Origin: Roseivirga thermotolerans
GTDB taxonomy: Bacteria > Bacteroidota > Bacteroidia > Cytophagales > Cyclobacteriaceae
Length of the DNA stretch: 64,000 nt
Reading direction: 5' to 3'
NCBI RefSeq assembly: GCF_014653175.1
Contig: NZ_BNAG01000002.1
Span: forward strand, 372,001 to 436,000
In this document: positions 1 to 64,000 of the stretch, piece after piece
How positions within the stretch are numbered: the stretch's first letter is position 1
Layout: each line of letters opens with the position of its first letter
Program-made: the position numbers and the translations under genes
Notes under the pieces: model-generated
The model's input: only the letters and a program-made list of their open reading frames with translations
Told to the model about the DNA's origin: nothing
Database searches by the model: none

Positions 1-192
1 ATCCCTTAGCCCGAGTAAGTAAACTTGCTCTTCATTTCGGGTCTTCCTTCTTTCGTTCCAGTTGTTTATGCTCAGAGCTATGAGAATACCAATTACCACC
101 AGAGTAATTTCTCCAATGGCATATTTTAGATACTTGCTTTTCTCTTGAGAAACCATGAGTTGAAGCCTTATTTTCCTGAAGAATCCAATCAT
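1..192 (-). CDS. DUF6090 family membrane protein (N-terminal part, cut by window edge)
   Basis: Reading the minus strand from an ATG at 192 gives an open frame of 64 codons that runs off the window. The start [12 protein letters not shown], then [10 protein letters not shown] and a hydrophobic helix ending in [11 protein letters not shown] (about residues 25-46) is the typical N-terminus of DUF6090 proteins, small single-pass membrane proteins common in Bacteroidota. No function is established for the family. The ATG overlaps the TGA of the upstream lipoprotein gene in an ATGA, so the two are probably co-translated. The C-terminal part is outside the window. Confidence 0.85.
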
Positions 193-1841
193 TTGTTCGG
201 CCTGGTTATGGTCAGAACCTGATCATTTACTCCTGTCATTTGCCAGTGGCCCAGAGATATTGGGATATTGCCAATGCTATTGAGTTGATCGAAAAATTCT
301 TTCAGCTCAAAGTCTTGTTCATTTATGCGGGCATAATCTGCCATGGCGGCTTCCAAAAGGTATTTACCTGTAATGTAGCTGGTGCCGTAGCCGGGCTGTC
401 TGAGGTAGAGATGTTGTTCGAAAATGAGTAACTCCTTTTCCGTTTTCATCCATCCCCTGGGCGTATATTCTGAGTGGATTCCACCGGCTTCTTCCATAGT
501 CATCTCATTGGCATGAGCATAGAGTGAACCCAGGCCTCTGGCTGCCCGTTGGGCAATCATTATATAAACAATTTCTCTAACCCTTGGGTCATCGTTATAA
601 AGGCCAGCCTGCATAAACATTTCTTCTACGGCAGTGGCTGTTCCTTCATTTCTGGAGTCAAAAATATTGTAGAGCAGAGGTCCTCTTCTAATTTCGCTAG
701 AGTGGGGTTCATTGTCCATTCTGGCCAACTCAAACCAGTGATAGAAATGGGAGTATAAGGGGCGCGCATCATAGTGCTCACCAATGGTAAAGAAGTTGCG
801 CTTTTCTTCGGGAATATATTCTCCCAGATGGGCCCTGAGGGCTGGAGCAAAGTAATCTTTAACGCTTACTATGTCTTCATTATTCAGAAAGTTAAGCAAG
901 CTTTTGGCCGACTGCTCGGCCATTTCATTGTAGGCTTCAGGAGAGCTTACTGCTTCGAGCTGCGGAAGAGTTCTGTTTCGGTGCTCTTCGAGCTTGAGGG
1001 AAGACCATGCTCGGGCTAGCTCTCTTTTCAACAACATTACCTCATCTTCCCAGGTCAGCGGTACTAAATGTACATTTTGTAGATACCAGGTATAGTTTTC
1101 TTTACCAATGCCGGAAGGGCCTGTTTTATTGGCTGACTCAGTCTCCAGCCATTCTGCAAAGCTATTTGTAGATGCAATGGCCTTATCTATGGCCTTGGTC
1201 AGTTCCTCGTCTGCCAGAATGCCTTCCCTTGTTTTTATGGAGGCAAGGTTGGCCGATTGTGTTTTGATGTCTCTTATACCGGCTATCCAAAGATCTCTGG
1301 CATTGCCGATTAAGTTTTCTTTGGCTTGATCATTAAATGCAGGAATAGCCTGAATTCCTTTCAAAAAACTATCTCTCTTATCCGCACTCAAAGGAAAGTC
1401 ATAAGTCCATACCTCAACGGTGCCGTGATTGGTTGGGCCTTCATGGGCTGGCACATCGCTTCGTTCCATCCAAACGACTTTGTAGTAGGCCGGGTCTCTT
1501 TGCCATGGTTTCAATATGCGATGGTTAAAATCATAGCCATTCATCTCTGCCCAAACAATATGATAGTCTACCTGTTCGGAAATGCTCCAGCCCGCGGTGT
1601 CCATAGATAGTAATCGGTTTTGAAGCTTCTTGAACTCTCTCCACCTCTGGTTAAAAGTGGTTTCTCTATAGTCAGGAGCCTCATTGTGCAAGGGTGGCTG
1701 CTCAAAAGTGCGCCATTCTTTGAAGAGAGCTGTCAGGTCTTTATAAGATGCCTGGATTTTTACATCGGTCTGATTTTTAGTGTTTTGACAACTTAAAAAA
1801 GAAGCAAAAATGAGAAGGAGTATAATTCTTAAGGTTGGCAT
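189..1841 (-). CDS. DUF885-like secreted lipoprotein
   Basis: A 550-residue protein with a lipoprotein signal: hydrophobic stretch at residues 4-16, then lipobox LSC with the cysteine at 18, so it should be anchored in the envelope. The helical body and the C-terminal region ([12 protein letters not shown], then [19 protein letters not shown]) resemble the DUF885 group of putative metallopeptidase-like proteins. I do not find the HExxPGH-type motif expected of canonical members, although a segment [15 protein letters not shown] occupies the place of the usual EGWA motif. Peptidase activity is therefore uncertain. It overlaps the downstream DUF6090 gene by four bases (ATGA). Family assignment is from recalled similarity and is moderate. 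Confidence 0.6.
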
Positions 1842-2077
1842 AGGGTAGATTTTGCTATGATCAAGTTAAGTATTCCTGAGGCTATTAAAAATCCTTCCGG
1901 AAAATCTATGATATGCAAAAACAAGCAGGGTGACCGTGCGATTACCGAGCACCAAAAGGCAGAGATGCCGGGCACTCCGAGAGCCAATTTTGCGTGTAAA
2001 GCCACCTCCAAAGCAGAGAAAATGCTAGGTTGAGCCTTAAACCCAATGGTAGCCAGCCATGGTAGCTTCTGCCTTCC
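1842..2077. other. Intergenic region with possible dispersed element
   Basis: This gap separates the divergent lipoprotein and SulP genes. Positions about 1880-2015 contain a minus-strand open frame (60 codons, reading LGVPGISAFWCSVIARSPC in part) with no start context, no domain and an odd composition. It looks like a conserved non-coding or repeat sequence that happens to stay open, not a gene. I see no RNA terminator. The SulP operator and promoter begin just to the right. Confidence 0.35.
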
Positions 2078-2091
2078 GTAACTTTAGTTAC
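2078..2091. promoter_or_regulatory. Palindromic operator GTAACTTTAGTTAC upstream of SulP gene
   Basis: A 14-base sequence with perfect 5-base inverted arms (GTAAC/GTTAC) around TTTA. An identical copy precedes the CstB-like gene at 3860-3873. In both places the palindrome starts exactly 36 bases before the first base of the -7 box, which centres it near -40, a class II activator position. A dyad of this size is typical of a homodimeric regulator such as a Crp/Fnr protein. The regulator itself is not in the window. Confidence 0.75.
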
Positions 2092-2113
2092 TTTTACAGC
2101 TTCTGAGCCGGCC

Positions 2114-2121
2114 TACTTTTG
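2114..2121 (+). promoter_or_regulatory. -7 box TACTTTTG of SulP gene
   Basis: TACTTTTG matches the Bacteroidota -7 consensus TAnnTTTG exactly. It covers the TTG at 2119 that would be the farthest upstream start codon of the SulP frame, so that TTG is unlikely to be translated. The GTG at 2143 is the better start. Confidence 0.65.
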
Positions 2122-2142
2122 TGTCAGCTAAATCAGAATAAA

Positions 2143-3858
2143 GTGAAGCAGTTTTTACCAATACTTTCCTGGCTACCCAATTATAAAAAGTCGCAGTTCA
2201 ACGGTGACCTGTTTGCAGGTTTAACGGTAGGGGTTATGCTTGTGCCTCAGGGAATGGCCTATGCTTTGATAGCGGGGCTGCCTCCCGTCTATGGTTTGTA
2301 TGCTTCGGTAGTGCCTCAACTCATCTATGCCATTTTTGGTACCTCAAGGCAACTATCGGTTGCTCCGGTGGCTATGGATTCACTGTTGGTAGCTACGGGA
2401 GTATCGGTAATGGCCACTGAAGGCAGTGAGGCGTATATTACATATGCCATCATGCTGGCCTTTTTTATGGGAGCTGCCCAGCTTTTGCTGGGGCTTATAC
2501 GTATGGGGTTTATTACCAACCTGTTGTCGAAACCTGTCATTAGTGGCTTTACCTCGGCTGCGGCACTCATTATAGGGCTCAACCAACTCAAATACATTTT
2601 GGGGGTAGAGTTAGAAAAGAGCAATCAGGTATATAAAATACTATGGAGTGCCATAGGAAAACTCAACGATACCCATAGTATTACCTTACTGATAGGCATT
2701 TTGGGTATTTTTCTTATAAAAGGCAGTAAAAAGATTAGCTCCAAATTGCCGGGGGCATTGTTGGCCGTGGTACTTGGTATTGCCGCGGTAAGCCTTTTAG
2801 GACTCGATAGCCGCGGAGTGAGTATTGTAAGAGATGTGCCGCAAGGTTTGCCGGCCCTGGTTATGCCCGACCTTTCGTTGGAGACTTTTCAAAAGTTGTT
2901 GCCACTATCGCTTACCATTGCAGTGGTGGCCTTTATGGAGGCTTTTTCTGTGGCCAAAGCCATAGAAGCTAAAAAAAGGAATTACAAAGTAGTACCCAAT
3001 CAGGAGTTGGTTGCTCTGGGGGCGGCCAATATAGTGGGGTCCCTATTTCAAAGTTATCCTGTTACCGGGGGCTTTTCCCGTTCGGCTGTTAATTATCAGG
3101 CAGGGGCCAATACACCAATGGCATCCATTATTTCGGCTGTTTTAGTGGCTCTAACCCTGTTGTTTCTTACCCCACTCTTTTATCATTTGCCGCATGCAGT
3201 TTTGGCTTCCATTATAATGGTGGCTGTGGCTGGGCTTATAGATCTGGGCTATGCCCGAACTTTGTGGAAAACCAACAAAATAGAGTTTGGATTGTTGCTG
3301 GCTACTTTTCTGGTCACCCTCCAATTTAGCATGGTTCCCGGTATAGTTACTGGCATAGTGCTTTCCATCCTCATTCTTTTATTCAAGGCTGCCAATCCCC
3401 ATATAGCTGTGTTGGGCAGAGTAAAGGGACTGGAGGAATACCGAAATGTGAAACGATTTGTTGATGTGGAAACCTGGCCTGAACTGTTAGTCATGCGGGT
3501 TGATGCACCTTTTGCCTTTGTCAACATTCAAACCATTAAAGATAGAATACTGGCAGAGGTCCATAAAAGAGATGGCAAGCTTAAATTTGTGGTGCTCGAT
3601 GCCGCTTCTGTGGCCTATGTAGATGCCACTGGTGTAATCGGGTTGAGGGAGTTGATGGATTCGTTGGCCGAAAAAGGAATACGTATTCTCTATGCAGAGG
3701 TAATTGGCCCTGTAAGAGATACTTTCTATCGAAACCGGTTGGTTGAAGGCGAAGCCAGCGAGGTGTTTTTTCTGACCACCAACGATGCGGTAAACTACTG
3801 CCTCTCCGGGGAGTATGCCAATGAAAAAGTGGCCTTGGTAACTCAACGCAATACCTAG
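2143..3858 (+). CDS. SulP family inorganic anion transporter with STAS domain
   Basis: Inner-membrane anion transporter of the SulP/SLC26 family. The N-terminal motif LVPQGMAYALIAGLPPVYGL is diagnostic, about ten or more hydrophobic helices follow, and a cytoplasmic STAS domain fills roughly the last 120 residues with its conserved VDATGVIGLREL segment. SulP members move sulfate, bicarbonate or other anions; the substrate cannot be read from sequence. Its position next to persulfide, thiosulfate and YeeE/YedE genes, and the operator it shares with them, suggests export or uptake of sulfate or sulfite. The GTG start at 2143 is chosen because the upstream TTG at 2119 lies inside the -7 box. Confidence 0.9.
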   Translation: MKQFLPILSWLPNYKKSQFNGDLFAGLTVGVMLVPQGMAYALIAGLPPVYGLYASVVPQLIYAIFGTSRQLSVAPVAMDSLLVATGVSVMATEGSEAYITYAIMLAFFMGAAQLLLGLIRMGFITNLLSKPVISGFTSAAALIIGLNQLKYILGVELEKSNQVYKILWSAIGKLNDTHSITLLIGILGIFLIKGSKKISSKLPGALLAVVLGIAAVSLLGLDSRGVSIVRDVPQGLPALVMPDLSLETFQKLLPLSLTIAVVAFMEAFSVAKAIEAKKRNYKVVPNQELVALGAANIVGSLFQSYPVTGGFSRSAVNYQAGANTPMASIISAVLVALTLLFLTPLFYHLPHAVLASIIMVAVAGLIDLGYARTLWKTNKIEFGLLLATFLVTLQFSMVPGIVTGIVLSILILLFKAANPHIAVLGRVKGLEEYRNVKRFVDVETWPELLVMRVDAPFAFVNIQTIKDRILAEVHKRDGKLKFVVLDAASVAYVDATGVIGLRELMDSLAEKGIRILYAEVIGPVRDTFYRNRLVEGEASEVFFLTTNDAVNYCLSGEYANEKVALVTQRNT

Positions 3859-3859
3859 T

Positions 3860-3873
3860 GTAACTTTAGTTAC
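3860..3873. promoter_or_regulatory. Second copy of operator GTAACTTTAGTTAC
   Basis: Identical to the palindrome at 2078-2091 and placed two bases after the SulP stop codon, ahead of the CstB-like gene. The spacing to the -7-like box at 3896 is again 36 bases. The same sequence and same geometry at two promoters of one cluster is the main evidence that it is a real operator. Confidence 0.75.
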
Positions 3874-3895
3874 CACCGATAAAAGTAGAAGATGT

Positions 3896-3903
3896 TTACT
3901 TTG
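3896..3903 (+). promoter_or_regulatory. -7-like box TTACTTTG of the CstB-like gene
   Basis: TTACTTTG fits TAnnTTTG at seven of eight positions. It lies 36 bases after the start of the operator at 3860, as at the SulP promoter, and 46 bases ahead of the ATG at 3949. An imperfect -7 box is what an activator-dependent promoter would be expected to have. Confidence 0.5.
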
Positions 3904-3948
3904 AACTATACGAACTGAAAATTGAGTTTACAACGATAATAAAGAACA

Positions 3949-5361
3949 ATGAAGATAGATCAGATTTACACCGGATGTTTGGCCCAGGGAGCCTACTACA
4001 TTGAAAGCGATGGAGAGGTGGCCATTATAGACCCACTGAGAGAAACCCAACCTTATGTGGATATGGCTGAAAAGAATAATGCCAAAATCAAATACATATT
4101 CGAGACTCATTTTCATGCCGATTTTGTTTCGGGGCATCTCGACCTGGCGCAGAAGACAGGAGCAACCATTGTGTATGGTCCCGGAGCCACTACGGAATTT
4201 GCCATTCACCAGGCAGCGGATGGAGAAGAGTTTCAACTCGGGAAAGTGAAGATCAGAGTACTTCATACGCCTGGTCATACGCTGGAAAGTTCATGCTTTC
4301 TGTTGATTGACGAAAAAGGAAAAGAGCAGGCTCTTTTTAGTGGAGATACACTCTTTATTGGAGATGTGGGGCGCCCTGACCTTGCTCAAAAAGGTGATAT
4401 TACTCAGGAAATGCTTGCCGGAATGCTGTATGACAGCCTGCGCTCTAAAATAATGACCCTCCCTGATGATGTAACTGTGTATCCGGCTCATGGTGCCGGC
4501 TCCGCCTGCGGAAAGAACATGAGCAAGGAAACAACGGATAGTCTCGGGAATCAGAAAAAAGTGAATTATGCACTTAGAGCCGATATGAGTAAAGAAGAGT
4601 TTATTAAAGAGGTGACGGACGGACTTTTACCCCCTCCTCAATATTTTGCCCAGAATGTGGCCATGAATAAATCGGCCCAAACGCATGGTGTAGACAAAAT
4701 TTTAGAGCGAGGTAAGGTAGCTCTCGATGTAGAAACTTTTGAAGCCATGGCCAACCACGAAGGAGCCCTGGTATTGGATACCCGTAAACCTCAGGAGTTT
4801 GCTTCAGGCTTTATTCCCAACTCCATCTTTATTGGAGTTGACGGAAGCTTTGCCCCCTGGGTGGGTGCTCTGATCCCCGACCTGCAACAACCTATTGTCT
4901 TTATTGCCGAAGAGGGCCGTGAAGAAGAGGTAGTTACCCGTTTGTCACGAGTGGGCTACGACAACACCCTGGGTTACCTTGAAGGAGGTATCGAAGCCTG
5001 GAAAAAAGCCGGTAAAGAGGTAGATACAATCACCTCAGTGAAGGCCGAGGTGCTAAAGGAAAAGCTAGAGGAAGGTAGTGCCAACGTATTGGACGTGCGT
5101 AAGCCGGGAGAATATGAGGCCGAACATATTGAGAAGGCTAAAAACACTCCTTTAGACTTTATAAATGACGAAATGCATCGCATTGAGAAAGACACGGAGT
5201 ATTACATCCATTGTGCAGGAGGCTATAGATCCATGATCTTTTCATCGATACTAAAGTCTCGTGGCTATGACAAAATTATTGATGTACAAGGGGGAGTAAA
5301 GGCCATAAGAGAAGTTGGTATTCCTCTTACCGACTATGTCTGTCCTTCTACACTCAAGTAG
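3949..5361 (+). CDS. CstB-like persulfide dioxygenase-rhodanese fusion
   Basis: Three-part enzyme of 470 residues. The N-terminal metallo-beta-lactamase fold has the ETHE1-type metal site: H54xH56xD58, H63, H110 in PGHTLES, D133 in FSGDTLF and H181 in YPAHGAG. Residues about 260-355 form a rhodanese-like domain whose active loop (AEEGREEE) lacks cysteine. Residues about 365-465 form a second rhodanese with the catalytic loop HCAGGYRS, Cys422. This order, dioxygenase, pseudo-rhodanese, active rhodanese, is that of staphylococcal CstB, which oxidises persulfides and yields thiosulfate. It probably works in the cytoplasm on sulfide-derived persulfide. The thiosulfate could feed the YeeE/YedE and TsdA-like genes downstream. 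Confidence 0.9.
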   Translation: MKIDQIYTGCLAQGAYYIESDGEVAIIDPLRETQPYVDMAEKNNAKIKYIFETHFHADFVSGHLDLAQKTGATIVYGPGATTEFAIHQAADGEEFQLGKVKIRVLHTPGHTLESSCFLLIDEKGKEQALFSGDTLFIGDVGRPDLAQKGDITQEMLAGMLYDSLRSKIMTLPDDVTVYPAHGAGSACGKNMSKETTDSLGNQKKVNYALRADMSKEEFIKEVTDGLLPPPQYFAQNVAMNKSAQTHGVDKILERGKVALDVETFEAMANHEGALVLDTRKPQEFASGFIPNSIFIGVDGSFAPWVGALIPDLQQPIVFIAEEGREEEVVTRLSRVGYDNTLGYLEGGIEAWKKAGKEVDTITSVKAEVLKEKLEEGSANVLDVRKPGEYEAEHIEKAKNTPLDFINDEMHRIEKDTEYYIHCAGGYRSMIFSSILKSRGYDKIIDVQGGVKAIREVGIPLTDYVCPSTLK

Positions 5362-5383
5362 ATAAACCGATAACAAAAACCCT

Positions 5384-5427
5384 CAAGGCCGGCCTGCTTA
5401 CATGAACTCTTTTAGAGGCCGGCCTTG
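5384..5427. other. Intercistronic stem-loop (12-bp perfect inverted repeat)
   Basis: CAAGGCCGGCCT at 5384-5395 is the exact reverse complement of AGGCCGGCCTTG at 5416-5427, with a 20-base loop. No U-tract follows, so it is not a convincing terminator. It sits between the CstB-like and YeeE genes and may protect the upstream mRNA end or lower expression of the distal genes. Confidence 0.55.
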
Positions 5428-5474
5428 TTCGGAATTTCTTTCCAGCTATTTCCAACCATTAATTTATCAATACA

Positions 5475-6041
5475 ATGTTAGAAGCTATTAAGCAGCCATG
5501 GCCGTGGTATGTGGCCGGGCCGGTTATTGCCTTTGTCATGTTCGCCCTTATTTATTTCGGTAACAGCTTTGGCCTTTCAGCCAATTTTAGAAATATATGT
5601 TCTGTATTCGGTGCCGGTAAGTCGTGCGATTTCTTTGCCTTCGATTGGCGCAAGCAGCTCTGGAACCTCGTTTTTCTTGCCGGTACGGTACTGGGAGGGT
5701 TCGTTGCTTCGCAGTTCTTAATGAGTGACACCTCAGTGGCTATTTCCGAAGCTACTGTGGCCGACCTTAAAGCGTTGGGTATCAATAATCCGGGAAATGG
5801 TTTTGTGCCAGCCGATCTCTTTAGCTTTGAATCGCTACTCTCGCTAAAAGGAGTGGTGTTTTTTGTTGTAGGAGGCTTTTTAGTCGGTTTTGGTACGCGC
5901 TATGCCGGTGGTTGCACCAGCGGACACGCCATTAGTGGTCTAAGTGATTTGCAGCCGGCTTCGCTTGTTGCGGTGATTGGCTTTTTTATTGGTGGCTTAC
6001 TTATGACCCACCTTTTACTCCCTCATTTACTCACGCTCTAA
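5475..6041 (+). CDS. YeeE/YedE family sulfur transporter, first half
   Basis: A 188-residue membrane protein with four to five hydrophobic helices. The motif YAGGCTSGHAISGL (Cys147) is the signature of YeeE/YedE (TsuA-like) proteins, in which conserved cysteines pass thiosulfate through the membrane. Full-length family members are about twice this size; here the second half is a separate gene 12 bases downstream, so the two polypeptides probably form one transporter. It lies in the same direction as the CstB-like gene. Thiosulfate is the likely substrate by family and context. Confidence 0.88.
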   Translation: MLEAIKQPWPWYVAGPVIAFVMFALIYFGNSFGLSANFRNICSVFGAGKSCDFFAFDWRKQLWNLVFLAGTVLGGFVASQFLMSDTSVAISEATVADLKALGINNPGNGFVPADLFSFESLLSLKGVVFFVVGGFLVGFGTRYAGGCTSGHAISGLSDLQPASLVAVIGFFIGGLLMTHLLLPHLLTL

Positions 6042-6053
6042 TTCTGTTGCCAT

Positions 6054-6467
6054 ATGAAATATCTTAAATATCTGGTACTTGGGATTGTCTTTGGTATTAC
6101 CCTCACTAAGGCAGAAATCATCTCTTGGTATAGAATCTATGAAATGTTCAAATTCCAGGCTTTTCACATGTATGGGGTAATAGGTTCTGCCGTAGTGCTC
6201 GGCATCGTCATCACCCAAATCATAAAACGAACCCGTATGAAAACCCTGTCGGGGGAGCCTATTGTTATAAGTCCAAAGAAATTTTCAATAGCCCGTTACC
6301 TAATTGGCGGAATCATATTTGGGCTGGGCTGGGCCATGACAGGCGCCTGTCCGGGGCCAATGTTTATTTTAGTTGGTAATGGTGTATTCGTTATATTGGT
6401 AGCCATTGCATCGGGTTTGCTAGGAACCTATGTATATGGACGCATCAAGCATAAACTTCCACATTAG
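6054..6467 (+). CDS. YeeE/YedE family sulfur transporter, second half (DUF6691-type)
   Basis: A 137-residue membrane protein with about four helices. It carries the partner cysteine motif GWAMTGACPGPMF (Cys99), the equivalent of the second cysteine motif of single-chain YeeE/YedE proteins. Split pairs of this kind are common in Bacteroidota and Proteobacteria, usually beside rhodaneses or persulfide dioxygenases, as here. Its stop codon overlaps the next gene's GTG start by one base (TAGTG), implying translational coupling with the porin-like protein. Confidence 0.88.
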   Translation: MKYLKYLVLGIVFGITLTKAEIISWYRIYEMFKFQAFHMYGVIGSAVVLGIVITQIIKRTRMKTLSGEPIVISPKKFSIARYLIGGIIFGLGWAMTGACPGPMFILVGNGVFVILVAIASGLLGTYVYGRIKHKLPH

Positions 6468-7810
6468 TGATAAAGCGATTCATTCTTTTACTGGTGCTTT
6501 TAAGCACTCCTTTTTTAGGCAAAGCGCAGAAAGAGACCAACAAATCACCTCTGTCAATTAAAGGAGTCTTGGGTAGCCGTTATATATCTACCCACAACCG
6601 TGGAGAACTGGCGGACTTCAATGCTCTGATTGGTCAGGGTATGCTGAAGGCGAGCTATAAGGCAAAGCCCTGGTTAAAGTTTTCGGTCCAGTTCAATGGG
6701 GTGTATATACCTTTTAAAGACGGGTTGCTGCGTGTAGATGCTGCAACCGGATCGGGTCCCATTTATGAGGGCAACCTTTGGAACGATAGACTTATGTCCG
6801 GCAATACGCAGTTTAGTCTTCCCGTACTGAATGCCGAACTAGAGTTTAAGAGTCAGTTTCTTACGCTGGGTCGTTTTACTAAAGAGTCGCCCATCATTAA
6901 CCCGGAGCCATGGCCCTTTCCCAATACTATGGAGGGTGTTTGGTATGAAAACTATAGTGCAGAATCTACCTCGTGGCAACTCGGAATAATCCGGAGGGTT
7001 GCCCCCCGGTTTTCTGGAGCCTTTGAGGTGGTAGGGGAGAGCATTGGTGTTGGTGCAACGGGAGTGGACTTTGATGGCAATACTGCTCAATACAGAGGGC
7101 AGATCGATGCCGGGTTAATGCTCATTGCCAATGTTCAGCAACAACTCAACGAAAAGGCCTCTATGAATCTTTGGAATTACTTTGTGCCGAACGTTACCAA
7201 TACTTTTATTGCTGAGTCTAAGCTCCATTTGGCTGATCCGGCCATAAACATTTCCGGAATGGCCATAGTACAAAACCGTTTAGGCGATGGAGGCAATGCC
7301 GCTGAGAGCCTGACTTATCAGAGGGATGATTTAGCGTTGTATCTGGGACTCAGATTGGAAAAACATTTGGAAAAAAATGTTTTTCAGATGAACCTATCCC
7401 GGATTAGTGCGGATGGACGACTGCTGTTGCCACGGGAGTGGGGGAGAGAGCCGTTTTATACGTTTCAACGCAGAACCCGGGTTGAAGGCGCGAGTGATGT
7501 TTGGGCCATAATGCTTAGGTGGCAAAGGTCTTGGGTAACGGATAAGTCTCTCTATCGCTTCTTTACTTCTATAGGAAAAAACAAGATGCCATTGGCTACC
7601 GACTATCCGAAGAACAAATATACTTTACCATCGCATGTACACTGGGACGCTTCCCTGCGTTACCAGCCCATTGCCGGAGATGGTAAGATCACTGCAGAGA
7701 TTTACCTTGCTTATCGCTTTCTGGCCGAAGACATTCAGACTAACTATAATGTCTTAATTAATCGGGCGGACTTCTTTCATGCCGACATTATTTTCAATTA
7801 TAATTTCTGA
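6467..7810 (+). CDS. Outer-membrane beta-barrel protein, porin-like, of the sulfur cluster
   Basis: A 447-residue protein with a signal peptide (MIKRFILLLVLLSTPFLGKAQ, cleavage near residue 20). Many alternating hydrophobic/polar segments follow, and it ends in an aromatic residue (IIFNYNF), all typical of an outer-membrane barrel. I do not recognise a named family. The GTG start overlaps the YeeE second-half stop, so it belongs to the same operon. A reasonable inference is a diffusion channel for thiosulfate, tetrathionate or sulfate across the outer membrane. This rests on context and topology only. Confidence 0.75.
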   Translation: MIKRFILLLVLLSTPFLGKAQKETNKSPLSIKGVLGSRYISTHNRGELADFNALIGQGMLKASYKAKPWLKFSVQFNGVYIPFKDGLLRVDAATGSGPIYEGNLWNDRLMSGNTQFSLPVLNAELEFKSQFLTLGRFTKESPIINPEPWPFPNTMEGVWYENYSAESTSWQLGIIRRVAPRFSGAFEVVGESIGVGATGVDFDGNTAQYRGQIDAGLMLIANVQQQLNEKASMNLWNYFVPNVTNTFIAESKLHLADPAINISGMAIVQNRLGDGGNAAESLTYQRDDLALYLGLRLEKHLEKNVFQMNLSRISADGRLLLPREWGREPFYTFQRRTRVEGASDVWAIMLRWQRSWVTDKSLYRFFTSIGKNKMPLATDYPKNKYTLPSHVHWDASLRYQPIAGDGKITAEIYLAYRFLAEDIQTNYNVLINRADFFHADIIFNYNF

Positions 7811-7856
7811 GGTCTAACACTTTGAGTCTCATTTTAAAATATTGAAATTCAGGGGT

Positions 7857-8897
7857 ATGAAAGAGTTCCGTACGGCCTTTGCTCGCATTCGTCTGTTGTT
7901 GTTGCTTTGCGGCTTACTGCTGGTAGTTGCTTTTTCCGGAATTCTGGGGGCTCAGCTGGGGTGGGCGGATGCATGGCTAAGCTATGAGAAAGCTGTGGAG
8001 CCGGAACCCTGGAGACCCAGAGATATAGCCACAGACCTGTCAGACCAGCAAGCCAATGCCGGGTTAATCAGGCTGGGGCATGACCTTATTACCCGTACAC
8101 CTGAACTCATAGGTCCGTTGGCTGAGGATGTGTCTAAACGATTTGCCGGAAATAACCTAACCTGCCAGAACTGCCATCTAAAAGCAGGTACCCAAGCCGG
8201 AGCAGGGAGTTTTGTGGGAGTATATAACCGATTTCCTCAGTTCAGGGCCAGAGAAAACAAAGAGGGTTCACTCTTTGAGCGCATTGATGGCTGCATGGAG
8301 CGTAGCATGAATGGAATAAAATTGCCGGCTGATAGTGAAGAAATGAAAGCGATGGTGGCTTATATGCAGTGGTTGAGCGAAGAGGTTCCGGTGGAAGAAG
8401 AAGAAAAATACAAAGGTTTTACTACACTGGAGTTACCGGAGATAAAAGCAGATTTAACTATCGGAGAAGCTGTTTTTAAACGCTACTGTGTGGCTTGTCA
8501 TGGCGAAAATGGTCAGGGAATAAGAGCCGGTGAGAATACGATGTATCAGTACCCTCCGCTGTGGGGCTCCGATTCGTACAATCATGGAGCCGGTATGCAT
8601 CGGGTAATTACCGCTGCTGAGTTTATTAAAGCAAACATGCCTTATTTACTGGCTACCTATGACAAACCCGTGCTTACCGATGAAGAAGCCTATCATGTGG
8701 CGGCTTACATCAATAGTTTTGAAAGACCCCAAAAACACAATGCTCAAGCCGATTTTCCCGATGTAAAATTAAAGCCTGTGTCTACTCCCTATGGACCCTG
8801 GGCTGATACTTTTCCGGCAGAGCAGCATAAATATGGCCCATTCCAACCCATAATGCGGTTTTACGAGCAACGGTATAATATCAAAAAGAACAAATGA
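7857..8897 (+). CDS. tsdA: TsdA-like diheme cytochrome c, thiosulfate dehydrogenase
   Basis: A 346-residue protein with an N-terminal membrane helix (about residues 11-33) and two heme c sites, CQNCH (103-107) and CVACH (211-215). The stretch DGCMERSMNG contains Cys146, at the place of the cysteine that ligates heme 1 in TsdA of Allochromatium. The segments LTCQNCHLKAGT and VGVYNRFPQFRARE also follow TsdA. Family members join two thiosulfates to tetrathionate, or run the reverse reaction, in the periplasm. ATG 7857 is preferred over the in-frame TTG at 7842. It is the last gene of the cluster. The stop codon touches the stop of the convergent receiver gene with no gap. Direction and electron acceptor are not known. 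Confidence 0.87.
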   Translation: MKEFRTAFARIRLLLLLCGLLLVVAFSGILGAQLGWADAWLSYEKAVEPEPWRPRDIATDLSDQQANAGLIRLGHDLITRTPELIGPLAEDVSKRFAGNNLTCQNCHLKAGTQAGAGSFVGVYNRFPQFRARENKEGSLFERIDGCMERSMNGIKLPADSEEMKAMVAYMQWLSEEVPVEEEEKYKGFTTLELPEIKADLTIGEAVFKRYCVACHGENGQGIRAGENTMYQYPPLWGSDSYNHGAGMHRVITAAEFIKANMPYLLATYDKPVLTDEEAYHVAAYINSFERPQKHNAQADFPDVKLKPVSTPYGPWADTFPAEQHKYGPFQPIMRFYEQRYNIKKNK

Positions 8898-9278
8898 TTA
8901 GCTCATTCTTCCGCTCAGGTTGTTGACAATAAGCGGTAGACAATCGGATACGAAGCGATCTTCTTTGCAGTAGTGGATGTCGGCAGTGCCACTGCTTTGA
9001 ATTTCAGGAGGAGTGATTCCGCAGCAAACTATGATTTTTCGATTCTCAAAATTTCCAGACTCAGTAAGTTGTTTGACCAGACGATAGTTTTCGGAGCTGT
9101 TGAAGCCAACATTGAAAACATAGGTATCAAAGTCCTTTGATGACATTTGATTTTGAAGTTGACCGAACGAGCACGATTCGACCATTAATTCCGATTCTTC
9201 TAACCAATAATTCTGAATTAGCTCAGAAAAAAGCTCCCTCAGATTCTCTCGGTCTTCCACCAATAGGACTTGAGCCAT
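8898..9278 (-). CDS. Stand-alone degenerate response-regulator receiver
   Basis: A 126-residue protein with the receiver pattern: MAQVLLVEDRENLRELF contains the acidic pair E8/D9, and a conserved lysine lies near the end (HYCKED). The phosphoacceptor position falls in TYVFNVGFN, where Asn56 stands in place of Asp. There is no output domain. It is therefore probably a pseudo-receiver that cannot be phosphorylated in the usual way and acts by protein binding. A promoter-like pair (TTG at 9350-9352, then TAGATTCG at 9322-9329) lies upstream, with a small hairpin in the leader at 9303-9316. Partner unknown. Confidence 0.65.
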   Translation of the reverse strand: MAQVLLVEDRENLRELFSELIQNYWLEESELMVESCSFGQLQNQMSSKDFDTYVFNVGFNSSENYRLVKQLTESGNFENRKIIVCCGITPPEIQSSGTADIHYCKEDRFVSDCLPLIVNNLSGRMS

Positions 9279-9321
9279 AATTTTATTTTGAGTTCTTAGT
9301 TTGGTGCTTTTGCACCGTTTA

Positions 9322-9352
9322 CGAATCTAATTCTATGTGTGACAAATAACAA
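9322..9352 (-). promoter_or_regulatory. Promoter of the receiver-like gene
   Basis: On the minus strand TTG, 20 bases and TAGATTCG (seven of eight positions of TAnnTTTG) precede the gene by about 44 bases. The leader contains the perfect hairpin GGTGC-TTTT-GCACC at 9303-9316. Confidence 0.45.
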
Positions 9353-9431
9353 AAAAATGTATGTCAAAATTTTCTTGAAAAGTGTTAAACGGCAAAAAAA
9401 TGACAATGATCAGTTCGCGAGGTAATCTAAG

Positions 9432-9465
9432 TTGGCGAACCCGCTTACAATCAGTTGCATCTTTG
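9432..9465 (+). promoter_or_regulatory. Promoter of candidate small RNA
   Basis: TTG at 9432-9434, a 23-base spacer and CATCTTTG at 9458-9465 resemble the Bacteroidota promoter, with one mismatch in the -7 box. There is no start codon with a useful ORF before the terminator at 9610-9641. Confidence 0.5.
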
Positions 9466-9471
9466 CATTGT

Positions 9472-9641
9472 TCAAGCCACAGTCACAAACTGTAAAGTAT
9501 GCTTTTGAGAACCTCTTTTAAGAGTGTACTCTAAGCTGGCATTCAGGCTTAGAACGAGATGATTTTGAATATCATTGTTTAGTGATATTGGTAAGTTGAT
9601 GGTTGGAAGCCCTGACGATACGCGTCAGGGTTCTTTTTTTT
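9472..9641 (+). ncRNA. Candidate structured small RNA with its own terminator
   Basis: About 170 bases between a promoter-like sequence and a rho-independent terminator, with no convincing ORF. It contains three successive perfect hairpins: TCTAAGC/GCTTAGA (9530-9536 and 9547-9553), AATATCA/TGATATT (9568-9574 and 9583-9589), and the terminator stem CCCTGACG/CGTCAGGG (9610-9617 and 9623-9630). The last is followed by TTCTTTTTTTT. I cannot assign it to a known RNA family; 6S RNA or a lineage-specific sRNA are possibilities. The 5' end is estimated from the -7 box. Confidence 0.6.
9610..9641 (+). terminator. Rho-independent terminator of the candidate sRNA
   Basis: An 8-bp perfect stem with a 5-base loop (ATACG), followed by a run of eight T after TTC. 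Confidence 0.85.
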
Positions 9642-9673
9642 GAACATTTATTGAGTTACCGAATTATATAGGC

Positions 9674-9952
9674 ATGACTGATAATGGTAATTTGAAAGAA
9701 CAAGAAATTGACAGAGTAATAGAAATGGCCTGGGAAGACTGCACACCCTTTGAGGCCATTGAGCATCAATTTGGATTGACGGAAAAAGAGGTGATTGCCT
9801 TAATGCGCAATGAGATGAAAGCGAGTTCTTTTCGGATGTGGAGAGCCAGAGTTCAAGGGCGAAAGACCAAGCATACCGCTTTGCAAGCCTCCGATAAATT
9901 TAAAAGTAGTCTTCAGAGAGAGATTTCCGGAAACAAGATTAGTAAGAGGTAA
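9674..9952 (+). CDS. TIGR03643 (DUF2805) family protein
   Basis: A small 92-residue protein matching the TIGR03643 family in length and motifs: EIDRVIEMAWEDCTPFEAIE, then FGLTEKEVIALMR, then SSFRMWRARVQGRKTKH. The middle segment has a helix-turn-helix look, and the basic C-terminal half suggests nucleic-acid binding, but no function is known to me. It starts 32 bases after the sRNA terminator, so it needs its own promoter or read-through. An inverted repeat at 10045-10067 could end its transcript. Confidence 0.85.
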   Translation: MTDNGNLKEQEIDRVIEMAWEDCTPFEAIEHQFGLTEKEVIALMRNEMKASSFRMWRARVQGRKTKHTALQASDKFKSSLQREISGNKISKR

Positions 9953-10044
9953 ATGGTTGGTTAGACCACTGCAGATGGTCGGGCCGATATAAATAGTTAG
10001 GAAGTATCACAAGGGCATTTAAGGGCCTTGCCACCATAAAAGGA

Positions 10045-10067
10045 AAAACCCGGAATTTCCGGGTTTT
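10045..10067. terminator. Bidirectional terminator between TIGR03643 gene and tRNA-Leu
   Basis: AAAACCCGGAA and TTCCGGGTTTT are perfect inverted arms around one base, giving an A-run on one side and a T-run on the other. It can terminate the TIGR03643 transcript from the left and the RtcB/tRNA-Leu transcript from the right. Confidence 0.85.
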
Positions 10068-10070
10068 AAG

Positions 10071-10152
10071 TGCGCACGAGAGGAGTCGAACCTCCATGCC
10101 CGAAGGCACTGCCGCCTGAAGACAGCGCGTCTACCAATTTCGCCACGTGCGC
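10071..10152 (-). tRNA. tRNA-Leu (anticodon CAG)
   Basis: A class II cloverleaf on the minus strand: acceptor GCGCACG/CGTGCGC, D-arm GGCGAAATTGGTAGACGC, anticodon stem CTGTC/GGCAG with loop TTCAGGC (anticodon CAG), a long variable arm, T-arm with GGTTCGACTCC and discriminator A. It lies 59 bases after the RtcB stop codon in the same direction and just before a terminator, so it is plausibly the last element of the RtcB transcript. Confidence 0.96.
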
Positions 10153-10211
10153 AAGGGAGGGCAAAGATAACTGAAAAATGATTCAATAATCAATGCCCAA
10201 ATCATAAGATG

Positions 10212-11633
10212 TTAATCTACTTCCCCAAACCTTTCATCGCCACACATTCTAACCACCTTGGGTTCGAAAGTGCCTAGTACATCAATCAGGTCGGTTTGCT
10301 TGGCCATTACTTCATGAATGTTCTTATACACCTGAGGGGCTTCGTCCAAACCGGAACCGATCAAAGTCACTCCGGCCTTTTTGATGTGCTTCTTCACTTC
10401 CTTTTTAGAGAGTGTCTGCTTGGCTTTGGTTCTGGAAAGTACCCTTCCTGCTCCATGAGAAGCCGAATTGATGGAATCCACATTCCCCTTGCCTTTTACA
10501 ATAAAGCCTGGTGAAGTCATTGAGCCAGGAATTATTCCCAACACCCCTTCGCCTGCAGGGGTAGCACCTTTTCTATGCACAATGATCTCGTTTCCATCTG
10601 CATCTCGCTCTTTCCAGGCAAAGTTGTGGTGGTTTTCGATTAGTGCCAATGGTTGCTCACCCAGGGCCGCAGCGAGCCTATCGTGGATTTGGTGGTGGCA
10701 TGCCGAGGCATAGTCACCTGCCAAATTCATGGCTTGCCAGTATTCCTGACCCGCTTCAGTGTCTAAATCCAACCAGGCCAGATGTTTGGCTTCTCCCGGT
10801 AACTTGGTCATATCCATGGCCAGCTTGGTGTAATGTCTCGCGATATTCGCACCAAGTCCCCTCGATCCCGAATGGGAGAGTACCGACAGATACTTGCCAA
10901 CCGGCAGGTTGAATTCATTGATCTCCGAGTGGATTTCAGTAATACCGAACTCCACAAAGTGGTTGCCACCTCCGGAAGATCCAATTTGCTTCCAGGCCGT
11001 GTCTTTCAACGATTTCAAGATGTTGATTTCATTGAACAGTCCTCTATCTAACACCTCATGGTCTTTTGGCCTTTTAAATACCGCCTGACCGAATTTGGTG
11101 TTCTCCATTAGCATGTCTTTCAACTCATCAGTGTTCTGATGGACAAAAGCAAGAGGGATGTCATACATGGTCATGCACATTCTGCAGCCAATGTCTACTC
11201 CAACTCCATAAGGGATCACTGCATTTTCAGTAGCCAATACACCGCCAATTGGCAGTCCGTAGCCCTGGTGTGCATCGGGCATCAGTGCACCGTATTTAGT
11301 CACCGGCAATTTCATGGCAATCTCCATTTGGTTGATTGCTCCTTGCTCAATGCCGTCTGCCCCATATATATGATATGGTATGCGCTTTTCCCTCAAAGCC
11401 AGTGTTTCATTGTGCTCAGTTTTGATGATCAGGGCCATCGCTACCGGACCCCAAGCCTCGTGTTTTAAATAAAGACCTGGGTTTTCGACCACCTTTTTCA
11501 ACATGGCTTTTTTATGCAGTATGGATTTGCCCTTGTAATGCTCATCCATGGCCTTGATGGCTTCGCCAATGGCTCTACCTTCAGGGAATCCGAGCTTTCT
11601 CAGGTCTTTTCCGCTTAATTTTCTCGTTGCCAT
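10212..11633 (-). CDS. rtcB: RtcB family RNA ligase
   Basis: RNA ligase that joins 2',3'-cyclic phosphate or 3'-phosphate ends to 5'-hydroxyl ends using GTP and manganese. The active-site signatures are all present: DAHQGYGLPIGGV, then GVDIGCRM (metal-binding cysteine), SSGGGNHFVEFG, SHSGSRG, HHNFAW, and NSASHGAGRVLSR, whose histidine takes the GMP. At about 473 residues it is longer than E. coli RtcB (408) because of an N-terminal extension of about 65 residues. MATRKL at 11633 is preferred; an ATG at 11642 is also possible. The start lies inside the end of the TPR gene, so the two are translationally coupled. No RtcA or RtcR is in the window. Confidence 0.95.
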   Translation of the reverse strand: MATRKLSGKDLRKLGFPEGRAIGEAIKAMDEHYKGKSILHKKAMLKKVVENPGLYLKHEAWGPVAMALIIKTEHNETLALREKRIPYHIYGADGIEQGAINQMEIAMKLPVTKYGALMPDAHQGYGLPIGGVLATENAVIPYGVGVDIGCRMCMTMYDIPLAFVHQNTDELKDMLMENTKFGQAVFKRPKDHEVLDRGLFNEINILKSLKDTAWKQIGSSGGGNHFVEFGITEIHSEINEFNLPVGKYLSVLSHSGSRGLGANIARHYTKLAMDMTKLPGEAKHLAWLDLDTEAGQEYWQAMNLAGDYASACHHQIHDRLAAALGEQPLALIENHHNFAWKERDADGNEIIVHRKGATPAGEGVLGIIPGSMTSPGFIVKGKGNVDSINSASHGAGRVLSRTKAKQTLSKKEVKKHIKKAGVTLIGSGLDEAPQVYKNIHEVMAKQTDLIDVLGTFEPKVVRMCGDERFGEVD

Positions 11634-12139
11634 AATTTCCAACGTTTCTTCAATCGTTTATACTTATTTCGCTTGATGTGGTCTTTCAAGTCGTCCACAT
11701 CGTAGTTGTCAAGGGCTTGCATCATGCCTTTTCGGTATAAGGCAATAGCCTTCTTAAACTGACCCTGAGCCTCTGCTGCCTTGCCTAGGTTTTCATAAGC
11801 AAAGGTTTTATTAAAGCCTTCCACCTTGATGGCCTTTAGCATAAGGTTTTCCAGACCCGGGTACTTCTCATTATCCAGATAGAGCTGTGCCAGGTTGTCG
11901 TATGCATTTCTGTAATCTGGCTTAAATTTTATTGCCAGCAAATAATGCTGTTCAGCTCCCGCTTTATCATCAAGGCCGTATTGAAGTAGGCAAGCCATTC
12001 TAAAATGAAGTTTGGCACTACCAGGTTCTTCACACAATCCTCTCTCAAACCATCTTTTGGCCTCATCATCTTGGCCATTATCTATAGCTTGATCTGCCAT
12101 CTGAATAATACTTTCTATGTATTCTTCGTAAATGTCCAT
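11615..12139 (-). CDS. TPR-repeat protein of the RtcB operon
   Basis: A 174-residue soluble protein made of about four tetratricopeptide-type helical hairpins (for example DEAKRWFERGLCEEPGSAKLHF, residues about 25-46, and YRNAYDNLAQLYLDNEKY), ending in a basic tail with RNKYKRLKKRWKLWQ. TPRs bind proteins; the lysine/arginine-rich tail could touch RNA. It overlaps the start of rtcB by about 19 bases. The frame stays open up to 12187, but that part lies in a palindromic repeat, so MDIYEEYIESI at 12139 is the likely start. A scaffold linking the SPFH protein to RtcB is a context inference only. Confidence 0.75.
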   Translation of the reverse strand: MDIYEEYIESIIQMADQAIDNGQDDEAKRWFERGLCEEPGSAKLHFRMACLLQYGLDDKAGAEQHYLLAIKFKPDYRNAYDNLAQLYLDNEKYPGLENLMLKAIKVEGFNKTFAYENLGKAAEAQGQFKKAIALYRKGMMQALDNYDVDDLKDHIKRNKYKRLKKRWKLWQREN

Positions 12140-12181
12140 TTTCGTTTGGGAGGAATACCCGAGCTTTTGGCTTTTGAACCT

Positions 12182-12245
12182 CGTCATTCTGAACTTGTTT
12201 CAGAATCTGCTTGGATTGACAGACCCTGAAATAAATTCAGGGTGA
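12182..12245. repeat. REP-like palindromic repeat pair, first unit
   Basis: ATTCTGAA-CTTG-TTTCAGAAT and CCCTGAA-ATAAA-TTCAGGG form two adjacent imperfect palindromes that begin with GTCATTCTGAA. Sequences of this type are scattered between genes in many Bacteroidota genomes. It lies upstream of the TPR gene, in the space between slipin and TPR. Confidence 0.7.
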
Positions 12246-12324
12246 TTGTTCAAGAGGTACATGGCGAGAGCATTCCTCGTTTTTATGTAACTGTTTCATG
12301 TTCTTAAGATGCCCTTTTTGGTAC

Positions 12325-12385
12325 GTCATCCCCGCGTATGCGGGGATCTCAATGTTCTAGAGATTCCCGTTTTCACGGGAATGAC
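12325..12385. repeat. REP-like palindromic repeat pair, second unit
   Basis: GTCATCCCCG-CGTATG-CGGGGAT and ATTCCCG-TTTTCA-CGGGAATGAC form two hairpins in mirror orientation around a 12-base spacer, the arrangement of a BIME-like repeat. It is 32 bases from the slipin stop codon and could stabilise or partly terminate the slipin mRNA before the TPR and rtcB genes. Confidence 0.75.
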
Positions 12386-12416
12386 ATACTAATTAGGTTC
12401 GTCTAAAGTTGACCAA

Positions 12417-13511
12417 CTACCTGGAGAAAATCTCCTTCAATTGATCTACCACCTGGTTACCACCAGACAGAGAGATGTTGTTGATCTTATCTGCAATTCT
12501 TTCAATGTATTCCATCTCTTTCAACTTGAACAACATTTCGTTGTTTTCCATCAATTTGGCAGTGTTCAGCAAGCTTCTTGTGGAAGCTGTTTCTTCTCTT
12601 CTGGTAATCACGTTGGCCTGCGCTTGTTTCTGAGCCACCAATACCTGGTTCATGATGTTTCTCAATTCACCGGAAAGAATGATATCCTTGACACCACTAT
12701 CCCTGATTTCAATTCCCAGTGTATCGGCTTTGCTCTTCAGAACCTCTTTCACATAGTCTGCAATGGCAGATTTTTGTTCCAGCAATTCATCAAGCGTGTA
12801 GTTGCCAATGTATTCTCTCAATGCCAGCTGCATCAGCACATATAGCTGCTTATCAGCGTCTTTGTTGTCGATCAGGTATTTCACCAAATCGACTACTTTG
12901 TACTGGCAGTTGAAGTTAATTCTCAGGCCGGCTTTGTCTTTGGTCAAGATTTCCTGACCTGAAACTTCCATTTGAAGGTGTCTCATATCGGCCTTCAAAA
13001 CGCTCAATGCGGTGGTGTTTTTCCAGAAGTAGTAAGTGCCTTTATCAAGCGCTTTTTTCAACTTTCCATCTATCATTAAGAGTCCTCTTTCGTAAGATTC
13101 AACTACGTAAACTCTGATGTATCTTAGCAAATCGGTGCTGGTAAGCACAGCTTTGCTAATGTCTTGAGTGATGTTGAAATCGCTTAGGTCTACTCTGGTG
13201 AAAGTGTATTCCACCAAACCTTTCCAGAAAGCATATTTTCCTACCGTCAAAACTTGTTTGAACTTGCCGTCAGCATATTGAATGACAATCTCATTGTCTT
13301 TCACGTCTACCACTTCAAGCATTGCAGCCAAGGCTTCATCCTTCAAAAGGATGTTTAAGTTTTTAGAAGAGTAGAACTGATCGGTAAGGTTGTAAACCAT
13401 TACAGTGTCCGCTAGCGATAACCAAGTAGTACCTGCAGTGATCACTTTGCGGTAATCTCCATTTCTGAAAACCAAACCGACTTTTCCATCGTTGATTCGT
13501 ATTCTTTTCAT
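12417..13511 (-). CDS. SPFH/band-7 (slipin-type) protein of the RtcB operon
   Basis: A 364-residue protein with an SPFH/band-7 domain over about residues 130-290 (DMRHLQMEVSGQEILTKDKA, then LALREYIGNYTLDELLEQK and LGIEIRDSGVKDI) and a coiled-coil-prone tail with KQAQANVITRREETASTR. Unlike ordinary slipins it has no N-terminal membrane helix. The first 180 residues hold three copies of a 45-50 residue unit (about 2-45, 65-112, 132-178), each with the pattern dG, about eight residues, G.Y.FW. SPFH proteins assemble into large rings or scaffolds. Next to rtcB it may hold the repair machinery or sense damage; this is inference. It follows the tRNA-like region, 330-400 bases downstream. Confidence 0.85.
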   Translation of the reverse strand: MKRIRINDGKVGLVFRNGDYRKVITAGTTWLSLADTVMVYNLTDQFYSSKNLNILLKDEALAAMLEVVDVKDNEIVIQYADGKFKQVLTVGKYAFWKGLVEYTFTRVDLSDFNITQDISKAVLTSTDLLRYIRVYVVESYERGLLMIDGKLKKALDKGTYYFWKNTTALSVLKADMRHLQMEVSGQEILTKDKAGLRINFNCQYKVVDLVKYLIDNKDADKQLYVLMQLALREYIGNYTLDELLEQKSAIADYVKEVLKSKADTLGIEIRDSGVKDIILSGELRNIMNQVLVAQKQAQANVITRREETASTRSLLNTAKLMENNEMLFKLKEMEYIERIADKINNISLSGGNQVVDQLKEIFSR

Positions 13512-13852
13512 TTTTACAATGGTTGTGAGGTTTCCCTCGGTTAAACATTTATTTATCGCTATTGGCCAAATAGTTTCGTTTTATGAAAGGTTGAACAGTT
13601 TGCCATCTATCCAAAGCGAGGTGTTTATTGAGTCTGAATTCAGAAGTGAGTTCTAGAGTCAGGGGAATTTGCTTGGAACTGAAGTTCGCAACGTCTTCCT
13701 GTGACAGCAGAAGTCAAATCTTGCATCGGGCGATATCCTAATCCACCTTGGCTTTTTCAAAACTTTCCTCATCTACCGAAGTAGGTAAGGGGCAAACTGA
13801 ATCTTCCTTTCAGTATTGGCATCGGTTTTTAAAGAAGACCCGATGAACTTCT
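13512..13852 (-). other. Structured leader between tRNA-like array and slipin
   Basis: No ORF of interest. On the minus strand it contains several stems: CATCGG/CCGATG and ACTGAA/TTCAGT near 13803-13842, and a 10-bp stem with one mismatch closed by a UUCG tetraloop (CTAC-TTCG-GTAG, around 13768-13792). GAAC-TTCA-GTTC lies near 13672-13683. This much foldable sequence continuing from the tRNA-like elements suggests that the slipin mRNA has a long structured 5' region. Confidence 0.5.
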
Positions 13853-13900
13853 GATCGATAGAAACCAAATCTATTGCGTCTGCCAATTTCGCCATTCCAG
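13853..13900 (-). ncRNA. tRNA-like element: Leu-type D-arm with UGG anticodon loop, no T-arm
   Basis: GGCGAAATTGGCAGACGC is nearly identical to the D-arm of the real tRNA-Leu at 10071-10152. It is followed by a perfect 5-bp anticodon stem ATAGA/TCTAT (13858-13874) with loop TTTGGTT, which reads UGG, a proline anticodon. No TTCGAAT-type T-arm or acceptor 3' strand follows; a CATCGG/CCGATG hairpin occupies that place. It is a tRNA 5' half or a chimeric decoy-like structure, not a working tRNA. Confidence 0.6.
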
Positions 13901-13907
13901 TCACTTG

Positions 13908-13970
13908 ACTAGAAGTGGGACTCGAACCCACACGATTGGTCTTGCTGTTCTAACCACTGAACTATCCCTT
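13908..13970 (-). ncRNA. tRNA-like element with shortened anticodon region
   Basis: It has a perfect D-arm (TAGTTCAGTGGTTAGAAC) and a perfect T-arm (GTGGG-TTCGAGT-CCCAC, 13915-13931). Only about 15 bases separate them, against 22-23 in a normal tRNA, so the anticodon arm and variable loop are collapsed. The acceptor strands (GAAGGGA and TTCTAGT) do not pair. The 5' side runs into the palindrome CCCGATAGCTATCGGG. It is best described as a degenerate tRNA-like sequence. Confidence 0.6.
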
Positions 13971-13986
13971 CCCGATAGCTATCGGG
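13971..13986. repeat. 16-bp perfect palindrome CCCGATAGCTATCGGG
   Basis: A self-complementary 16-mer lying between two tRNA-like elements and contributing the 3' acceptor strand of the element to its right. It resembles short palindromic repeats found in Bacteroidota intergenic DNA, so the array may have been shaped by repeat insertion. Confidence 0.65.
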
Positions 13987-14117
13987 AGAGAGGAGGAGTC
14001 GAACCTCCGACTACAAGCGTGGGAAACATCAAGCTAAGTAGGATACCGTGGCCTACCGGCTCGGTACTATGGGGTTATACAGAAACCCTCATCAGGTCTT
14101 CTACCTGATTTATCCCG
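13982..14117 (-). ncRNA. tRNA-like element with inserted segment, abutting the Tyr-like tRNA
   Basis: A 136-base element. Acceptor strands CGGGATA (14117-14111) and TCTCCCG (13989-13983) pair with one mismatch, discriminator A. A 7-bp hairpin ATCAGGT/ACCTGAT replaces the D-arm, and an anticodon-like arm GGGTT-TCTGTAT-AACCC follows. About 45 extra bases come next, including TACCG/CGGTA, and then a perfect T-arm GGAGG-TTCGACT-CCTCC. Its first base follows the discriminator of the Tyr-like tRNA with no spacer. It cannot be an ordinary tRNA but keeps both ends and the T-arm. Confidence 0.55.
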
Positions 14118-14200
14118 TGGAAATGGTAGGATTCGAACCTACTCAGCCTGAGGCACTGGTTTTACAGACCAGCATAACTCTCCCTCGTTATCGCATTTCC
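14118..14200 (-). tRNA. tRNA-Tyr-like (anticodon GTA), possibly degenerate
   Basis: Acceptor GGAAATG/CATTTCC is perfect with discriminator A. The anticodon arm CTGGT-CTGTAAA-ACCAG gives GTA (Tyr), the variable arm is extended (GCC-TCA-GGC) as in class II tRNA-Tyr, and the T-arm GTAGG-TTCGAAT-CCTAC is perfect. The D side is unusual: CG instead of UA at positions 8-9 and an A/T-rich stem ATAAC/GTTAT. It may be a working tRNA-Tyr or a diverged copy. It ends exactly where the next tRNA-like element begins. Confidence 0.75.
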
Positions 14201-14322
14201 ATTGAGGTCATTGTTCCTTCCAATTGGCACTCAACCAATATTCCGGTTCAACGACCTGCTATTTGCATTGGAGCTTTTTCAAACATCACAGTCCGAACGA
14301 AAGACTGCTTGAGGGCTTTAAC

Positions 14323-14341
14323 CCTGCCTGCGGCAGGCAGG
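14323..14341. repeat. 19-base palindrome CCTGCCTGCGGCAGGCAGG
   Basis: A perfect inverted repeat around one central base, within the DNA that separates a broken tRNA half from the Tyr-like tRNA. Confidence 0.65.
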
Positions 14342-14394
14342 CTCTCTCCAAGTTGAGGAGACGCTCGTTCTGCCTCTCCTTTAGCTTCTTGACC

Positions 14395-14445
14395 CCTTTG
14401 TCCTGCGGACATTTCCCCTTGGTAAGGGGAAAGAGGAAGGGGCGT
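14395..14445. repeat. Inserted palindromic repeat inside a broken tRNA
   Basis: The segment contains TTTCCCCTT-GGT-AAGGGGAAA and GTCC-TGC-GGAC between CCCCTT and AAGGGG, a compound palindrome of the kind dispersed in Bacteroidota genomes. It begins just where the tRNA half at 14446-14490 loses similarity to a cloverleaf. Confidence 0.65.
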
Positions 14446-14490
14446 CTTCATCATCAGTGATCTATTACTGCCACTGAACTACGGTATCAT
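14446..14490 (-). pseudogene. tRNA 5' half, interrupted by a repeat
   Basis: On the minus strand GATACCGTAGTTCAGTGG and CAGTAATAGATCACTGATGA give an acceptor 5' strand, a D-arm and the beginning of an anticodon arm (loop like CTGATGA). The sequence then passes into the palindromic repeat at 14395-14445, and no matching 3' half follows directly. The strand GATACCG is complementary to CGGTATC inside the element at 13982-14117, which could be chance or a trace of rearrangement. Confidence 0.55.
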
Positions 14491-14493
14491 TTG

Positions 14494-14567
14494 TCGGCCC
14501 ACGGGGACTTGAACCCCGAACCACCAGCTTATAAGACTGGCACTCTGACCTGTTGAGCTATGGGCCG
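14494..14567 (-). tRNA. tRNA-Ile (anticodon TAT)
   Basis: A complete cloverleaf: acceptor CGGCCCA/TGGGCCG with discriminator A, D-arm GCTC/GAGT, anticodon stem CCAGT/GCTGG with loop CTTATAA, and T-arm CGGGG-TTCAAGT-CCCCG. The anticodon is UAU, which would read the isoleucine codon AUA directly. Most bacteria instead read AUA with a CAU tRNA modified by TilS. It is in tandem with tRNA-Cys, 5 bases apart. Confidence 0.88.
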
Positions 14568-14572
14568 TTTTG

Positions 14573-14643
14573 AGTCGGGAACCGGATTCGAACCGGTGAT
14601 GTCAGTTTTGCAGACTGAAGCCTTGCCACTTGGCTATCCCGAC
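14573..14643 (-). tRNA. tRNA-Cys (anticodon GCA)
   Basis: A complete cloverleaf: acceptor GTCGGGA/TCCCGAC, discriminator U (a cysteine identity element), D-arm GCC/GGC, anticodon stem TCAGT/ACTGA with loop CTGCAAA, and T-arm ACCGG-TTCGAAT-CCGGT. It begins two bases after the U-tract of a terminator, so it is either read through from upstream or processed from a longer transcript. It is the first tRNA of the array that leads to slipin-TPR-rtcB. Confidence 0.97.
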
Positions 14644-14644
14644 A

Positions 14645-14680
14645 ATAAAAAAAGCCCGGCCTTATGCAGACCGGGCTTTT
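14645..14680 (-). terminator. Terminator directly ahead of tRNA-Cys
   Basis: On the minus strand AAAAGCCCGG and CCGGGCTTTT form a 10-bp perfect stem with an 11-base loop, followed by a run of T. It ends two bases before tRNA-Cys. Transcription from the promoter at 15008-15039 must pass it to reach the tRNA array, so it could act as an attenuator. Confidence 0.8.
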
Positions 14681-14702
14681 CAATGCCGTGTATACGGAAT
14701 TG

Positions 14703-14840
14703 TCAAGTCATATTCTTCCCGATCTTATTTTGCAAAAGACATATTTCACCCAGGCCAAAATCACTGTGATTTGGATAGGCTGCCGGTGATAGCCATGTAA
14801 CCTCTAAGCGTATACTGTTCTTTTGCATTTTCAAATTCAT
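14703..14840 (-). CDS. Short ORF between two terminators (45 codons), doubtful
   Basis: The ATG at 14840 opens a 45-residue frame beginning MNLKMQKNSIRLEVTWLSP and ending GKNMT. No domain or signal is recognisable. It lies between the terminators at 14846-14876 and 14645-14680 on the strand of the tRNA array. It could be a leader peptide or an accidental frame in a structured RNA; the DNA also forms a hairpin CCAAATCA/TGATTTTGG. Confidence 0.25.
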   Translation of the reverse strand: MNLKMQKNSIRLEVTWLSPAAYPNHSDFGLGEICLLQNKIGKNMT

Positions 14841-14845
14841 TTAAA

Positions 14846-14876
14846 ACAAAAAACCCGAACCAATTGGCCCGGGTTT
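14846..14876 (-). terminator. First terminator in the leader of the tRNA array
   Basis: On the minus strand AAACCCG and CGGGTTT form a 7-bp stem around GGCCAATTGGTT, followed by TTT and further T residues. It lies 23 bases after the stop codon of the 31-codon ORF, the classical place for an attenuator. Confidence 0.8.
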
Positions 14877-14898
14877 CTAAGTGTCTTTATACTTAAGC

Positions 14899-14994
14899 TT
14901 AACTTATATTCCGGAACCGTAGCACATCACAATCATTGTAACCCAATGTTTCCATTGATTGTATACTGCTGATATGTGATAATAGTGCTTTCAT
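14899..14994 (-). CDS. Short leader ORF (31 codons) under a strong promoter
   Basis: An ATG at 14994 lies only 13 bases beyond an excellent promoter (-7 box TACCTTTG) and opens a 31-residue frame starting MKALLSHISSIQSMETLGYN and ending RFRNIS, with one cysteine codon. A terminator hairpin follows 23 bases after the stop. This order of promoter, short ORF and terminator is that of a leader-peptide attenuator or of a short independent transcript. The peptide has no recognisable family. Confidence 0.5.
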   Translation of the reverse strand: MKALLSHISSIQSMETLGYNDCDVLRFRNIS

Positions 14995-15007
14995 TTCTTA
15001 TGTGGCA

Positions 15008-15039
15008 CAAAGGTAGAAAAAGAGATTTTAAATTTGCAA
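15008..15039 (-). promoter_or_regulatory. Strong Bacteroidota-type promoter for the leader ORF and tRNA array
   Basis: On the minus strand TTG (15039-15037), 21 bases, and TACCTTTG (15015-15008) match the TTG-N19-21-TAnnTTTG consensus perfectly. This is the best promoter seen in the window and points into the locus with tRNAs, slipin, TPR and rtcB. Confidence 0.8.
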
Positions 15040-15263
15040 GTGTCTGTAAATCAGAGGTCAAATTACTTCTCTATATATAAAAAAGTTAAGTTACTGAAAA
15101 TCAGAAGTTTAATTTGAGGGAAAAAATTAAAAAAAAGATTAAACACAAGTAAAAATTCGCAAAACCGTTTAAGCAATTATTTAAATGAATCATGACTTTT
15201 AGCCAGAAGGGAGAACGGTTCTTGTGAAAGCTTACTATAATGCATCACAATTAAAGTCATACC

Positions 15264-16121
15264 ATGAAGCAGTTGTTCACTCTATTTTTACTGTTTTTCG
15301 TTTTAACTAAGGCTCAGGCTCAAACCTCGGTTTGGAGAGTTAGTTCAGGGGAAAATGAAATTTACCTTGCAGGTTCTATCCATTTGCTAAAAGAGTCGGA
15401 TTACCCGCTTCCAAAAGAGTTTGATATTGCTTTTAATAAGTCCAAGAAGGTTGTCTTTGAGACGGATATTGACAAGTTAAATGATCCTCAGATTGCTCAA
15501 GTTTTGCTTTCTAAGGCCATGATACCTGATAATGAAACTCTGAAAGATGTTTTGAGTGAGGAGGTCTATAAAAAGTTGGAACAGGAGTGTAGTAAACTGT
15601 CAATTCCGCTGGCTTCTCTTTCCAGGTTTAAGCCTTCTATGGTTATAGTAACCATGTCCGGAATCAAGCTCCAACAAATGGGCGTTACCGCAGATGGTGT
15701 TGACCAACATTTTCATAAGAAAGCTAAGGAGCATGAAAAGACTTTGGGGTTTTTAGAAACTGTTGAGGAGCAACTTGATATACTCACTAGCATGGGCGAA
15801 GGAAACGAAGATAGTTTTGTTAACTATTCTCTAGAGGATATGGACGATATGGAGTCTGCGATGGATGAAATGACGAAAAACTGGAGAAATGGATCTTCAG
15901 ACCTGATGATTACTCAGTTAACCGAAATGAAGAATGAGTATCCGGATATATACAAATCAATCATGGTGGATAGGAATAATAATTGGATGCCCCAGATTGA
16001 AGGGTTTATAAATGATGAAGTAATTGAATTCGTAATTGTCGGTGCACTTCATCTGCATGGTCCAGATGGCCTTTTAAACATGCTAAAAGCAAAAGGGTAT
16101 AAGGTTGAACAACTTCAATAG
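15264..16121 (+). CDS. TraB/GumN family secreted protein
   Basis: A 285-residue protein with a signal peptide (MKQLFTLFLLFFVLTKAQAQ, cleavage near 20). The TraB/GumN pattern is present: an early GSIHLLKESDYPLP with its histidine, and a late FVIVGALHLHGPDGLLNML. Members resemble the Tiki/TraB metalloprotease superfamily and are thought to be periplasmic or outer-membrane peptidases, though most are uncharacterised. It is monocistronic: a divergent promoter region lies upstream and a strong terminator is 21 bases after the stop. Confidence 0.88.
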   Translation: MKQLFTLFLLFFVLTKAQAQTSVWRVSSGENEIYLAGSIHLLKESDYPLPKEFDIAFNKSKKVVFETDIDKLNDPQIAQVLLSKAMIPDNETLKDVLSEEVYKKLEQECSKLSIPLASLSRFKPSMVIVTMSGIKLQQMGVTADGVDQHFHKKAKEHEKTLGFLETVEEQLDILTSMGEGNEDSFVNYSLEDMDDMESAMDEMTKNWRNGSSDLMITQLTEMKNEYPDIYKSIMVDRNNNWMPQIEGFINDEVIEFVIVGALHLHGPDGLLNMLKAKGYKVEQLQ

Positions 16122-16141
16122 GTTGCACACCAACCCATTCT

Positions 16142-16179
16142 AAAAAGGGGTAGCTACTTTACAATGGCTACCCCTTTTT
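16142..16179 (+). terminator. Terminator of the TraB/GumN gene
   Basis: AAAAAGGGGTAGC and GCTACCCCTTTTT are perfect 13-base inverted arms with a 12-base loop, ending in T residues. Confidence 0.9.
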
Positions 16180-16201
16180 ATCTTTTAGGTCTTGAGGTTT
16201 G

Positions 16202-16366
16202 TAATATTATAGGGTTATTCATTTAGATCACATTCGTTAGATTCAGTATACTAGCCACAAGCTGTGTCCTCACAGCGTCTTTTAACAGCCATTTGTGAAG
16301 ACACAAATGGAGGCAAGGTTCAGAAATACACTTCTTGCGACTTAAGTAAGTAACCCTATAATATTA
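16202..16366. repeat. MITE-like element with 16-bp terminal inverted repeats
   Basis: TAATATTATAGGGTTA at 16202-16217 is the exact reverse complement of 16351-16366. The 133 bases inside contain a second perfect palindrome, CCATTTGTG-AAGA-CACAAATGG. No ORF. The right arm supplies the TAA stop codon of the serine hydrolase gene. It could be a small non-autonomous mobile element or a large hairpin ending the convergent transcripts. Confidence 0.6.
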
Positions 16367-17662
16367 TTCTTTCAACCCATCATAAATGAGTTCATACATC
16401 TCTGTCCAGAAGCTTTCCCCTCTAAACCCACTGATCTGAGTCATACCCACAAATACCATTTGTTCTTGTGGGTCGATGAAAAACTTGGTGTTAAAATATC
16501 CACTCCACTCATAGGTGCTCGGAGATTTTGGGCTTCTTTTAGTGGGTTTATCTTGGTACAGTTGAAAGCCAAGAGCAAAGCTTCCATCGGGGCCTTTTGG
16601 GTAGTTTTCATAATCATTGATCACTGTTGGCAATTGGTCTCGGGTCATCTCATTGAGGGTTTCTTTTTTGAGTAGTTTACCTCCTCCCATCACAAGAGTT
16701 TGTATAAATCGGGCGTAGTCAATAGCCGTGGAGCTCAGGCCAGCCCCTCCGGCAAAAAAGTCGCGAGGGCCTTGTTTGGGGTAGTCAGTAAAAGCAGACA
16801 TGCCTAGTTCATTGGTGTTTTTAAAGCTTTCACCTACTTTAACCATTACCGGTGTAAGCCGGGTATGTAACGACTCCGGCAGGTAGAAGTGCGTGTCTGG
16901 CATGCCTACTACATCAAATATTTTTTCTTTGAAATAAATATTGAGCTTTTGGCCCGATACAACCTCAATAATGCGTCCCATTACGTCCATGTTGAGCCCG
17001 TAAGAAAACCGATCGCCCGGTTGGTGGGCCAGTGGTACTTTGGCCAGCCGGTCAATCCATTCCTGGGTGGTCCACTCTTCATGTGAGAAACCCACATTCA
17101 TTTGGTGTTTTTGGTATACAGCCATGAGCTTGCCCGGATTGAACGATCCGTAAACAATACCTGAAGTGTGTGTCATGAGGTGTCGAATGGTAACCGGCCG
17201 ATCTACAGATACTGTAGTGTAAGAGGAATCGGCCGGATTAAACTCGTCCAGAACTACCTGATTGCTAAACGAAGGAATGTATTCATAGACCGGATCGTCC
17301 AAATTTACCTTTCCGGCTTCTACTAACTGCATCATGGCTACAGAAGTCATGGCTTTGGTCATAGATGCAATTCTATAGATCGACTCATTAGCATAGGGTT
17401 GGTTTGGTCCGCTTTCGCCAAAGCTCTTATGGTATACAATGCCTCCATTTCGAGCAAGTAGAAAGGTGCCTCCCGGTATGATATCGGCATCTATCGCCTT
17501 TTGAATGTGTTGATCGAGTTGGCCTTCAAACGAGGAACTAAATCCTTGTTTTACAGGGGTAGAGGTGGATAATATGTTTGGTTGTTGTTCTGTAGTCTGC
17601 TGGCAGCTCGCTAGAGCGTAAAGAAAGAGGCAGAAGATCAGTAGTTTGGCTTTCATGGTCAT
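16364..17662 (-). CDS. Serine hydrolase, class C beta-lactamase fold, lipoprotein
   Basis: A 432-residue protein with a lipobox (ALASC, Cys20), so it is membrane-anchored on the periplasmic side. The penicillin-binding/AmpC-type fold is shown by S100-M-T-K103 in IASMTKAMTSVAMMQL, the FSYGLNMDVMGRI segment in place of YxN, and FFAGGAGLSSTAIDYARF. Such stand-alone proteins are usually esterases or D-amino-acid peptidases rather than resistance enzymes. A second ATG two codons in (17656) is equally possible as start. The stop codon lies inside an inverted repeat. Confidence 0.9.
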   Translation of the reverse strand: MTMKAKLLIFCLFLYALASCQQTTEQQPNILSTSTPVKQGFSSSFEGQLDQHIQKAIDADIIPGGTFLLARNGGIVYHKSFGESGPNQPYANESIYRIASMTKAMTSVAMMQLVEAGKVNLDDPVYEYIPSFSNQVVLDEFNPADSSYTTVSVDRPVTIRHLMTHTSGIVYGSFNPGKLMAVYQKHQMNVGFSHEEWTTQEWIDRLAKVPLAHQPGDRFSYGLNMDVMGRIIEVVSGQKLNIYFKEKIFDVVGMPDTHFYLPESLHTRLTPVMVKVGESFKNTNELGMSAFTDYPKQGPRDFFAGGAGLSSTAIDYARFIQTLVMGGGKLLKKETLNEMTRDQLPTVINDYENYPKGPDGSFALGFQLYQDKPTKRSPKSPSTYEWSGYFNTKFFIDPQEQMVFVGMTQISGFRGESFWTEMYELIYDGLKE

Positions 17663-17779
17663 GCGGTTTCTTCCAAGTTATAAAAAGTGTTTTGTTTATG
17701 GGGCGAATGATTTACCAATGAATGGTTAAAGAAACAGGTGGTTGTAGAATTTTGTAAATTCCAGAGATAACTGCTTAGC

Positions 17780-18319
17780 ATGCACGCAATTTTTATTTTT
17801 TCATGGGTGATCGGATTCTTTTTTTCGATTCCCCACAGGTGGAACTCTGAGTATGTCAATGAAGACCTCGTGCTTCGTTATGCGAACCATTGGGTACTGA
17901 GGCCGGTAGATGGCACCACCAAAAGAAACCTGTTGCTCGAAACAGAGAAGTTTAGTGCCTGGAGTCCTCTGATGCCTGATGAAGATAGAAAAACACTCAG
18001 GCTTACCATGCCCAGTTCAATGTATTATGGCAAGAAGGTGTCGTTGCGAAGGTTAGAACGTGAGCTAAAAAAGCAGGTCAAAAGTCAAAAAGAGTCGGCC
18101 GAGTGGATGAGTAATGAAGACGGTTTAAAGGATGGTGTACCCTTTATTCATGTGGTATTCAGCTACAAAACCGGACGGGCCTATGAGGTTGTTGAATGCT
18201 ACCTGTTTGCTGTGCACAACAGGCCGTATGCATTGTATATGACAGCCAGCCGTAAAGAGTATCACACTCAGCGTGATCGTTGGGATGAGGTATGGGAGAG
18301 CCTTCAGTTTAAAAAATAG
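17780..18319 (+). CDS. Hypothetical protein with N-terminal hydrophobic segment
   Basis: 179 residues. The first 18 residues (MHAIFIFSWVIGFFFSIP) are hydrophobic and may be a signal peptide or anchor. The rest is a mixed charged domain with RRLERELKKQVKSQ and a beta-rich C-terminal half ending in RWDEVWESLQFKK. I do not recognise a family. It is followed 48 bases later by the sigma-factor gene in the same direction, so they may share a transcript, but nothing ties it functionally to sigma regulation. Confidence 0.65.
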   Translation: MHAIFIFSWVIGFFFSIPHRWNSEYVNEDLVLRYANHWVLRPVDGTTKRNLLLETEKFSAWSPLMPDEDRKTLRLTMPSSMYYGKKVSLRRLERELKKQVKSQKESAEWMSNEDGLKDGVPFIHVVFSYKTGRAYEVVECYLFAVHNRPYALYMTASRKEYHTQRDRWDEVWESLQFKK

Positions 18320-18367
18320 TGAGCCGTTGTGAACCAGCGGCTTCTTCTTACGACTCTAGGGTAGTCT

Positions 18368-18922
18368 ATGACAAAGCGTTCAGATCAGGTTTTTGATGAA
18401 TTGCTGTTGCTTCAATACCAACAAGGTGACCAAAAAGCAGCGGGTCTACTGTATAAACGATGGAACCCCAGGGTATTGAAGTGGTCTGCAGAGCTTCTTC
18501 GCGATGATGATCTGGCACAGGAAATTGCTCAGGAATCATGGATTACGATCTTTAAGGGCTTAGGCAGTCTTAAAAAGTTAAGCCTCTTTCGGTTTTGGGC
18601 ATACCGCATTGTGTATCGCAGAGCCATGGATTATTACCGGAAGCAAAAGCGCGAACTGGAGCTTGAACGAGAGGTTGAACTCGAATTTTCCGGACCCGAC
18701 AGTCAAGAGGGGAGAGAAGTAGATAGGGTGGAGCTGATGCTGAAAGCTATACAGGCACTTCCACTCAGACAGCAGCAAATACTACGGCTCTTTTATTTGG
18801 AGCAGTGCAGCGTAAAAATAATTGCCGGGCTAATCGATTTGCCTGAAGGTACGGTTAAGTCCAGGTTGTTTCATGCCAGACAACAATTGAAAGAATTAAT
18901 AAACGATATGAGCTATGAATAG
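18368..18922 (+). CDS. ECF-type RNA polymerase sigma factor
   Basis: 184 residues with the two-domain layout of ECF sigma-70 factors. Region 2 spans about residues 25-90 (LAQEIAQESWITIFKGL, then FRFWAYRIVYRRAMDYYRK). Region 4 spans about 125-180 (LPLRQQQILRLFYLEQ and LPEGTVKSRLFHARQQLKEL, a helix-turn-helix for the -35 element). Its end overlaps the DUF6768 membrane gene by 8 bases; that protein is the likely partner that restrains or tunes the sigma factor. Confidence 0.92.
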   Translation: MTKRSDQVFDELLLLQYQQGDQKAAGLLYKRWNPRVLKWSAELLRDDDLAQEIAQESWITIFKGLGSLKKLSLFRFWAYRIVYRRAMDYYRKQKRELELEREVELEFSGPDSQEGREVDRVELMLKAIQALPLRQQQILRLFYLEQCSVKIIAGLIDLPEGTVKSRLFHARQQLKELINDMSYE

Positions 18923-19295
18923 TACAGAAAAGGAGCTGGATGCGCTTATTGAAGAGGCGCTAAGCAAAGAGGAAGCCCGCTATTTCGAAGAAATGGGTGA
19001 ACAGAGTTTGCCGCAGATGCTTTTGGGCTTGTTCAAAGGTAAAAACAGTTGGTTCAATATAATGATCATGATTGTGCATTTGCTGGTATTTGCGGCAAGT
19101 ATCTACACTTTTATTGAAATGCTAAACAGCGAGCAAATGACTCAAAAATTAGAGTGGATGTTTTACACCCTTATTGGCTTTATTGCCATGGCCATGCTCA
19201 AAATCTGGAGCTGGAATCAGCTGGATAAGAATGCGCTTTTGAGGGAGATTAAAAGGCTGGAATATCAGGTAGCCTTACTGAGCAAGAAGAAGTAA
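18915..19295 (+). CDS. DUF6768 membrane protein, possible anti-sigma partner
   Basis: 126 residues: an N-terminal acidic helix (EKELDALIEEALSKEEARYFEEM), two membrane helices (about 50-70 and 85-101) and a C-terminal coiled segment (LLREIKRLEYQVALLSKK). This matches DUF6768 proteins found next to ECF sigma genes in Bacteroidota. It lacks a zinc-binding anti-sigma motif. The 8-base overlap with the sigma gene supports a linked role, by context only. Confidence 0.75.
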   Translation: MNSTEKELDALIEEALSKEEARYFEEMGEQSLPQMLLGLFKGKNSWFNIMIMIVHLLVFAASIYTFIEMLNSEQMTQKLEWMFYTLIGFIAMAMLKIWSWNQLDKNALLREIKRLEYQVALLSKKK

Positions 19296-19304
19296 TGGCG
19301 AGCC

Positions 19305-19344
19305 GATAAAAAAAATAAAGCCTCATACACTACGTATGAGGCTT
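19305..19344 (-). terminator. Terminator of tRNA-Met
   Basis: AAGCCTCATAC-ACTAC-GTATGAGGCTT is an 11-bp perfect stem. On the minus strand it is followed by TTTATTTTTTTT, directly after the tRNA. It may also stop the sigma-factor operon from the other side. Confidence 0.85.
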
Positions 19345-19349
19345 GTTTG

Positions 19350-19423
19350 TGGGCCCACCTGGGCTCGAACCAGGGACTTTCTGATTATGAGTCAGATACT
19401 CTAACCAACTGAGTTATAGGCCC
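19350..19423 (-). tRNA. tRNA with CAT anticodon, probably elongator tRNA-Met
   Basis: Acceptor GGGCCTA/TGGGCCC with discriminator A, D-arm ACTC/GAGT, anticodon stem TCTGA/TCAGA with loop CTCATAA, and T-arm CCTGG-TTCGAGC-CCAGG. It is not an initiator because the acceptor is fully paired. Elongator Met and lysidine-modified Ile share the CAU anticodon; Met is preferred but Ile2 is not excluded. The presence of a UAU tRNA-Ile elsewhere in the window makes this distinction interesting. Confidence 0.93.
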
Positions 19424-19554
19424 TAAAAGAGTTTCAAGTTTTATGATCAATGCTTGAGGTTTACTTTGAACTTTAAAGCATAAACTTTGAACTCAATCTC
19501 CCCTTGAATATGGGAGTGCAATGTTACATATTTGATGTTAATTAAGCAACGCTC

Positions 19555-20178
19555 ATGCAAACAGAAATATCAAATTTATCCTACATCATTTTCGATCTTG
19601 GAGGAGTTATTATTGACTTGGACGTGGAAGCCACCTACCAGGCGTTTGCGCAACTGTCCGGAATGCCGCTCGATAGGGTAAAGGAATTTGCCGCCAGCGA
19701 GGAGTTTTTTAAGCAGTATGAACGAGGAGAAATTGACGACCCAACCTTTAGGGCCCACTTGCGAGAGGGTTTGAGGTTTACCGGAGGAGAGGCCTTATTG
19801 GATGAGGCCTGGAACGCAATGCTCGGCCCCATTGCTGCTGAGCGATTCAAGAAGCTGGAGGAACTGGCCAATAGCTATTCACTCTTTGTTATGAGCAACA
19901 CCAACGAAATACATGTTAGACGTTTTCTGCAAATTGCCAGACATACTTCTCCGCATAAGGACTTTTACGACTATTTTAAACAAGTGTATCTCTCACAAGA
20001 GGTAGGTGCAAGAAAGCCCGAACCTAAGGCCTGGCAGGTGATACTGGATGATCATGGGTTGATTCCCTCTAAAGGGCTGTTTATCGATGATAACCTCAGC
20101 AACATCAATGCCGCTGCGGCTTTAGGACTCAATACTTACCATAATCAGTCAGTAAACGACTGGATGAAACTCTTTTAG
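19555..20178 (+). CDS. HAD-superfamily hydrolase (HAD-IA, YihX-like)
   Basis: 207 residues with the HAD signature in order: motif I FDLGGVIIDLD near residue 15 (nucleophile Asp), motif II VMSNTNEIH, motif III lysine in GARKPEPKAW, and motif IV FIDDNLSNI. The second position of motif I is Gly instead of Asp, which is usual for the DLGGV/DLGNV subgroup of HAD-IA phosphatases. The substrate is probably a small phosphorylated metabolite. The last four bases overlap the stop of the convergent rhodanese gene. Confidence 0.88.
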   Translation: MQTEISNLSYIIFDLGGVIIDLDVEATYQAFAQLSGMPLDRVKEFAASEEFFKQYERGEIDDPTFRAHLREGLRFTGGEALLDEAWNAMLGPIAAERFKKLEELANSYSLFVMSNTNEIHVRRFLQIARHTSPHKDFYDYFKQVYLSQEVGARKPEPKAWQVILDDHGLIPSKGLFIDDNLSNINAAAALGLNTYHNQSVNDWMKLF

Positions 20179-20477
20179 AGTCCGGCTTCGCGGTATGCCA
20201 CTATGCCGCCTGTCATATTCACCACTCGGGTAAAACCTTGCTGTTTTAGGTACATCTGAGCCTGAGCTGAACGGGCTCCGGAGCGGCAGTGCACTATTAT
20301 TTCTTCATTTTTTAACGAAGTCAACTCTTCCAGTTGGTTTGGCAATTCAGCCAATGGTATGTTTCTAGCACCGAGGTTGTCTTCTTCATACTCCCAGATT
20401 TCGCGTACATCGATGAAGTGAAACGATTCTCCATTGGCCAGTCGCTCACTAACCTCTTTTACGGTGATGTTCTCCAT
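20175..20477 (-). CDS. Single-domain rhodanese-like protein
   Basis: 100 residues forming one rhodanese domain: FHFIDVREIWEYEEDNLGARNIPL, then the active-site loop HCRSGARS with the catalytic cysteine near residue 63, and the end VVNMTGGIVAYREAGL. Such proteins carry sulfane sulfur as a persulfide in the cytoplasm (GlpE/PspE-like). It follows the T9SS cargo gene after only two bases in the same direction, but there is no obvious functional link. Confidence 0.92.
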   Translation of the reverse strand: MENITVKEVSERLANGESFHFIDVREIWEYEEDNLGARNIPLAELPNQLEELTSLKNEEIIVHCRSGARSAQAQMYLKQQGFTRVVNMTGGIVAYREAGL

Positions 20478-20479
20478 GC

Positions 20480-22342
20480 CTAGTCTTTTAGTATTATTCG
20501 TTTATAGCTTACTTTTCCTCCTTGCCTAAAGCGCAGCAAATATATGCCTTTTTTGTTCATGCTCAGGTCTACCCTTACGCCATTGGTAACGGTGCTGAGC
20601 TGATAGCTGGCTTCCTGCCCCCAGTTGTCGTAAACTTGTAGTTGGCTGAGTTCTCCCTCAATAAAGACTACACCTTCTGTAGGGTTAGGGTACACTTTTA
20701 TAGGTTCATTGGGGGCGGCTTCACTGCCGGGAGTATTGGCCGCAATGGTCTTGTCGAACCTTGGTCGCATCAGAAAGCTACCTCTCACATATTCGTTCTC
20801 TCGCCATTGGCCACTTACATTGTAGAACATACGATTGCCGGTATCTGTGTTTTTGTCCAGGCCGACAGCCAAAAACTCATTGGTTGCCTGTTCGAACCCT
20901 ATGTATATAGTGTCTTGTACAAAGATGGGGGTCTCCAACTTGTAGCTCCTTAGCTCTCCAATGGTGGCAGGTCTTAAAACACTGTAAGACGACCGAAAAA
21001 GAACAGACTCCGGGTCATTATCCAAGCGGCTCCAAACCATTAGCTCTATGGGTTGGCCAGCTTGTTGAACAAACGGAAAATTGATGTCAATATGAGTGAG
21101 CAATGCTTTTTGTTCCAAAGAGAAGGAATAGGCCAGCTTGCCTCCCCGTTGGTTGATGCCTGCTGCAAAATCAGGTTCACCATCATCATAGGCCAGATAG
21201 TCATCGAGTACTGTCACTATACGAACCGTATCATTAAGCCGGTAGTCTATATTGGTGTTGAAGGTGGTGTCAACCCCGGGGTTTATGTCTTCAATAAAGT
21301 AATTGTCTCCTGAGCGAATGTAATAGGTGGTTTCCAGCCAAAGAGAGTCGGCCAGTGCATTGAGGTTGCTGGCATTGAGGGCTCGCGAAGTAAAAGTTCT
21401 GCGTTCAAAGGCACCTGGTAGTGGATTGGCCAGTTTGTTGTCGTTTAAAACTTCAATTTCTTCATTGGCTACAAGGTCTCTAACTATAGTAGAAAACTGA
21501 ATAGGCTGAAACTCCGAGTTAAGGTTATAGAATTCGGCATGGGTTTCTATAAGATACCGTGAAGGATTGGCAAAAAATTGTTCGGTGGGCATGGCCGAAT
21601 AGGGGGCAGTAAGAAAGCTCGGGCGCCTGGTAAGCGCGCGATCTCTATAGGCAATGTCATCAGGGTGTCGCGAATCATTAAGGTAGACATAATCCAGCAG
21701 CCAGGTGTCAAAGGCTCCGGACAACCGACTGTAGGCCTGAAACCGAAACTGGAAGCTGTCATGAAAAAAGCGAGAAGGTACTTTTACCAGCTGCTGAAAG
21801 AACTCTCCGGTTTCCAGATCTTTACCTCCTCTGGTAGACCATACACTTTCCCAGGTATCGTTGGCAGTTTTAAACTGTAGGGCCAGGCTGTCGTTCTCAT
21901 CTGGCAATTCACCATGGCCGGTTACCTGCCAAAAAAAACTTAAAAATACTGAGTCTTGCTGACTGGCCGGCAAATTGGCCAGATTGATGGGTTGCGAGGT
22001 GAGCTGATCCGTGGCTCCGTTAATCAGGCTATTGGCATCGTAAGGAGAACCATTGGCTCCAACACCGTCAAAAATAGCAACGTTCAGAGTGGGAGCGTTT
22101 ATACCAATACTGCTGCTCACTCTTACATTTTCTGGCGATTGCCACAGCTGCGTTGAGGGCACAAACCCCGATGTTGAAAAGTCGTCCCAAAAAGGCAGGC
22201 TCAGCACTTGGGTTGCCTGACTTGCTCGTGGTTGTATTTGGCTTTTACCACTGTTTTGGGCCGGCAAGGGTACTTCTATTATCTGCCCCTGAGAGAGCAG
22301 ATTTATACATAGAAAACCGATGAGCCAGGCTGCTTTATTCAC
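20480..22342 (-). CDS. Secreted protein with type IX secretion (type A) sorting domain
   Basis: 620 residues: a signal peptide in the first 20 (MNKAAWLIGFLCINLLSQGQ), a beta-rich body with a long segment on clothing-type beta sandwiches, and from about 545 a C-terminal sorting domain with YPNPTEGVVFIEG, QLQVYDNWGQ, and the end KKGIYLLRFRQGGKVSYKRIILK. The type IX system exports and anchors such proteins at the cell surface. The start is a GTG one base after the PASTA gene's stop. The function of the body is unknown. Confidence 0.87.
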   Translation of the reverse strand: MNKAAWLIGFLCINLLSQGQIIEVPLPAQNSGKSQIQPRASQATQVLSLPFWDDFSTSGFVPSTQLWQSPENVRVSSSIGINAPTLNVAIFDGVGANGSPYDANSLINGATDQLTSQPINLANLPASQQDSVFLSFFWQVTGHGELPDENDSLALQFKTANDTWESVWSTRGGKDLETGEFFQQLVKVPSRFFHDSFQFRFQAYSRLSGAFDTWLLDYVYLNDSRHPDDIAYRDRALTRRPSFLTAPYSAMPTEQFFANPSRYLIETHAEFYNLNSEFQPIQFSTIVRDLVANEEIEVLNDNKLANPLPGAFERRTFTSRALNASNLNALADSLWLETTYYIRSGDNYFIEDINPGVDTTFNTNIDYRLNDTVRIVTVLDDYLAYDDGEPDFAAGINQRGGKLAYSFSLEQKALLTHIDINFPFVQQAGQPIELMVWSRLDNDPESVLFRSSYSVLRPATIGELRSYKLETPIFVQDTIYIGFEQATNEFLAVGLDKNTDTGNRMFYNVSGQWRENEYVRGSFLMRPRFDKTIAANTPGSEAAPNEPIKVYPNPTEGVVFIEGELSQLQVYDNWGQEASYQLSTVTNGVRVDLSMNKKGIYLLRFRQGGKVSYKRIILKD

Positions 22343-22343
22343 T

Positions 22344-23126
22344 CTATAGGTCGTTGTTGGTAGTAGCAGGCTTCTTGCTGTTTATCCACACCTCAATTAG
22401 GTCGCCTGTTCTTATCATGGCTCCTATGGGGGGCAACTGCTTATATACTCTGTTCGGAGGCACCGTATCGTTGAGTACGTAATTTACCTCATCCAGCCTC
22501 AGGCCAGAGGCTTCGATCTGAAATTTGAGCTCTTCCAACGTTTTGCCCAAAAAGTCCGGTGTAGCAAAGCGTTTTACCCCTTCACCATCGGCTATCACCA
22601 AATCGATTTTAGAGCCTTTATAAACCAATGTTCCGGTAGCTACATTTTCACCGTTATACTTTTGTGCGATAACCGCATTTTCGCGTCTATCGGGTACATA
22701 AGAAATTTCACCCAATTCAAGTCCATTACTTTCCAGAATATCGCGGGCATTGAGCAGGTCTGTATTAATAAGGTTAGGCATTTTTACCTGAGGAGGCACG
22801 TTGGCATTAAGTGTTAGGTATATCTTCCTGTTTTCTTTCACCTTGGCTCCCCCCTTCGGGTTTTGACTAAGTATTACTTCAGGGTCAAAATCGGCTGAAT
22901 ATCCCGAATCGCGAGTAACCTCATAGCGAAGGTTTCGATTGGTAAGAAAATCATCTATCTCGGTAAAGGATTTCCCCACCAAATCGGGCACAGTAATGGT
23001 TTCGTTATGATTGGTAGTGGCAGGCAGGTATATGTAGAAGAAAAAAAGGAGTACCACAATGCCAATGCCGGCCATTATGCCAATGTGTTTAAAAAATCGA
23101 AGGAAGGTGAAGGGTTTTTTACTCAT
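22344..23126 (-). CDS. PASTA-domain membrane protein
   Basis: About 260 residues: short cytoplasmic N-terminus, one membrane helix (HIGIMAGIGIVVLLFFFYIYLP, about 14-34), then three PASTA repeats (VPDLVGKSFTEIDDFL, MPNLINTDLLNARDIL, TPDFLGKTLEELKFQI). PASTA domains recognise peptidoglycan or muropeptides, but there is no kinase or transpeptidase attached. It lies one base upstream of the T9SS cargo gene, an association often seen in Bacteroidota. ATG 23126 is preferred over an in-frame TTG six bases upstream. Confidence 0.88.
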   Translation of the reverse strand: MSKKPFTFLRFFKHIGIMAGIGIVVLLFFFYIYLPATTNHNETITVPDLVGKSFTEIDDFLTNRNLRYEVTRDSGYSADFDPEVILSQNPKGGAKVKENRKIYLTLNANVPPQVKMPNLINTDLLNARDILESNGLELGEISYVPDRRENAVIAQKYNGENVATGTLVYKGSKIDLVIADGEGVKRFATPDFLGKTLEELKFQIEASGLRLDEVNYVLNDTVPPNRVYKQLPPIGAMIRTGDLIEVWINSKKPATTNNDL

Positions 23127-23288
23127 TTTCAAAGTTTAAACGGCCAATCGCACATTTCATTTTATACCTAATGGTGATTATCCGAGCAAAGATAACTAAT
23201 AAGTGAAAGTGACAAGTGCAGGCTGTTCAATTCATTGAACTGCTGAGGTAAATTGATGATGAGTTTAATTGGGTAACAACAAAATGAA

Positions 23289-23391
23289 AAAGAGACTGTC
23301 TCTAAAGCTGGGTGGATTTACCCTGTACTTTTCTGTCAGTCGATAAACAAGTTCAGACTGACGAGTTTTAAGCTTTTGAGGCAGTCTCTTT
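23289..23391. repeat. MITE-like element with 21-bp imperfect terminal inverted repeats
   Basis: The left end AAAGAGACTGTCTCTAAAGCT (23289-23309) and the reverse complement of the right end (23371-23391) agree at 19 of 21 positions. The 61 bases inside include TCAGTC/GACTGA. No ORF. GAGACTGTCTC ends are familiar from insertion-sequence termini, so a non-autonomous IS derivative is likely. It lies between the PASTA and Nfu genes. Confidence 0.65.
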
Positions 23392-23411
23392 AGTGGTGAT
23401 TATTCAGTTCT

Positions 23412-23648
23412 TTACGCTTCGGCCACATTCACGGCCACCACCTGCTTAATTTCAGGAATATCTCTTTTTATAGCCTCTTCAATTCCGGCCTTCATGGTCA
23501 TATGCGACATGGGGCAAGACTCGCAGGCTCCTTCGAGCTCCAACTTCACTACTAAATCGTCTGTCACTTCGAGCACCTTTACATTGCCACCATCGGCAAT
23601 GAGAAAAGGTCTTATTCTCTCCAGTGCTGCTTCAATTCTTTCGAGCAT
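23412..23648 (-). CDS. NifU-like Fe-S scaffold (Nfu)
   Basis: 78 residues, the size of a stand-alone Nfu domain. GGNVKVLEV and CESCPMSHMTM, with the CxxC that binds a 4Fe-4S cluster between two monomers, are diagnostic. It delivers clusters to target enzymes in the cytoplasm. It starts five bases after the mrp stop, so both form an Fe-S maturation operon. Confidence 0.95.
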   Translation of the reverse strand: MLERIEAALERIRPFLIADGGNVKVLEVTDDLVVKLELEGACESCPMSHMTMKAGIEEAIKRDIPEIKQVVAVNVAEA

Positions 23649-23653
23649 ATGTT

Positions 23654-24748
23654 TTAAACTTTAATTTCAACCTTTTTGGTTTGAGCCTTTTCGGCATTCC
23701 TTATGGCTATTTGCTGTGCGGTAGCTTCTGCCACTTTCAGAAAGGCCTCTCCGGTTACATCGTCTTGCATAATAGCCGGATAACCCACATCACCACCTTC
23801 GCGAATACTTTGCACCAGAGGAATTTCTCCTATAAATGGCACTTTGTGTCTTTCAGCCAGTTTTCTTCCGCCACCTTTGCCAAAGATATAGTACTTGTTT
23901 TCAGGCAGTTCTTCGGGTGTAAAGTAAGCCATATTTTCTATCACTCCAAGCACCGGTACGTTGATTTGCGGCTGCTGAAACATGTTAAGCCCTTTTTGAG
24001 CATCGACAAGGGCTACTTTCTGAGGAGTAGTAACCAATACAGCTCCTGTAACCGGCACAGTTTGTACCAACGTAAGGTGAATGTCGCTGGTGCCGGGAGG
24101 CAGGTCTATAAAGAGATAGTCCAAGTCGCCCCATTCCGTATCGGCTATAAATTGTTTTAGGGCACTGCTGGCCATTGGGCCACGCCAAACCACCGCATTT
24201 TCTGCAGGGGTAAGCAAACCAATGGATATAAGTTTTACGCCATATTGCTGTACGGGTACAATCAGGTTCTTATCGCCCACTTTCTTAATGCCCGGTTGTT
24301 CATGCTCACAATTGAACATGGTGGGCATAGAAGGACCAAAAATATCGGCATCAATTACGCCTACTTTAGCTCCTTGTTTAGCCAGCGCCACAGCCAGGTT
24401 GGCCGTTACGGTAGACTTGCCAACACCACCTTTACCGGAAGCTACCGCAATAATATTTTTAACTCCCGGCAACAGTGGAGCATTGTCTCTTGCTGAAGTT
24501 ACGTGCGAGCTCATGGTTATTTTAACCACCACATCTTTGCCAATATGTGTGGCAATAGCCTGTTCGCAGTCTTTTCTGATGAGCTCCTTCAGCGGGCAGG
24601 CCGGAGTAGTGAGCATTACTGTAAAAGCAAGCTCGTTTCCATTAATTTCAATATCCTGAATCATGTTCAGCGTAACCAGGTCTTGCTTTATGTCCGGATC
24701 CTGAACATGCCTGAGTGCCGCTAAAACACTTTCTTTAGTCAATGCCAT
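23654..24748 (-). CDS. mrp: Mrp/ApbC Fe-S cluster carrier ATPase
   Basis: About 364 residues: an N-terminal MIP18/DUF59 domain (about 1-90, containing TPACPLKELI) and a P-loop ATPase with the deviant Walker A ASGKGGVGKST near residue 105, followed by VIDADIFGPSMP and FIDLPPGTSDIHLTLVQ. Mrp proteins transfer iron-sulfur clusters to apoproteins. The ATG at 24748 fits better than the GTG six bases upstream. It pairs with nfu downstream and is divergent from dnaG. Confidence 0.95.
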   Translation of the reverse strand: MALTKESVLAALRHVQDPDIKQDLVTLNMIQDIEINGNELAFTVMLTTPACPLKELIRKDCEQAIATHIGKDVVVKITMSSHVTSARDNAPLLPGVKNIIAVASGKGGVGKSTVTANLAVALAKQGAKVGVIDADIFGPSMPTMFNCEHEQPGIKKVGDKNLIVPVQQYGVKLISIGLLTPAENAVVWRGPMASSALKQFIADTEWGDLDYLFIDLPPGTSDIHLTLVQTVPVTGAVLVTTPQKVALVDAQKGLNMFQQPQINVPVLGVIENMAYFTPEELPENKYYIFGKGGGRKLAERHKVPFIGEIPLVQSIREGGDVGYPAIMQDDVTGEAFLKVAEATAQQIAIRNAEKAQTKKVEIKV

Positions 24749-24843
24749 CTTCACAAATTTGGGTGCAAATTAAAGGCTTTCGCCCGACATTCATAGAAAC
24801 ATCTGTTCGCTATATTAGTTCAGGTTTACCGCTACAATCATTC

Positions 24844-24851
24844 TATATTTG
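24844..24851 (+). promoter_or_regulatory. -7 box TATATTTG of dnaG
   Basis: TATATTTG matches TAnnTTTG exactly and includes the TTG at 24849 that could otherwise be taken as the start codon. The ATG at 24861 would then have a very short leader. Confidence 0.55.
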
Positions 24852-24860
24852 AAGCGCGTT

Positions 24861-26774
24861 ATGGCAATTAGTGAGTCTACCATTCAGGAAATTAAAAACC
24901 GCATAGACATTGTCGATGTCATTAGCGACTTTGTGAGCCTGAAAAAAGTGGGGAGCAACTATAGGGCACTGAGTCCTTTTACCAACGAGAAGACCCCCTC
25001 ATTTTACGTTTCCCCCAGCAAAGAAATCTTTAAATGCTTTAGCTCCGGCAAAGGGGGCGATGCCATTACTTTTGTGATGGAAGTGGAGGGTATCAACTAC
25101 ATTGAAGCCCTGAAGTACCTGGCCGCAAAGTACGGCATAGAGGTGCAGGAAGAAGAGCAGACCGATGAGCAGATTCAGGCCCAGAATGAGCGTGATAGCC
25201 TGTTTATTGTGCTCAATTTTGCCAACGAATACTTTAAGAAACAACTCTTTGATTCAGACGAAGGTCGATCCATAGGTCTGAGTTATTTCAAAGAAAGAGG
25301 GTTCAACGAGCAAACGCTTAAGACCTTCGAGCTGGGCTACTCGCTCGATGTGTGGGACGGGCTGCTCAAAGAAGCCAAAAAGAAGGGGCATTCGGAAGAA
25401 TTGCTGGAAAAGGCCGGTCTCATTTTAAAGCAGGAGAGCAAGATATACGACCGCTTTAGGGGCAGGGTCATGTTCCCCATTCAGAATGTGGCGGGCAAGG
25501 TAATAGCCTTTGGTGCCCGAACGTTGCGCAGCGATAAGAAACAGCCCAAGTATATCAATTCGCCTGAAACAGAAGTTTACCACAAGAGTAAAATTCTCTA
25601 TGGTATTCATCAGGCCAGGCAAGCCATTCGCAACGAAGATCTTTGCTATTTGGTAGAAGGCTATACCGATGTGATTTCCATGCACCAGGCCGGTGTACAA
25701 AATGTTGTAGCATCGAGCGGTACCAGCCTCACCAAAGAACAGGTGCAGCTCATTAGCAGGTACACCAAGAATATCACCGTTTTATACGATGGAGACAGTG
25801 CCGGGATCAAGGCTTCTTTCAGAGGAATTGACATGATTCTGGAGCACGACCTTAACGTGCGGGCGGTGGTTTTTCCTAACGGTGAAGATCCCGATAGTTT
25901 TTCCAGAAGCATGACTTCAGATGCTTTCAGGGAATATCTGGAAACCAATGCTCGCGACTTTATTACCTTCAAAACAGACATCTTAACGGATGGTGGCAAG
26001 CAGACAGACCCGGTTAAGAAGGTTCAGGTAATTCGTGAAATTATTGAGAGTATCTCCCTGATTCCCGATGGAATAAAGCGTTCGGTTTATATCTCTGCTT
26101 GCGCTGACTTGCTCGATGTAGAAGAACAGGTGTTACTGAGCGAACTGAACAAGTTGCTGATTAAGAAGCAGCGAAAGGATAGGGCTCAGCCAGAACCTCC
26201 GGAGCCGGAAGACTTGCCTCTAACCGAGGCTAAACAACCCAAACCGAACCTGCAGTCGCTGGCTTATCCTGTAGAGCGCGAGTGCCTGCGCTTGGTGGTT
26301 AATTATGGCAATGAGCCCTTTGATGAAGAAATGACCATAGCCGAATTTATTCTTGGCGAGACTCAGACAATTAATTTCGAAAATAAGTCTATTGAAGAAA
26401 CCCTGAACCTGGCCGCTCAGGTAGTAGATGAAGGAAAAAAAATAGAACCCGACATATTCATCGGTCCTGAAAACCCTACCATGAGTCAGTTGGTTATAGA
26501 CCTGCTGGAAATGAAGTATTTTGTAAGTGAAGGTTGGGAGAAGAAGCACCGTATTTCTACAATGCACGAATCGGAAGACCTGCCAAGTGCTGCTTACACG
26601 GCTATTTTAAGGTTGAAACGAAAAAAACTGGAGTCGCTCATACTACAAAATGAAGAAACCCTGAAAAAGTCGAAGAGCGTGGAAGAACAAGAAGAGCTGA
26701 TGACAATGCATAAACACCTGAAAATGATGCTCAAAGAAATTGACGATGAGTTGGGTATTGTGATATCGTCTTAA
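24861..26774 (+). CDS. dnaG: DNA primase DnaG
   Basis: 637 residues. It synthesises RNA primers at the replication fork. The order is an N-terminal CHC2-like domain (residues about 1-100), then a Toprim core with VEGYTDVISMHQAG and TVLYDGDSAGIKA (acidic residues binding magnesium), then a C-terminal region for helicase contact. The zinc ribbon is degenerate: where CPFH and CxxC are expected the sequence has SPFTNEKTPSF and KCFSSGKGGD, leaving one of four ligands. This is, as far as I know, a usual trait of Bacteroidota primases. The start at ATG 24861 is set by the -7 box. Confidence 0.95.
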   Translation: MAISESTIQEIKNRIDIVDVISDFVSLKKVGSNYRALSPFTNEKTPSFYVSPSKEIFKCFSSGKGGDAITFVMEVEGINYIEALKYLAAKYGIEVQEEEQTDEQIQAQNERDSLFIVLNFANEYFKKQLFDSDEGRSIGLSYFKERGFNEQTLKTFELGYSLDVWDGLLKEAKKKGHSEELLEKAGLILKQESKIYDRFRGRVMFPIQNVAGKVIAFGARTLRSDKKQPKYINSPETEVYHKSKILYGIHQARQAIRNEDLCYLVEGYTDVISMHQAGVQNVVASSGTSLTKEQVQLISRYTKNITVLYDGDSAGIKASFRGIDMILEHDLNVRAVVFPNGEDPDSFSRSMTSDAFREYLETNARDFITFKTDILTDGGKQTDPVKKVQVIREIIESISLIPDGIKRSVYISACADLLDVEEQVLLSELNKLLIKKQRKDRAQPEPPEPEDLPLTEAKQPKPNLQSLAYPVERECLRLVVNYGNEPFDEEMTIAEFILGETQTINFENKSIEETLNLAAQVVDEGKKIEPDIFIGPENPTMSQLVIDLLEMKYFVSEGWEKKHRISTMHESEDLPSAAYTAILRLKRKKLESLILQNEETLKKSKSVEEQEELMTMHKHLKMMLKEIDDELGIVISS

Positions 26775-26797
26775 TTTTTTAGGCTCCGCGAACTTTA

Positions 26798-26805
26798 TAC
26801 CTTTG
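26798..26805 (+). promoter_or_regulatory. -7 box TACCTTTG of ribBA
   Basis: An exact match to TAnnTTTG, 18 bases before the ribBA start codon. There is no room for an FMN riboswitch between this box and the gene. Confidence 0.65.
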
Positions 26806-26823
26806 CATCGCTTTTTATAGAGT

Positions 26824-27972
26824 ATGTCCGAAGAAATTAAGCTCAACACCATAGAAGAGGCTATTGAAGCCATTAGGAATGGCGAGATCATTATTGTTGT
26901 AGATGATGAAAGCCGCGAAAACGAGGGGGATTTTATCTGCGCAGCCGATAAGGTAACCCCCGAGATCATCAATTTTATGGCTACCCATGGCCGGGGCCTC
27001 ATTTGTGCGGCACTTATTGAAGATCGCTGCAACGAACTGGGACTCAATCTAATGGTGGATAATAATTCGGCCGCCTATGAAACGCCATTCACAGTGTCGG
27101 TGGATCTGATTGGCCATGGATGCACCACGGGTATTTCTGCCTCAGACAGAGCCAAAACCATTAAGGCTCTGGTAAACCCCGACACACGTCCTGAAGAACT
27201 GGGTAAACCCGGACATATTTTTCCCTTAAGAGCCAAAAGAGGCGGAGTGTTGCGAAGGGCAGGTCATACAGAAGCTTCGATGGATTTTGCTCGATTGGCC
27301 GGCTTGAGCCCTGCCGGAGTACTGGTAGAGATAATGAATGAAGACGGTAGCATGGCCCGTTTGCCTGACCTGGTGAAGGTAGCTCAACGCTTTAACCTAA
27401 AGCTGGTTTCCATAGAAGATCTTATCTCTTACAGGCTTGAGAATGAAAGTCTTATTGAGCGCGATTTAGGTATTGATTTACCCACCGAGTACGGAGATTT
27501 TCATTTGCAGGCCTATAAGCAAATCAACACCAACGAGATGCATCTGGCCGTGGTAAAGGGTAATTGGAAGCCAGATGAACCGGTACTGGTAAGAGTGCAC
27601 TCGTCTAGTACACTTGGCGATATTTTCGGTTTCAAGTTCGACTCTGGTAACCCCATCAAACATGCTCTGCGCATGATTGAAGAAGAAGGTAAGGGGGTGG
27701 TTCTTTACATGAATCAAAACTCCCGTGGCCAGCGACTTATTCATGAAATGCAGATGCTTCAGAAGAAGGGCATTAACGATGAACCCCTGAGCAGAAAGTT
27801 TGGAGTGAAAATGGACACTAAAGATTATGGTGTGGGTGCACAAATACTCCGCGATTTGGGCATTTCTAAAATACGACTCATTTCTAATAACCCGCAGAAA
27901 AGGGTAGGGTTGATAGGCTATGGCCTTGAAATTCTTGAGTACGTACCTATGAAGAAGACACAAAAGGTCTGA
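26824..27972 (+). CDS. ribB: RibBA-like protein: active DHBP synthase, degenerate GTP cyclohydrolase II half
   Basis: 382 residues. The N-terminal half (1-200) is a complete 3,4-dihydroxy-2-butanone 4-phosphate synthase: DDESRENEGDFICAA, THGRGLIC, GHTEASMDFARLAGL, and MNEDGSMARL. It makes the four-carbon unit of riboflavin from ribulose 5-phosphate. The C-terminal half has the GTP cyclohydrolase II fold, but HSSSTLGDIFGFKFDSGN lacks the three zinc cysteines (normally with RCDCG), and DTKDYGVGAQ has Lys where the catalytic Arg is expected. This half is probably inactive or regulatory, so a working RibA should exist elsewhere. Confidence 0.9.
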   Translation: MSEEIKLNTIEEAIEAIRNGEIIIVVDDESRENEGDFICAADKVTPEIINFMATHGRGLICAALIEDRCNELGLNLMVDNNSAAYETPFTVSVDLIGHGCTTGISASDRAKTIKALVNPDTRPEELGKPGHIFPLRAKRGGVLRRAGHTEASMDFARLAGLSPAGVLVEIMNEDGSMARLPDLVKVAQRFNLKLVSIEDLISYRLENESLIERDLGIDLPTEYGDFHLQAYKQINTNEMHLAVVKGNWKPDEPVLVRVHSSSTLGDIFGFKFDSGNPIKHALRMIEEEGKGVVLYMNQNSRGQRLIHEMQMLQKKGINDEPLSRKFGVKMDTKDYGVGAQILRDLGISKIRLISNNPQKRVGLIGYGLEILEYVPMKKTQKV

Positions 27973-28034
27973 AATTGCTTATTTTTTCTGCCGGATTGTA
28001 ACATTCCACCCCATATCCGTTGTTTAATGTAGTG

Positions 28035-28688
28035 ATGAAACAATGGTTGATTTCTTCGGTATGGCTATTGGCTTGCATTGCTATGCAAGCACAGGAATTT
28101 CCTAGTCAGAAATTTCATAGAGGGCAGGTAACGCTCACCGATGGTGGTGTGCTTAGCGGACAAATTAAGTATGATCTCAACTCAGAAGTAATACTCCTTA
28201 AGCAAAACGATAAGAATGGCATTTCTACCCTCAATGCCAGCCAGTTCCAATCGTTTGTGATAAGTGCAGGCCCCAATGCCGGTGTAAGAACGTTCTACTC
28301 CATCCCTGTTCTCAATGAAACAGGCTACCGTAGACCCCGTATTTTTGAACTGATTGCTCAGGGAAAGGTCTCGCTTATAGCCCGTGAATTTATTGCTACC
28401 CGGTCAAGTAGTGCCAATCGGTCCATCTACAGAAGAAGCATTTACGATCCGTATTACGTTCCCGCCACCAGCCTTATGACCTATCAGTTTTTGGCCTATG
28501 AGCTTTGGTTGATTGATGAAAATGCAGAATTAACAGAGTTGGGCAATAGCCGAAGCGATGTAATCAAGGCTTTCGATAGCCACCATTCTGAGCTGCGAAA
28601 ATACATTAAGAAAGAAAAACTCAAGGTTGAGAAACTTCTGGACCTTAAACGTCTGGTGGACTATTACAATAGTTTGGACACCCTTTAG
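28035..28688 (+). CDS. Hypothetical secreted protein
   Basis: 217 residues with a signal peptide (MKQWLISSVWLLACIAMQAQ, cleavage near 20). The body begins with a beta-rich segment (GQVTLTDGGVLSGQIKYDL) and ends in a charged helical segment (YIKKEKLKVEKLLDLKRLVDYYN). I recognise no family. ATG 28035 is preferred over a TTG at 28020 because it starts the signal peptide directly. It lies between ribBA and surE in the same direction, with its own spacing on both sides. Confidence 0.7.
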   Translation: MKQWLISSVWLLACIAMQAQEFPSQKFHRGQVTLTDGGVLSGQIKYDLNSEVILLKQNDKNGISTLNASQFQSFVISAGPNAGVRTFYSIPVLNETGYRRPRIFELIAQGKVSLIAREFIATRSSSANRSIYRRSIYDPYYVPATSLMTYQFLAYELWLIDENAELTELGNSRSDVIKAFDSHHSELRKYIKKEKLKVEKLLDLKRLVDYYNSLDTL

Positions 28689-28828
28689 CCGTAAACCATT
28701 AAATGCTTCTGGCCGTAAAGAGGTCAGCACCTTCTACCTTTATTTTCCCTGATAGGAAATCGCCATAAACTTTGTCAAACTAGCACTTAGTTTGTGCTTC
28801 TCAATCTTATATCCAATATCTTTAGGGC

Positions 28829-29605
28829 ATGTCAAAACCACTTATTCTAGTAACCAACGATGACGGAATTGTGTCTAACGGTATTCGTGTGTTGGCTGAA
28901 GTAATGTCAGAAATAGGCGAGGTAATTGTGGTAGCCCCCGATAGTCCTCAATCGGGTATGGGGCATGCCATTACGATTGGCGAACCACTACGTCTTATTC
29001 CTTCCGATTTGTTCGATGACTTGGGCATAAAGGCCTTCAAGTGCTCTGGCACACCGGCCGATTGTGTAAAGCTGGCCAAGCACCATGTGCTCAAAGAGAA
29101 AAACCCCGACCTGGTGGTTAGTGGTATCAATCATGGAAGCAATTTGGCTGTGAGTGTATTGTACTCCGGCACGATGTCGGCTGCTATTGAAGGAGCTATA
29201 GAAGGCTACCCTTCCATAGGCTATTCACTGGCCGATTTTAGCCATGATGCCGATTTTTCGCACACACGAGACTATGTAAAGAAGATAGCCCAAGAGGTGC
29301 TTTCCAAAGGCCTGGCCAAAGGAGTAGCTCTTAATGTAAACTTTCCTCCCAAACAGAATCAGCGTATTCAGGGCATAAAAATTTGCCGACAGGCCAAGGC
29401 CCACTGGGAAGAAGAGTTCGATCATAGAAAAGACCCATACGGACGTCCGTACTTCTGGCTGGCCGGAAACTTTGTGAATAATGACAAAGGGGAAGATACC
29501 GATGTGTGGGCCGTAGACCACAACTACGTGGCGGTGGTGCCTTGCCAATACGATATGACGGCCCATCATAGCATTGCCCAAATCAATGACGATTGGGATA
29601 TTTAG
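28829..29605 (+). CDS. surE: 5'/3'-nucleotidase SurE
   Basis: 258 residues with the SurE signature ILVTNDDGIVSNGI at the start (the Asp pair and Asn bind metal), VVAPDSPQSGMGHAIT, and VVSGINHGSNLAVSVLYSGTMSAA. SurE removes phosphate from nucleoside 5'- and 3'-monophosphates and is linked to stationary-phase survival. It is monocistronic; no terminator is obvious before the convergent gene. Confidence 0.97.
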   Translation: MSKPLILVTNDDGIVSNGIRVLAEVMSEIGEVIVVAPDSPQSGMGHAITIGEPLRLIPSDLFDDLGIKAFKCSGTPADCVKLAKHHVLKEKNPDLVVSGINHGSNLAVSVLYSGTMSAAIEGAIEGYPSIGYSLADFSHDADFSHTRDYVKKIAQEVLSKGLAKGVALNVNFPPKQNQRIQGIKICRQAKAHWEEEFDHRKDPYGRPYFWLAGNFVNNDKGEDTDVWAVDHNYVAVVPCQYDMTAHHSIAQINDDWDI

Positions 29606-29638
29606 ACCATCAAGAGTTACTGGTTTTGCACTGTGGCT

Positions 29639-30247
29639 TTAGTTGAGATGGTGCTGCTTAAAAGGTTTGGGTTTTAGGCTTTTCGATGAAAATACCAGGG
29701 CCTGAATGACGATACCAAGAAAAATAATAATGCCCATTTCCAGTTGAGATGAGGTTAAACTGCCCAAAATAAGGCTTTCAGACTTATCGTATAGCGAAGC
29801 CCCCTCATCGGTCTGAATGGTGGAAAGCGCATTGAGGTGCTCTATGGCTTCCTGATTCATTGCTGTTTTTTCAAGACTGGCATCATGCTGATCGAACCGG
29901 GCCAAAGTAGCTTTTAGTGCTTCAAAGTGTTCTTTCTCTTCCGGAGTCAGGTAGGTTTTGGCATAGAGACTAAGCAGTTGCTGTCGTTCTTGTTTCAGGT
30001 CGTTCAACTGGGCGGTGAGTTGCTCACTGCTGCCCAACAGGCAATCGTTTTGCTGTTGTAGGTTGTTGTAGAGTTTAAAAATATAGCTTTCAACCAACAG
30101 CCGGTCCTGATAGATAGAAGAAATAGATTCTTCAAGTTTTTTGAATCTTCTTCTTTCCGAAAGGTTGTTAAAAAGTATTAGGGCCATAATTGCAGCCAGA
30201 ATACCTGCAGCAGTTAGCTTTTGTTGAATGCCGTATGTCCACTTCAT
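29639..30247 (-). CDS. Membrane protein with MCP-type four-helix-bundle sensor domain
   Basis: 202 residues: a membrane helix near the start (LTAAGILAAIMALILFNN), a mostly helical periplasmic region rich in Glu/Gln (about 30-165, like the 4HB_MCP domain), a second membrane helix (MGIIIFLGIVIQALVFSSK) and a short basic tail. There is no signalling domain after the second helix, so it is a stand-alone sensor-like module. ATG 30247 avoids overlap with the VOC gene that ends at 30252. Ligand unknown. Confidence 0.65.
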   Translation of the reverse strand: MKWTYGIQQKLTAAGILAAIMALILFNNLSERRRFKKLEESISSIYQDRLLVESYIFKLYNNLQQQNDCLLGSSEQLTAQLNDLKQERQQLLSLYAKTYLTPEEKEHFEALKATLARFDQHDASLEKTAMNQEAIEHLNALSTIQTDEGASLYDKSESLILGSLTSSQLEMGIIIFLGIVIQALVFSSKSLKPKPFKQHHLN

Positions 30248-30251
30248 AAGT

Positions 30252-30671
30252 TTAGTCTTTATATAAGTCGTCAATTTCTATTTTAGTCATTCGCATCAGG
30301 GCTTTTTGCGTTCGGGGAGCTGTTTTTGGATCGGTCATTAACCGCCCCAAAACGGATGGTATAATCTGCCATGATAATCCGAATTTATCTGTAAGCCAGC
30401 CGCAACGTCCCGGGTTGCCCCCTTCGCTTAGTTTTGCCCAATAGTGATCAATTTCTTGCTGGTTAGCACACTCCACTACCAACGAAACGGCAGGGTTGAG
30501 ATGGTAGGTTGGGCCTCCATTCATGGCCATGTACTGCTGGCCATTGAGCCTGAATAACGCCATAAAACCATTGCCTCCGAGGTGTTCGGAGTGTTCGAAC
30601 AAACTGCAATAGAACTCAGCGGCCTGTTGGGCTTCGTTGTTGTACCATAAGCATGTATACGGTCCGTTCAT
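30252..30671 (-). CDS. VOC-superfamily protein (PhnB-like)
   Basis: About 139 residues with a PhnB/3-demethylubiquinone-methyltransferase-like VOC fold: CLWYNNEAQQAAEFYCSLF, then GQQYMAMNGGPTYHLNPAVS, then GRCGWLTDKFGLSWQIIPSVLG. The family is common in bacteria; the reaction is not known for most members, and the methyltransferase label is historical. ATG 30671 is preferred; the frame extends to a TTG at 30734. It lies four bases before the four-helix-bundle gene in the same direction. Confidence 0.82.
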   Translation of the reverse strand: MNGPYTCLWYNNEAQQAAEFYCSLFEHSEHLGGNGFMALFRLNGQQYMAMNGGPTYHLNPAVSLVVECANQQEIDHYWAKLSEGGNPGRCGWLTDKFGLSWQIIPSVLGRLMTDPKTAPRTQKALMRMTKIEIDDLYKD

Positions 30672-30829
30672 GGCTGCCGAACTATGTTTTTTCTTTACGG
30701 TATAAGGGTTTCCTGACACAGTGAGACCAGACAAAAAATGTATGACTTAAGTTGAGATAAAAAAAGGAATAATAAAAGTCTTCTGTGATTGGAAGAGTAT
30801 GATTGAAACGACCGGCAGGTAGCTATTTG

Positions 30830-31282
30830 CTATTTCAACAATAGATCATACGTGTTGTTTTTATGAGCAACAAAGCCAAGCCTTTTATACAATTTAAGGG
30901 CTCTAGTATTGGTGGGAGTCACTTCGAGCTGGAGAGCTACTGCCTGAGCAAAGCGTGATTGAACCAGATAATCAATAAAACGGGAGGCTATTCCCCGTGA
31001 GCGGTAGTGAGACTCAATAAACAGCTCATCGATGGCAAGGATATTACCTCCAAACTCATTGCTCCAGAAGTTTATAAGAATGGCATAACCTATAAGTTTT
31101 CCGTCTTGCTCCATAACCATTATGGTGCCTCTTTGGGGCTCGCTGGCAAGTATGGAAAACGTTCTTTGAATTTTTTCTGTTGTTACCGAATGAGACCCTT
31201 CGTCTTCCCGGTAAAGCTTGATTATCATCGCTAATATGGAAGAATAATCTTTCTGCGCGAAAGGTCTGAAAACCGTTTTCAT
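30830..31282 (-). CDS. GNAT-family N-acetyltransferase
   Basis: 150 residues with a GCN5-type acetyltransferase fold: an N-terminal MKTVFRPFAQKDYSSIL, then the acetyl-CoA loop HYRSRGIASRFIDYL, and the end TNTRALKLYKRLGF. The substrate is unknown. The frame stays open upstream, but the ATG at 31282 (MKTVFRPF) is the natural start for this family. Confidence 0.88.
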   Translation of the reverse strand: MKTVFRPFAQKDYSSILAMIIKLYREDEGSHSVTTEKIQRTFSILASEPQRGTIMVMEQDGKLIGYAILINFWSNEFGGNILAIDELFIESHYRSRGIASRFIDYLVQSRFAQAVALQLEVTPTNTRALKLYKRLGFVAHKNNTYDLLLK

Positions 31283-31527
31283 CTTATTCGTTTTTTGTGG
31301 GTTACTGAAGCAAACGACATAAAATGATCTGCAGACAAGGGATGTAGTAGAAATGGTCATGTGAATGTCAATATCGAACGACCAACGCATTGTTCCGGCC
31401 TCTAAGAGGACAAGAGCAGGCATGGCAAGTAGAAGAGCAGCATAGTGATAATCCGTCAGCCGTGAACAATAGGCTTGCAGGTTCAGAAAGTCATTTATTT
31501 AGCGAAAGGTATGGTGCCATTCATTGG

Positions 31528-31998
31528 CTAGATGAAAGACTTCCATTCACCCGATTCGGCAATTTGTTTTATTACATGATTCCGTTTTTTCAATAAGTTG
31601 GTCATGTAAGCTCTGAGAAAGAGTATGTTGGCTAATTTTCCTATTACTCCCAAAGGTGACTGGAACTCAAAGATATCGGTCATTAAGGTGTTATTTTCTA
31701 TTCGTTCAAAAATGTGCTGGTGCTCGAAACTCCGAAAGATTCCTTTTTGCATGACATCGATAAACTGATGAGGTCTTTCTAAGTGAGTAATTTTAACGGT
31801 TAGTGTTTGGTAAATTCCAAGGTGTCTTGCCCTCCAGGTCACAGTTTCGCCTAATTCAATGAGGCCGGTGGTTCTTCCACGTATTGCTGTTTCATTAGTA
31901 TGTCGGGTTGAAAGAATATGTATATCAATGCTTCTGCTAAGGTCAAAAACCCTTTCGATTGGGGCCTTAACCAAAGTCTTAATGGTTATTATGGGCAT
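31528..31998 (-). CDS. SRPBCC-family (START-like) protein
   Basis: 156 residues with a helix-grip fold: MPIITIKTLVKAPIERVFDL is a classic SRPBCC start, followed by beta strands with GETVTWRARHLGI and HQHIFERIENNTLM, and a long C-terminal helix. The fold binds hydrophobic ligands in its cavity; the ligand is not known. It is separated from the GNAT gene by about 245 bases without a clear feature. Confidence 0.85.
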   Translation of the reverse strand: MPIITIKTLVKAPIERVFDLSRSIDIHILSTRHTNETAIRGRTTGLIELGETVTWRARHLGIYQTLTVKITHLERPHQFIDVMQKGIFRSFEHQHIFERIENNTLMTDIFEFQSPLGVIGKLANILFLRAYMTNLLKKRNHVIKQIAESGEWKSFI

Positions 31999-32047
31999 TT
32001 CGGATGGGTTGGCAATTAGTCATCATTACATCTAGCAACTGTTAATC

Positions 32048-32293
32048 CTAAAACCACCTTTGTCCCTCTCTTTTGGGCACCGGGTCGTAGCCATGGCCTC
32101 CCCAGGGGTGGCAACGACTAAACCTTCTCAGACCCATCCAGGAACCTCTGAGAGGCCCCCATTCTTTAATGGCCTGAACCGTGTAAGAGGAGCAGGTGGG
32201 GGAGTAGCGGCAATTGGCTCCCAACATGGGGGAGATGGCATACTGGTAAACTTTTACCGGAAAAATGAAAATAGCGATTAGCAATTTGCGCAC
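32048..32293 (-). CDS. yidD: Membrane protein insertion efficiency factor YidD
   Basis: 81 residues matching YidD over its length: VYQYAISPMLGANCRYSPTC, then SSYTVQAIKEWGPLRGSWMG, then RFSRCHPWGGHGYDPVP. The conserved cysteines and the CHPW motif are present. YidD helps YidC insert inner-membrane proteins. The start codon is GTG. It lies about 49 bases upstream of the end of the SRPBCC gene in the same direction. Confidence 0.96.
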   Translation of the reverse strand: MRKLLIAIFIFPVKVYQYAISPMLGANCRYSPTCSSYTVQAIKEWGPLRGSWMGLRRFSRCHPWGGHGYDPVPKREGQRWF

Positions 32294-32365
32294 GCTGAAA
32301 GATACGGGCTGTGCTTAGATATAGCAACAATTGCTAAGTAGTTTACGCGATAGTTTTGGTGCCAA

Positions 32366-33838
32366 TCAGAGCGGAATTGTAAAGAAAAACGTACTGCCTT
32401 TTTCAAGTTCAGATTCTACCCATATGGTACCTCCATGAAGCTCGGCTATCTTCTGGCAATGGGCCAAGCCTATACCCGTGCCCTGGTAGTCATCGTAGCT
32501 GTGAAGCCTGTGAAAGATTTTGAAAATATTGGTTTTACTTTCCTTATCGATACCAATGCCATTGTCTTTGACCCCAAATTTCCAGAAAGTGTCAACCAAC
32601 TGAGCAGAAATCTCAATGGTTGGGGGAATATCCGCTTTATGAAATTTGAGCGCATTAGAAATGAGGTTTTGAAACAATAATCTTAGCTCGGTTCGGTAAC
32701 ACTGTATCACGGGTAGTTTCCCTATGATTATCTTGGCTTGTGCTTCTTTAATGGCCAGTGAAAGATCGTTTGTTACCGCTTCCACCAATTCTTGGCAGTC
32801 GGCAGTAACGAGCGTGCGGTCTATACCTATTTGGCTATAGTCCAGCAGATCACTAATGAGCTTGCTCATTCGGTTTACGCTGCTGTTCATGAGGTCTATG
32901 AGGGTTTCTCCTTCCTCATTGAAGGAGCCGCCATATTTCTTTTGAAGTAAGTTGCACACACTGCTCATGGTGCGGAGGGGTTCCTTGAGGTCGTGGCCGG
33001 CCACATAGGCAAAGTTTTCCAGTTCCTTATTCTTGTCCAGCAACTGCTGATTAAATTCTGCAAGCTTCTTCTCGTCAGCCTTTTGCTTAGTCACATCCTG
33101 GCAGGTGCCTATCATTTCTATAACCTCACCCCTGGCATTGGTAAACACCTTACCCACCAGATGAATAATTTTAATCTGGCCCTGACCGGTTTTTATTCGA
33201 TGAAAGAAATCATAGAATTTTTTATCCCGGATTATACGCTCAACCTGTTCAGTCACATACTCCTTATCTTCCTCATATACATAGCTAAAGTAAGTGGCGT
33301 ATGTAAGATCCTCTTCTCTACTTTGATGGAAAAGGGTATAAAGATTGTCGGACCAGATAACCTCATTGGTCACAGTATCCCATTGCCAGTGACCAACCTG
33401 AGTCAGCTCTTCCGCAAGCCCCAGTAGTTCATTCTTTTTCACCAGTTCGGCCTCGGTTTTATGGCGCTCCGTGATATCCAGTATAATTACCGAAACAAAA
33501 GTGCCTTGCTCAGTTTGAAAGGGAGAGAGACCAATTTCCATAGGAAACTCTTCTCCGCTTTTTCTTAAGCCTACGGCAGGCACTCCATTGCCCACTGTGT
33601 AGGGAGTAGGGTTTTTGTAATACTCCACTCTTTTTTCGGCATTCATACTGGTGAAGTAGCCTGGCACAAGCATGCTTGCTTTCTTACCCCTAAGCTCACT
33701 GGGCTTATAGCCAAAGGTGGACTCTATTCGGTGATTGGCGAATACAATTTCGCCCTCAGTGTTTACTATGAGTAAGTTATTGGGGAGTTCTTCTACAACG
33801 GATGGGGCAATTTTATTCATGAAATCATCTGTAGCCAT
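32366..33838 (-). CDS. PAS-domain sensor histidine kinase
   Basis: 490 residues without membrane helices, so cytoplasmic. Two PAS/PAC modules (about 8-125 and 140-255, the first with IVNTEGEIVFANHRIESTFG), then a short coiled coil, a HisKA domain with the phospho-His in YVAGHDLKEPLRTM near 282, and a HATPase domain with DNGIGIDKE and GTGIGLAHCQKIAELHGG. No response regulator gene is adjacent, so it is an orphan kinase. The signal is unknown. Confidence 0.93.
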   Translation of the reverse strand: MATDDFMNKIAPSVVEELPNNLLIVNTEGEIVFANHRIESTFGYKPSELRGKKASMLVPGYFTSMNAEKRVEYYKNPTPYTVGNGVPAVGLRKSGEEFPMEIGLSPFQTEQGTFVSVIILDITERHKTEAELVKKNELLGLAEELTQVGHWQWDTVTNEVIWSDNLYTLFHQSREEDLTYATYFSYVYEEDKEYVTEQVERIIRDKKFYDFFHRIKTGQGQIKIIHLVGKVFTNARGEVIEMIGTCQDVTKQKADEKKLAEFNQQLLDKNKELENFAYVAGHDLKEPLRTMSSVCNLLQKKYGGSFNEEGETLIDLMNSSVNRMSKLISDLLDYSQIGIDRTLVTADCQELVEAVTNDLSLAIKEAQAKIIIGKLPVIQCYRTELRLLFQNLISNALKFHKADIPPTIEISAQLVDTFWKFGVKDNGIGIDKESKTNIFKIFHRLHSYDDYQGTGIGLAHCQKIAELHGGTIWVESELEKGSTFFFTIPL

Positions 33839-34177
33839 ACCTTTCGTTTATTGTTAAGCTGTTGAATTATAGCTTAATATATGTCTGTTGAGGCTGCTTG
33901 AGCCTTGGCTTCTGGGTGAGGGGTGAGGATTAAGTTGGGAGGTCTTGAAACAGACCACTGGAAGTCATTCCTTGCCGCTTAATCCATAAATTAATCTCAC
34001 AATATACGAAAATCAATGGAAATAGCCTCGTGAATCTAGGGATAACCGAGGTTTAAATAATAAGTGAATAAGCATGGTTTAGGAAGAGAACCTTTTCTGC
34101 TCAACCCAAGTTGGGGTAGGCATGACTCACTAAATCCATTCAATTCCTTATCTTACAGAGAACATCCACTTAAACCT
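33839..34177. other. Intergenic region between the histidine kinase and the BNR-repeat gene
   Basis: It must hold the divergent promoters of both genes, but I see no consensus box strong enough to mark. A short inverted repeat GGTCT/AGACC lies near 33941-33956. An open frame from a GTG at 34064 runs into the BNR gene but has no signal-peptide character, so it is treated as untranslated. Confidence 0.4.
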
Positions 34178-37100
34178 ATGAATAAGCTATTTTTTTGTAT
34201 TGCACTTATCTTTTCAGTATTGGAGGTTGCCGCACAGTCGGCCGATCAATACTTTCAACCTTTAAAATATAGAAACATTGGGCCCTTTAGAGGGGGGAGG
34301 TCAGTTAATGCCATGGGAGTTGTGGGCAACCCCACCACCTATTATATGGGTACTACGGGCGGTGGTCTTTGGAAAACGGAGGATGCAGGTCAGCGCTGGT
34401 TTAATATTTCCGATGGCTTTTTTAAGACGGGCTCCGTGGGGGCAATAGCCGTTTCAGAGGCTCAACCCAATATTATTTATGTGGGCATGGGTGAACATGC
34501 TCCAAGAGGGGTGATGACCAGCTATGGCGATGGTGTTTATAAATCAACCGATTCTGGCAAAACCTGGAAACATATGGGCCTGGAGGCCACTCAGCATATT
34601 GCAAGAATTGTAGTACACCCCTCCAATCCCGACATAGTTTGGGTGGCCGCTCAGGGAGCCTTGCACGGCCCCAATAAGGAAAGAGGTATTTACAAGTCGG
34701 TCGATGGTGGAATGACCTGGAAGCAGGTGCTTTTTGTCAATGAATCGACAGGCTGTAGTGAACTTTCTTTGGATATGAATGCCCCTAATACGCTTTATGC
34801 TACCATGTGGGAACACGAACGGAAACCATGGAAGGTAATCAGCGGAGGAGAAGGTAGCGGAGTATATAAAAGTATGGATGGTGGTGAGTCTTGGTTCAAG
34901 ATAGAAAAAGGCCTGCCCAATGAACTTGGTAAAATGGCCATAGCGGTGAGCAGGGCTAACTCTGATAAGGTGTATGCACTCATTGAGAGCGATTCTAATA
35001 AAGACCTTGGTGGCTTGTTTGTGTCTAACAATGCCGGCAAAAGTTGGAGCCGTGTAAGTGACGACAACCGGCTTACACAAAGGGCTTGGTATTACACGGA
35101 AGTATTTACCGACCCAAACGATGAACATACGGTATATGTGCTCAGTGCTCCTGCCTTAAAGTCTATTGATGGTGGTAAAACCTGGCAAAGAATTACCGGC
35201 ACACACGGAGACTATCATGATTTATGGATTAACCCAAACAACTCCAAAAACATGGTTATTGCCAACGATGGAGGTGCAGCCATTAGCTTTGATGGGGGTG
35301 AGCACTGGTCTACCCAGTCGAATATGCCTACGGCACAGTTTTACAGGATTAACGTAGATAACCTCTTTCCTTATAACATATATGGTGGTCAGCAGGATAA
35401 CAGCTCTGTGAAGATTGCCAGCATGGCTTTGGGATCCGGAAGTATTGGAGAGAGAAACTGGTGGCCATCGGCCGGTGGAGAAAGCGCCTTTTTGGCTTTC
35501 GATCCGGATAACCCTCGTTACGTTATGGGCGGAAGCTACCTGGGCACAATAGAACTAATGGATATGGAGTCTAACGGAAGTACCAATGTGATGGAGGCAC
35601 CCATTCAGTATTTGGGAAAGGCAGCCCGAGACATGAAGTACCTCTTTAACTGGAACGCGCCCATCATTTGGTCTAAACATGAACCTGGAACCTTCTACCA
35701 TGCTGCCCAAAAGGTATTGAGAACCAGAGATAAAGGAATAACCTGGGAAGAAATATCGCCCGATCTCACCAGGAATATCGATGAAAAGCAAGGTAACGGT
35801 GGAGGACCATATACCAACGAGGCGGTTGGAGCAGAAAACTATGGAACCATTGCCTACCTTATGGAGTCGCCTCATGAAGCCGGAGTTTTCTGGACGGGCA
35901 GTGACGATGGTTTGGTGCACCTGACCCGAGACAACGGAAAAACCTGGCAAAACGTGACCCCTAAGGGCTTGCAAGAGTGCCTGGTTAACGCCATTGAAGT
36001 GTCTCCTCACGATCCGGCTACGGCCTATATTGCCACCACCCGATACAAGTTCAATGATAAGACCCCTGCCATTTACAAAACCACCAATTATGGCCAAAGC
36101 TGGACCAATATAAGCGAAGGAATTCCTTATGGAGCCTTCACACGGGTGGTTAGGGAAGATAAGAAGAGAAAAGATTTGCTCTATGCCGGAACAGAAACCG
36201 GTATCTATATCTCCTGGAATGGTGGTAAAAAATGGGAGCCTTTTCAACTCAATATGCCCGTTACACCTATTAATGACCTGATGGTTCACCAGGACGACCT
36301 CATTGTGGCCACCTCGGGCCGATCGTTTTGGATATTGGATGATTTGAGCCTGCTTGCACAGTATGAGAATAAGCCGGGGGTAAAGCTATATGAACCGGCC
36401 AAAACTGTATACGGAAGTTGGAGCAGTCCGCTGAACGGAAATAGTGCTGATGGTACCAGCGATTTTGCCGGTGTAAATCCGGCCAGTGGTATGGTCATAT
36501 ACTATGAGTTACCTAAAGGGTTTTCGGGCGATGTGGAGTTGGAGATTGCCGATGCCAATGGGCGCCTGATACGGAGGCTGAGCTCCAAAGAACAGAAAGA
36601 TTTTGTAGCGTACGATGGTGGGCCTTCACGTGCTCCAAGACTCAGTGCCAATGAGGGGTTAAACCGATTTGTTTGGGATACCCGACACCCCATTATGCCC
36701 GGAGTTACGCATGTGTATATTGAGGGTAGTTATAATGGGCATAAGGTGGCTCCCGGTGAATATCAGCTTAGGCTGAAGGCGGCTGACCAAACACTCACAA
36801 CCAAAGCCACCATTGTAGCGAATCCGTTGTACGATGTAAGTAATGACGACTACATGGCTTACGATGCCATAATGTCGGAGATGGAGGCTAATCTAACACA
36901 AATGCACCGTACGGTTAATCAGCTCTATAAAGTCCGTCATCAACTCAAGACCATCACTGAAACCCTGGAAGGAGACTTGAAGGAGGAAAGCGAGGCACTA
37001 ATTGAGGCGCTCACAGCCTGGGACAATGATATGGTTCAGCGTATGTCTAAGGCCTATGACGATGTGGAGAACTTTCCAAACAAATTTACGGCAGAGTACT

Positions 37101-37291
37101 TGTTCTTAATTAATCAGGCTGAGAGCAGTATTCCTAAAGTTACGCAGGCTGTTCGCGACCGCAAGGCGGAGCTGGATGCTCAATGGAAGAGGTATGAAGC
37201 CCAGGCCCGGGAGTGGATGAATAGTACCATACCCGGCCTCAATGAGAAATTGTGGAATGCAGGCATTGGCGCCATACGTCTCGGAAAATAA
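34178..37291 (+). CDS. Large secreted BNR/sortilin-like beta-propeller protein
   Basis: 1037 residues. The signal peptide starts at ATG 34178 ([20 protein letters not shown]). The body holds many Asp-box (BNR) repeats such as SxDxGx[54 protein letters not shown]. These form one or two beta-propellers like VPS10/sortilin or bacterial glycosyl-hydrolase-like proteins. The C-terminal 250 residues are a beta-sandwich-like part and a helical coil. It probably works in the periplasm or at the surface; the substrate is unknown. There is no sorting domain at the end. Confidence 0.85.
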
Positions 37292-37371
37292 ACGTGTTTT
37301 TCTGGGTTGAACCAGAGCACCCGGCTTGGTCGATACAAATAGAGGTGGCTGAGCAGATAGATAGCTAAGTC

Positions 37372-37416
37372 AAACGGCTCTGAACTTTAAAGTGACTAAA
37401 AGTGCAGAGCCGTTTT
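37372..37416. terminator. Terminator after the BNR-repeat gene
   Basis: AAACGGCTCTG (37372-37382) and CAGAGCCGTTT (37405-37415) form an 11-bp stem followed by T. It lies between convergent genes and could end both the BNR gene and dcd. Confidence 0.75.
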
Positions 37417-37429
37417 CTGTGTATAAAGC

Positions 37430-37954
37430 TTATTTCTTTTCGAAGTCTTTATAAAGCATACTGGCCTGAATGCCATTGTTGTTTTGGTATTTGCCGTTTT
37501 GGTAGGTATCGTAGTCGCCTTCAATAGTGTGGTAAAATATCTGGCAAATATCTACTCCCGCATAAATGCGAATAGGCTGCACACAGAAAATCTCCAGTGT
37601 CCAGAACCCGTTAAAACCAACGTCCCCAAAGCCTGCGGTTACGTGAATGAACAAACCAAGGCGGCCAATGGAACTTCTTCCTTCCAGCATTGGAACAAAC
37701 TTGGAAGTTTCTGTTTTTTCAACCGTGCGCCCCAGATAGAGTTTACCTGTTTCCAGGAGCAAACCTTCTTCAGGAATGGTAAGGCGTTCCACTGGGTTAG
37801 GAGTCTTCATGTCCAACACCGGATTGGTATATACCATAAGCTCATTGTGAAGCTTAAGGTTGTAGCTATTGGGGTTTAGCTGCGACTCATTGAAAGGCTC
37901 AATGTTAATGCCTTTGCCAATCTCTCGCTTTATTTCTCTTCCTGAAAGAATCAT
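37430..37954 (-). CDS. dcd: dCTP deaminase
   Basis: 174 residues, about the size of Dcd. The family core EGRSSIGRLGLFIHVTAGFG (Arg and Ser for the active site, then the Glu of LEIF in FWTLEIF) is intact, and QLNPNSYNLKLHNEL is the expected N-terminal strand pair. It converts dCTP to dUTP, which feeds thymidylate synthesis. It is transcribed alone, downstream of the cysS-folE region. Confidence 0.94.
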   Translation of the reverse strand: MILSGREIKREIGKGINIEPFNESQLNPNSYNLKLHNELMVYTNPVLDMKTPNPVERLTIPEEGLLLETGKLYLGRTVEKTETSKFVPMLEGRSSIGRLGLFIHVTAGFGDVGFNGFWTLEIFCVQPIRIYAGVDICQIFYHTIEGDYDTYQNGKYQNNNGIQASMLYKDFEKK

Positions 37955-38060
37955 AGGTTATCACAAATCTATACGTTCATTAGCCAATTGTACCCAGTCA
38001 TCTTAGGCAATGGTCTAATGCATTTTTCTATCGTTAAGGCCTTGTATATTTTAAGCAGTG

Positions 38061-39572
38061 TTAGTCTATGGTGTAAGACATTTCACCACCTTTCTCATCT
38101 TTGAGCTGAATACCTGCGGCCTTCAAGTCGTCTCTAATTTTGTCAGACAGTGCGTAATTTTTGCTGAATTTAGCTTGCTTTCTTAGTTCTATCAATACCT
38201 GCATGGCCCCATCCAACACATTGTTGTTTTGCGCCAGGTCTGTTTCGTTCTTTAGGCCCAACACATCGAATATAATGCCTCTGAAGTGTGTAATTACCCA
38301 GTTAAAGATGTCAGCATCTATTTTTGCCAGTTCAGCAGGCTGCTGATAGTAGGTGTTTATTTTGGTGCTTACTTCGAAGAGGTTGGCAATGGCTTTGGCC
38401 GTGTTAAAGTCATCACTCAGATCTTTAAAGGCCTGCTCAATGTGCTGTTTTAATTCGTTCGATTTCTGCTCATCTACACTGCCTGTTCCGGCAGAAGGAA
38501 GCTTTTTTACAAGCGAAAGGCTGGCCATCAAACGCTTATAGCCTTTCTCCGCAGCTTGTAGAGCTTCATTGGAGAAATCGAGTGTGCTGGCATAGTGCGA
38601 CATGAGCATAAAGAAGCGCACGGTCATGGCCGAGTAGCCTCTTTCCAGCAGCTTGTGGTTGCCTGTGAGGAGCTGCTCAGGGGTAAATCCATTGCCTTCA
38701 GATTTGGCCATCTTTCGGCCGTTCACAGTCAGCATGTTGCCATGTACCCAATAATTGGCGCCCCCCTTGTGGCAACAGCCTTTGTTTTGGGCAATTTCGG
38801 CTTCATGATGGGGGAATTTCAGATCCATGCCACCACCATGAATGTCAAATTGTTCGCCTAAGTATTTGGTGCTCATTACGGAACACTCCAGATGCCAACC
38901 GGGAAAGCCAACTCCCCAGGGCGATGGCCATCGCATAAGGTGACCGCCTTCGGCTTTTTTCCAAAGTGCAAAATCGAGCGGGTCGTTTTTCTGATCCTGG
39001 CCGGTGAGCTCTCTGGTATTGGAGAGCATTTCGTCTATGTTGCGGCCACTCAATTCACCATACTGATGGTCTTTGTTGTATTTTCTAACATCGAAATAGA
39101 CCGAACCATCTTTTTCGTAGGCATAGCCGTTGGCAATAATTTGCTTAATAAACTCTATTTGCTCCACAATATGGCCGGTGGCCGTTGGCTCAATGGAGGG
39201 GGGCAGAGCATTGAATAGGCGCATTACATCGTGAAACCCGTTGGTGTACTTCTGTACAATTTCCATGGGTTCCAGTTCTTCCAGTCGGGCTTTTTTGGCA
39301 ATCTTATCTTCTCCTTCGTCTGCATCGCCCACCAGGTGGCCCACATCGGTAATATTTCTTACATAACGAACTTTGTAGCCTAGGTAAAGTAAGTACCTAA
39401 ACATGATGTCGAAAGACACAAAGGTTCTCACATTCCCCAAGTGTACATCGCTATACACGGTAGGGCCGCACACATACATGCCTACGCGGCCTTCATGTAT
39501 GGGTTTGAAAACTTCCTTTTGTTTGTTTAGAGAATTGTAAATACTTACCGGATACTGTTCGTATAGGCTCAT
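38061..39572 (-). CDS. cysS: Cysteinyl-tRNA synthetase
   Basis: 503 residues. Class I synthetase signatures: the zinc cysteine and HIGH motif in [17 protein letters not shown], zinc ligands in HLECSVMS and [14 protein letters not shown], and the KMSKS loop as [12 protein letters not shown]. It charges tRNA-Cys; a tRNA-Cys gene lies in the RtcB locus 24 kb away. The start overlaps the folE stop by four bases (ATGA), so folE-cysS form an operon. Confidence 0.97.
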
Positions 39573-40261
39573 TTCAACGGGTTGTTGATGTAAGTCAGAA
39601 ATTCTTTTTTAGTTGTTTCTTCATTGAACTTGCCACCATACTCTACCGTAACGGTGCTGGAAGATTGGTCAGAGGCTCCACGAGAGCTCACACACATATG
39701 TTCGGCATCTATGTACACGGCTACGTCTTCAGTGCCGAGGCTTTGTTGCATTTCGTTGAGAATCTGTAGGGCCAATCGCTCCTGAACCTGCGGTCTTCGG
39801 GCATAATAGTCTACAATACGGTTGATCTTAGAAAGACCAATTACCTTATCGTTGGGTATGTAGGCCACATGTGCTTTTCCCACTATAGGTAAAAAGTGGT
39901 GTTCGCAGTTGCTGTAGAGTGTAATATTCTTTTCTACCAGCATTTGGTTGTACTGGTATTTGTTCTCAAAGGTAGACATGGAAGGTTTGTGCTTCTCATT
40001 CAGTCCTTTGAAAAGCTCATTCACATAAAGTTTAGCTACCCGTTTTGGAGTACCTCGCAGGCTGTCATCGGTTAGGTCGAGGCCAAGAGTATGCATAATC
40101 TTCTCGAAGTAGCCCTGAATCAGCTCTATTTTCTCAGCATCTGTCAGGTCAAAAGCATCTTCCCGCAGGGGGGTAGCTATCGATGTCATCACATGGTCAT
40201 TTCCCAGCTCCTCAATTTCCTTCAAAAGCTCCTCAGACGACTTGTTCGAATTTTTTTCCAT
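39569..40261 (-). CDS. folE: GTP cyclohydrolase I
   Basis: 230 residues. FolE signatures: [20 protein letters not shown] (zinc Cys and His), [32 protein letters not shown] with the second zinc Cys. It converts GTP to dihydroneopterin triphosphate for folate. A long N-terminal stretch of about 60 residues precedes the core, as usual. The stop codon overlaps the cysS start (ATGA). An exact TAnnTTTG box lies upstream at 40315-40322. Confidence 0.97.
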
Positions 40262-40754
40262 TCAATTGATTTCTTGCGTTAACACTTCTACTCGCCAACT
40301 GCGAAAAAGTTGGGCAAAAGTACGATTAATTCCTATGGTATTAAAATTGGTCTTAGATAACTATTCAATGCTCTAAATGATTCATTATTTACCCCTGAAG
40401 CAGATAATTATTTATAAATAGTTGCTTGTTCAATAGCCGCTTTGAAAGGGCTAAGTCATTGTTGGTCTGAGTATTGAATAGTTGTCCTCTTAGAATCTGG
40501 GTTTTTGGATGGTTTTGGTAAGATGGCCGGCATGAAACATTCGGGCCGTTTTAGCGCTTTACTATGCTAAAACACTCCAACCATTCATAAGGACGGGTGG
40601 GGGCAATTCGAGAAAAAAAGCTTACTTGAGAAACTGAACGAGTAGCATTTTTTATCTCGACCTAAAATACCTCTCTGTATATTTGGGTGAAAAGGAAGTG
40701 ACCAGCCAAAAGCAAACGGCAATTTTTAAGCATGTTAACTGTTAATTGACCTAG
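40262..40754. other. Intergenic region upstream of folE and the antiporter gene
   Basis: About 490 bases without an ORF worth calling. It holds the minus-strand -7 box TACTTTTG for folE (40315-40322). There is also an 8-bp inverted repeat GTTTTAGC/GCTAAAAC near 40549-40574, which could be a terminator-like or regulatory hairpin. I see nothing else. Confidence 0.5.
40315..40322 (-). promoter_or_regulatory. -7 box TACTTTTG of folE-cysS
   Basis: The exact TAnnTTTG consensus on the minus strand, about 54 bases before the folE ATG. No clear TTG box at the expected distance. Confidence 0.5.
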
Positions 40755-42149
40755 ATGAATGCATATAACCTGATCATAGTTTTAGCCTGCGTAATTATTT
40801 TTTCGCATGTTTTTAATTTCATTTCTAAGCGTACCAATATACCGAGTGTAATCCTGCTCATTTTATTGGGTATTGCAGGCAAGTACGCCATGGACTACTA
40901 TAACTTCAATCAAGATAAGCTCATATTCGGCACTCTTGAGGTGTTGGGTATTGTGGGGCTTATAATGATTGTATTGGAGGCGGCTATAGACTTAAAACTA
41001 ACTCGTGAAAAATGGCCAATTATCTGGAAATCTTTTACGGTAGCGCTCATTTCGCTGGTAGTTTGTGCTTTTGGTATTTCATTCATTATCAATCAGGTTT
41101 TTAGAGAAGATCCCATTATTTCGTTGGTATATGCAGTGCCGCTTTCCATTATGAGCAGTGCTATTGTAATTCCTTCCGTGACACGGCTTGCAAAAGACAA
41201 AAAGGAGTTCATGATATATGAGAGCACCTTTTCCGATATACTGGGCATTATGTTTTTCTACTTTTTGGTAGAAAATGTGGGAGTAGAGTCTACCAATCAG
41301 GTTATCTATAGCATTGTGGGCAATATCATTATTACCATAGTCATTTCGGTGATTGTGAGCTATGCCCTGGTAATGTTGTTTCAGCGCTTGGAGGGCGATG
41401 TAAAATTATTCATGCTCATTGCCGTACTCATTTTGCTGTACGCCATAGGCAAGCAACTACACCTTTCATCGCTTGTCATTATTTTGGTATTTGGCCTGTT
41501 GCTCAACAACATCAACTTGTTTTTTGTGGGTAAGCTCAAGGAGTTTATCAATGAAAACACGGTAAACAGTATACTAAAAGACCTGCATCTGGTCACACGC
41601 GAGTCGGCCTTTGTGGTACGTACCTTCTTTTTTGTGGTGTTTGGCACTACCATAGACCTCAAGGCCTTGCTCAACCTGGAGGTGTTTGCTGTGGGATTGG
41701 GTATTGTGGTTTTCTTTTTTGTGGTTCGCTTTGTTTTCTTGAAGGCCTTTATGTGGAAGAAATCCATATTTCCTGAGTTCTTCATTACCCCTCGGGGGCT
41801 AATTACGGTACTCTTGTTTTTTAGCATTCCGGAGGAGTTAACCTCGCTTACTTTCAATGCCGATATTATTCTGATTACCATTATTTGTACCAGTATTGTC
41901 ATGACCTGGGGACTGATTAAGTTTGGTAAAGAGGGCTTGGAAGAAGGGCAGCCTGCGCCTTTAGAAGACTCCGGTCTGTCGTACTTTTTGCAGCGAATGA
42001 GCAATTCTTCGCCTGCATCGGCCAAGGAAGTTGTACTGACTGAACAGGCCGAAGAAGCCGTAGAGGCTACGGAAGTGGAGCCGGAGGCCAATGAAGAAAA
42101 AGGAGAAGGGGAAGAGCATAAACCTGATAAGGAAGAGCCCGAAAAGTAA
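40755..42149 (+). CDS. Cation:proton antiporter (CPA family)
   Basis: 464 residues: about twelve hydrophobic helices in the first 400, with the Na/H-exchanger features GIVGLIMIVLEAAIDLKL and SSAIVIPSVTRLAKDKK, then a long cytoplasmic tail very rich in Glu (EQAEEAVEATEVEPE and similar). It should exchange Na or K for protons across the inner membrane. Its end is two bases from the end of the convergent priA gene. The charged tail may be a regulatory domain. Confidence 0.88.
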   Translation: MNAYNLIIVLACVIIFSHVFNFISKRTNIPSVILLILLGIAGKYAMDYYNFNQDKLIFGTLEVLGIVGLIMIVLEAAIDLKLTREKWPIIWKSFTVALISLVVCAFGISFIINQVFREDPIISLVYAVPLSIMSSAIVIPSVTRLAKDKKEFMIYESTFSDILGIMFFYFLVENVGVESTNQVIYSIVGNIIITIVISVIVSYALVMLFQRLEGDVKLFMLIAVLILLYAIGKQLHLSSLVIILVFGLLLNNINLFFVGKLKEFINENTVNSILKDLHLVTRESAFVVRTFFFVVFGTTIDLKALLNLEVFAVGLGIVVFFFVVRFVFLKAFMWKKSIFPEFFITPRGLITVLLFFSIPEELTSLTFNADIILITIICTSIVMTWGLIKFGKEGLEEGQPAPLEDSGLSYFLQRMSNSSPASAKEVVLTEQAEEAVEATEVEPEANEEKGEGEEHKPDKEEPEK

Positions 42150-42151
42150 TA

Positions 42152-44668
42152 TCAATAGGGGTCCACATCAGCTACTACTTCTACCGATTTAAATTCGTTG
42201 GTTTTAAGCAGCTCCAGTTGGGCCTTTTGGATAAGCTGTTTTACAGCCTCCATCTTGTACTTCTTCTCAATTTTCAGGAAAATATCCATCAGGAATTTGT
42301 CTCTGATTTTGTTAATGAGCGGTTCTTGCGGCCCCAATACTCTACCGGCTCCAAGGTCTTCTTTTAATAGATTGCTAAGGGTTTGGGCAGCCTGCTGAGT
42401 AAGCTTTTTGTCCTTGCTTCTCAGCAATAGGTGTATCATGCGGGTGTAAGGAGGGTAGTGATATTGCTTTCTTTCACGCATTTCTCCGTGATAGAAGGCG
42501 TGGTAGTCTCCTTTTCGGATGAGCTCGATAATGTGTTGATCGGGGTTGCGACTCTGAATAACCACCTTACCCTGGGTTTCCCTTCTTCCGGCACGGCCAC
42601 TTACCTGAGTGACCATCTGAAAGGTGCGCTCAAAAGACCGAAAATCAGGGAAGTGGATCATGCGGTCTACATCGAATACGCCCACAAGGCTGACCTTGTC
42701 GAAATCGAGTCCCTTAGAAACCATTTGTGTACCCACCAGAATATCTATTTCACCTTTTTCGAACTCCTGAATAATGTTTTGGTAGGCATATTTGGCTCGG
42801 GTAGTTTCCAAATCCATTCGCTGCACACGGGCTTTAGGAAAAATGAGCTTTAGCTCTTCTTCAATTTTTTCGGTACCAATTCCTACGGTATGTATTTTTG
42901 TACTGCCACATGCAGGACAAACCAGAGGAACGGCTTGTTTGTGGCCGCAATAGTGACAGTTGAGCTGGTTTTTATACTGATGGTAGGTGAGGCTTACCGC
43001 ACAGCGCGTACACTCCGGTATAAACCCGCAGGTTTCGCAGGTGAGGTAGTTGGAGTAGCCCCGTCTGTTCTGAAAAATAATGGCCTGTTCTTTTTTTTCA
43101 AGCACTTCGGCAATGGCCTCAATGAGTACGGAGCTAAAGTCGCCCACATTGGTTTTTCGCTTACGTTCTTCGGTAAGATTGGCCACTACTATGTGCGGCA
43201 AGCTCGCTTCGTTGTATCGCTCAAAGAGTTCTACCAGTCCATATTTTTTTTGCAGGGCATTGGTATAGGATTCCAATGAGGGAGTAGCCGAGCCAAGCAG
43301 TGTTTTGGCACCATGCAAGTGAGCCAGAAAAAGCGCAGCATCTCTGGCGTGATACCTCGGAGCCGGATCGTATTGTTTGTAGCTCGATTCATGGGCTTCG
43401 TCTACTACAATCAGCCCCAGATTGTGGAAAGGAAGGAAAATACTGCTCCTAACGCCTACAATAAAATCAAAGCGGCCCTCCATAAGCCCGTACCAAACTT
43501 CTACCCGTTCGTTGTCAGAGAATTTAGAGTGATACACGCCCATTCGGTCGCCAAAGATTTTTCGAAGCCGCTGTACAATTTGCGCGGTAAGTGCAATTTC
43601 CGGCAAGAGGTACAATACCTGCTGGCCGCTTTCCAGTGCTCCTTGAATAAGGTCTATGTATATTTCTGTTTTTCCGCTTCCGGTAATGCCATGAAGCAAC
43701 ACGGTAGGATGCTCTTGAAACTGACTGATGATTTGGTGTCGTGCTTCTTCTTGCTTTTCGCTTAGAACCAGTGGTTTTGGCTCAAAAGCCTGGTCTTCTT
43801 CGAAACGAGAAATAATTTGTTCAAACTCTATAAATATCCCGTTTTTGATCAATGTTTTTAAAGAGGAGGCCGATAGACCGTTTTGTTGAAAGTCTGACTT
43901 AGGTAGGCCCTGTTGGTTTTTATTTGGTTCCTGAAACACGGGCACTTCGCGCAGATAATAGAGTAGTATATCGGCTTGTTTGGGGCTCTTTTCCAACTGC
44001 TGAAACAGTTCGTCTAATTGATTTTCATGAGCCAGAAAATCGCCATGCAATCGTACTTTCTTAATTTTTCGGGGTTTGTAGCGCTCTTTTACTTCTTCAT
44101 AAATAATGATGAGTTCCTTTTGAACCAGTGATTTTATGTACTTGTAGGCACTTTTGAGTTCGAGAATATCGGCTGCTTCTCTATAACTCAAGGAGTCTTT
44201 ATTTTCCAGGGCCGAAAGCAGCAAAACCTCCCGATCGTCTAAAGTCAGATCTGTGTCGTTCCAGTCGTAGTGAGGGTGTAGTTGTATTTTAGATTCGCTG
44301 CTCAGTTTTAGTCCTGAAGGAAGGGCGGCATTGAGCACTTCTCCAAAGGTGCAGAGGTAGTAGCTGCTCATCCACTTCATTAGGCTGACTTGCTGTGGAG
44401 TAACTATGGGTTCAGCATCGAGTATATCGAGCAGGGGTTTGGCCGAATACACTTCGGGGGCCTTCCGGTGTATGGAGTCTATAATGCCGGTTACTACCTT
44501 TTGTCTGCCAAATTGCACAATTACCCGCACTCCGGGCTTCGCCAGTTCCTGAAACTCGGTAGGAACTCTGTAGGTGAAAAGCCGGGCAATGGGTATGGGT
44601 AGTGCCACATCGGCAAAGTAGGTAGTCTCCCCTTCAGGGGCATCGATATTGAGTTGAAGTGACGACAA
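42152..44668 (-). CDS. priA: Primosomal protein N' (helicase PriA)
   Basis: 838 residues: an N-terminal DNA-binding domain, Walker A in LLHGITGSGKTEIYIDL near 330, the DEAH box IVVDEAHESSYKQYDP, a zinc-binding insert (CETCGFIPECTRCAVSL and CHYCGHKQAVPLVCPACGS, eight cysteines), and helicase motifs to the end (VGTQMVSKGLDFDKV, VSGRAGRRE). PriA restarts stalled replication forks. It is convergent with the antiporter gene with a two-base gap. Confidence 0.97.
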   Translation of the reverse strand: MSSLQLNIDAPEGETTYFADVALPIPIARLFTYRVPTEFQELAKPGVRVIVQFGRQKVVTGIIDSIHRKAPEVYSAKPLLDILDAEPIVTPQQVSLMKWMSSYYLCTFGEVLNAALPSGLKLSSESKIQLHPHYDWNDTDLTLDDREVLLLSALENKDSLSYREAADILELKSAYKYIKSLVQKELIIIYEEVKERYKPRKIKKVRLHGDFLAHENQLDELFQQLEKSPKQADILLYYLREVPVFQEPNKNQQGLPKSDFQQNGLSASSLKTLIKNGIFIEFEQIISRFEEDQAFEPKPLVLSEKQEEARHQIISQFQEHPTVLLHGITGSGKTEIYIDLIQGALESGQQVLYLLPEIALTAQIVQRLRKIFGDRMGVYHSKFSDNERVEVWYGLMEGRFDFIVGVRSSIFLPFHNLGLIVVDEAHESSYKQYDPAPRYHARDAALFLAHLHGAKTLLGSATPSLESYTNALQKKYGLVELFERYNEASLPHIVVANLTEERKRKTNVGDFSSVLIEAIAEVLEKKEQAIIFQNRRGYSNYLTCETCGFIPECTRCAVSLTYHQYKNQLNCHYCGHKQAVPLVCPACGSTKIHTVGIGTEKIEEELKLIFPKARVQRMDLETTRAKYAYQNIIQEFEKGEIDILVGTQMVSKGLDFDKVSLVGVFDVDRMIHFPDFRSFERTFQMVTQVSGRAGRRETQGKVVIQSRNPDQHIIELIRKGDYHAFYHGEMRERKQYHYPPYTRMIHLLLRSKDKKLTQQAAQTLSNLLKEDLGAGRVLGPQEPLINKIRDKFLMDIFLKIEKKYKMEAVKQLIQKAQLELLKTNEFKSVEVVADVDPY

Positions 44669-44771
44669 TTGGCTCCTCTAAATCAAGGGTTGAAGATATT
44701 AATTATAGCCTAGTGAGCGATGGCGTATGGCCGGAATGTGGCGGAAAATCTCGACAATGTGTGTGAACCAC

Positions 44772-46811
44772 CTATTGCGATGCATTCTTTGATGCCTGTT
44801 GCATTTGTGCGAAAACATCTTCTACGTTGTTTACCGGCAGCTGGCAGGTTTTGTTGTAGCATACAAAGTAAGTGGTTGCAGAATTAATCATTTCTCTACC
44901 TTTTAGGAGGGCCAGGCCCGATGTGGCTTGTGGTTTTTTGCCGGCTATCACTTTATTGGGTTCGTATTGTTGATGCAGGGCTTGCACCTGGGCTAGGTTG
45001 TTGGTCACCATTACTACCTCTGCCGTGGGGTAAGTGTGCAGGGCATACAAGGTGGCCCACTGAGCCAAATCTTGTGGAGCCAACATTAGCACCCTATTCA
45101 TGCGATCTACCATGTCGCGAGCAGCTTCAGTATATTCTTCATGACTCAACAAGTGCCCGAGTGTTTTCAGGTTGGTGGCCATTAGGGCATTGGAAGAGGG
45201 AATTACATTGTCGAATATTTCTTTTTTGCGTGCAATAAGCTCTTCGGCCCTGTTAGAGGTATAAAAAAACAACCCTTCTTTCTCATCATAAAATTCTGAG
45301 AGGGTGATGCTCGTAAGGGTGTTGGCAAGCATGAGCCAGTGTTCGTCAAAGCTTACCTGATAAAGTTTGGCCATGCCTTCAATCACGGCTGCGTAGTCTT
45401 CCAGATATCCGTTTATGCCGGCTTTTCCATTCTTGTAATTTCGGAACAGTCGCTTGCCATCGTCCATCATTTTTTGCTCAATGAACTGGGCGTTTTTGAG
45501 GGCTAGCAATAGAAACTTTTCTTCACCAAAGGTGGCGTAGGCATCGCAAAGCCCCGATAGCATGAGGCCATTCCAACCGCTGAGAATTTTATCGTCCAGT
45601 ACGGGTTTTACCCGTTCGTTTCTGGCATTGAGTAGTTTTCGGTTGGCTATGCGCACAATATCCTTCAACTCGTCAATATCCAGTCCGTGGGTTTTGGCAA
45701 AGTCTTCGTCAGATGTTGCACGAAACGGAATGTTTTTACCGGGTTCCCAGTTGCCAGCAGTCAGGTTATAGTAGTCAATCATGAGTTCGGCATCCATCTG
45801 GAGCAGGTCATAGAACTCTTCGATTGTCCATAAGTAAAACTTGCCTTCTTCTCCTTCGCTGTCGGCATCCAGTGCGGCATAAAAGCCTCCTTCTTCCGAA
45901 GTCATTTCTCTTTCGAGCCAATCGATGGTTTGAAAAACAACCTCTTTGTACAGTTCTTTTTTAGTGGCCTGATAGGCCTGTGAGTAAAGACTTACCAGCT
46001 GACCATTGTCGTAAAGCATTTTCTCAAAATGTGGAACAAACCAATCCATGTCGGTAGAGTAGCGGGTAAAGCCTCCGCCCACCTGATCGTAAATTCCTCC
46101 CCGAGCCATGTGGTCAAGAGTGCGCTCCACATGGGTTAGTGCTTCGGTGTTTTGATTTACGTGAGCCTCTTTGAGCAGAAACTGGTAAACTACGGGCATA
46201 GGAAATTTAGGAGCCCGGTTGTTTCCTCCCTTTTGCCGGTCGAAATTTTCAGCAAACTTTTGGTACATCTGGTGGACAGCGGTTTTTGTAAATGCCTGCC
46301 CCTGACCAATCAGTCCGTATTTTTCTACTTCGCTACGCGCCAGGGTGTTCATAAAGCCATCGGCCGATTTGGCCAATTGGTCATATTGTTGGCTAAAGGC
46401 CCTGTGAATTTGTATGCAAAGCTGAGCCCAGCCTTTGGGAGGAAAATAGGTACCTCCGTAAAATGGTCGCTGGTCGGGCAAGAGAAAGACATTGAGTGGC
46501 CATCCGCCCTGCAGCCCCATAGCGTGAACCGCCTCCATGTATACCTGGTCTACATCGGGCCGTTCTTCCCGGTCTACCTTAATGCACACAAAGTGTTCAT
46601 TCATTATGGAGGCAATGTCTTCGTTTTCAAAGCTTTCCCGTTCCATTACATGGCACCAGTGGCATGCCGAGTAGCCAATACTTACTATAATTGGTTTGTT
46701 TTCCGCTTTGGCCTTGTCCAGAGCCTCTTCGCCCCAAGGGTACCAGTCAACCGGATTATGGGCATGCTGAAGCAGGTAAGGAGAGGAGGTTTCTATAAGT
46801 CTGTTGGCCAT
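44772..46811 (-). CDS. DUF255/YyaL-type thioredoxin-fold protein
   Basis: 679 residues. The N-terminal thioredoxin-like DUF255 domain has [20 protein letters not shown] with the CxxC near 49-52, and [10 protein letters not shown]. The remainder is an (alpha/alpha)6 barrel like cellulase or SPATA20 ([28 protein letters not shown]). Bacterial YyaL has been tied to unclear redox or sugar functions. The start overlaps the GSCFA stop by one base (TAATG), so it follows that gene in an operon. Confidence 0.9.
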
Positions 46812-47782
46812 TACTGAATCTGTTTTTTGATTTGTGCTATTTCCTCACTAAGCGAAAGGGTGTGGCTCAATGATTTAAGTTGTTGGAGTGTGTTGTGCAG
46901 AAATTTCTGATGTCCTGCCGACTTGGGGTTAAATGGCCGGTGGTTAAGGTTTTGTCTTACTTTTTCCCACTGTTCCATTAGCTCCAGGTCTTTGGGGTGA
47001 ATGTAGGCCGAAACGAACTTTTGCCAGATATAGTCAATGGCTTGTTCATTGGGATGGATCATGTCTTTTTCATAGAACCGATAATCGCGAAGGTCGTCCA
47101 TCATGATCTCGTAGGCCGGAAAATAGTGTACATCATCTGCCATTTCGGTAATGTAGTGCGCAGCTAAACGGAGTACCGATTTGCTGGCGGAATTGAAGGG
47201 GAGTGTATCTCGTGTGTGCCGCACCGGACTTACCGTGAGCACAAACTCAATAGTGGGGTTGTATTGGTGAATGAGTTCTTTGAGGCTAAAAAATGCCGAC
47301 ACTATTTCTTCTGAGCTAAGTAGTTTTTTTTCGAACTCCTTTTGAGGTGTTTTATGGCAATTGGTCACCAACATGCGGGTCTTTTTTTGCTCATAAACCC
47401 AGGCCGTACCCAGGGTTATAAACAGCACACTGGCCTTACTGATTTGCTCATAGACTTTATTCAGGGCATCGTCCATGCGCTTGTGCAGAGTAGCTTTGGT
47501 TTTGGCACTGAAGCTCGAATGGAACTTGTAGTTCAGGTAAACGCCATCGCGTTTCAGAGTGGCCTGTTCCAATACTTCGGTACGTTCCAGAGCCAGTTCT
47601 AAAAGCTCAAAGATGGAAAGCGGGTTAAAAATTGTGCCCAGCGGATTGACCATAACCTCAAACTTGGCCGCCTCGAGCCGTTGGCCGATGGAATCGGAGA
47701 AGCAGGAGCCTACGGTAAGAAGCGGTGACGAATAGCCTATTTTGAGCCGGCTTTTTAGTTCTTCAATTTCTGTTCTGAACAT
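46811..47782 (-). CDS. GSCFA family protein
   Basis: 323 residues. [19 protein letters not shown] near residue 25 contains the GSCFA motif, an SGNH-hydrolase-like nucleophile elbow, and [10 protein letters not shown] and [15 protein letters not shown] hold further conserved His/Asp. The role is unknown, but it is probably an esterase-type enzyme on a surface or small molecule. ATG 47782 ([13 protein letters not shown]) is chosen; the frame stays open 25 codons upstream. Confidence 0.88.
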
Positions 47783-48020
47783 GTGCAAAGATAAGGCTTT
47801 CCCGTGGCCACTGGTTCCTTGGAACGACCAATTTGAGAGACTTCTTTGGTTGACCACCCGCTACAGCAACTCTGTAGCTTAGTTTTTCTTTTAATTATAT
47901 GGGGTTGAAAATGTGTTGATATTGAGTGAGTTATGAATGCAATCGTTTCACTTCATTTTTTCGATTTTTTTTGCTGTGCCTTCAAATTGTAAGAACATTT
48001 GTATGGTAAACTTTTTAGTG

Positions 48021-48329
48021 ATGAGTATTAAAAAGCAGTATCTGAAAACCAAGCCGGTGGCTAATGTCACTTTTCAGTTGCCAGCCGAAGCTGCTGAGGG
48101 CGCCAGCAAGGTAAATCTTGTGGGCGAATTCAACGGTTGGGACAAGGCGGCTACTGAAATGAAAAAGCTTAAAACAGGAGACTTTAAGGCTACTGTTAAG
48201 CTAGAGACCGGCAAAGAGTACCAGTTTCGTTATCTGATCGATGGCGAAGTTTGGGAAAATGATTGGGAAGCCGATAAGTATGTTCCTAATCAATTGACCT
48301 TTGAAGACAATTCGGTAGTAGAGCTATAA
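48021..48329 (+). CDS. CBM48/isoamylase-N-type glycogen-binding protein
   Basis: 102 residues. A single early-set domain: VNLVGEFNGWDKAATEMKKL, then GKEYQFRYLIDGEVWEND is the usual CBM48 pattern seen in AMPK-beta and branching-enzyme N-termini. It should bind alpha-glucan. It sits beside the GlgE-pathway genes in the opposite direction, so it may mark glycogen in the same system. ATG 48021 (MSIKKQYL) is preferred over earlier Met codons. Confidence 0.87.
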   Translation: MSIKKQYLKTKPVANVTFQLPAEAAEGASKVNLVGEFNGWDKAATEMKKLKTGDFKATVKLETGKEYQFRYLIDGEVWENDWEADKYVPNQLTFEDNSVVEL

Positions 48330-48374
48330 GAAAGACATTTAGGACTTTCCATAGGTGAGTTCTCGTTTGAGACG

Positions 48375-48406
48375 GGCGGTTATTGGAAACAATACCGCCT
48401 TTTTTT
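48375..48406 (+). terminator. Terminator of the CBM48 gene
   Basis: GGCGGT-T-ATTG and CAAT-ACCGCC pair with one bulged base around GAAA, followed by seven T. Confidence 0.85.
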
Positions 48407-48482
48407 GTGCCTAATGGTTTGAGTGAGGGAGGTATCCCGAAGGGTAAATACAGTAGTAGTAAAATGTCCCCCTTAGGACATC

Positions 48483-48536
48483 ATTGCGGAATTTTCTTCT
48501 GAAAACTTCACATACGCAAAGGAAAATATCCGCAAT
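48483..48536. repeat. Inverted repeat in the gap before the GH57 gene
   Basis: ATTGCGGAATTTTC (48483-48496) and GAAAATATCCGCAAT (48522-48536) pair with a one-base bulge. No ORF. The function is unclear; it may be part of a repeat element with the hairpin to its right. Confidence 0.45.
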
Positions 48537-48556
48537 CTCATTTAGGCTCTGTTGAG

Positions 48557-48608
48557 ATACCGGATAAAACAGGCCTTTTTGAGAATTTAAGGCCTGTTTT
48601 TCCGGTAT
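48557..48608. terminator. Long bidirectional hairpin terminator
   Basis: ATACCGG-ATAAAACAGGCCTT (48557-48577) and AAGGCCTGTTTTTCCGGTAT (48589-48608) pair over about 20 bp with one or two bulged bases. Internal GGCCTGTTTT tracts lie on both strands, so it can end the minus-strand glucan operon and block read-through from the left. The remaining sequence to 48822 shows nothing else. Confidence 0.65.
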
Positions 48609-48822
48609 GACGTTCCTTTCTTACATCGAACTCAGGTTAATTAACAAAAGCTCGATTGCATATACACAATGTGTATACCTGGAACGGTAAAAGTGAAATT
48701 CTGACCCTAATGAACTGCCCCGTACTTGCTCGTCTGGTCAGGCAGGCTTAGGGTTCCTTTAAAAAGGCGGATTGTTAAGCTTCAGCTCTCGAATTATCTG
48801 ATTTTCAGCAGAGATTTTAATC

Positions 48823-51243
48823 TTATCGGGCCACCTGCTGTTTTATGTAGCTTAGGTCTATGTTGATTTCCCGGGCTATTTCTTCCAGCGTGTCCATCAG
48901 GCCATTGTCATTCTCGGCAATCGGTCTGTTTTTTGCGTAGATCGATCTGCTCAATTCGAACACACTGTTTTGCAGGTTTACCAAAATGGGGTTTAGCTTC
49001 ACCTTTTTATATAGCCGAATGGTGGCCAAAATGTCTTTAAGAATTTGTTGATTGGAAAGATCGAACAAAAACTCGGTGAACATTTCGTAGAGTTTATCAT
49101 TGAGCCGGGCATTCAGCAGGTCTTCGTTCAGTTTTATATTCCACTTGAGCACTTCGTCACACAGTTCGTCCATTTTTTGAATGCTGAAATGGCCGTTGCT
49201 AAGCAGGTCTTTGAACTCAATATTAATTACGTCTTCAATATTCTGTTTGAGGGTTGGCGGAATTTGAAGGTTTTCTACCTTCATTACATTCAGAATGTTG
49301 TAGTTGCGATCGTAGATTTTTCTATAACTATCATAGGCCAGTTCTTCGCTTTGGGCCAGGTATTGATTCACGAGTTTCATTTGCTCGTCTTTGAACATAC
49401 CAAAGAAGGAGAAGGTGTGGGCTTTAAAGCTGGCTTTGATAATGTCTACCACCGAGGCTACGTTGCTGCGTTCGAAAGCTGCATTGAGGGCATCGGAGAT
49501 AGGAACAAATTCTTCGGTAGAGAGTCTTCTGGAAGTGCCACCTATGAGGTGGTGTTGCCCCAGGTAGAGCACCACAAAGCTAAATTCCTTCTTGGAGGTG
49601 GTCACCTTAGATTTCACCTGAGTGGTGCCGTAGGCGAGTTTTTGCATTCCTGCACTTTTGCGCTCAAAGAATATGCTGTTGCAGTCGTAATTGAGCACTG
49701 TAAGGCTTTGAGGATAGTCTGCAAAAAGAGAGGCTACCGCATAGTGCATTCCTACCTGTGTAAGGGAGAGTTGGTAAGGTTTTATGTGTTTCAGGTAAAT
49801 GTCTTTTCCCGTTCCCTGACCCGGTACGTTGCTTTCGGCTTTGGCAAGGTCTTCCAGTAGTTGGTTTTCAAACCTTACCTCCGACTCGCTTTCGCCCAAC
49901 TGAATGGCACGACAGGCATATTGCAGTATCTGTAAGGTTTCAATACCTGAAATATCGTTGAAGAACCAACCACAACTGGTATACATGAGCATGGCATTGC
50001 GCTGCATTTCCAACATGCGCATGGTGTGTGTGCGCTCTTCATCGGTTAGTTTACGACCTACATGCCGTTTCAGAAATTTGTTTAGGTTGGGTTTAGACCT
50101 ATCGAGAATTACTTCGATGTACTCATTGCGCATGGCCCAGGGATCTTGAACCAGATTGCTTAATCCGTTTTCGAAAATAGCGATCATGGTTTGGCGGGCA
50201 TTGTCCAGTGCCTGACGTAATGGTTCTCGCCACTTCTGATGCCAGTGTCCTTCGCCACCGGTATGGCAGCCGCAATTAGATCGCCAGCGTTCTACTCCAT
50301 GTACACAACTCCAGGAGCTGTTTTCATGAATTTGAACTTCATGTTCTGGCTCAAACATAGCCAGGTATTGGGCATAATTGGTCAGCTGAGTCAGTTGGTT
50401 TTCTTCGATATATCGAAGACAGTAGGCCAGGGCCATGTCTCCATTTTTGTGGTGGTGGCCATAGCTTTCTCCATCGGTGGCTATGTGTACCAATTCACGC
50501 TTCTGGCCTCTATAGCCTTCCATAAGGTCTTGGGCAAAGGCTTTTCCGTTGCCTAAAACTCCCTTGAAAGCTACATTCTGAGACCTGGAGCCATCGTAAA
50601 AATAGAGTGCTATGCGCTCACCGTTGGGCAGTTTATACCAATAATGTTGGTTAGGGTCAATGCCTTCTGTCCAGTTGTCTTCTCCAATTTTTCTAAAACG
50701 GGCGGCTTGTCTGGGTGCGAGAAGAGTAAATTTTATGCCCTGGGCAGCCATTATGCTCAATGTTTCTGTGTCAACAGCGGCTTCGCCCAACCACATGCCT
50801 TCCGGGTTCCTCCCAAAGCGTTTTTTAAAGTCTGCAATGCCCCAAATAATTTGGGTTTCCTTGTCGCGCCTGTTGGCCAAAGGCATAATCATATGGTTGT
50901 ATACCTGCGCCATGGCCGAACCATGGCCACCAAAGTTTTTCTGACTTTGCTTATCGGAATCGAGTATGGCCTGGTAGGTAACGGGGGCGTGTTGCTCCAT
51001 CCAGGAGAGCAATGTTGGTCCAAAGTTGAAACTGATTTTGGAGTAGTTGTTGACTATATCTATAATCTTTCCCTCGTCATTGAGCACTCTGGAAAAGGCA
51101 TTGGGGTAGTAGCACTCTCTGGTAATGCGCTCGTTCCAATCGTGGTAAGGGAAAGCACTGGGTTGAATTTCAATTTTTTCGAGCCAGGCATTTTCTCTTG
51201 GGGGCTGATAGAAATGCCCGTGAATACATAAATATTTTTCCAT
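48823..51243 (-). CDS. GH57 family glycoside hydrolase with DUF3536
   Basis: 806 residues. The N-terminal GH57 part has CIHGHFYQPPRENAW, the conserved acidic nucleophile region GMWLGEAAVDTETL near 175, and HIATDGESYGHHHKNGD with the second acid. The C-terminal half is DUF3536, typical of this subgroup. GH57 enzymes act on alpha-glucans as amylases, branching enzymes or glucanotransferases; the exact activity is not set by sequence. It ends the GlgE-maltokinase-GlgB operon. Confidence 0.9.
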   Translation of the reverse strand: MEKYLCIHGHFYQPPRENAWLEKIEIQPSAFPYHDWNERITRECYYPNAFSRVLNDEGKIIDIVNNYSKISFNFGPTLLSWMEQHAPVTYQAILDSDKQSQKNFGGHGSAMAQVYNHMIMPLANRRDKETQIIWGIADFKKRFGRNPEGMWLGEAAVDTETLSIMAAQGIKFTLLAPRQAARFRKIGEDNWTEGIDPNQHYWYKLPNGERIALYFYDGSRSQNVAFKGVLGNGKAFAQDLMEGYRGQKRELVHIATDGESYGHHHKNGDMALAYCLRYIEENQLTQLTNYAQYLAMFEPEHEVQIHENSSWSCVHGVERWRSNCGCHTGGEGHWHQKWREPLRQALDNARQTMIAIFENGLSNLVQDPWAMRNEYIEVILDRSKPNLNKFLKRHVGRKLTDEERTHTMRMLEMQRNAMLMYTSCGWFFNDISGIETLQILQYACRAIQLGESESEVRFENQLLEDLAKAESNVPGQGTGKDIYLKHIKPYQLSLTQVGMHYAVASLFADYPQSLTVLNYDCNSIFFERKSAGMQKLAYGTTQVKSKVTTSKKEFSFVVLYLGQHHLIGGTSRRLSTEEFVPISDALNAAFERSNVASVVDIIKASFKAHTFSFFGMFKDEQMKLVNQYLAQSEELAYDSYRKIYDRNYNILNVMKVENLQIPPTLKQNIEDVINIEFKDLLSNGHFSIQKMDELCDEVLKWNIKLNEDLLNARLNDKLYEMFTEFLFDLSNQQILKDILATIRLYKKVKLNPILVNLQNSVFELSRSIYAKNRPIAENDNGLMDTLEEIAREINIDLSYIKQQVAR

Positions 51244-51252
51244 GTAGCAGAC

Positions 51253-53199
51253 CTACTTCTTCTTGTTGGTTTTCTTAGTGCCCTTTGTGGGCACTTGCTT
51301 TAAAATAATGACCGAAAGCGGAGGTAAGGTAAGCTCCAGCGAGTTTGGTCTTCCATGGTGAGGGTGTGCTTCAGAAACCAGTTCTCCGGCATTGGAAACT
51401 CCGCTACCCCAGTAGTCTTTGCTGTCGGAGTTGAAGATTTCCTGCCAGGTGCCGCCATTTATGCCAATGCGGTAGCCGGTTCTTACCACGGGGGTAAAGT
51501 TACAGACTACGGCCAGGTTATCAGATTCTTTGTGGCCTTTTCTGAGGTAACTAATTACTGAATTGTGGTAGTCGTTCAGTTCAATCCACTCAAATCCTTC
51601 GGCCGAAAAGCTGTACTCAAAAAGGGCCGGTTCTTGCCGGTACAATTGGTTGAGGCTTTGGGTAAGTGCCTGAATCCCCCGATGCGGAGCATGGTCTAGC
51701 AAATGCCAGTCTATTGAGTAGTCGTGCTTCCACTCTGTGGTTTGACCTATCTCTCCTCCCATAAACACCAGTTTGGTTCCGGGGTGGGTATACATATAGG
51801 CATAGAGCAATCGCAAGTTGGCAAAACGTTGCCATTCATCGCCCGGCATTCGGTCAATTAATGGCCCCTTTCCATGAACTACCTCATCGTGAGAGAGGGG
51901 AAGCATAAAGTTTTCCGTAAAGGCATAGTTCAGGCTAAAGGTTATGTTGTTTTGATGGTATTGTCTGAAAAAAGGGTCTTTTTTGAAATATTCGAGTGTG
52001 TCGTGCATCCAGCCCATCATCCATTTCATGCCAAAACCCAGGCCTCCAATATAGGTTGGGCGCGAAACTGATGGCCATGCGGTAGACTCTTCGGCAATGG
52101 TTTGTACGCCTTCAAAGTTTGCATAAACGTATTCGTTAAGTTCTTTAAGAAAAGAGATGGCCTCCAGATTTTCGCGCCCCCCGTACTGGTTAGGAATCCA
52201 CTCACCTTCTTTTCGCGAATAGTCAAGGTAGAGCATAGAGGCTACGGCATCTACCCGAAGACCGTCTGCATGGCACACATCTAACCAAAAACCGGCACTG
52301 CTAATGAGAAAAGCACGCACCTCGTTGCGGCCGTAGTTGAAGATATATGAACTCCAGTCGGGGTGATATCCCTGCCGCGGGTCGGCATGTTCGTATAAGT
52401 GGGTGCCATCGAACGTATAAATGCCGTGTGCATCGTTGGGGAAGTGGGAGGGAACCCAGTCTAGAATTACCCCAATTTCTGCCTTATGGAAGGCATCTAT
52501 CATGGCCATAAACTCTTCGGGGGTGCCGTAGCGAGAGGTCGGGGCAAAATAGCCCGTACACTGGTAGCCCCATGATCCAAAGAAAGGGTGCTCCATAATG
52601 GGCAGCAACTCAACATGAGTATAGCCCATTTCTTTTACGTAGTGTACCAATTCTTTGGCCAGCTCATTATACGTGAGCGATTGGCCATTGGCCTTGCGTT
52701 TCCACGAGCCCAAGTGCACTTCGTATACAGCATAGGGCCTGTTGAGCGCATTGCGTTCTTTGCGGGCTTTCATCCAGGCCTTGTCTTTCCACTTATAATT
52801 GGCTTCCCATACCAGAGAGGCTGTTTTGGGCGGAACTTCCCAATGTAGGGCAAAGGGGTCGCCTTTTTCCAGTACTTGTCCTTCCTGGTTGGAGTGAATC
52901 TTGTATTTATATACTGTGCCTTTTCCTATACCCTCTACAAAACCTTCCCAAATGCCGGTGCCGTCCCAGCGAGGGTAAAGTTCGTAGCCTTCACCGTTCC
53001 AGAAATTGAAATCACCAATTACCTGAACCTTACGGGCATTGGGAGCCCAAACAGCAAAGAGAGTCCCTTTTTTGCCTTCATATTCGATGATATGCGATCC
53101 CAGCTTTTCGTATAGTCTAAAGTGTTTGCCCGACTTAAACAGGTCGCTATCAAAATCGGTCATTAGCGAATGAGCACTTACGTATTGATGTTCTTTCAT
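51253..53199 (-). CDS. glgB: 1,4-alpha-glucan branching enzyme
   Basis: 648 residues of GH13 type: an N-terminal CBM48 part ([20 protein letters not shown]), then the catalytic barrel with [18 protein letters not shown] (nucleophile Asp), [15 protein letters not shown] (acid Glu) and [12 protein letters not shown]. It makes alpha-1,6 branches in the glucan formed by GlgE. ATG 53199 forms an ATGA overlap with the maltokinase stop and is therefore chosen over an upstream start inside the previous gene. Confidence 0.96.
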
Positions 53200-54827
53200 G
53201 ATAATTCGTCTAAAATCTGCTTTATTCCTGTTAGCGGAATTATTACCCAATCGGGCCTGGCCTTCAACTCATAGCCTATTTCATATACTGCTTTTTCCAG
53301 CAGATGATATTGCAGCAGGTATCGGATTTCGCTTTCGTAGCCAATGTCCAGGTTATTGGCCATGGCCTCTTTTACATAGCTATTGAGAAAAACTGCCGAG
53401 AGAGCTCTGTAGTACTTTTCACCTACCAAAAAGCGATCTTCAACAGACAGCTTATGTTTGGATTTTTCATCGAAAATAACCGCGTAAATACCGTAGTGAA
53501 ACGAACGAAGCATACCGGCTACATCTTTAAGCGGAGTTTGCTTAACCTTGCGATCGCGAATGGTGCTTTCCGGTTCGCCTTCATAGTCAATTATGTAGAA
53601 GTCGTCATTCGGGGTCATAAGAATCTGCCCCAGATGCAAGTCGCCATGTATGCGAATGCGGCTGGAGTTGAGTCGTGTTTCTTCAAAGGCCAGAAACTGG
53701 GTAGTAATTTTTTCTCTCGATGCCACAAACAGTTCGGCATATTGACGCGCAAGGCCTTTGAGTTTACTCAGGTTTTCTTCAACCAAAATAAAGCGGGCGT
53801 TGAGTTGGTAGATGATTCTGTTTTTGAGCCATACGGTGTAATCGCCATTGAATGGAATAGGGTTAAACTTGGTGTCTACTTTGTTGCTAAATAGGGCAAT
53901 GTGCATTTGTGCCACTCTAAGGGCCATGCGTTCTACTTTTTGCAATGCATCGTCACCTATGAGCAAACGAAAGTCAGACCTGAGGGCCTCTGTTTCTCTA
54001 AGCTCGAAATTGAGAATGTCTTCGATGTCTTTGGGGGCAATTGAGGTGGCTTCAATACGTTCAAAATACCCCTTCATCATGTCGAGGGTATGGTTCCATG
54101 CTTCGCCCACATTATCAATGCGTTCCTGAATTATACCTATGGAAAGTACGGCATATTGATTTTTAACCCAGCTTATACTACCACCATACTTCGGGCTGTT
54201 TTCAAAATAGCTCTCATCAGATAGAAACTTGGTAATTTCCAGATCGGGATTGGCATCTTGAAAAAGTCTTCTGTAGGCCTTAAAAAAGTATTTGCCGTTG
54301 TATTCTATGGAGGTATTGCTTTGGTCGAAGCCCATTACTTTAGAAGATTCATAGGGAGGGCTATTGCGCAATACTTTGCCGCGTTCAAAGCTTAGCTTGG
54401 TGTGCCCATCGGTTATACTTTTCTGGGAGAGAATTTGATGGTACAGGGCTTTTCGAAATGGTTCGAAGTATAGCGCATCAACAATAACTCCTTCATGCGC
54501 ATCTATTGAAAGGGAATGAACAATGGCTATTTCATGATCTACCGCTGAACGGTCTTTTACAAAAGCCAGAGTCATAAAATAGTACTCGGTGAAGCCTGCT
54601 GCAAAGTTGACCTCAATGGTAATGAAGAAGGCCGTTTGGTGGTTGGTAATAGAGAAAGGCATGGCCATCTCTATCCGGCAGGTTTTTACCTTTTGACTTT
54701 TGGCCGCGTACCACCGCGTACCCATCATGTAAGAGGGTAATATTTCGCTACTCAGCTTGTGCCGAAAGCTATCGTTCCGAAAATGTTCGGTCCAGGCGGT
54801 ATCGAAGGATGTGGTGGTGTTGGCCAT
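53196..54827 (-). CDS. mak: Maltokinase
   Basis: 543 residues. An N-terminal maltokinase cap ([20 protein letters not shown]) is followed by a phosphotransferase domain with the catalytic loop [15 protein letters not shown] and the metal motif [12 protein letters not shown]. It phosphorylates maltose to maltose 1-phosphate with ATP, the donor for GlgE. In many bacteria it is fused or next to TreS; here it lies alone between glgE and glgB. The start is three bases after glgE. Confidence 0.92.
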
Positions 54828-54830
54828 GGC

Positions 54831-56774
54831 TTAGTAGTTGATGGTAAATATGTGATAGGGGAGTTGGTAAGGATCCAACTCCACATAGTTCCATTCCTGG
54901 TTCCATATGTAGCTATTGCCCGTAACCAAATCGGTTACCCGCATGGGGTGCGTGCCGCCAATACCCATTTTGTGCCTGGGTACCTGCACCCAGCCGCTTT
55001 GTCGGTTGTAGGGGTCAAGATTAACCACGCAGAGTATATGATCTTTCTTGTCTTCGCTTTGTTTGAAATAGGCCAGAAGCTGGCCATTGTCTATGGTACA
55101 AAAGTCTATGTTGTTGGTATAATGAAAAGCCTTATGGTCTTTCCTTATTTGGTTTATTCTGGCGATCAGTCGGGTGAGTTTATTGGTTTTGGACCAGTCC
55201 CAGTGCTTTACCTCATATTTCTCAGAGTGCAAATACTCTTCTTTGCCAATAACTGCCTGGTGCACAATCTGCTCATAGACGGGGCCATACATGCCAAAGT
55301 TGGAGCTAAGTGTGGCGGCCAGCATGTGGCGAATAATATATAAGTTCTCATTGCCTCCCTGAAGAATCCAGGGGTTAATGTCGGGGGTGTTGGGCCAAAA
55401 GTTTGGTCTGAAGTAGTCTTTCATGTGCCCCCTGGTGAGCTCGGTCATGTACTCAATAAGCTCCTGCTTGTTATTGCGCCATGTATAATAGGTGTATCCC
55501 TGAGTGAAGCCAATTTTAGCCAAACGTTGCATGGTTTTAGGTTTGGTAAAGGCTTCGGAAAGAAAAAGCACATCGGGGTCTTTCTTCTTTACTTCCGCAA
55601 TGAGGTACTCCCAAAATCCAAATGGCTTGGTGTGTGGGTTGTCTACCCTGAAGATTTTTATACCCAACGCATTCCAGTGGAGTACAATGCTTACAAATTC
55701 ATCCCACATGTTTTCCCAATCTTCCGATTCGAAGTATATGGGGTAAATGTCCTGATACTTTTTGGGCGGATTTTCCGCATACTGTACGGTTCCATCAGGA
55801 CGCCATTTGAACCAGGAAGGGTGTTGTTTTACATAGGGGTGATCGGGAGAGCATTGCAGTGCAAAATCCATGGCTATTTCAATACCATGTTGGGCGGCCG
55901 TTTCAATTACTTTTTTAAAATCATCGAAGCTGCCTAATTCGGGTAAAATATCCTTATGTCCTCCGGTGGTATTGCCAATGGCCCAGGGCACTCCCACATC
56001 ATCGGGTTGAGCGGTGGTAGAGTTGTTTTTACCTTTTCGGTGGTTGGACCCAATAGGGTGAATGGGTGGGAAATAGATTACATCGAACCCCAGTTTAGCC
56101 ACATACGGAATCACGTCTAAACAGTCTTGAAAGGTGCCGTGCTTACCCGGCTCTTTGGCCGTGGAACGAGGAAAAAATTCATACCATGTGCTAAAAAGCG
56201 CTTTCTTACGATCTACATAGAGGGGTAAGTTCTTTTCGTAGGTAGTAGCAAAGGTTTTAACCGGATTATGGAGGAAAATGGAATGGAGTGTTTCCGATCT
56301 TGCTTCTTCTATGGCCTGCTGGTAAGCCTCGGGTTTTTGGAAGATTTCAATGAGCCCTTCCAGATAGGTTGCATTTTTTTTGTCTTTCTTTTTGGCCTCT
56401 TTCAGATACTGAATTCCATCCAGAAGTTCTACGTCAACATGTTGGTTATCGGCTATTTTGCGCTCGATGTTGTGTTGCCAGGTGAGCGGATAATCTACCC
56501 AGGCTTCTACGGTATAGAGGTAAAGCCCTTGTTTTTCTACCTGAAATTCCCCTACCCACCGGTCGTTGTCGCGATGTTGCATGGGGGAGTATTTCCATGT
56601 TTTGGCTTTCTCGTGTTTGTATTTGATATGGGCATTGAGCACATCGTGTCCATCGGCCAGAATATCGGCCGAGACTTCGAACACTTGGTCTACCACTCGT
56701 TTGGCGGCATGTTGCCCGCAATTGATTTCAGGGGAAACGTTTTCGATGACAACACGTCTTTGACCGGATTTCAT
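54831..56774 (-). CDS. glgE: GlgE, alpha-1,4-glucan:maltose-1-phosphate maltosyltransferase
   Basis: 647 residues. GH13 type with the GlgE N-domain (RRVVIENVSPEINCGQHAAK) and active site KIFRVDNPHTKPFGFWEYL (nucleophile Asp) and VLFLSEAFTKPKTMQRLAK (acid Glu). It extends alpha-1,4-glucan by transferring maltose from maltose 1-phosphate. ATG 56774 (MKSGQRR) is preferred; the frame is open 16 codons upstream. It leads the operon glgE-mak-glgB-GH57. Confidence 0.96.
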   Translation of the reverse strand: MKSGQRRVVIENVSPEINCGQHAAKRVVDQVFEVSADILADGHDVLNAHIKYKHEKAKTWKYSPMQHRDNDRWVGEFQVEKQGLYLYTVEAWVDYPLTWQHNIERKIADNQHVDVELLDGIQYLKEAKKKDKKNATYLEGLIEIFQKPEAYQQAIEEARSETLHSIFLHNPVKTFATTYEKNLPLYVDRKKALFSTWYEFFPRSTAKEPGKHGTFQDCLDVIPYVAKLGFDVIYFPPIHPIGSNHRKGKNNSTTAQPDDVGVPWAIGNTTGGHKDILPELGSFDDFKKVIETAAQHGIEIAMDFALQCSPDHPYVKQHPSWFKWRPDGTVQYAENPPKKYQDIYPIYFESEDWENMWDEFVSIVLHWNALGIKIFRVDNPHTKPFGFWEYLIAEVKKKDPDVLFLSEAFTKPKTMQRLAKIGFTQGYTYYTWRNNKQELIEYMTELTRGHMKDYFRPNFWPNTPDINPWILQGGNENLYIIRHMLAATLSSNFGMYGPVYEQIVHQAVIGKEEYLHSEKYEVKHWDWSKTNKLTRLIARINQIRKDHKAFHYTNNIDFCTIDNGQLLAYFKQSEDKKDHILCVVNLDPYNRQSGWVQVPRHKMGIGGTHPMRVTDLVTGNSYIWNQEWNYVELDPYQLPYHIFTINY

Positions 56775-57007
56775 TTTATGATTGTTTTTTGGTGTAAATG
56801 AGGCGAAGTAGTTAAAACTCAAAGGGTATTGGCCTTTATGCCTTAATGAAAATAAAGAAAAATATATGGGCTTATCAAACGCCCGTAGCCTAATTCTGAT
56901 GCAAACGGTTGCTCTCTTTTGGTTGTGCTTTTTTACTCGTGCACAGGGTTGAGGCCGACTTTTTTGGGACGAAATTCAAAGAGCCTTAGGCGATGAGACA
57001 GCAGGAT

Positions 57008-57040
57008 AAAAAAAGCTAGCCCATCAGGCTAGCTTTTTTT
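57008..57040. terminator. Terminator between glgE and the hypothetical gene
   Basis: GCTAGCC-CATCA-GGCTAGC with A- and T-runs on both sides gives a strong bidirectional terminator. On the minus strand it ends the hypothetical gene at 57070. Confidence 0.9.
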
Positions 57041-57069
57041 GTGATAAGTGTTTAGGTGTAAGGGTGTTT

Positions 57070-57705
57070 TTAGCTCCACTTGAGAGCAATTTTTTTAATG
57101 TCTATATCCCACGAGTTCTCTGCCTCTTCTTTGCTGCTAAGCTCGCTTCGTATCTCTTGCCACAGGGCCTTGTTTCCGGTGAAATAGGAGGCCTTGGGCA
57201 CTATATCGTCTTGCAAGGCTATGCGGTTATCGTCCGCGTCTTTGAGGTTGTTGTTCCAGTCCAGCTCATTCACTTTGTATTTCATTCGGAATAATTCCAG
57301 AAACACCTTTTTGATTTGAGCATTACTGTCGGTAAGCTGTATTTGAGCAAAAAAGAGCTGGTCTCTGTAAAGGTGCATTTGAAGTATACACTTAATGCCC
57401 TTCACATTAAGTTTATAGAAGAGGGTAATCTGAGTATCGAGGGGGAGACCCTTTTTTTGTGCAAAGTTTGGCTTGCCAAACAGCCTTCTTATTTCTTTTT
57501 GGGTTTTGCCAAATTCTACTCCATAAAACCTAATGTGTTTTTCTGTAGAATAGCTTTGGTTGGTGTCTCGGCTATGAAAGTTAAAGGCCGATGAAACATT
57601 GAGGGCATTCCTGGACTGGTAGAAGTCTTCCTTGCCCAAATAATAGAGCTTTCTCCTTTTCCTGCTGCCAAATAATGACAAGAAAGGCAAACTATCAGTT
57701 CGCAT
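57070..57705 (-). CDS. Hypothetical protein
   Basis: 211 residues, soluble, rich in charged and aromatic residues. It starts MRTDSLPFLSLFGSRKRRKL and contains GKTQKEIRRLFGKPN and KGIKCILQMHLYRDQLFFAQ, with a beta-hairpin feel in the middle. No signal peptide and no recognised family. It is monocistronic, with terminators on both sides. Confidence 0.6.
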   Translation of the reverse strand: MRTDSLPFLSLFGSRKRRKLYYLGKEDFYQSRNALNVSSAFNFHSRDTNQSYSTEKHIRFYGVEFGKTQKEIRRLFGKPNFAQKKGLPLDTQITLFYKLNVKGIKCILQMHLYRDQLFFAQIQLTDSNAQIKKVFLELFRMKYKVNELDWNNNLKDADDNRIALQDDIVPKASYFTGNKALWQEIRSELSSKEEAENSWDIDIKKIALKWS

Positions 57706-57792
57706 AACATTTAGTGTTTAGGTGGTGTTTGTTCGTTAAGAACAAGGTGAAGTTAGAAAAACTAGCGAGAAAAAAATAATCTGTAGCAACAT

Positions 57793-57829
57793 AAAAATCG
57801 GCTTTTAGAAAGACTAAAAGCCGATTTTT
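57793..57829 (-). terminator. Terminator after the DUF2911 gene
   Basis: AAAAATCGGCTTTTAG and CTAAAAGCCGATTTTT are perfect 16-base inverted arms around AAAGA. It ends the DUF2911 transcript on the minus strand. Confidence 0.88.
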
Positions 57830-57914
57830 AGAAGGGATCAGATGGAAAACAGTTGTCAACGGCAAAAAAATGTATTTATAAAAAATACTACTTTTTTTGG
57901 CCCTTTTATTCTTC

Positions 57915-59081
57915 TTATCTAAAAGTGAAATTTACAAAATAAATTGTCCTATCCCATAAGAGCTCTAAACTGCCTCCGTCTTTGGTTTCTACCACCTGGA
58001 TGGTAAAATCTTCAATGGTTTCAGCATTATTTTCGCGTTGCATGGGTACTCTCATAAGGTCTCGTGATTGATCGTAGGCTTGGCCGTTTTGTCCGGTTTG
58101 TTGGTTAATGATGAGCGTGCCACCTTCTTCTTCAGGAATGGAGAAAAGGGTGTATTCTCCGGCCGGAATTTTTTGCCCGTTTATATATAGGTCTTTGCTT
58201 GTAGAAAAGTGGCTGGCGGCATTGGCTCCGGTTCTCCATACTTTGCCATAGGGTACTATGCCTCCAAAAATTTCTCTTCCGCGTTTTTGAGGAGAACCGT
58301 AGGTCACTTTAAAGTCGGAGCCGCCAAAGCTAAATTCGGCTTCGCGTGCTGGTGATAGAGTGCCAAATGGAGAGCCTTTTTCGTCTATGGCCAAATATCG
58401 CTTGGTCAGTGCATCAAAATCTAGTTCGGCCACGCGCTCAACAATCAGTTTACGTGTTGTTTCTTTGGCGTCTAGCTCTATCAAGTCTCCTGATGCATTG
58501 GTTTTTACATACATCACTCCGCGGCTGGGGTGTCTGAGTGTGTAATTGTTGGGTTGGGTACGGTGAATAATAAAGTCAGAAGCTCTTCTGCCTGTAAGCA
58601 GGTATTGATGAATGGAATCGGCAGCCGAATTATTGGCTCTATTGAAGGCTATGTCGTACGGCCAGTGCACCATGTCTATGAATGGCAGGTATGTGCCGTC
58701 ATTGGCCATAGAATATGTAACCGCACCGTTGCGTCCCTGAGCAGTTATCTTAAGGCTATCGCCACTGGCACTTATTTCCTGAACAACACGGCCTTGTTCC
58801 GAATTAGAAAAGTCATCTTCGTAGGTGGTGGCTTCCATGGCAATGAGGCGGTTGCTATCGTCCCACTCTATGCTGTAGCTGGTGAGGCTGATTCTCGGAC
58901 TCCTCAATACCACATCGGCCTCTAACTGGCGGCCAGACTTACTAATTCGCTCAATGGCCAGGGTGTCGTTGCCCAGTTTAGTTACCAAATAGTAAGTGTT
59001 ACTTGCTTTACTGTCTGTTGAACCGGGCTGGCAGGCTATTATGAGCAAGCCAGCCATTAATGATAGAATTACTTGTTTCAT
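57915..59081 (-). CDS. DUF2911 lipoprotein
   Basis: 388 residues with a lipobox (IIAC, Cys17). The C-terminal part (about 230-385) is DUF2911: VTYGSPQKRGREIFGG, YGKVWRTGANAASHFS, and NGQKIPAGEYTLFSIP are its hallmarks. The N-terminal 200 residues are a beta-rich domain of unknown type. DUF2911 proteins are common surface lipoproteins of Bacteroidota without known function. Confidence 0.88.
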   Translation of the reverse strand: MKQVILSLMAGLLIIACQPGSTDSKASNTYYLVTKLGNDTLAIERISKSGRQLEADVVLRSPRISLTSYSIEWDDSNRLIAMEATTYEDDFSNSEQGRVVQEISASGDSLKITAQGRNGAVTYSMANDGTYLPFIDMVHWPYDIAFNRANNSAADSIHQYLLTGRRASDFIIHRTQPNNYTLRHPSRGVMYVKTNASGDLIELDAKETTRKLIVERVAELDFDALTKRYLAIDEKGSPFGTLSPAREAEFSFGGSDFKVTYGSPQKRGREIFGGIVPYGKVWRTGANAASHFSTSKDLYINGQKIPAGEYTLFSIPEEEGGTLIINQQTGQNGQAYDQSRDLMRVPMQRENNAETIEDFTIQVVETKDGGSLELLWDRTIYFVNFTFR

Positions 59082-59151
59082 GGGGTTAATGGTCAGTTTC
59101 CATGAAATTAGTTGGCGAGAGGTGCTTCTGTAACTTCTTTTATATCAGTGG

Positions 59152-59691
59152 TTAAACCTTAGTTTTTACTTTGGACCACTCTTTTATTTGCCAGTAAATT
59201 CTGCCGGTAGTCAGGTGGTTTCCTTCTTTATCATGAGCCTTAACCTCGCAACACACCACCACGGCTTCATTTTTTTCTAAGGGGGTAATGACCTCTTTTT
59301 GCAGCCATTCCTGGCTAATGGCAAAACTTACGGTGGTTTCCATCTTGGCTTGGTAGTGATAATCCATTTCCAGCTTTTGCATTATAATTCTATACTTTTT
59401 AGCCCCCAGACAATTGAGCAGTACCAGTCCGGTGGAGTATTCGGAGGCTGTGGCTAGAGCACAGGCGTGGATTCCTTTTATATGATTAAAGTTGGCCCTT
59501 TTGTACGGTATATGAATGTCTACGCCAAAATCGGTTAGCGACTTAATACGAAAGCCATGAGGTTTGTTGAAGGGAATCATTCGAGCCAACCCAAAATTGA
59601 GTAGTGAAAGGTGTTTTTTAGAGGTTTTGGCTTTCGCCATTAGAGTAGCCGTATCGAACATGGGTAGAAGAGTTTGTTTTAATTTATACAT
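59152..59691 (-). CDS. DUF4442 hotdog-fold protein
   Basis: 179 residues. A segment PYKRANFNHIKGIHACALAT and the helix SEYSTGLVLLNCLG resemble the PaaI-like hotdog thioesterases of DUF4442, in which this helix carries the active site. It may hydrolyse or bind acyl-CoA. It is divergent from the FAD oxidoreductase gene, whose start is 20 bases away. Confidence 0.82.
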   Translation of the reverse strand: MYKLKQTLLPMFDTATLMAKAKTSKKHLSLLNFGLARMIPFNKPHGFRIKSLTDFGVDIHIPYKRANFNHIKGIHACALATASEYSTGLVLLNCLGAKKYRIIMQKLEMDYHYQAKMETTVSFAISQEWLQKEVITPLEKNEAVVVCCEVKAHDKEGNHLTTGRIYWQIKEWSKVKTKV

Positions 59692-59710
59692 TCTTGCTTA
59701 ATTTCCGCGC

Positions 59711-60829
59711 ATGTTGAGTTTTTGGGAGTCAGATTTCTATACTAGTTATGATCATATAGTGGTAGGCAGCGGTATTGTGGGCTTGTCTACTGCGCTTTCT
59801 ATTCGGGAAAAACTACCCAATGCCCGTGTACTGGTGCTTGAGAGGGGACATTTTCCAACCGGAGCAAGTACTAAAAATGCAGGGTTTGCCTGCTTTGGTA
59901 GCCTTTCTGAGATTGCGGCTGATTTGGAAAAACTTTCTGAAGAGGAAGTGTTGAAATTGGTTCAACTTCGGTGGGAGGGGCTTCAACTGCTGAGACAGAG
60001 GCTGACCGATGAGGCTATCGACTTCAGAAATTATGGAGGCTATGAGTTGCTTCGTGCCAATGAAGTAGGAGTACTGGAACAAATGGATAGGGTAAATACT
60101 CTGCTTAAGCCCCTGTTTGGCCAGCCGGTCTATTCGTTGGTCAATGAACGGATTGAGTCTTTTGGTTTTCCTAATAGCCGGGTTGAGGCTCTTGTTTTCA
60201 ACCCTTTTGAAGCTCAGATTCATTCAGGGCGAATGATGAAACGACTTACGGCTCTTGCGACCTCCAAAGGAGTGGAGGTGATGACCGGTGCTCAGGTAGT
60301 TGCCTTTGAGGAGCAGTCGGGTTGTGTAGAGGTGGCGCTGGCCAATGGCCCTAAGTTGAGGGCTGGGCAGTTGGTGTTTTGCACTAATGCTTTTACCCGA
60401 TATTTCTTTCCTCATGCCGACCTGGAGCCGGGAAGAGGAGTGGTGTTAGTTACTCAGCCAATTGAGGGGTTAAAGCTCAAAGGAACTTATCATTATGACG
60501 AGGGCTATTACTATTTTAGAAACTATGAGAACCGGGTTATTTTTGGAGGAGGAAGAAATCTCGATCTCAAAACAGAAAACACTACTGATTTTAACATCAA
60601 CGATCGTATACTCAACCAACTGAAGACGGATTTACAAGAACTTATATTGCCGGATACCCGCGTAGAAATAGATAGGGTATGGACCGGGATAATGGCTTTT
60701 GGCCCTAATAAGAAGCCTATTGTTGAGCGGGTATCTCCAAGGATCACTATGGGAGTACGGCTCGGAGGTATGGGGGTTGCCATTGGCAGCAAAATTGGCC
60801 AGCAGCTTGCGGAAATCGTCTGCCAATAA
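59711..60829 (+). CDS. FAD-dependent oxidoreductase (DAO family)
   Basis: 372 residues with the dinucleotide fold HIVVGSGIVGLSTALSIRE at the start (FAD), then ERGHFPTGASTKNAGFACFG and a C-terminal substrate part with VWTGIMAFGPNKKPIVER and GVRLGGMGVAIGSKIG. It belongs to the glycine/D-amino-acid oxidase type; the substrate is unknown. The nhaC gene follows 39 bases later in the same direction. Confidence 0.9.
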   Translation: MLSFWESDFYTSYDHIVVGSGIVGLSTALSIREKLPNARVLVLERGHFPTGASTKNAGFACFGSLSEIAADLEKLSEEEVLKLVQLRWEGLQLLRQRLTDEAIDFRNYGGYELLRANEVGVLEQMDRVNTLLKPLFGQPVYSLVNERIESFGFPNSRVEALVFNPFEAQIHSGRMMKRLTALATSKGVEVMTGAQVVAFEEQSGCVEVALANGPKLRAGQLVFCTNAFTRYFFPHADLEPGRGVVLVTQPIEGLKLKGTYHYDEGYYYFRNYENRVIFGGGRNLDLKTENTTDFNINDRILNQLKTDLQELILPDTRVEIDRVWTGIMAFGPNKKPIVERVSPRITMGVRLGGMGVAIGSKIGQQLAEIVCQ

Positions 60830-60868
60830 TTAAATATTTGCTATCTTCAACGCTTACCTATAAGACGT

Positions 60869-62323
60869 ATGAGTTACCAATATCAGAAGCCGTCTCTTTT
60901 TCAGGCATTTATACCCATAATTTTTCTGGTTGCCGTATTGGGAGTCAATGTGGCCATATTTGGAGATTCTTCTCTGGACGGATCGAATCAAATTATTTTA
61001 ATTCTTTCGGCCGGAGTGGCCGCTCTTGTAGCTCTCAAGCTAGGCATGAAGTGGGAGGCCATTCAAAACGGAATAGTCAAGAGCATTAGCTCGGCCATGG
61101 CCTCGATTATAATTTTGCTCCTTATAGGTTCATTGGCTGGCACCTGGTTACTTTCGGGCATTGTACCGGCCATGATTTACTATGGTCTTCAAATCCTGAA
61201 CCCAACATTTTTTCTGGTTGCGGCTTGCATTGTTTGTTCTATAGTGTCTGTGGCTACGGGTAGTTCCTGGACAACGGCCGCTACGGTTGGTATAGCCCTG
61301 ATTGGAATTGGCAAGGCTCTTGGTTTGCATGAAGGTATGGTAGCCGGAGCGGTTCTTTCAGGGGCCTATTTTGGCGATAAAATGTCTCCACTTTCCGACA
61401 CTACCAACCTGGCTCCGGCCATGGCAGGAACCGATTTGTTTACACACATTCGGTACATGACTTACACCACTGTGCCATCTATTATTATCGCCTTAATACT
61501 GTTCCTTATTCTTGGTTTCACCCACGGTGGAAACGGAGACATTGGAGAAACAGAAGCTATACTCTCGGCCATTTCCAGCCAGTTCAATATAAACGGCTGG
61601 TTGTTTTTGGTTCCCCTCGTAGTAGTGATCTTAATTGTAAAGAAGATGCCGGCTATTCCGGCCATTCTTATTGGGGCCTTGCTGGGAGCAGTTTTTGCGC
61701 TTGTATTTCAACCGGAAATGGTCAAGACAGTTTCCGGATGGGAAGGCAGCAGTGTGGAAATGAGCTTTGTGGGCATAATGAAGTCGCTTTATGGTGAAAT
61801 AGCCATAGTAACAGGCAATGCCACAGTGGATGATCTCTTAAAGTCAGGAGGTATGGCCGGTATGCTTAAAACTGTATGGCTTATTCTTTCGGCCATGATT
61901 TTTGGCGGTGTAATGGAGGCCAGTGGTCTGCTCAAACGTATTGCCGAAGCGGTAATTTCTAAGGTAGAATCAACCGGCTCGTTAGTGGCTTCTACGGCCG
62001 TGACTACCATTTTCTTTAACGGAACAGCCTCAGATCAATATTTAGCCATTGTGGTGCCCGGCAGAATGTATGCCGATATCTACCGGAAGAAGGGATTGGC
62101 CCCGGAAAACCTAAGTAGAACGTTGGAAGATTCCGGTACGGTTACCTCAGTGCTCATTCCATGGAATACCTGCGGTGCTTATCATTCAAAAGTGTTGGGG
62201 GTAGCCACAGGGGCCTACTTGTGGTTTGCTTTCTTCAATATTATAAGCCCCGTAATGACTATAATTTACGCATACTTTAACATCAAAATCAGAAAAATTA
62301 AACCTTCAGAAACACCGGCATAG
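60869..62323 (+). CDS. nhaC: Na+/H+ antiporter NhaC
   Basis: 484 residues with about eleven membrane helices. FGDKMSPLSDTTNLAPAMAG, SSWTTAATVGIALIGIG and PWNTCGAYHSKVLGVATG are NhaC signatures, the acidic and Asn residues forming the ion site. It exports sodium, sometimes exchanged for malate and lactate in relatives. It lies between the oxidoreductase and exonuclease genes in a probable three-gene run. Confidence 0.94.
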   Translation: MSYQYQKPSLFQAFIPIIFLVAVLGVNVAIFGDSSLDGSNQIILILSAGVAALVALKLGMKWEAIQNGIVKSISSAMASIIILLLIGSLAGTWLLSGIVPAMIYYGLQILNPTFFLVAACIVCSIVSVATGSSWTTAATVGIALIGIGKALGLHEGMVAGAVLSGAYFGDKMSPLSDTTNLAPAMAGTDLFTHIRYMTYTTVPSIIIALILFLILGFTHGGNGDIGETEAILSAISSQFNINGWLFLVPLVVVILIVKKMPAIPAILIGALLGAVFALVFQPEMVKTVSGWEGSSVEMSFVGIMKSLYGEIAIVTGNATVDDLLKSGGMAGMLKTVWLILSAMIFGGVMEASGLLKRIAEAVISKVESTGSLVASTAVTTIFFNGTASDQYLAIVVPGRMYADIYRKKGLAPENLSRTLEDSGTVTSVLIPWNTCGAYHSKVLGVATGAYLWFAFFNIISPVMTIIYAYFNIKIRKIKPSETPA

Positions 62324-62335
62324 ATAAGCTTCCAT

Positions 62336-62920
62336 ATGATGTTTCCACTATCCATTAGCAAAGACGAGGTGATGCAGTTTCCCTTACGACACTATGAGGG
62401 GAAAATTGTGGTAGCCGCTACAGAAGAACAGATTGAAGAAGCCATGCGGGAAATTAACCAACATGGGGTAGTGGGGTTTGATACAGAGGCCAAACCTACT
62501 TTTAAAAAGGGGCAAGTAAGAAATATTGGTCTTATTCAGGTGGCTACAGAGCAAAAGGTATATCTGCTTAGAACTCATCAATTGGGTATAATGGATAGTG
62601 TGCACCATTTTCTGGAAAATGATGAAATACTCAAGGTAGGCATAGGACTAAAAGATGATTATAACTTGCTGGATCGTTTGCGGCCTTTTGAGCCAGCCGG
62701 TTTTTTAGACCTCAACGATACATTCGAAGAGTTGGGGGCCGAAAATATAGGAGCCAGAAACCTGGCTGCAATGATTTTGGAAATTAGAATATCAAAATCG
62801 GCTCAAACCTCTAACTGGGAGGTAGACCAGCTCACTAAAAAGCAACTTCTGTATGCTGCCACCGATGCCTGGATATGCCTTGAAATATATAAGAAGCTCG
62901 ATGGTTGGGGCTATCTTTAA
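62336..62920 (+). CDS. 3'-5' exonuclease (DEDDy type)
   Basis: 194 residues. The exonuclease motifs are visible: Exo I in VVGFDTEAKPTF (D..E), Exo II in VGIGLKDDYNLLDRL and Exo III in LLYAATDAWICLEIY (Y..D). RNase D and WRN-like domains of this size act on RNA or DNA ends. It starts 12 bases after nhaC and its end is two bases from the convergent DinB-like gene. Confidence 0.92.
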   Translation: MMFPLSISKDEVMQFPLRHYEGKIVVAATEEQIEEAMREINQHGVVGFDTEAKPTFKKGQVRNIGLIQVATEQKVYLLRTHQLGIMDSVHHFLENDEILKVGIGLKDDYNLLDRLRPFEPAGFLDLNDTFEELGAENIGARNLAAMILEIRISKSAQTSNWEVDQLTKKQLLYAATDAWICLEIYKKLDGWGYL

Positions 62921-62921
62921 A

Positions 62922-63452
62922 CTACCAACGGCCGGCATAGGCTAAAGACTCTCCCGTGATGCTCTGCAAACAAGCTCTTTTCAGTTGAATAATTTGTCTG
63001 AGGTGCATGTAGTCATGTGCCACCCAGTTCGCCAGTATGTTTCGGGCTGTCATTTGACCATACTCAGGATGAACAAGGTGTGCCTCCCAGTCTGTTGGTA
63101 CTAATTTCCTGAGCCACTCTTCCGATTGCTCTCTCTCCTTTGCCCATTCATTTAATTTTTGGGTGAAATGTTGAGTGGCGTAGCTTTTTTCAGTAACCCA
63201 GGCCTCCGGATCGATTGGTAGAAAAGGAAACTGATTAGGGGCTAAAGCTACCTGCATCCTGTACTTAAAATCATGTTTTTCCTCATCGGCCAAATGGCAA
63301 ATAATTTCCAGCAGGTTCCAACGGCCGGGTTCCGGCTTCCAGCTGATTATGTGGGGCGGAGTTTTTTCAAGCAGGCTTAAAAAGACTTCCTTATTATCAG
63401 CGAGCTGGTTGATTAGCCAGTCGGTTTGTATGTTTTTTTCAGCTTCGTGCAT
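62922..63452 (-). CDS. DinB-family protein (DinB_2)
   Basis: 176 residues with a DinB-like four-helix bundle: SWKPEPGRWNLLEIICHLAD has the first metal His, and NWVAHDYMHLRQIIQLKR the two others. Such proteins bind metal and often use bacillithiol or similar cofactors in transferase-type reactions. The exact role is unknown. It is divergent from the DUF4097 gene. Confidence 0.85.
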   Translation of the reverse strand: MHEAEKNIQTDWLINQLADNKEVFLSLLEKTPPHIISWKPEPGRWNLLEIICHLADEEKHDFKYRMQVALAPNQFPFLPIDPEAWVTEKSYATQHFTQKLNEWAKEREQSEEWLRKLVPTDWEAHLVHPEYGQMTARNILANWVAHDYMHLRQIIQLKRACLQSITGESLAYAGRW

Positions 63453-63496
63453 CCTTTTTGTTCAAAGTATGTCATTCCACCAAAACCTACAACAAA

Positions 63497-64000
63497 ATGC
63501 AACAACTCAAATCGATCCTTACCCTTCTTGCCCTGACTTTTACCATTACTTTCACTCAGGCTCAGGAGCGAATAGAAAAGACTTTTACAGGTATTAAATC
63601 CATTCGGCTGACAACAGCTTCCGGTAATGGCACCATTAAAAAAGGCAGCGGAAATCAGGTGAAAGTGACTGTGGAATATACTTATGATAAAGAGGACTAT
63701 GAACCGGAATTTGAACAGAATGGCGACCGCCTGACTATTAAGGAAGAATTTAGGAGAAGCCGTTGGACTCGCGGTTACTCTGAATGGACGCTTGAGATTC
63801 CGGATGGTCTTGAGCTTGATTTTAAGACAGGGTCTGGAAATATTGAAGTAAACGGGCTGACTGTGGAGCTTCGTACAAATACGGGGTCCGGAAATATTCG
63901 ATTGGATGATGTGCGAGGCGATGTTCATGCCAACACCGGTTCGGGAAATATTTCGCTAAGAGCCGTTGATGGTGCTATGGACGTGAATACAGGTTCAGGC
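63497..64000 (+). CDS. DUF4097-type secreted protein, cut by window edge
   Basis: An open frame from ATG 63497 with a signal peptide (MQQLKSILTLLALTFTITFT, cleavage after QAQ), followed by a beta-helix-like repeat with the unit TGSGNI recurring about every 20 residues (GSGNIEVNGL, GSGNIRLDDV, GSGNISLRAV). This is the DUF4097/adhesin-like pattern of putative envelope proteins. At least 168 residues lie in the window; the C-terminus is missing. Confidence 0.82.
   Translation, partial: MQQLKSILTLLALTFTITFTQAQERIEKTFTGIKSIRLTTASGNGTIKKGSGNQVKVTVEYTYDKEDYEPEFEQNGDRLTIKEEFRRSRWTRGYSEWTLEIPDGLELDFKTGSGNIEVNGLTVELRTNTGSGNIRLDDVRGDVHANTGSGNISLRAVDGAMDVNTGSG

What the first reader, a model, noticed from the sequence alone, without database searches (positions are those of the whole stretch)
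10045..15039. RNA ligase locus (slipin-TPR-RtcB) led by an array of intact and degenerate tRNAs and closed by tRNA-Leu
Seen: within 5 kb on one strand there is a strong promoter, two short ORFs, two terminators, tRNA-Cys, tRNA-Ile(UAU), a broken tRNA half, a Tyr-like tRNA, three further tRNA-like elements, a structured leader, then SPFH protein, TPR protein, RtcB and tRNA-Leu with terminator. The TPR and rtcB genes overlap. Known: RtcB seals cyclic-phosphate/5'-OH breaks such as those made by anticodon nucleases, and Salmonella RtcB is encoded with tRNA-like Y RNAs (YrlA/B). Inference: the tRNA-like RNAs may be substrates, decoys or sensors of tRNA damage for an RtcB-SPFH complex. A decayed tRNA cluster that happens to sit upstream is the null hypothesis.
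Basis: partly seen in the sequence, partly recalled or inferred. Interest (0 to 1): 0.87.

Follow-up and report, generated by a model that had tools for sequence, protein, structure and literature searches.

The report
Stall-triggered tRNA backup and repair operon
Many Bacteroidota carry a locus that is built to switch on when ribosomes stall and then make spare transfer RNAs, an RNA that imitates transfer RNA, and often an RNA-repair enzyme, which looks like a built-in answer to enzymes that cut transfer RNAs.

Summary
The locus (minus strand, about 15015 to 10212) is a conserved module, not a decayed tRNA cluster. Order: promoter; two leader-peptide attenuators; array of divergent tRNAs; a structured RNA of ~380 nt; SPFH protein ("slipin"); TPR; RtcB. 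The "broken" tRNA-like pieces beside slipin are one RNA: a circularly permuted tRNA mimic (YrlA-type, like bacterial Y RNA) fused to a second permuted unit with an anticodon loop. 88 of 90 slipin loci match the mimic model, with strong covariation. In 80 loci 274 same-strand tRNAs lie within 6 kb upstream of slipin, 5 downstream. They differ from housekeeping tRNAs at position 37 in 118 of 265 cases; control 1 of 102. In 33 of 34 chosen loci, two terminators each follow a short ORF; the putative antiterminator is significant in 27 (A) and 18 (B) of 33, in the window only for B. The window genome has no Ro (TROVE) match. Best reading: ribosome stalling relieves attenuation and induces spare tRNAs plus RtcB; the mimic is bait, sensor or scaffold. 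Induction, charging, resistance and RNA function are untested. The closing tRNA-Leu is not conserved.

The parts
15008..15015 (-). promoter -7 element TACCTTTG (TAnnTTTG type)
   Evidence: the TAnnTTTG consensus for Bacteroidetes is recalled
14899..14994 (-). leader ORF A (31 codons, His codon at position 7)
   Evidence: His7 in 33 of 33 loci compared
14847..14876 (-). intrinsic terminator 1
14703..14840 (-). leader ORF B (45 codons)
14718..14725 (-). putative antiterminator B (AGATCGGG), pairs with the 5' arm of terminator 2
   Evidence: duplex score 19.5, shuffle p 0.015; nascent fold -21.1 kcal/mol
14647..14680 (-). intrinsic terminator 2
14573..14643 (-). array tRNA-Cys(GCA), 69% identical to another tRNA-Cys of the genome
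14494..14567 (-). array tRNA-Ile(UAU)
14455..14490 (-). 5' half of a broken array tRNA (D arm present)
   Evidence: sequence
14118..14200 (-). array tRNA-Tyr(GUA), class II; missed by ARAGORN
   Evidence: 41.1 bits
14072..14109 (-). two 5' hairpins of the structured RNA
   Evidence: not tested statistically
14039..14048 (-). 5' strand of the candidate closing helix (CGGTATCCTA)
   Evidence: seen by eye, not tested statistically
13941..14018 (-). U1, circularly permuted tRNA-like unit: anticodon-stem 3' strand, V loop, T arm, acceptor hairpin, D arm, anticodon-stem 5' strand
   Evidence: R2 match 13940-14018, 56.0 bits, E 7.4e-13
13858..13931 (-). U2, second permuted unit: T arm, closed acceptor hairpin, D arm, closed anticodon stem-loop ATAGA-TTTGGTT-TCTAT
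13820..13852 (-). candidate H-type pseudoknot
13731..13741 (-). 3' strand of the candidate closing helix (TTAGGATATCG)
   Evidence: seen by eye
12417..13511 (-). SPFH protein ('slipin'): three N-terminal beta modules + SPFH domain; no N-terminal helix in the model
11615..12139 (-). TPR protein
10212..11633 (-). RtcB RNA ligase

Best explanation
A stress operon for tRNA damage. Step 1 (predicted from sequence): transcription starts at about 15000 and normally stops at one of two terminators, because a ribosome finishing each leader ORF covers the antiterminator strand. Step 2 (inferred): when ribosomes stall in the leaders, for instance because tRNAs have been cut, the antiterminator pairs with the terminator's 5' arm and RNA polymerase reads on. 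Step 3 (identity elements mostly shown, function inferred): the transcript yields spare tRNAs, many of kinds that known anticodon nucleases attack (recalled), often with altered position 37 that may make them resistant. Step 4 (fold shown, role inferred): the permuted tRNA-mimic RNA (YrlA-type) has no free acceptor end but shows tRNA elbow features and, in U2, a real anticodon loop, so it can bind or bait tRNA-recognising enzymes or serve as scaffold or sensor. Step 5 (established for the family, not tested here): RtcB reseals cyclic-phosphate/5'-OH breaks in the remaining tRNAs. Slipin probably forms a ring or cage that organises RNA and ligase in place of the Ro protein (inferred).
For: Conservation: a match to the permuted-tRNA model R2 in the slipin leader of 88 of 90 loci given (38 of the 90 built R2, and one pair, L075 and L106, is the same record). 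Covariation of U1 on 38 sequences: 90.7% of cells paired against 68.5% shuffled, 206 double-change cells against 63, score 0.670 against 0.228 shuffled and 0.09-0.20 slid. Module behaviour in the genus: 11 of 18 same-genus genomes have slipin, R2 and RtcB; of the other 7, none has R2 (E 1e-8) or the slipin orthologue and 6 lack RtcB. Array: 274 tRNAs upstream in 80 loci, only 10 of them Ala, Gly, Val, Thr or Met, against 10 of 30 housekeeping genes fetched from the window genome; discriminators constant in most kinds (Tyr A 31/31, Cys U 16/16, His C 12/12, Ser G 19/19, Pro A 12/12, Asp G 23/24) and 7/7 acceptor pairs in 242 of 274; 57-79% identity to the same genome's housekeeping isoacceptor in two genomes; N37 not seen in housekeeping for 118 of 265, control 1 of 102. 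Attenuators: tandem terminators with leader ORFs in 33 of 34 chosen loci; terminator 5' arm complementary to a site near the ORF end, mean duplex score 17.5 against 9.7 shuffled (A; p<0.05 in 27 of 33) and 16.2 against 10.3 (B; 18 of 33). Independent parallel: in Anabaena a repressor controls rtcB, a slipin gene and a 26-tRNA array activated by translation inhibitors (PMC10272220, passages).
Against: No expression data. In the window attenuator A is weak (p 0.085). Five of 31 loci examined in 3.2 kb (L073, L084, L087, L094, L096) show no such terminator pair, and the pair scored in L131 lies about 5 kb before its tRNAs. 28 of 80 slipin loci have no ARAGORN tRNA upstream; 28 of 80 have no RtcB on the same strand in the held stretch (some cut by contig ends), and 11 of the 42 downstream RtcB matches are only 28-31% identical. 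Position 37 is unchanged in Tyr, Cys, Asn, Ser and Trp array tRNAs, and Gln array tRNAs have mixed discriminators (A 10, U 11, G 1). Array tRNAs of different species are related, so the counts are not independent events. Leader peptides show more nonsynonymous than synonymous changes. In Salmonella fragments of YrlA were not detected when tRNAs were cut (PMC7790460), which weakens the bait idea for U1, though U1 has no anticodon loop.
Confidence: 0.6

Rival explanations
1. The array tRNAs and mimic RNA are decoys: they absorb anticodon nucleases or modifying enzymes and are not used in translation.
For: U1 and U2 have closed acceptor hairpins, so as drawn they cannot be charged; U2 shows varied real anticodon loops, e.g. 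Lys-, Leu-, Asn- and Phe-like; the authors of the Salmonella study suggested that YrlA's tRNA-like domain might act as a competitive inhibitor (PMC7790460, passages).
Against: Most array tRNAs keep discriminators and full acceptor stems, which decoys would not need; changed position 37 would make poor decoys.
Confidence: 0.15
2. The RNA works like Ro-associated Y RNA: a tether that points an exonuclease such as PNPase at structured or damaged RNA, with slipin in place of Ro.
For: Same permuted fold as YrlA (alignment); R2 matches lie within 3 kb of TROVE in 6 of 9 TROVE-bearing genomes, and 7 of the 30 best class-wide loci lie beside TROVE; Rfam YrlA scores are alike in both settings.
Against: The basal Ro-binding stem is not evident in the window alignment; own genome has no TROVE match; does not explain the tRNA array.
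Confidence: 0.2
3. The array is an imported tRNA cluster of phage or plasmid origin that supplies rare tRNAs.
For: Arrays vary in size and content between species; phages carry such clusters with loop changes (PMC10264068, passages); mycobacterial clusters were linked to phage transfer and GOLLD RNA (PMC9569102, passages).
Against: Arrays sit at one place upstream of slipin on one strand; no slipin orthologue among 50,697 phage records at E 1e-5, only two HflK matches; a Flavobacterial-type sequence pattern of the RNA hit only 2 viral contigs, without a genuine R2 match, slipin or RtcB.
Confidence: 0.08
4. U1 is a permuted pre-tRNA gene that RtcB circularises into a tRNA.
For: Order 3' half then 5' half with an open anticodon stem; some acceptor loops are 17-22 nt and look like two tRNA ends.
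Against: Many acceptor loops are 1-6 nt, leaving little room for 5' and 3' processing; YrlA has the same topology and is not spliced (recalled).
Confidence: 0.04
5. A tRNA cluster in decay that happens to lie upstream.
For: One broken half in the window (14455-14490).
Against: 88 of 90 loci, covariation, strand bias 274 to 3.
Confidence: 0.02

Closest known systems
YrlA-type bacterial Y RNA in rsr-yrlBA-rtcBA RNA-repair operons (Salmonella)
   Same: Permuted tRNA-like domain in a locus with rtcB; Rfam's YrlA model aligns end to end and scores 36-52 bits in eight slipin-linked relatives.
   Different: No TROVE match in the window genome; below Rfam's gathering score of 69; embedded in a larger RNA with a second permuted unit, upstream of an SPFH gene and downstream of a tRNA array.
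Anabaena trn operon and TrcR regulon (PMC10272220)
   Same: tRNA array, rtcB and a slipin gene under one stress control; array activated by translation inhibitors.
   Different: There the genes are scattered and controlled by a repressor protein; here they are one locus with attenuators.
Phage tRNA clusters proposed to evade anticodon nucleases (PMC10264068)
   Same: Spare tRNAs with changed anticodon loops; in coliphages tRNA-Lys is paired with an RNA ligase.
   Different: Chromosomal, linked to RtcB and a Y-like RNA; Tyr, Cys and Asn loops are unchanged at position 37.
Leader-peptide transcription attenuation of amino-acid operons (recalled)
   Same: Leader ORF, antiterminator and terminator arranged in series.
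   Different: Two in tandem; leaders together carry 19.2 of 20 amino acids on average, 18.6 expected, so they would sense stalling in general, not one amino acid.
Stomatin/slipin SPFH proteins; PaFlo8 in the P. aeruginosa rtc locus (PMC13086221, passages)
   Different: Extra N-terminal beta modules and no N-terminal helix in the model; no transmembrane predictor was run.

Membership tests
YrlA / bacterial Y RNA | permuted tRNA-like domain (T arm, acceptor hairpin, D arm, stem closing at the anticodon side) | tested here: met
YrlA / bacterial Y RNA | Rfam RF02553 gathering score 69 bits | tested here: not met
   window 21.8 bits; best of 14 relatives 51.5 bits
YrlA / bacterial Y RNA | association with a Ro (TROVE) protein | tested here: not met
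   no TROVE match in the own genome; 9 of 59 genomes have one
YrlA / bacterial Y RNA | basal stem that binds Ro | tested here: inconclusive
   not evident in the window alignment
Leader-peptide attenuator | short ORF ending just before a terminator, with a mutually exclusive antiterminator | tested here: met
   not significant for leader A of the window (p 0.085), significant for B (0.015)
Leader-peptide attenuator | translation-dependent read-through | not testable with these tools
   needs reporter or RNA-seq
tRNA genes active in translation | cloverleaf, discriminator and acceptor identity kept | tested here: met
   for most kinds; Gln discriminators are mixed
tRNA genes active in translation | aminoacylation and ribosome use | not testable with these tools
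   needs experiment
RtcB ligase family | Pfam RtcB domain over cut-off | tested here: met
   271.3 bits, cut-off 27; NCBIfam RtcB models match below their cut-offs
rtcBA operon with RtcR/RtcA control | rtcA and rtcR in the locus | not tested
   no search for them was made
Slipin/stomatin | SPFH (Band_7) domain | tested here: met
Major vault protein | N-terminal structural repeats of MVP type | tested here: inconclusive

The most novel reading that the evidence does not exclude
A chromosomal immunity and repair device against anticodon nucleases: tandem attenuators read ribosome stalling; the operon then replaces cut tRNAs with loop-altered, nuclease-resistant versions, exposes an unchargeable tRNA mimic whose anticodon loop is bait and damage sensor (and itself an RtcB substrate, giving feedback), and organises RNA and ligase inside a soluble SPFH cage that took over the role of Ro, possibly vault-like.
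Probability: 0.2. Interest if true: 0.95.

Novelty: new variant of a known kind. Interest (0 to 1): 0.85.

Why it matters
It joins four things usually studied apart: Y RNAs, RtcB repair, tRNA arrays with altered anticodon loops, and attenuation. It offers testable answers to two open questions: what Y RNAs and SPFH proteins do beside RNA ligases, and how bacteria survive tRNA cleavage. Large chromosomal tRNA arrays may be a damage response, not a codon-usage aid. Several host species are named cultured strains.
Full report
Observation. Reading from 15039 downward: a TAnnTTTG promoter element (15008-15015), leader ORF A (14899-14994), terminator 1 (14847-14876), leader ORF B (14703-14840), terminator 2 (14647-14680), tRNA-Cys(GCA), tRNA-Ile(UAU), a 5' tRNA half, tRNA-Tyr(GUA) (missed by ARAGORN, 41.1 bits in Rfam), a structured RNA (about 14110-13730), slipin, TPR, RtcB (coordinates). 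tRNA-Leu(CAG) lies beyond rtcB, but none of 18 related loci has a tRNA-Leu downstream; 14 of the 18 show rtcB in the held stretch.

Conservation of the module. Slipin orthologues (377 bits or more) occur in 19 of 59 genomes searched, the own genome included, and in 11 of 18 same-genus genomes. A scan of named genomes gave 80 loci, the best 80 of 545 relatives in a capped list; nearly all titles name Bacteroidota, the exceptions being MAGs named Chlorobiota, Thalassobius and Rickettsiales, whose taxonomy I did not check. In these 80 loci ARAGORN finds 274 tRNAs on the operon strand within 6 kb upstream (421,586 bp), 3 on the other strand, and 5 on both strands in 428,665 bp downstream; 52 of 80 have at least one, 35 at least two, 20 at least five, 14 at least ten. 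In 42 of 80 loci RtcB follows slipin on the same strand within 2.5 kb (11 of these are distant relatives at 28-31% identity); in 10 it lies upstream; in 28 none is in the held stretch on that strand, some cut by contig ends. The TPR gene follows slipin in 9 of 80. In the genus the parts come and go together: 11 of 18 genomes have slipin, the RNA and RtcB; of the other 7, none has the RNA at E 1e-8 or the slipin orthologue, and 6 lack RtcB; the exception G016 is a 540-contig assembly.

The RNA beside slipin. T-arm motifs occur in pairs about 55-95 nt apart, some 300-800 nt before slipin, in most loci. Each T arm is followed by a hairpin made of an acceptor 3' strand and an acceptor 5' strand, and then by a D arm: the order of a tRNA cut open at its anticodon side. 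In U1 the anticodon stem is made of a strand after the D arm and a strand before the T arm; in U2 a closed anticodon stem-loop follows the D arm. Partner shuffling among loci supports these helices: U1 acceptor hairpin 6.12 of 7 pairs against 3.63; U2 acceptor hairpin 6.06 against 3.38; U1 open anticodon stem 4.19 of 5 against 2.96; U2 closed stem 4.19 against 2.88 (each 0 of 2000 shuffles as high). Controls: U1 closed stem 2.22 against 2.12 (289 of 2000 as high) and non-permuted acceptor 3.47 against 3.31 (432 of 2000) are at chance, but a U2 open stem is weakly above it (2.83 against 2.37, 3 of 2000). Of 91 leaders, 59 U1 and 36 U2 units passed the sequence-only D-arm motif; the rest were dropped. 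On an alignment of 38 U1 elements, 90.7% of cells pair against 68.5% shuffled, with 206 double-change cells against 63 and a covariation score of 0.670 against 0.228 (0.09-0.20 when slid); all five anticodon-stem pairs change on both sides. The sequences are related, so these are not counts of independent events. Model R2 finds U1 in the window at 56.0 bits and in the leader of 88 of 90 loci given, all but L089 and L092 (38 of the 90 built the model; L075 and L106 are the same record).

Kinship of the RNA. Rfam's YrlA model aligns 1-114 of 114 to the window element, at 21.8 bits, below its gathering score of 69. In 14 loci picked from the class scan the best YrlA match per locus is 36-52 bits in slipin-linked and 33-46 bits in Ro-linked cases, none over the gathering score. 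Of the 30 best loci of a scan of 295 class genomes, 12 lie beside slipin (L259 by a weak 31% match) and 7 beside TROVE (one, L264, has both); 10 are tandem ordinary tRNAs, which the model also matches; one has only a weak RtcB relative and one has none of these. In 6 of 9 TROVE-bearing relatives an R2 match lies within 3 kb of TROVE. So the element is of Y RNA kind, and slipin loci are mostly a Ro-less setting of it. Flanking hairpins and a pseudoknot are seen; the pseudoknot exceeds the shuffled 95th percentile in 38 of 78 loci. No Rfam family covers the whole RNA in the window.

The array tRNAs. Of 274, only 10 are Ala, Gly, Val, Thr or Met; Tyr (34), Leu (27), Asp (24), Gln (22), Arg (22), Phe (20), Ser (19), Lys (17), Cys (16) and Glu (16) dominate. 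For comparison, 10 of 30 housekeeping genes fetched from the window genome are of those five kinds. Discriminators are constant in most kinds (Tyr, Cys, His, Ser, Pro, Trp all alike; Asp 23/24, Phe 19/20, Asn 9/10), mixed in Gln (A 10, U 11, G 1) and slightly so in Glu, Lys and Arg; 242 of 274 have seven acceptor pairs. In Zobellia and Kordia they are 57-79% identical to the same genome's housekeeping isoacceptor (one of 26 had no counterpart). At position 37 the array base is not seen in housekeeping tRNAs of three genomes in 118 of 265 comparable cases: Asp 24/24, Glu 15/16, Gln 18/22, Leu-UAG 14/16, Pro 12/12, His 11/12, Phe 15/20, Leu-UAA 6/11, Lys 2/16, Arg-UCG 1/3, against 1 of 102 between the housekeeping sets; Tyr, Cys, Asn, Ser and Trp are unchanged. 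This resembles phage tRNAs, for which loop changes were read as evasion of anticodon nucleases (PMC10264068, passages).

The tandem attenuators. The final script was given 34 loci, chosen from those held mostly because they have arrays; it accepted terminator pairs 165-215 or 375-480 nt apart and found pairs with leader ORFs in 33 (not L144, whose terminators are about 540 nt apart); observed spacings are 172-211 nt (Cytophagales) and 379-477 nt (Flavobacteria). In L131 the pair scored lies about 5 kb before its tRNAs. An earlier look at 31 loci within 3.2 kb found no such pair in L073, L084, L087, L094 and L096. Each terminator follows a short ORF whose stop lies 19-45 nt before it. Terminator 5' arms are complementary to a site near the ORF end, mostly at -36 to -42 in Cytophagales leader A and -62 to -68 in Flavobacterial leader A, in changing sequence (CCCGAGCC/GGTTCGGG, AGCGTCC/GGACGTT, CCGAAGC/GCTTCGG, CCCGATCT/AGATCGGG). 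Mean duplex score is 17.5 against 9.7 shuffled for A (p<0.05 in 27 of 33) and 16.2 against 10.3 for B (18 of 33); in the window A is not significant (p 0.085, best site elsewhere) and B is (0.015). Folding shows the two mutually exclusive states (window B: terminator -36.1, antiterminator of the nascent RNA -21.1 kcal/mol). Leader A has His at codon 7 in 33 of 33 loci, against 3.2% of 10,965 random short ORFs. The two leaders together carry 19.2 of 20 amino acids (expected 18.6), and peptide sequences drift, which fits a general stall sensor. Leaders are poor in Ala, Val, Gly and Thr, as are the arrays, but random short ORFs are partly so too (AGVTM 17.3% against 22.3%, and 28.2% in long open frames of the window).

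Function. The best reading is a translation-stress operon that adds spare, partly loop-altered tRNAs, a tRNA-mimic RNA, an SPFH scaffold and RtcB. The closest functional parallel is Anabaena, where one repressor controls rtcB, a slipin gene and a 26-tRNA array activated by translation inhibitors (PMC10272220, passages). In Salmonella the rsr-yrlBA-rtcBA operon is induced by tRNA fragments (PMC7790460, passages).

Literature limits. Searches for RtcB with slipin, SPFH, tRNA array, tRNA fragments, band 7, stomatin, Y RNA and Ro60 listed no paper whose title, abstract or opened passages describe this locus; I did not read the listed papers in full. Burroughs and Aravind 2016 and the 2021 Anabaena array paper are not held, and Chen 2014 and Sim 2020 on Y RNAs were seen only as references, so earlier description of parts of it cannot be excluded. 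The retron tRNA-Tyr paper (PMC11555353) was seen only in a search listing.

Noticed in passing
L123 11875-11958 and L136 11848-11932 (Kordia): Another permuted-tRNA model match (61 and 57 bits) about 3.8 kb downstream of the slipin start, near a tRNA-Gly; could be a second Y-like RNA or tandem tRNAs.
   Followed up: no
G060:C1:3064708-3065042 (L248): A second small cluster of tRNAs (Met, Val-GAC, Gly-ACC, Asp) about 3.5 kb upstream of the Kordia array, so arrays can extend beyond the fetched flanks.
   Followed up: partly
window 12306-12406: Imperfect inverted repeat (GTCATCCCCGCGTATGCGGGGATC...) between slipin and TPR, REP-like; weak sub-threshold Rfam match FtrB only.
   Followed up: no
G008:C48 and G010:C48: Two same-genus genomes carry, besides the slipin locus, a separate TROVE - Y-like RNA - RtcB locus.
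   Followed up: partly
L264 (G101:C51): A locus with TROVE, tRNA-Lys, Y-like RNA and slipin side by side, a possible intermediate between Ro and slipin types.
   Followed up: partly
L108, L112, L115 about 5.6-7.8 kb upstream of slipin: A second tandem terminator pair with leader ORFs upstream of the one before the array, in loci that also have RtcB upstream.
   Followed up: no
L073 381-1038: Second tRNA cluster (Lys, Tyr, Asn, Ile, Met, Phe) on the opposite strand near the slipin-RtcB locus.
   Followed up: no
G028 (31 model matches): Many matches 85-115 nt long, probably runs of tandem near-identical tRNA genes: an unusually large tRNA gene number in this genome.
   Followed up: no
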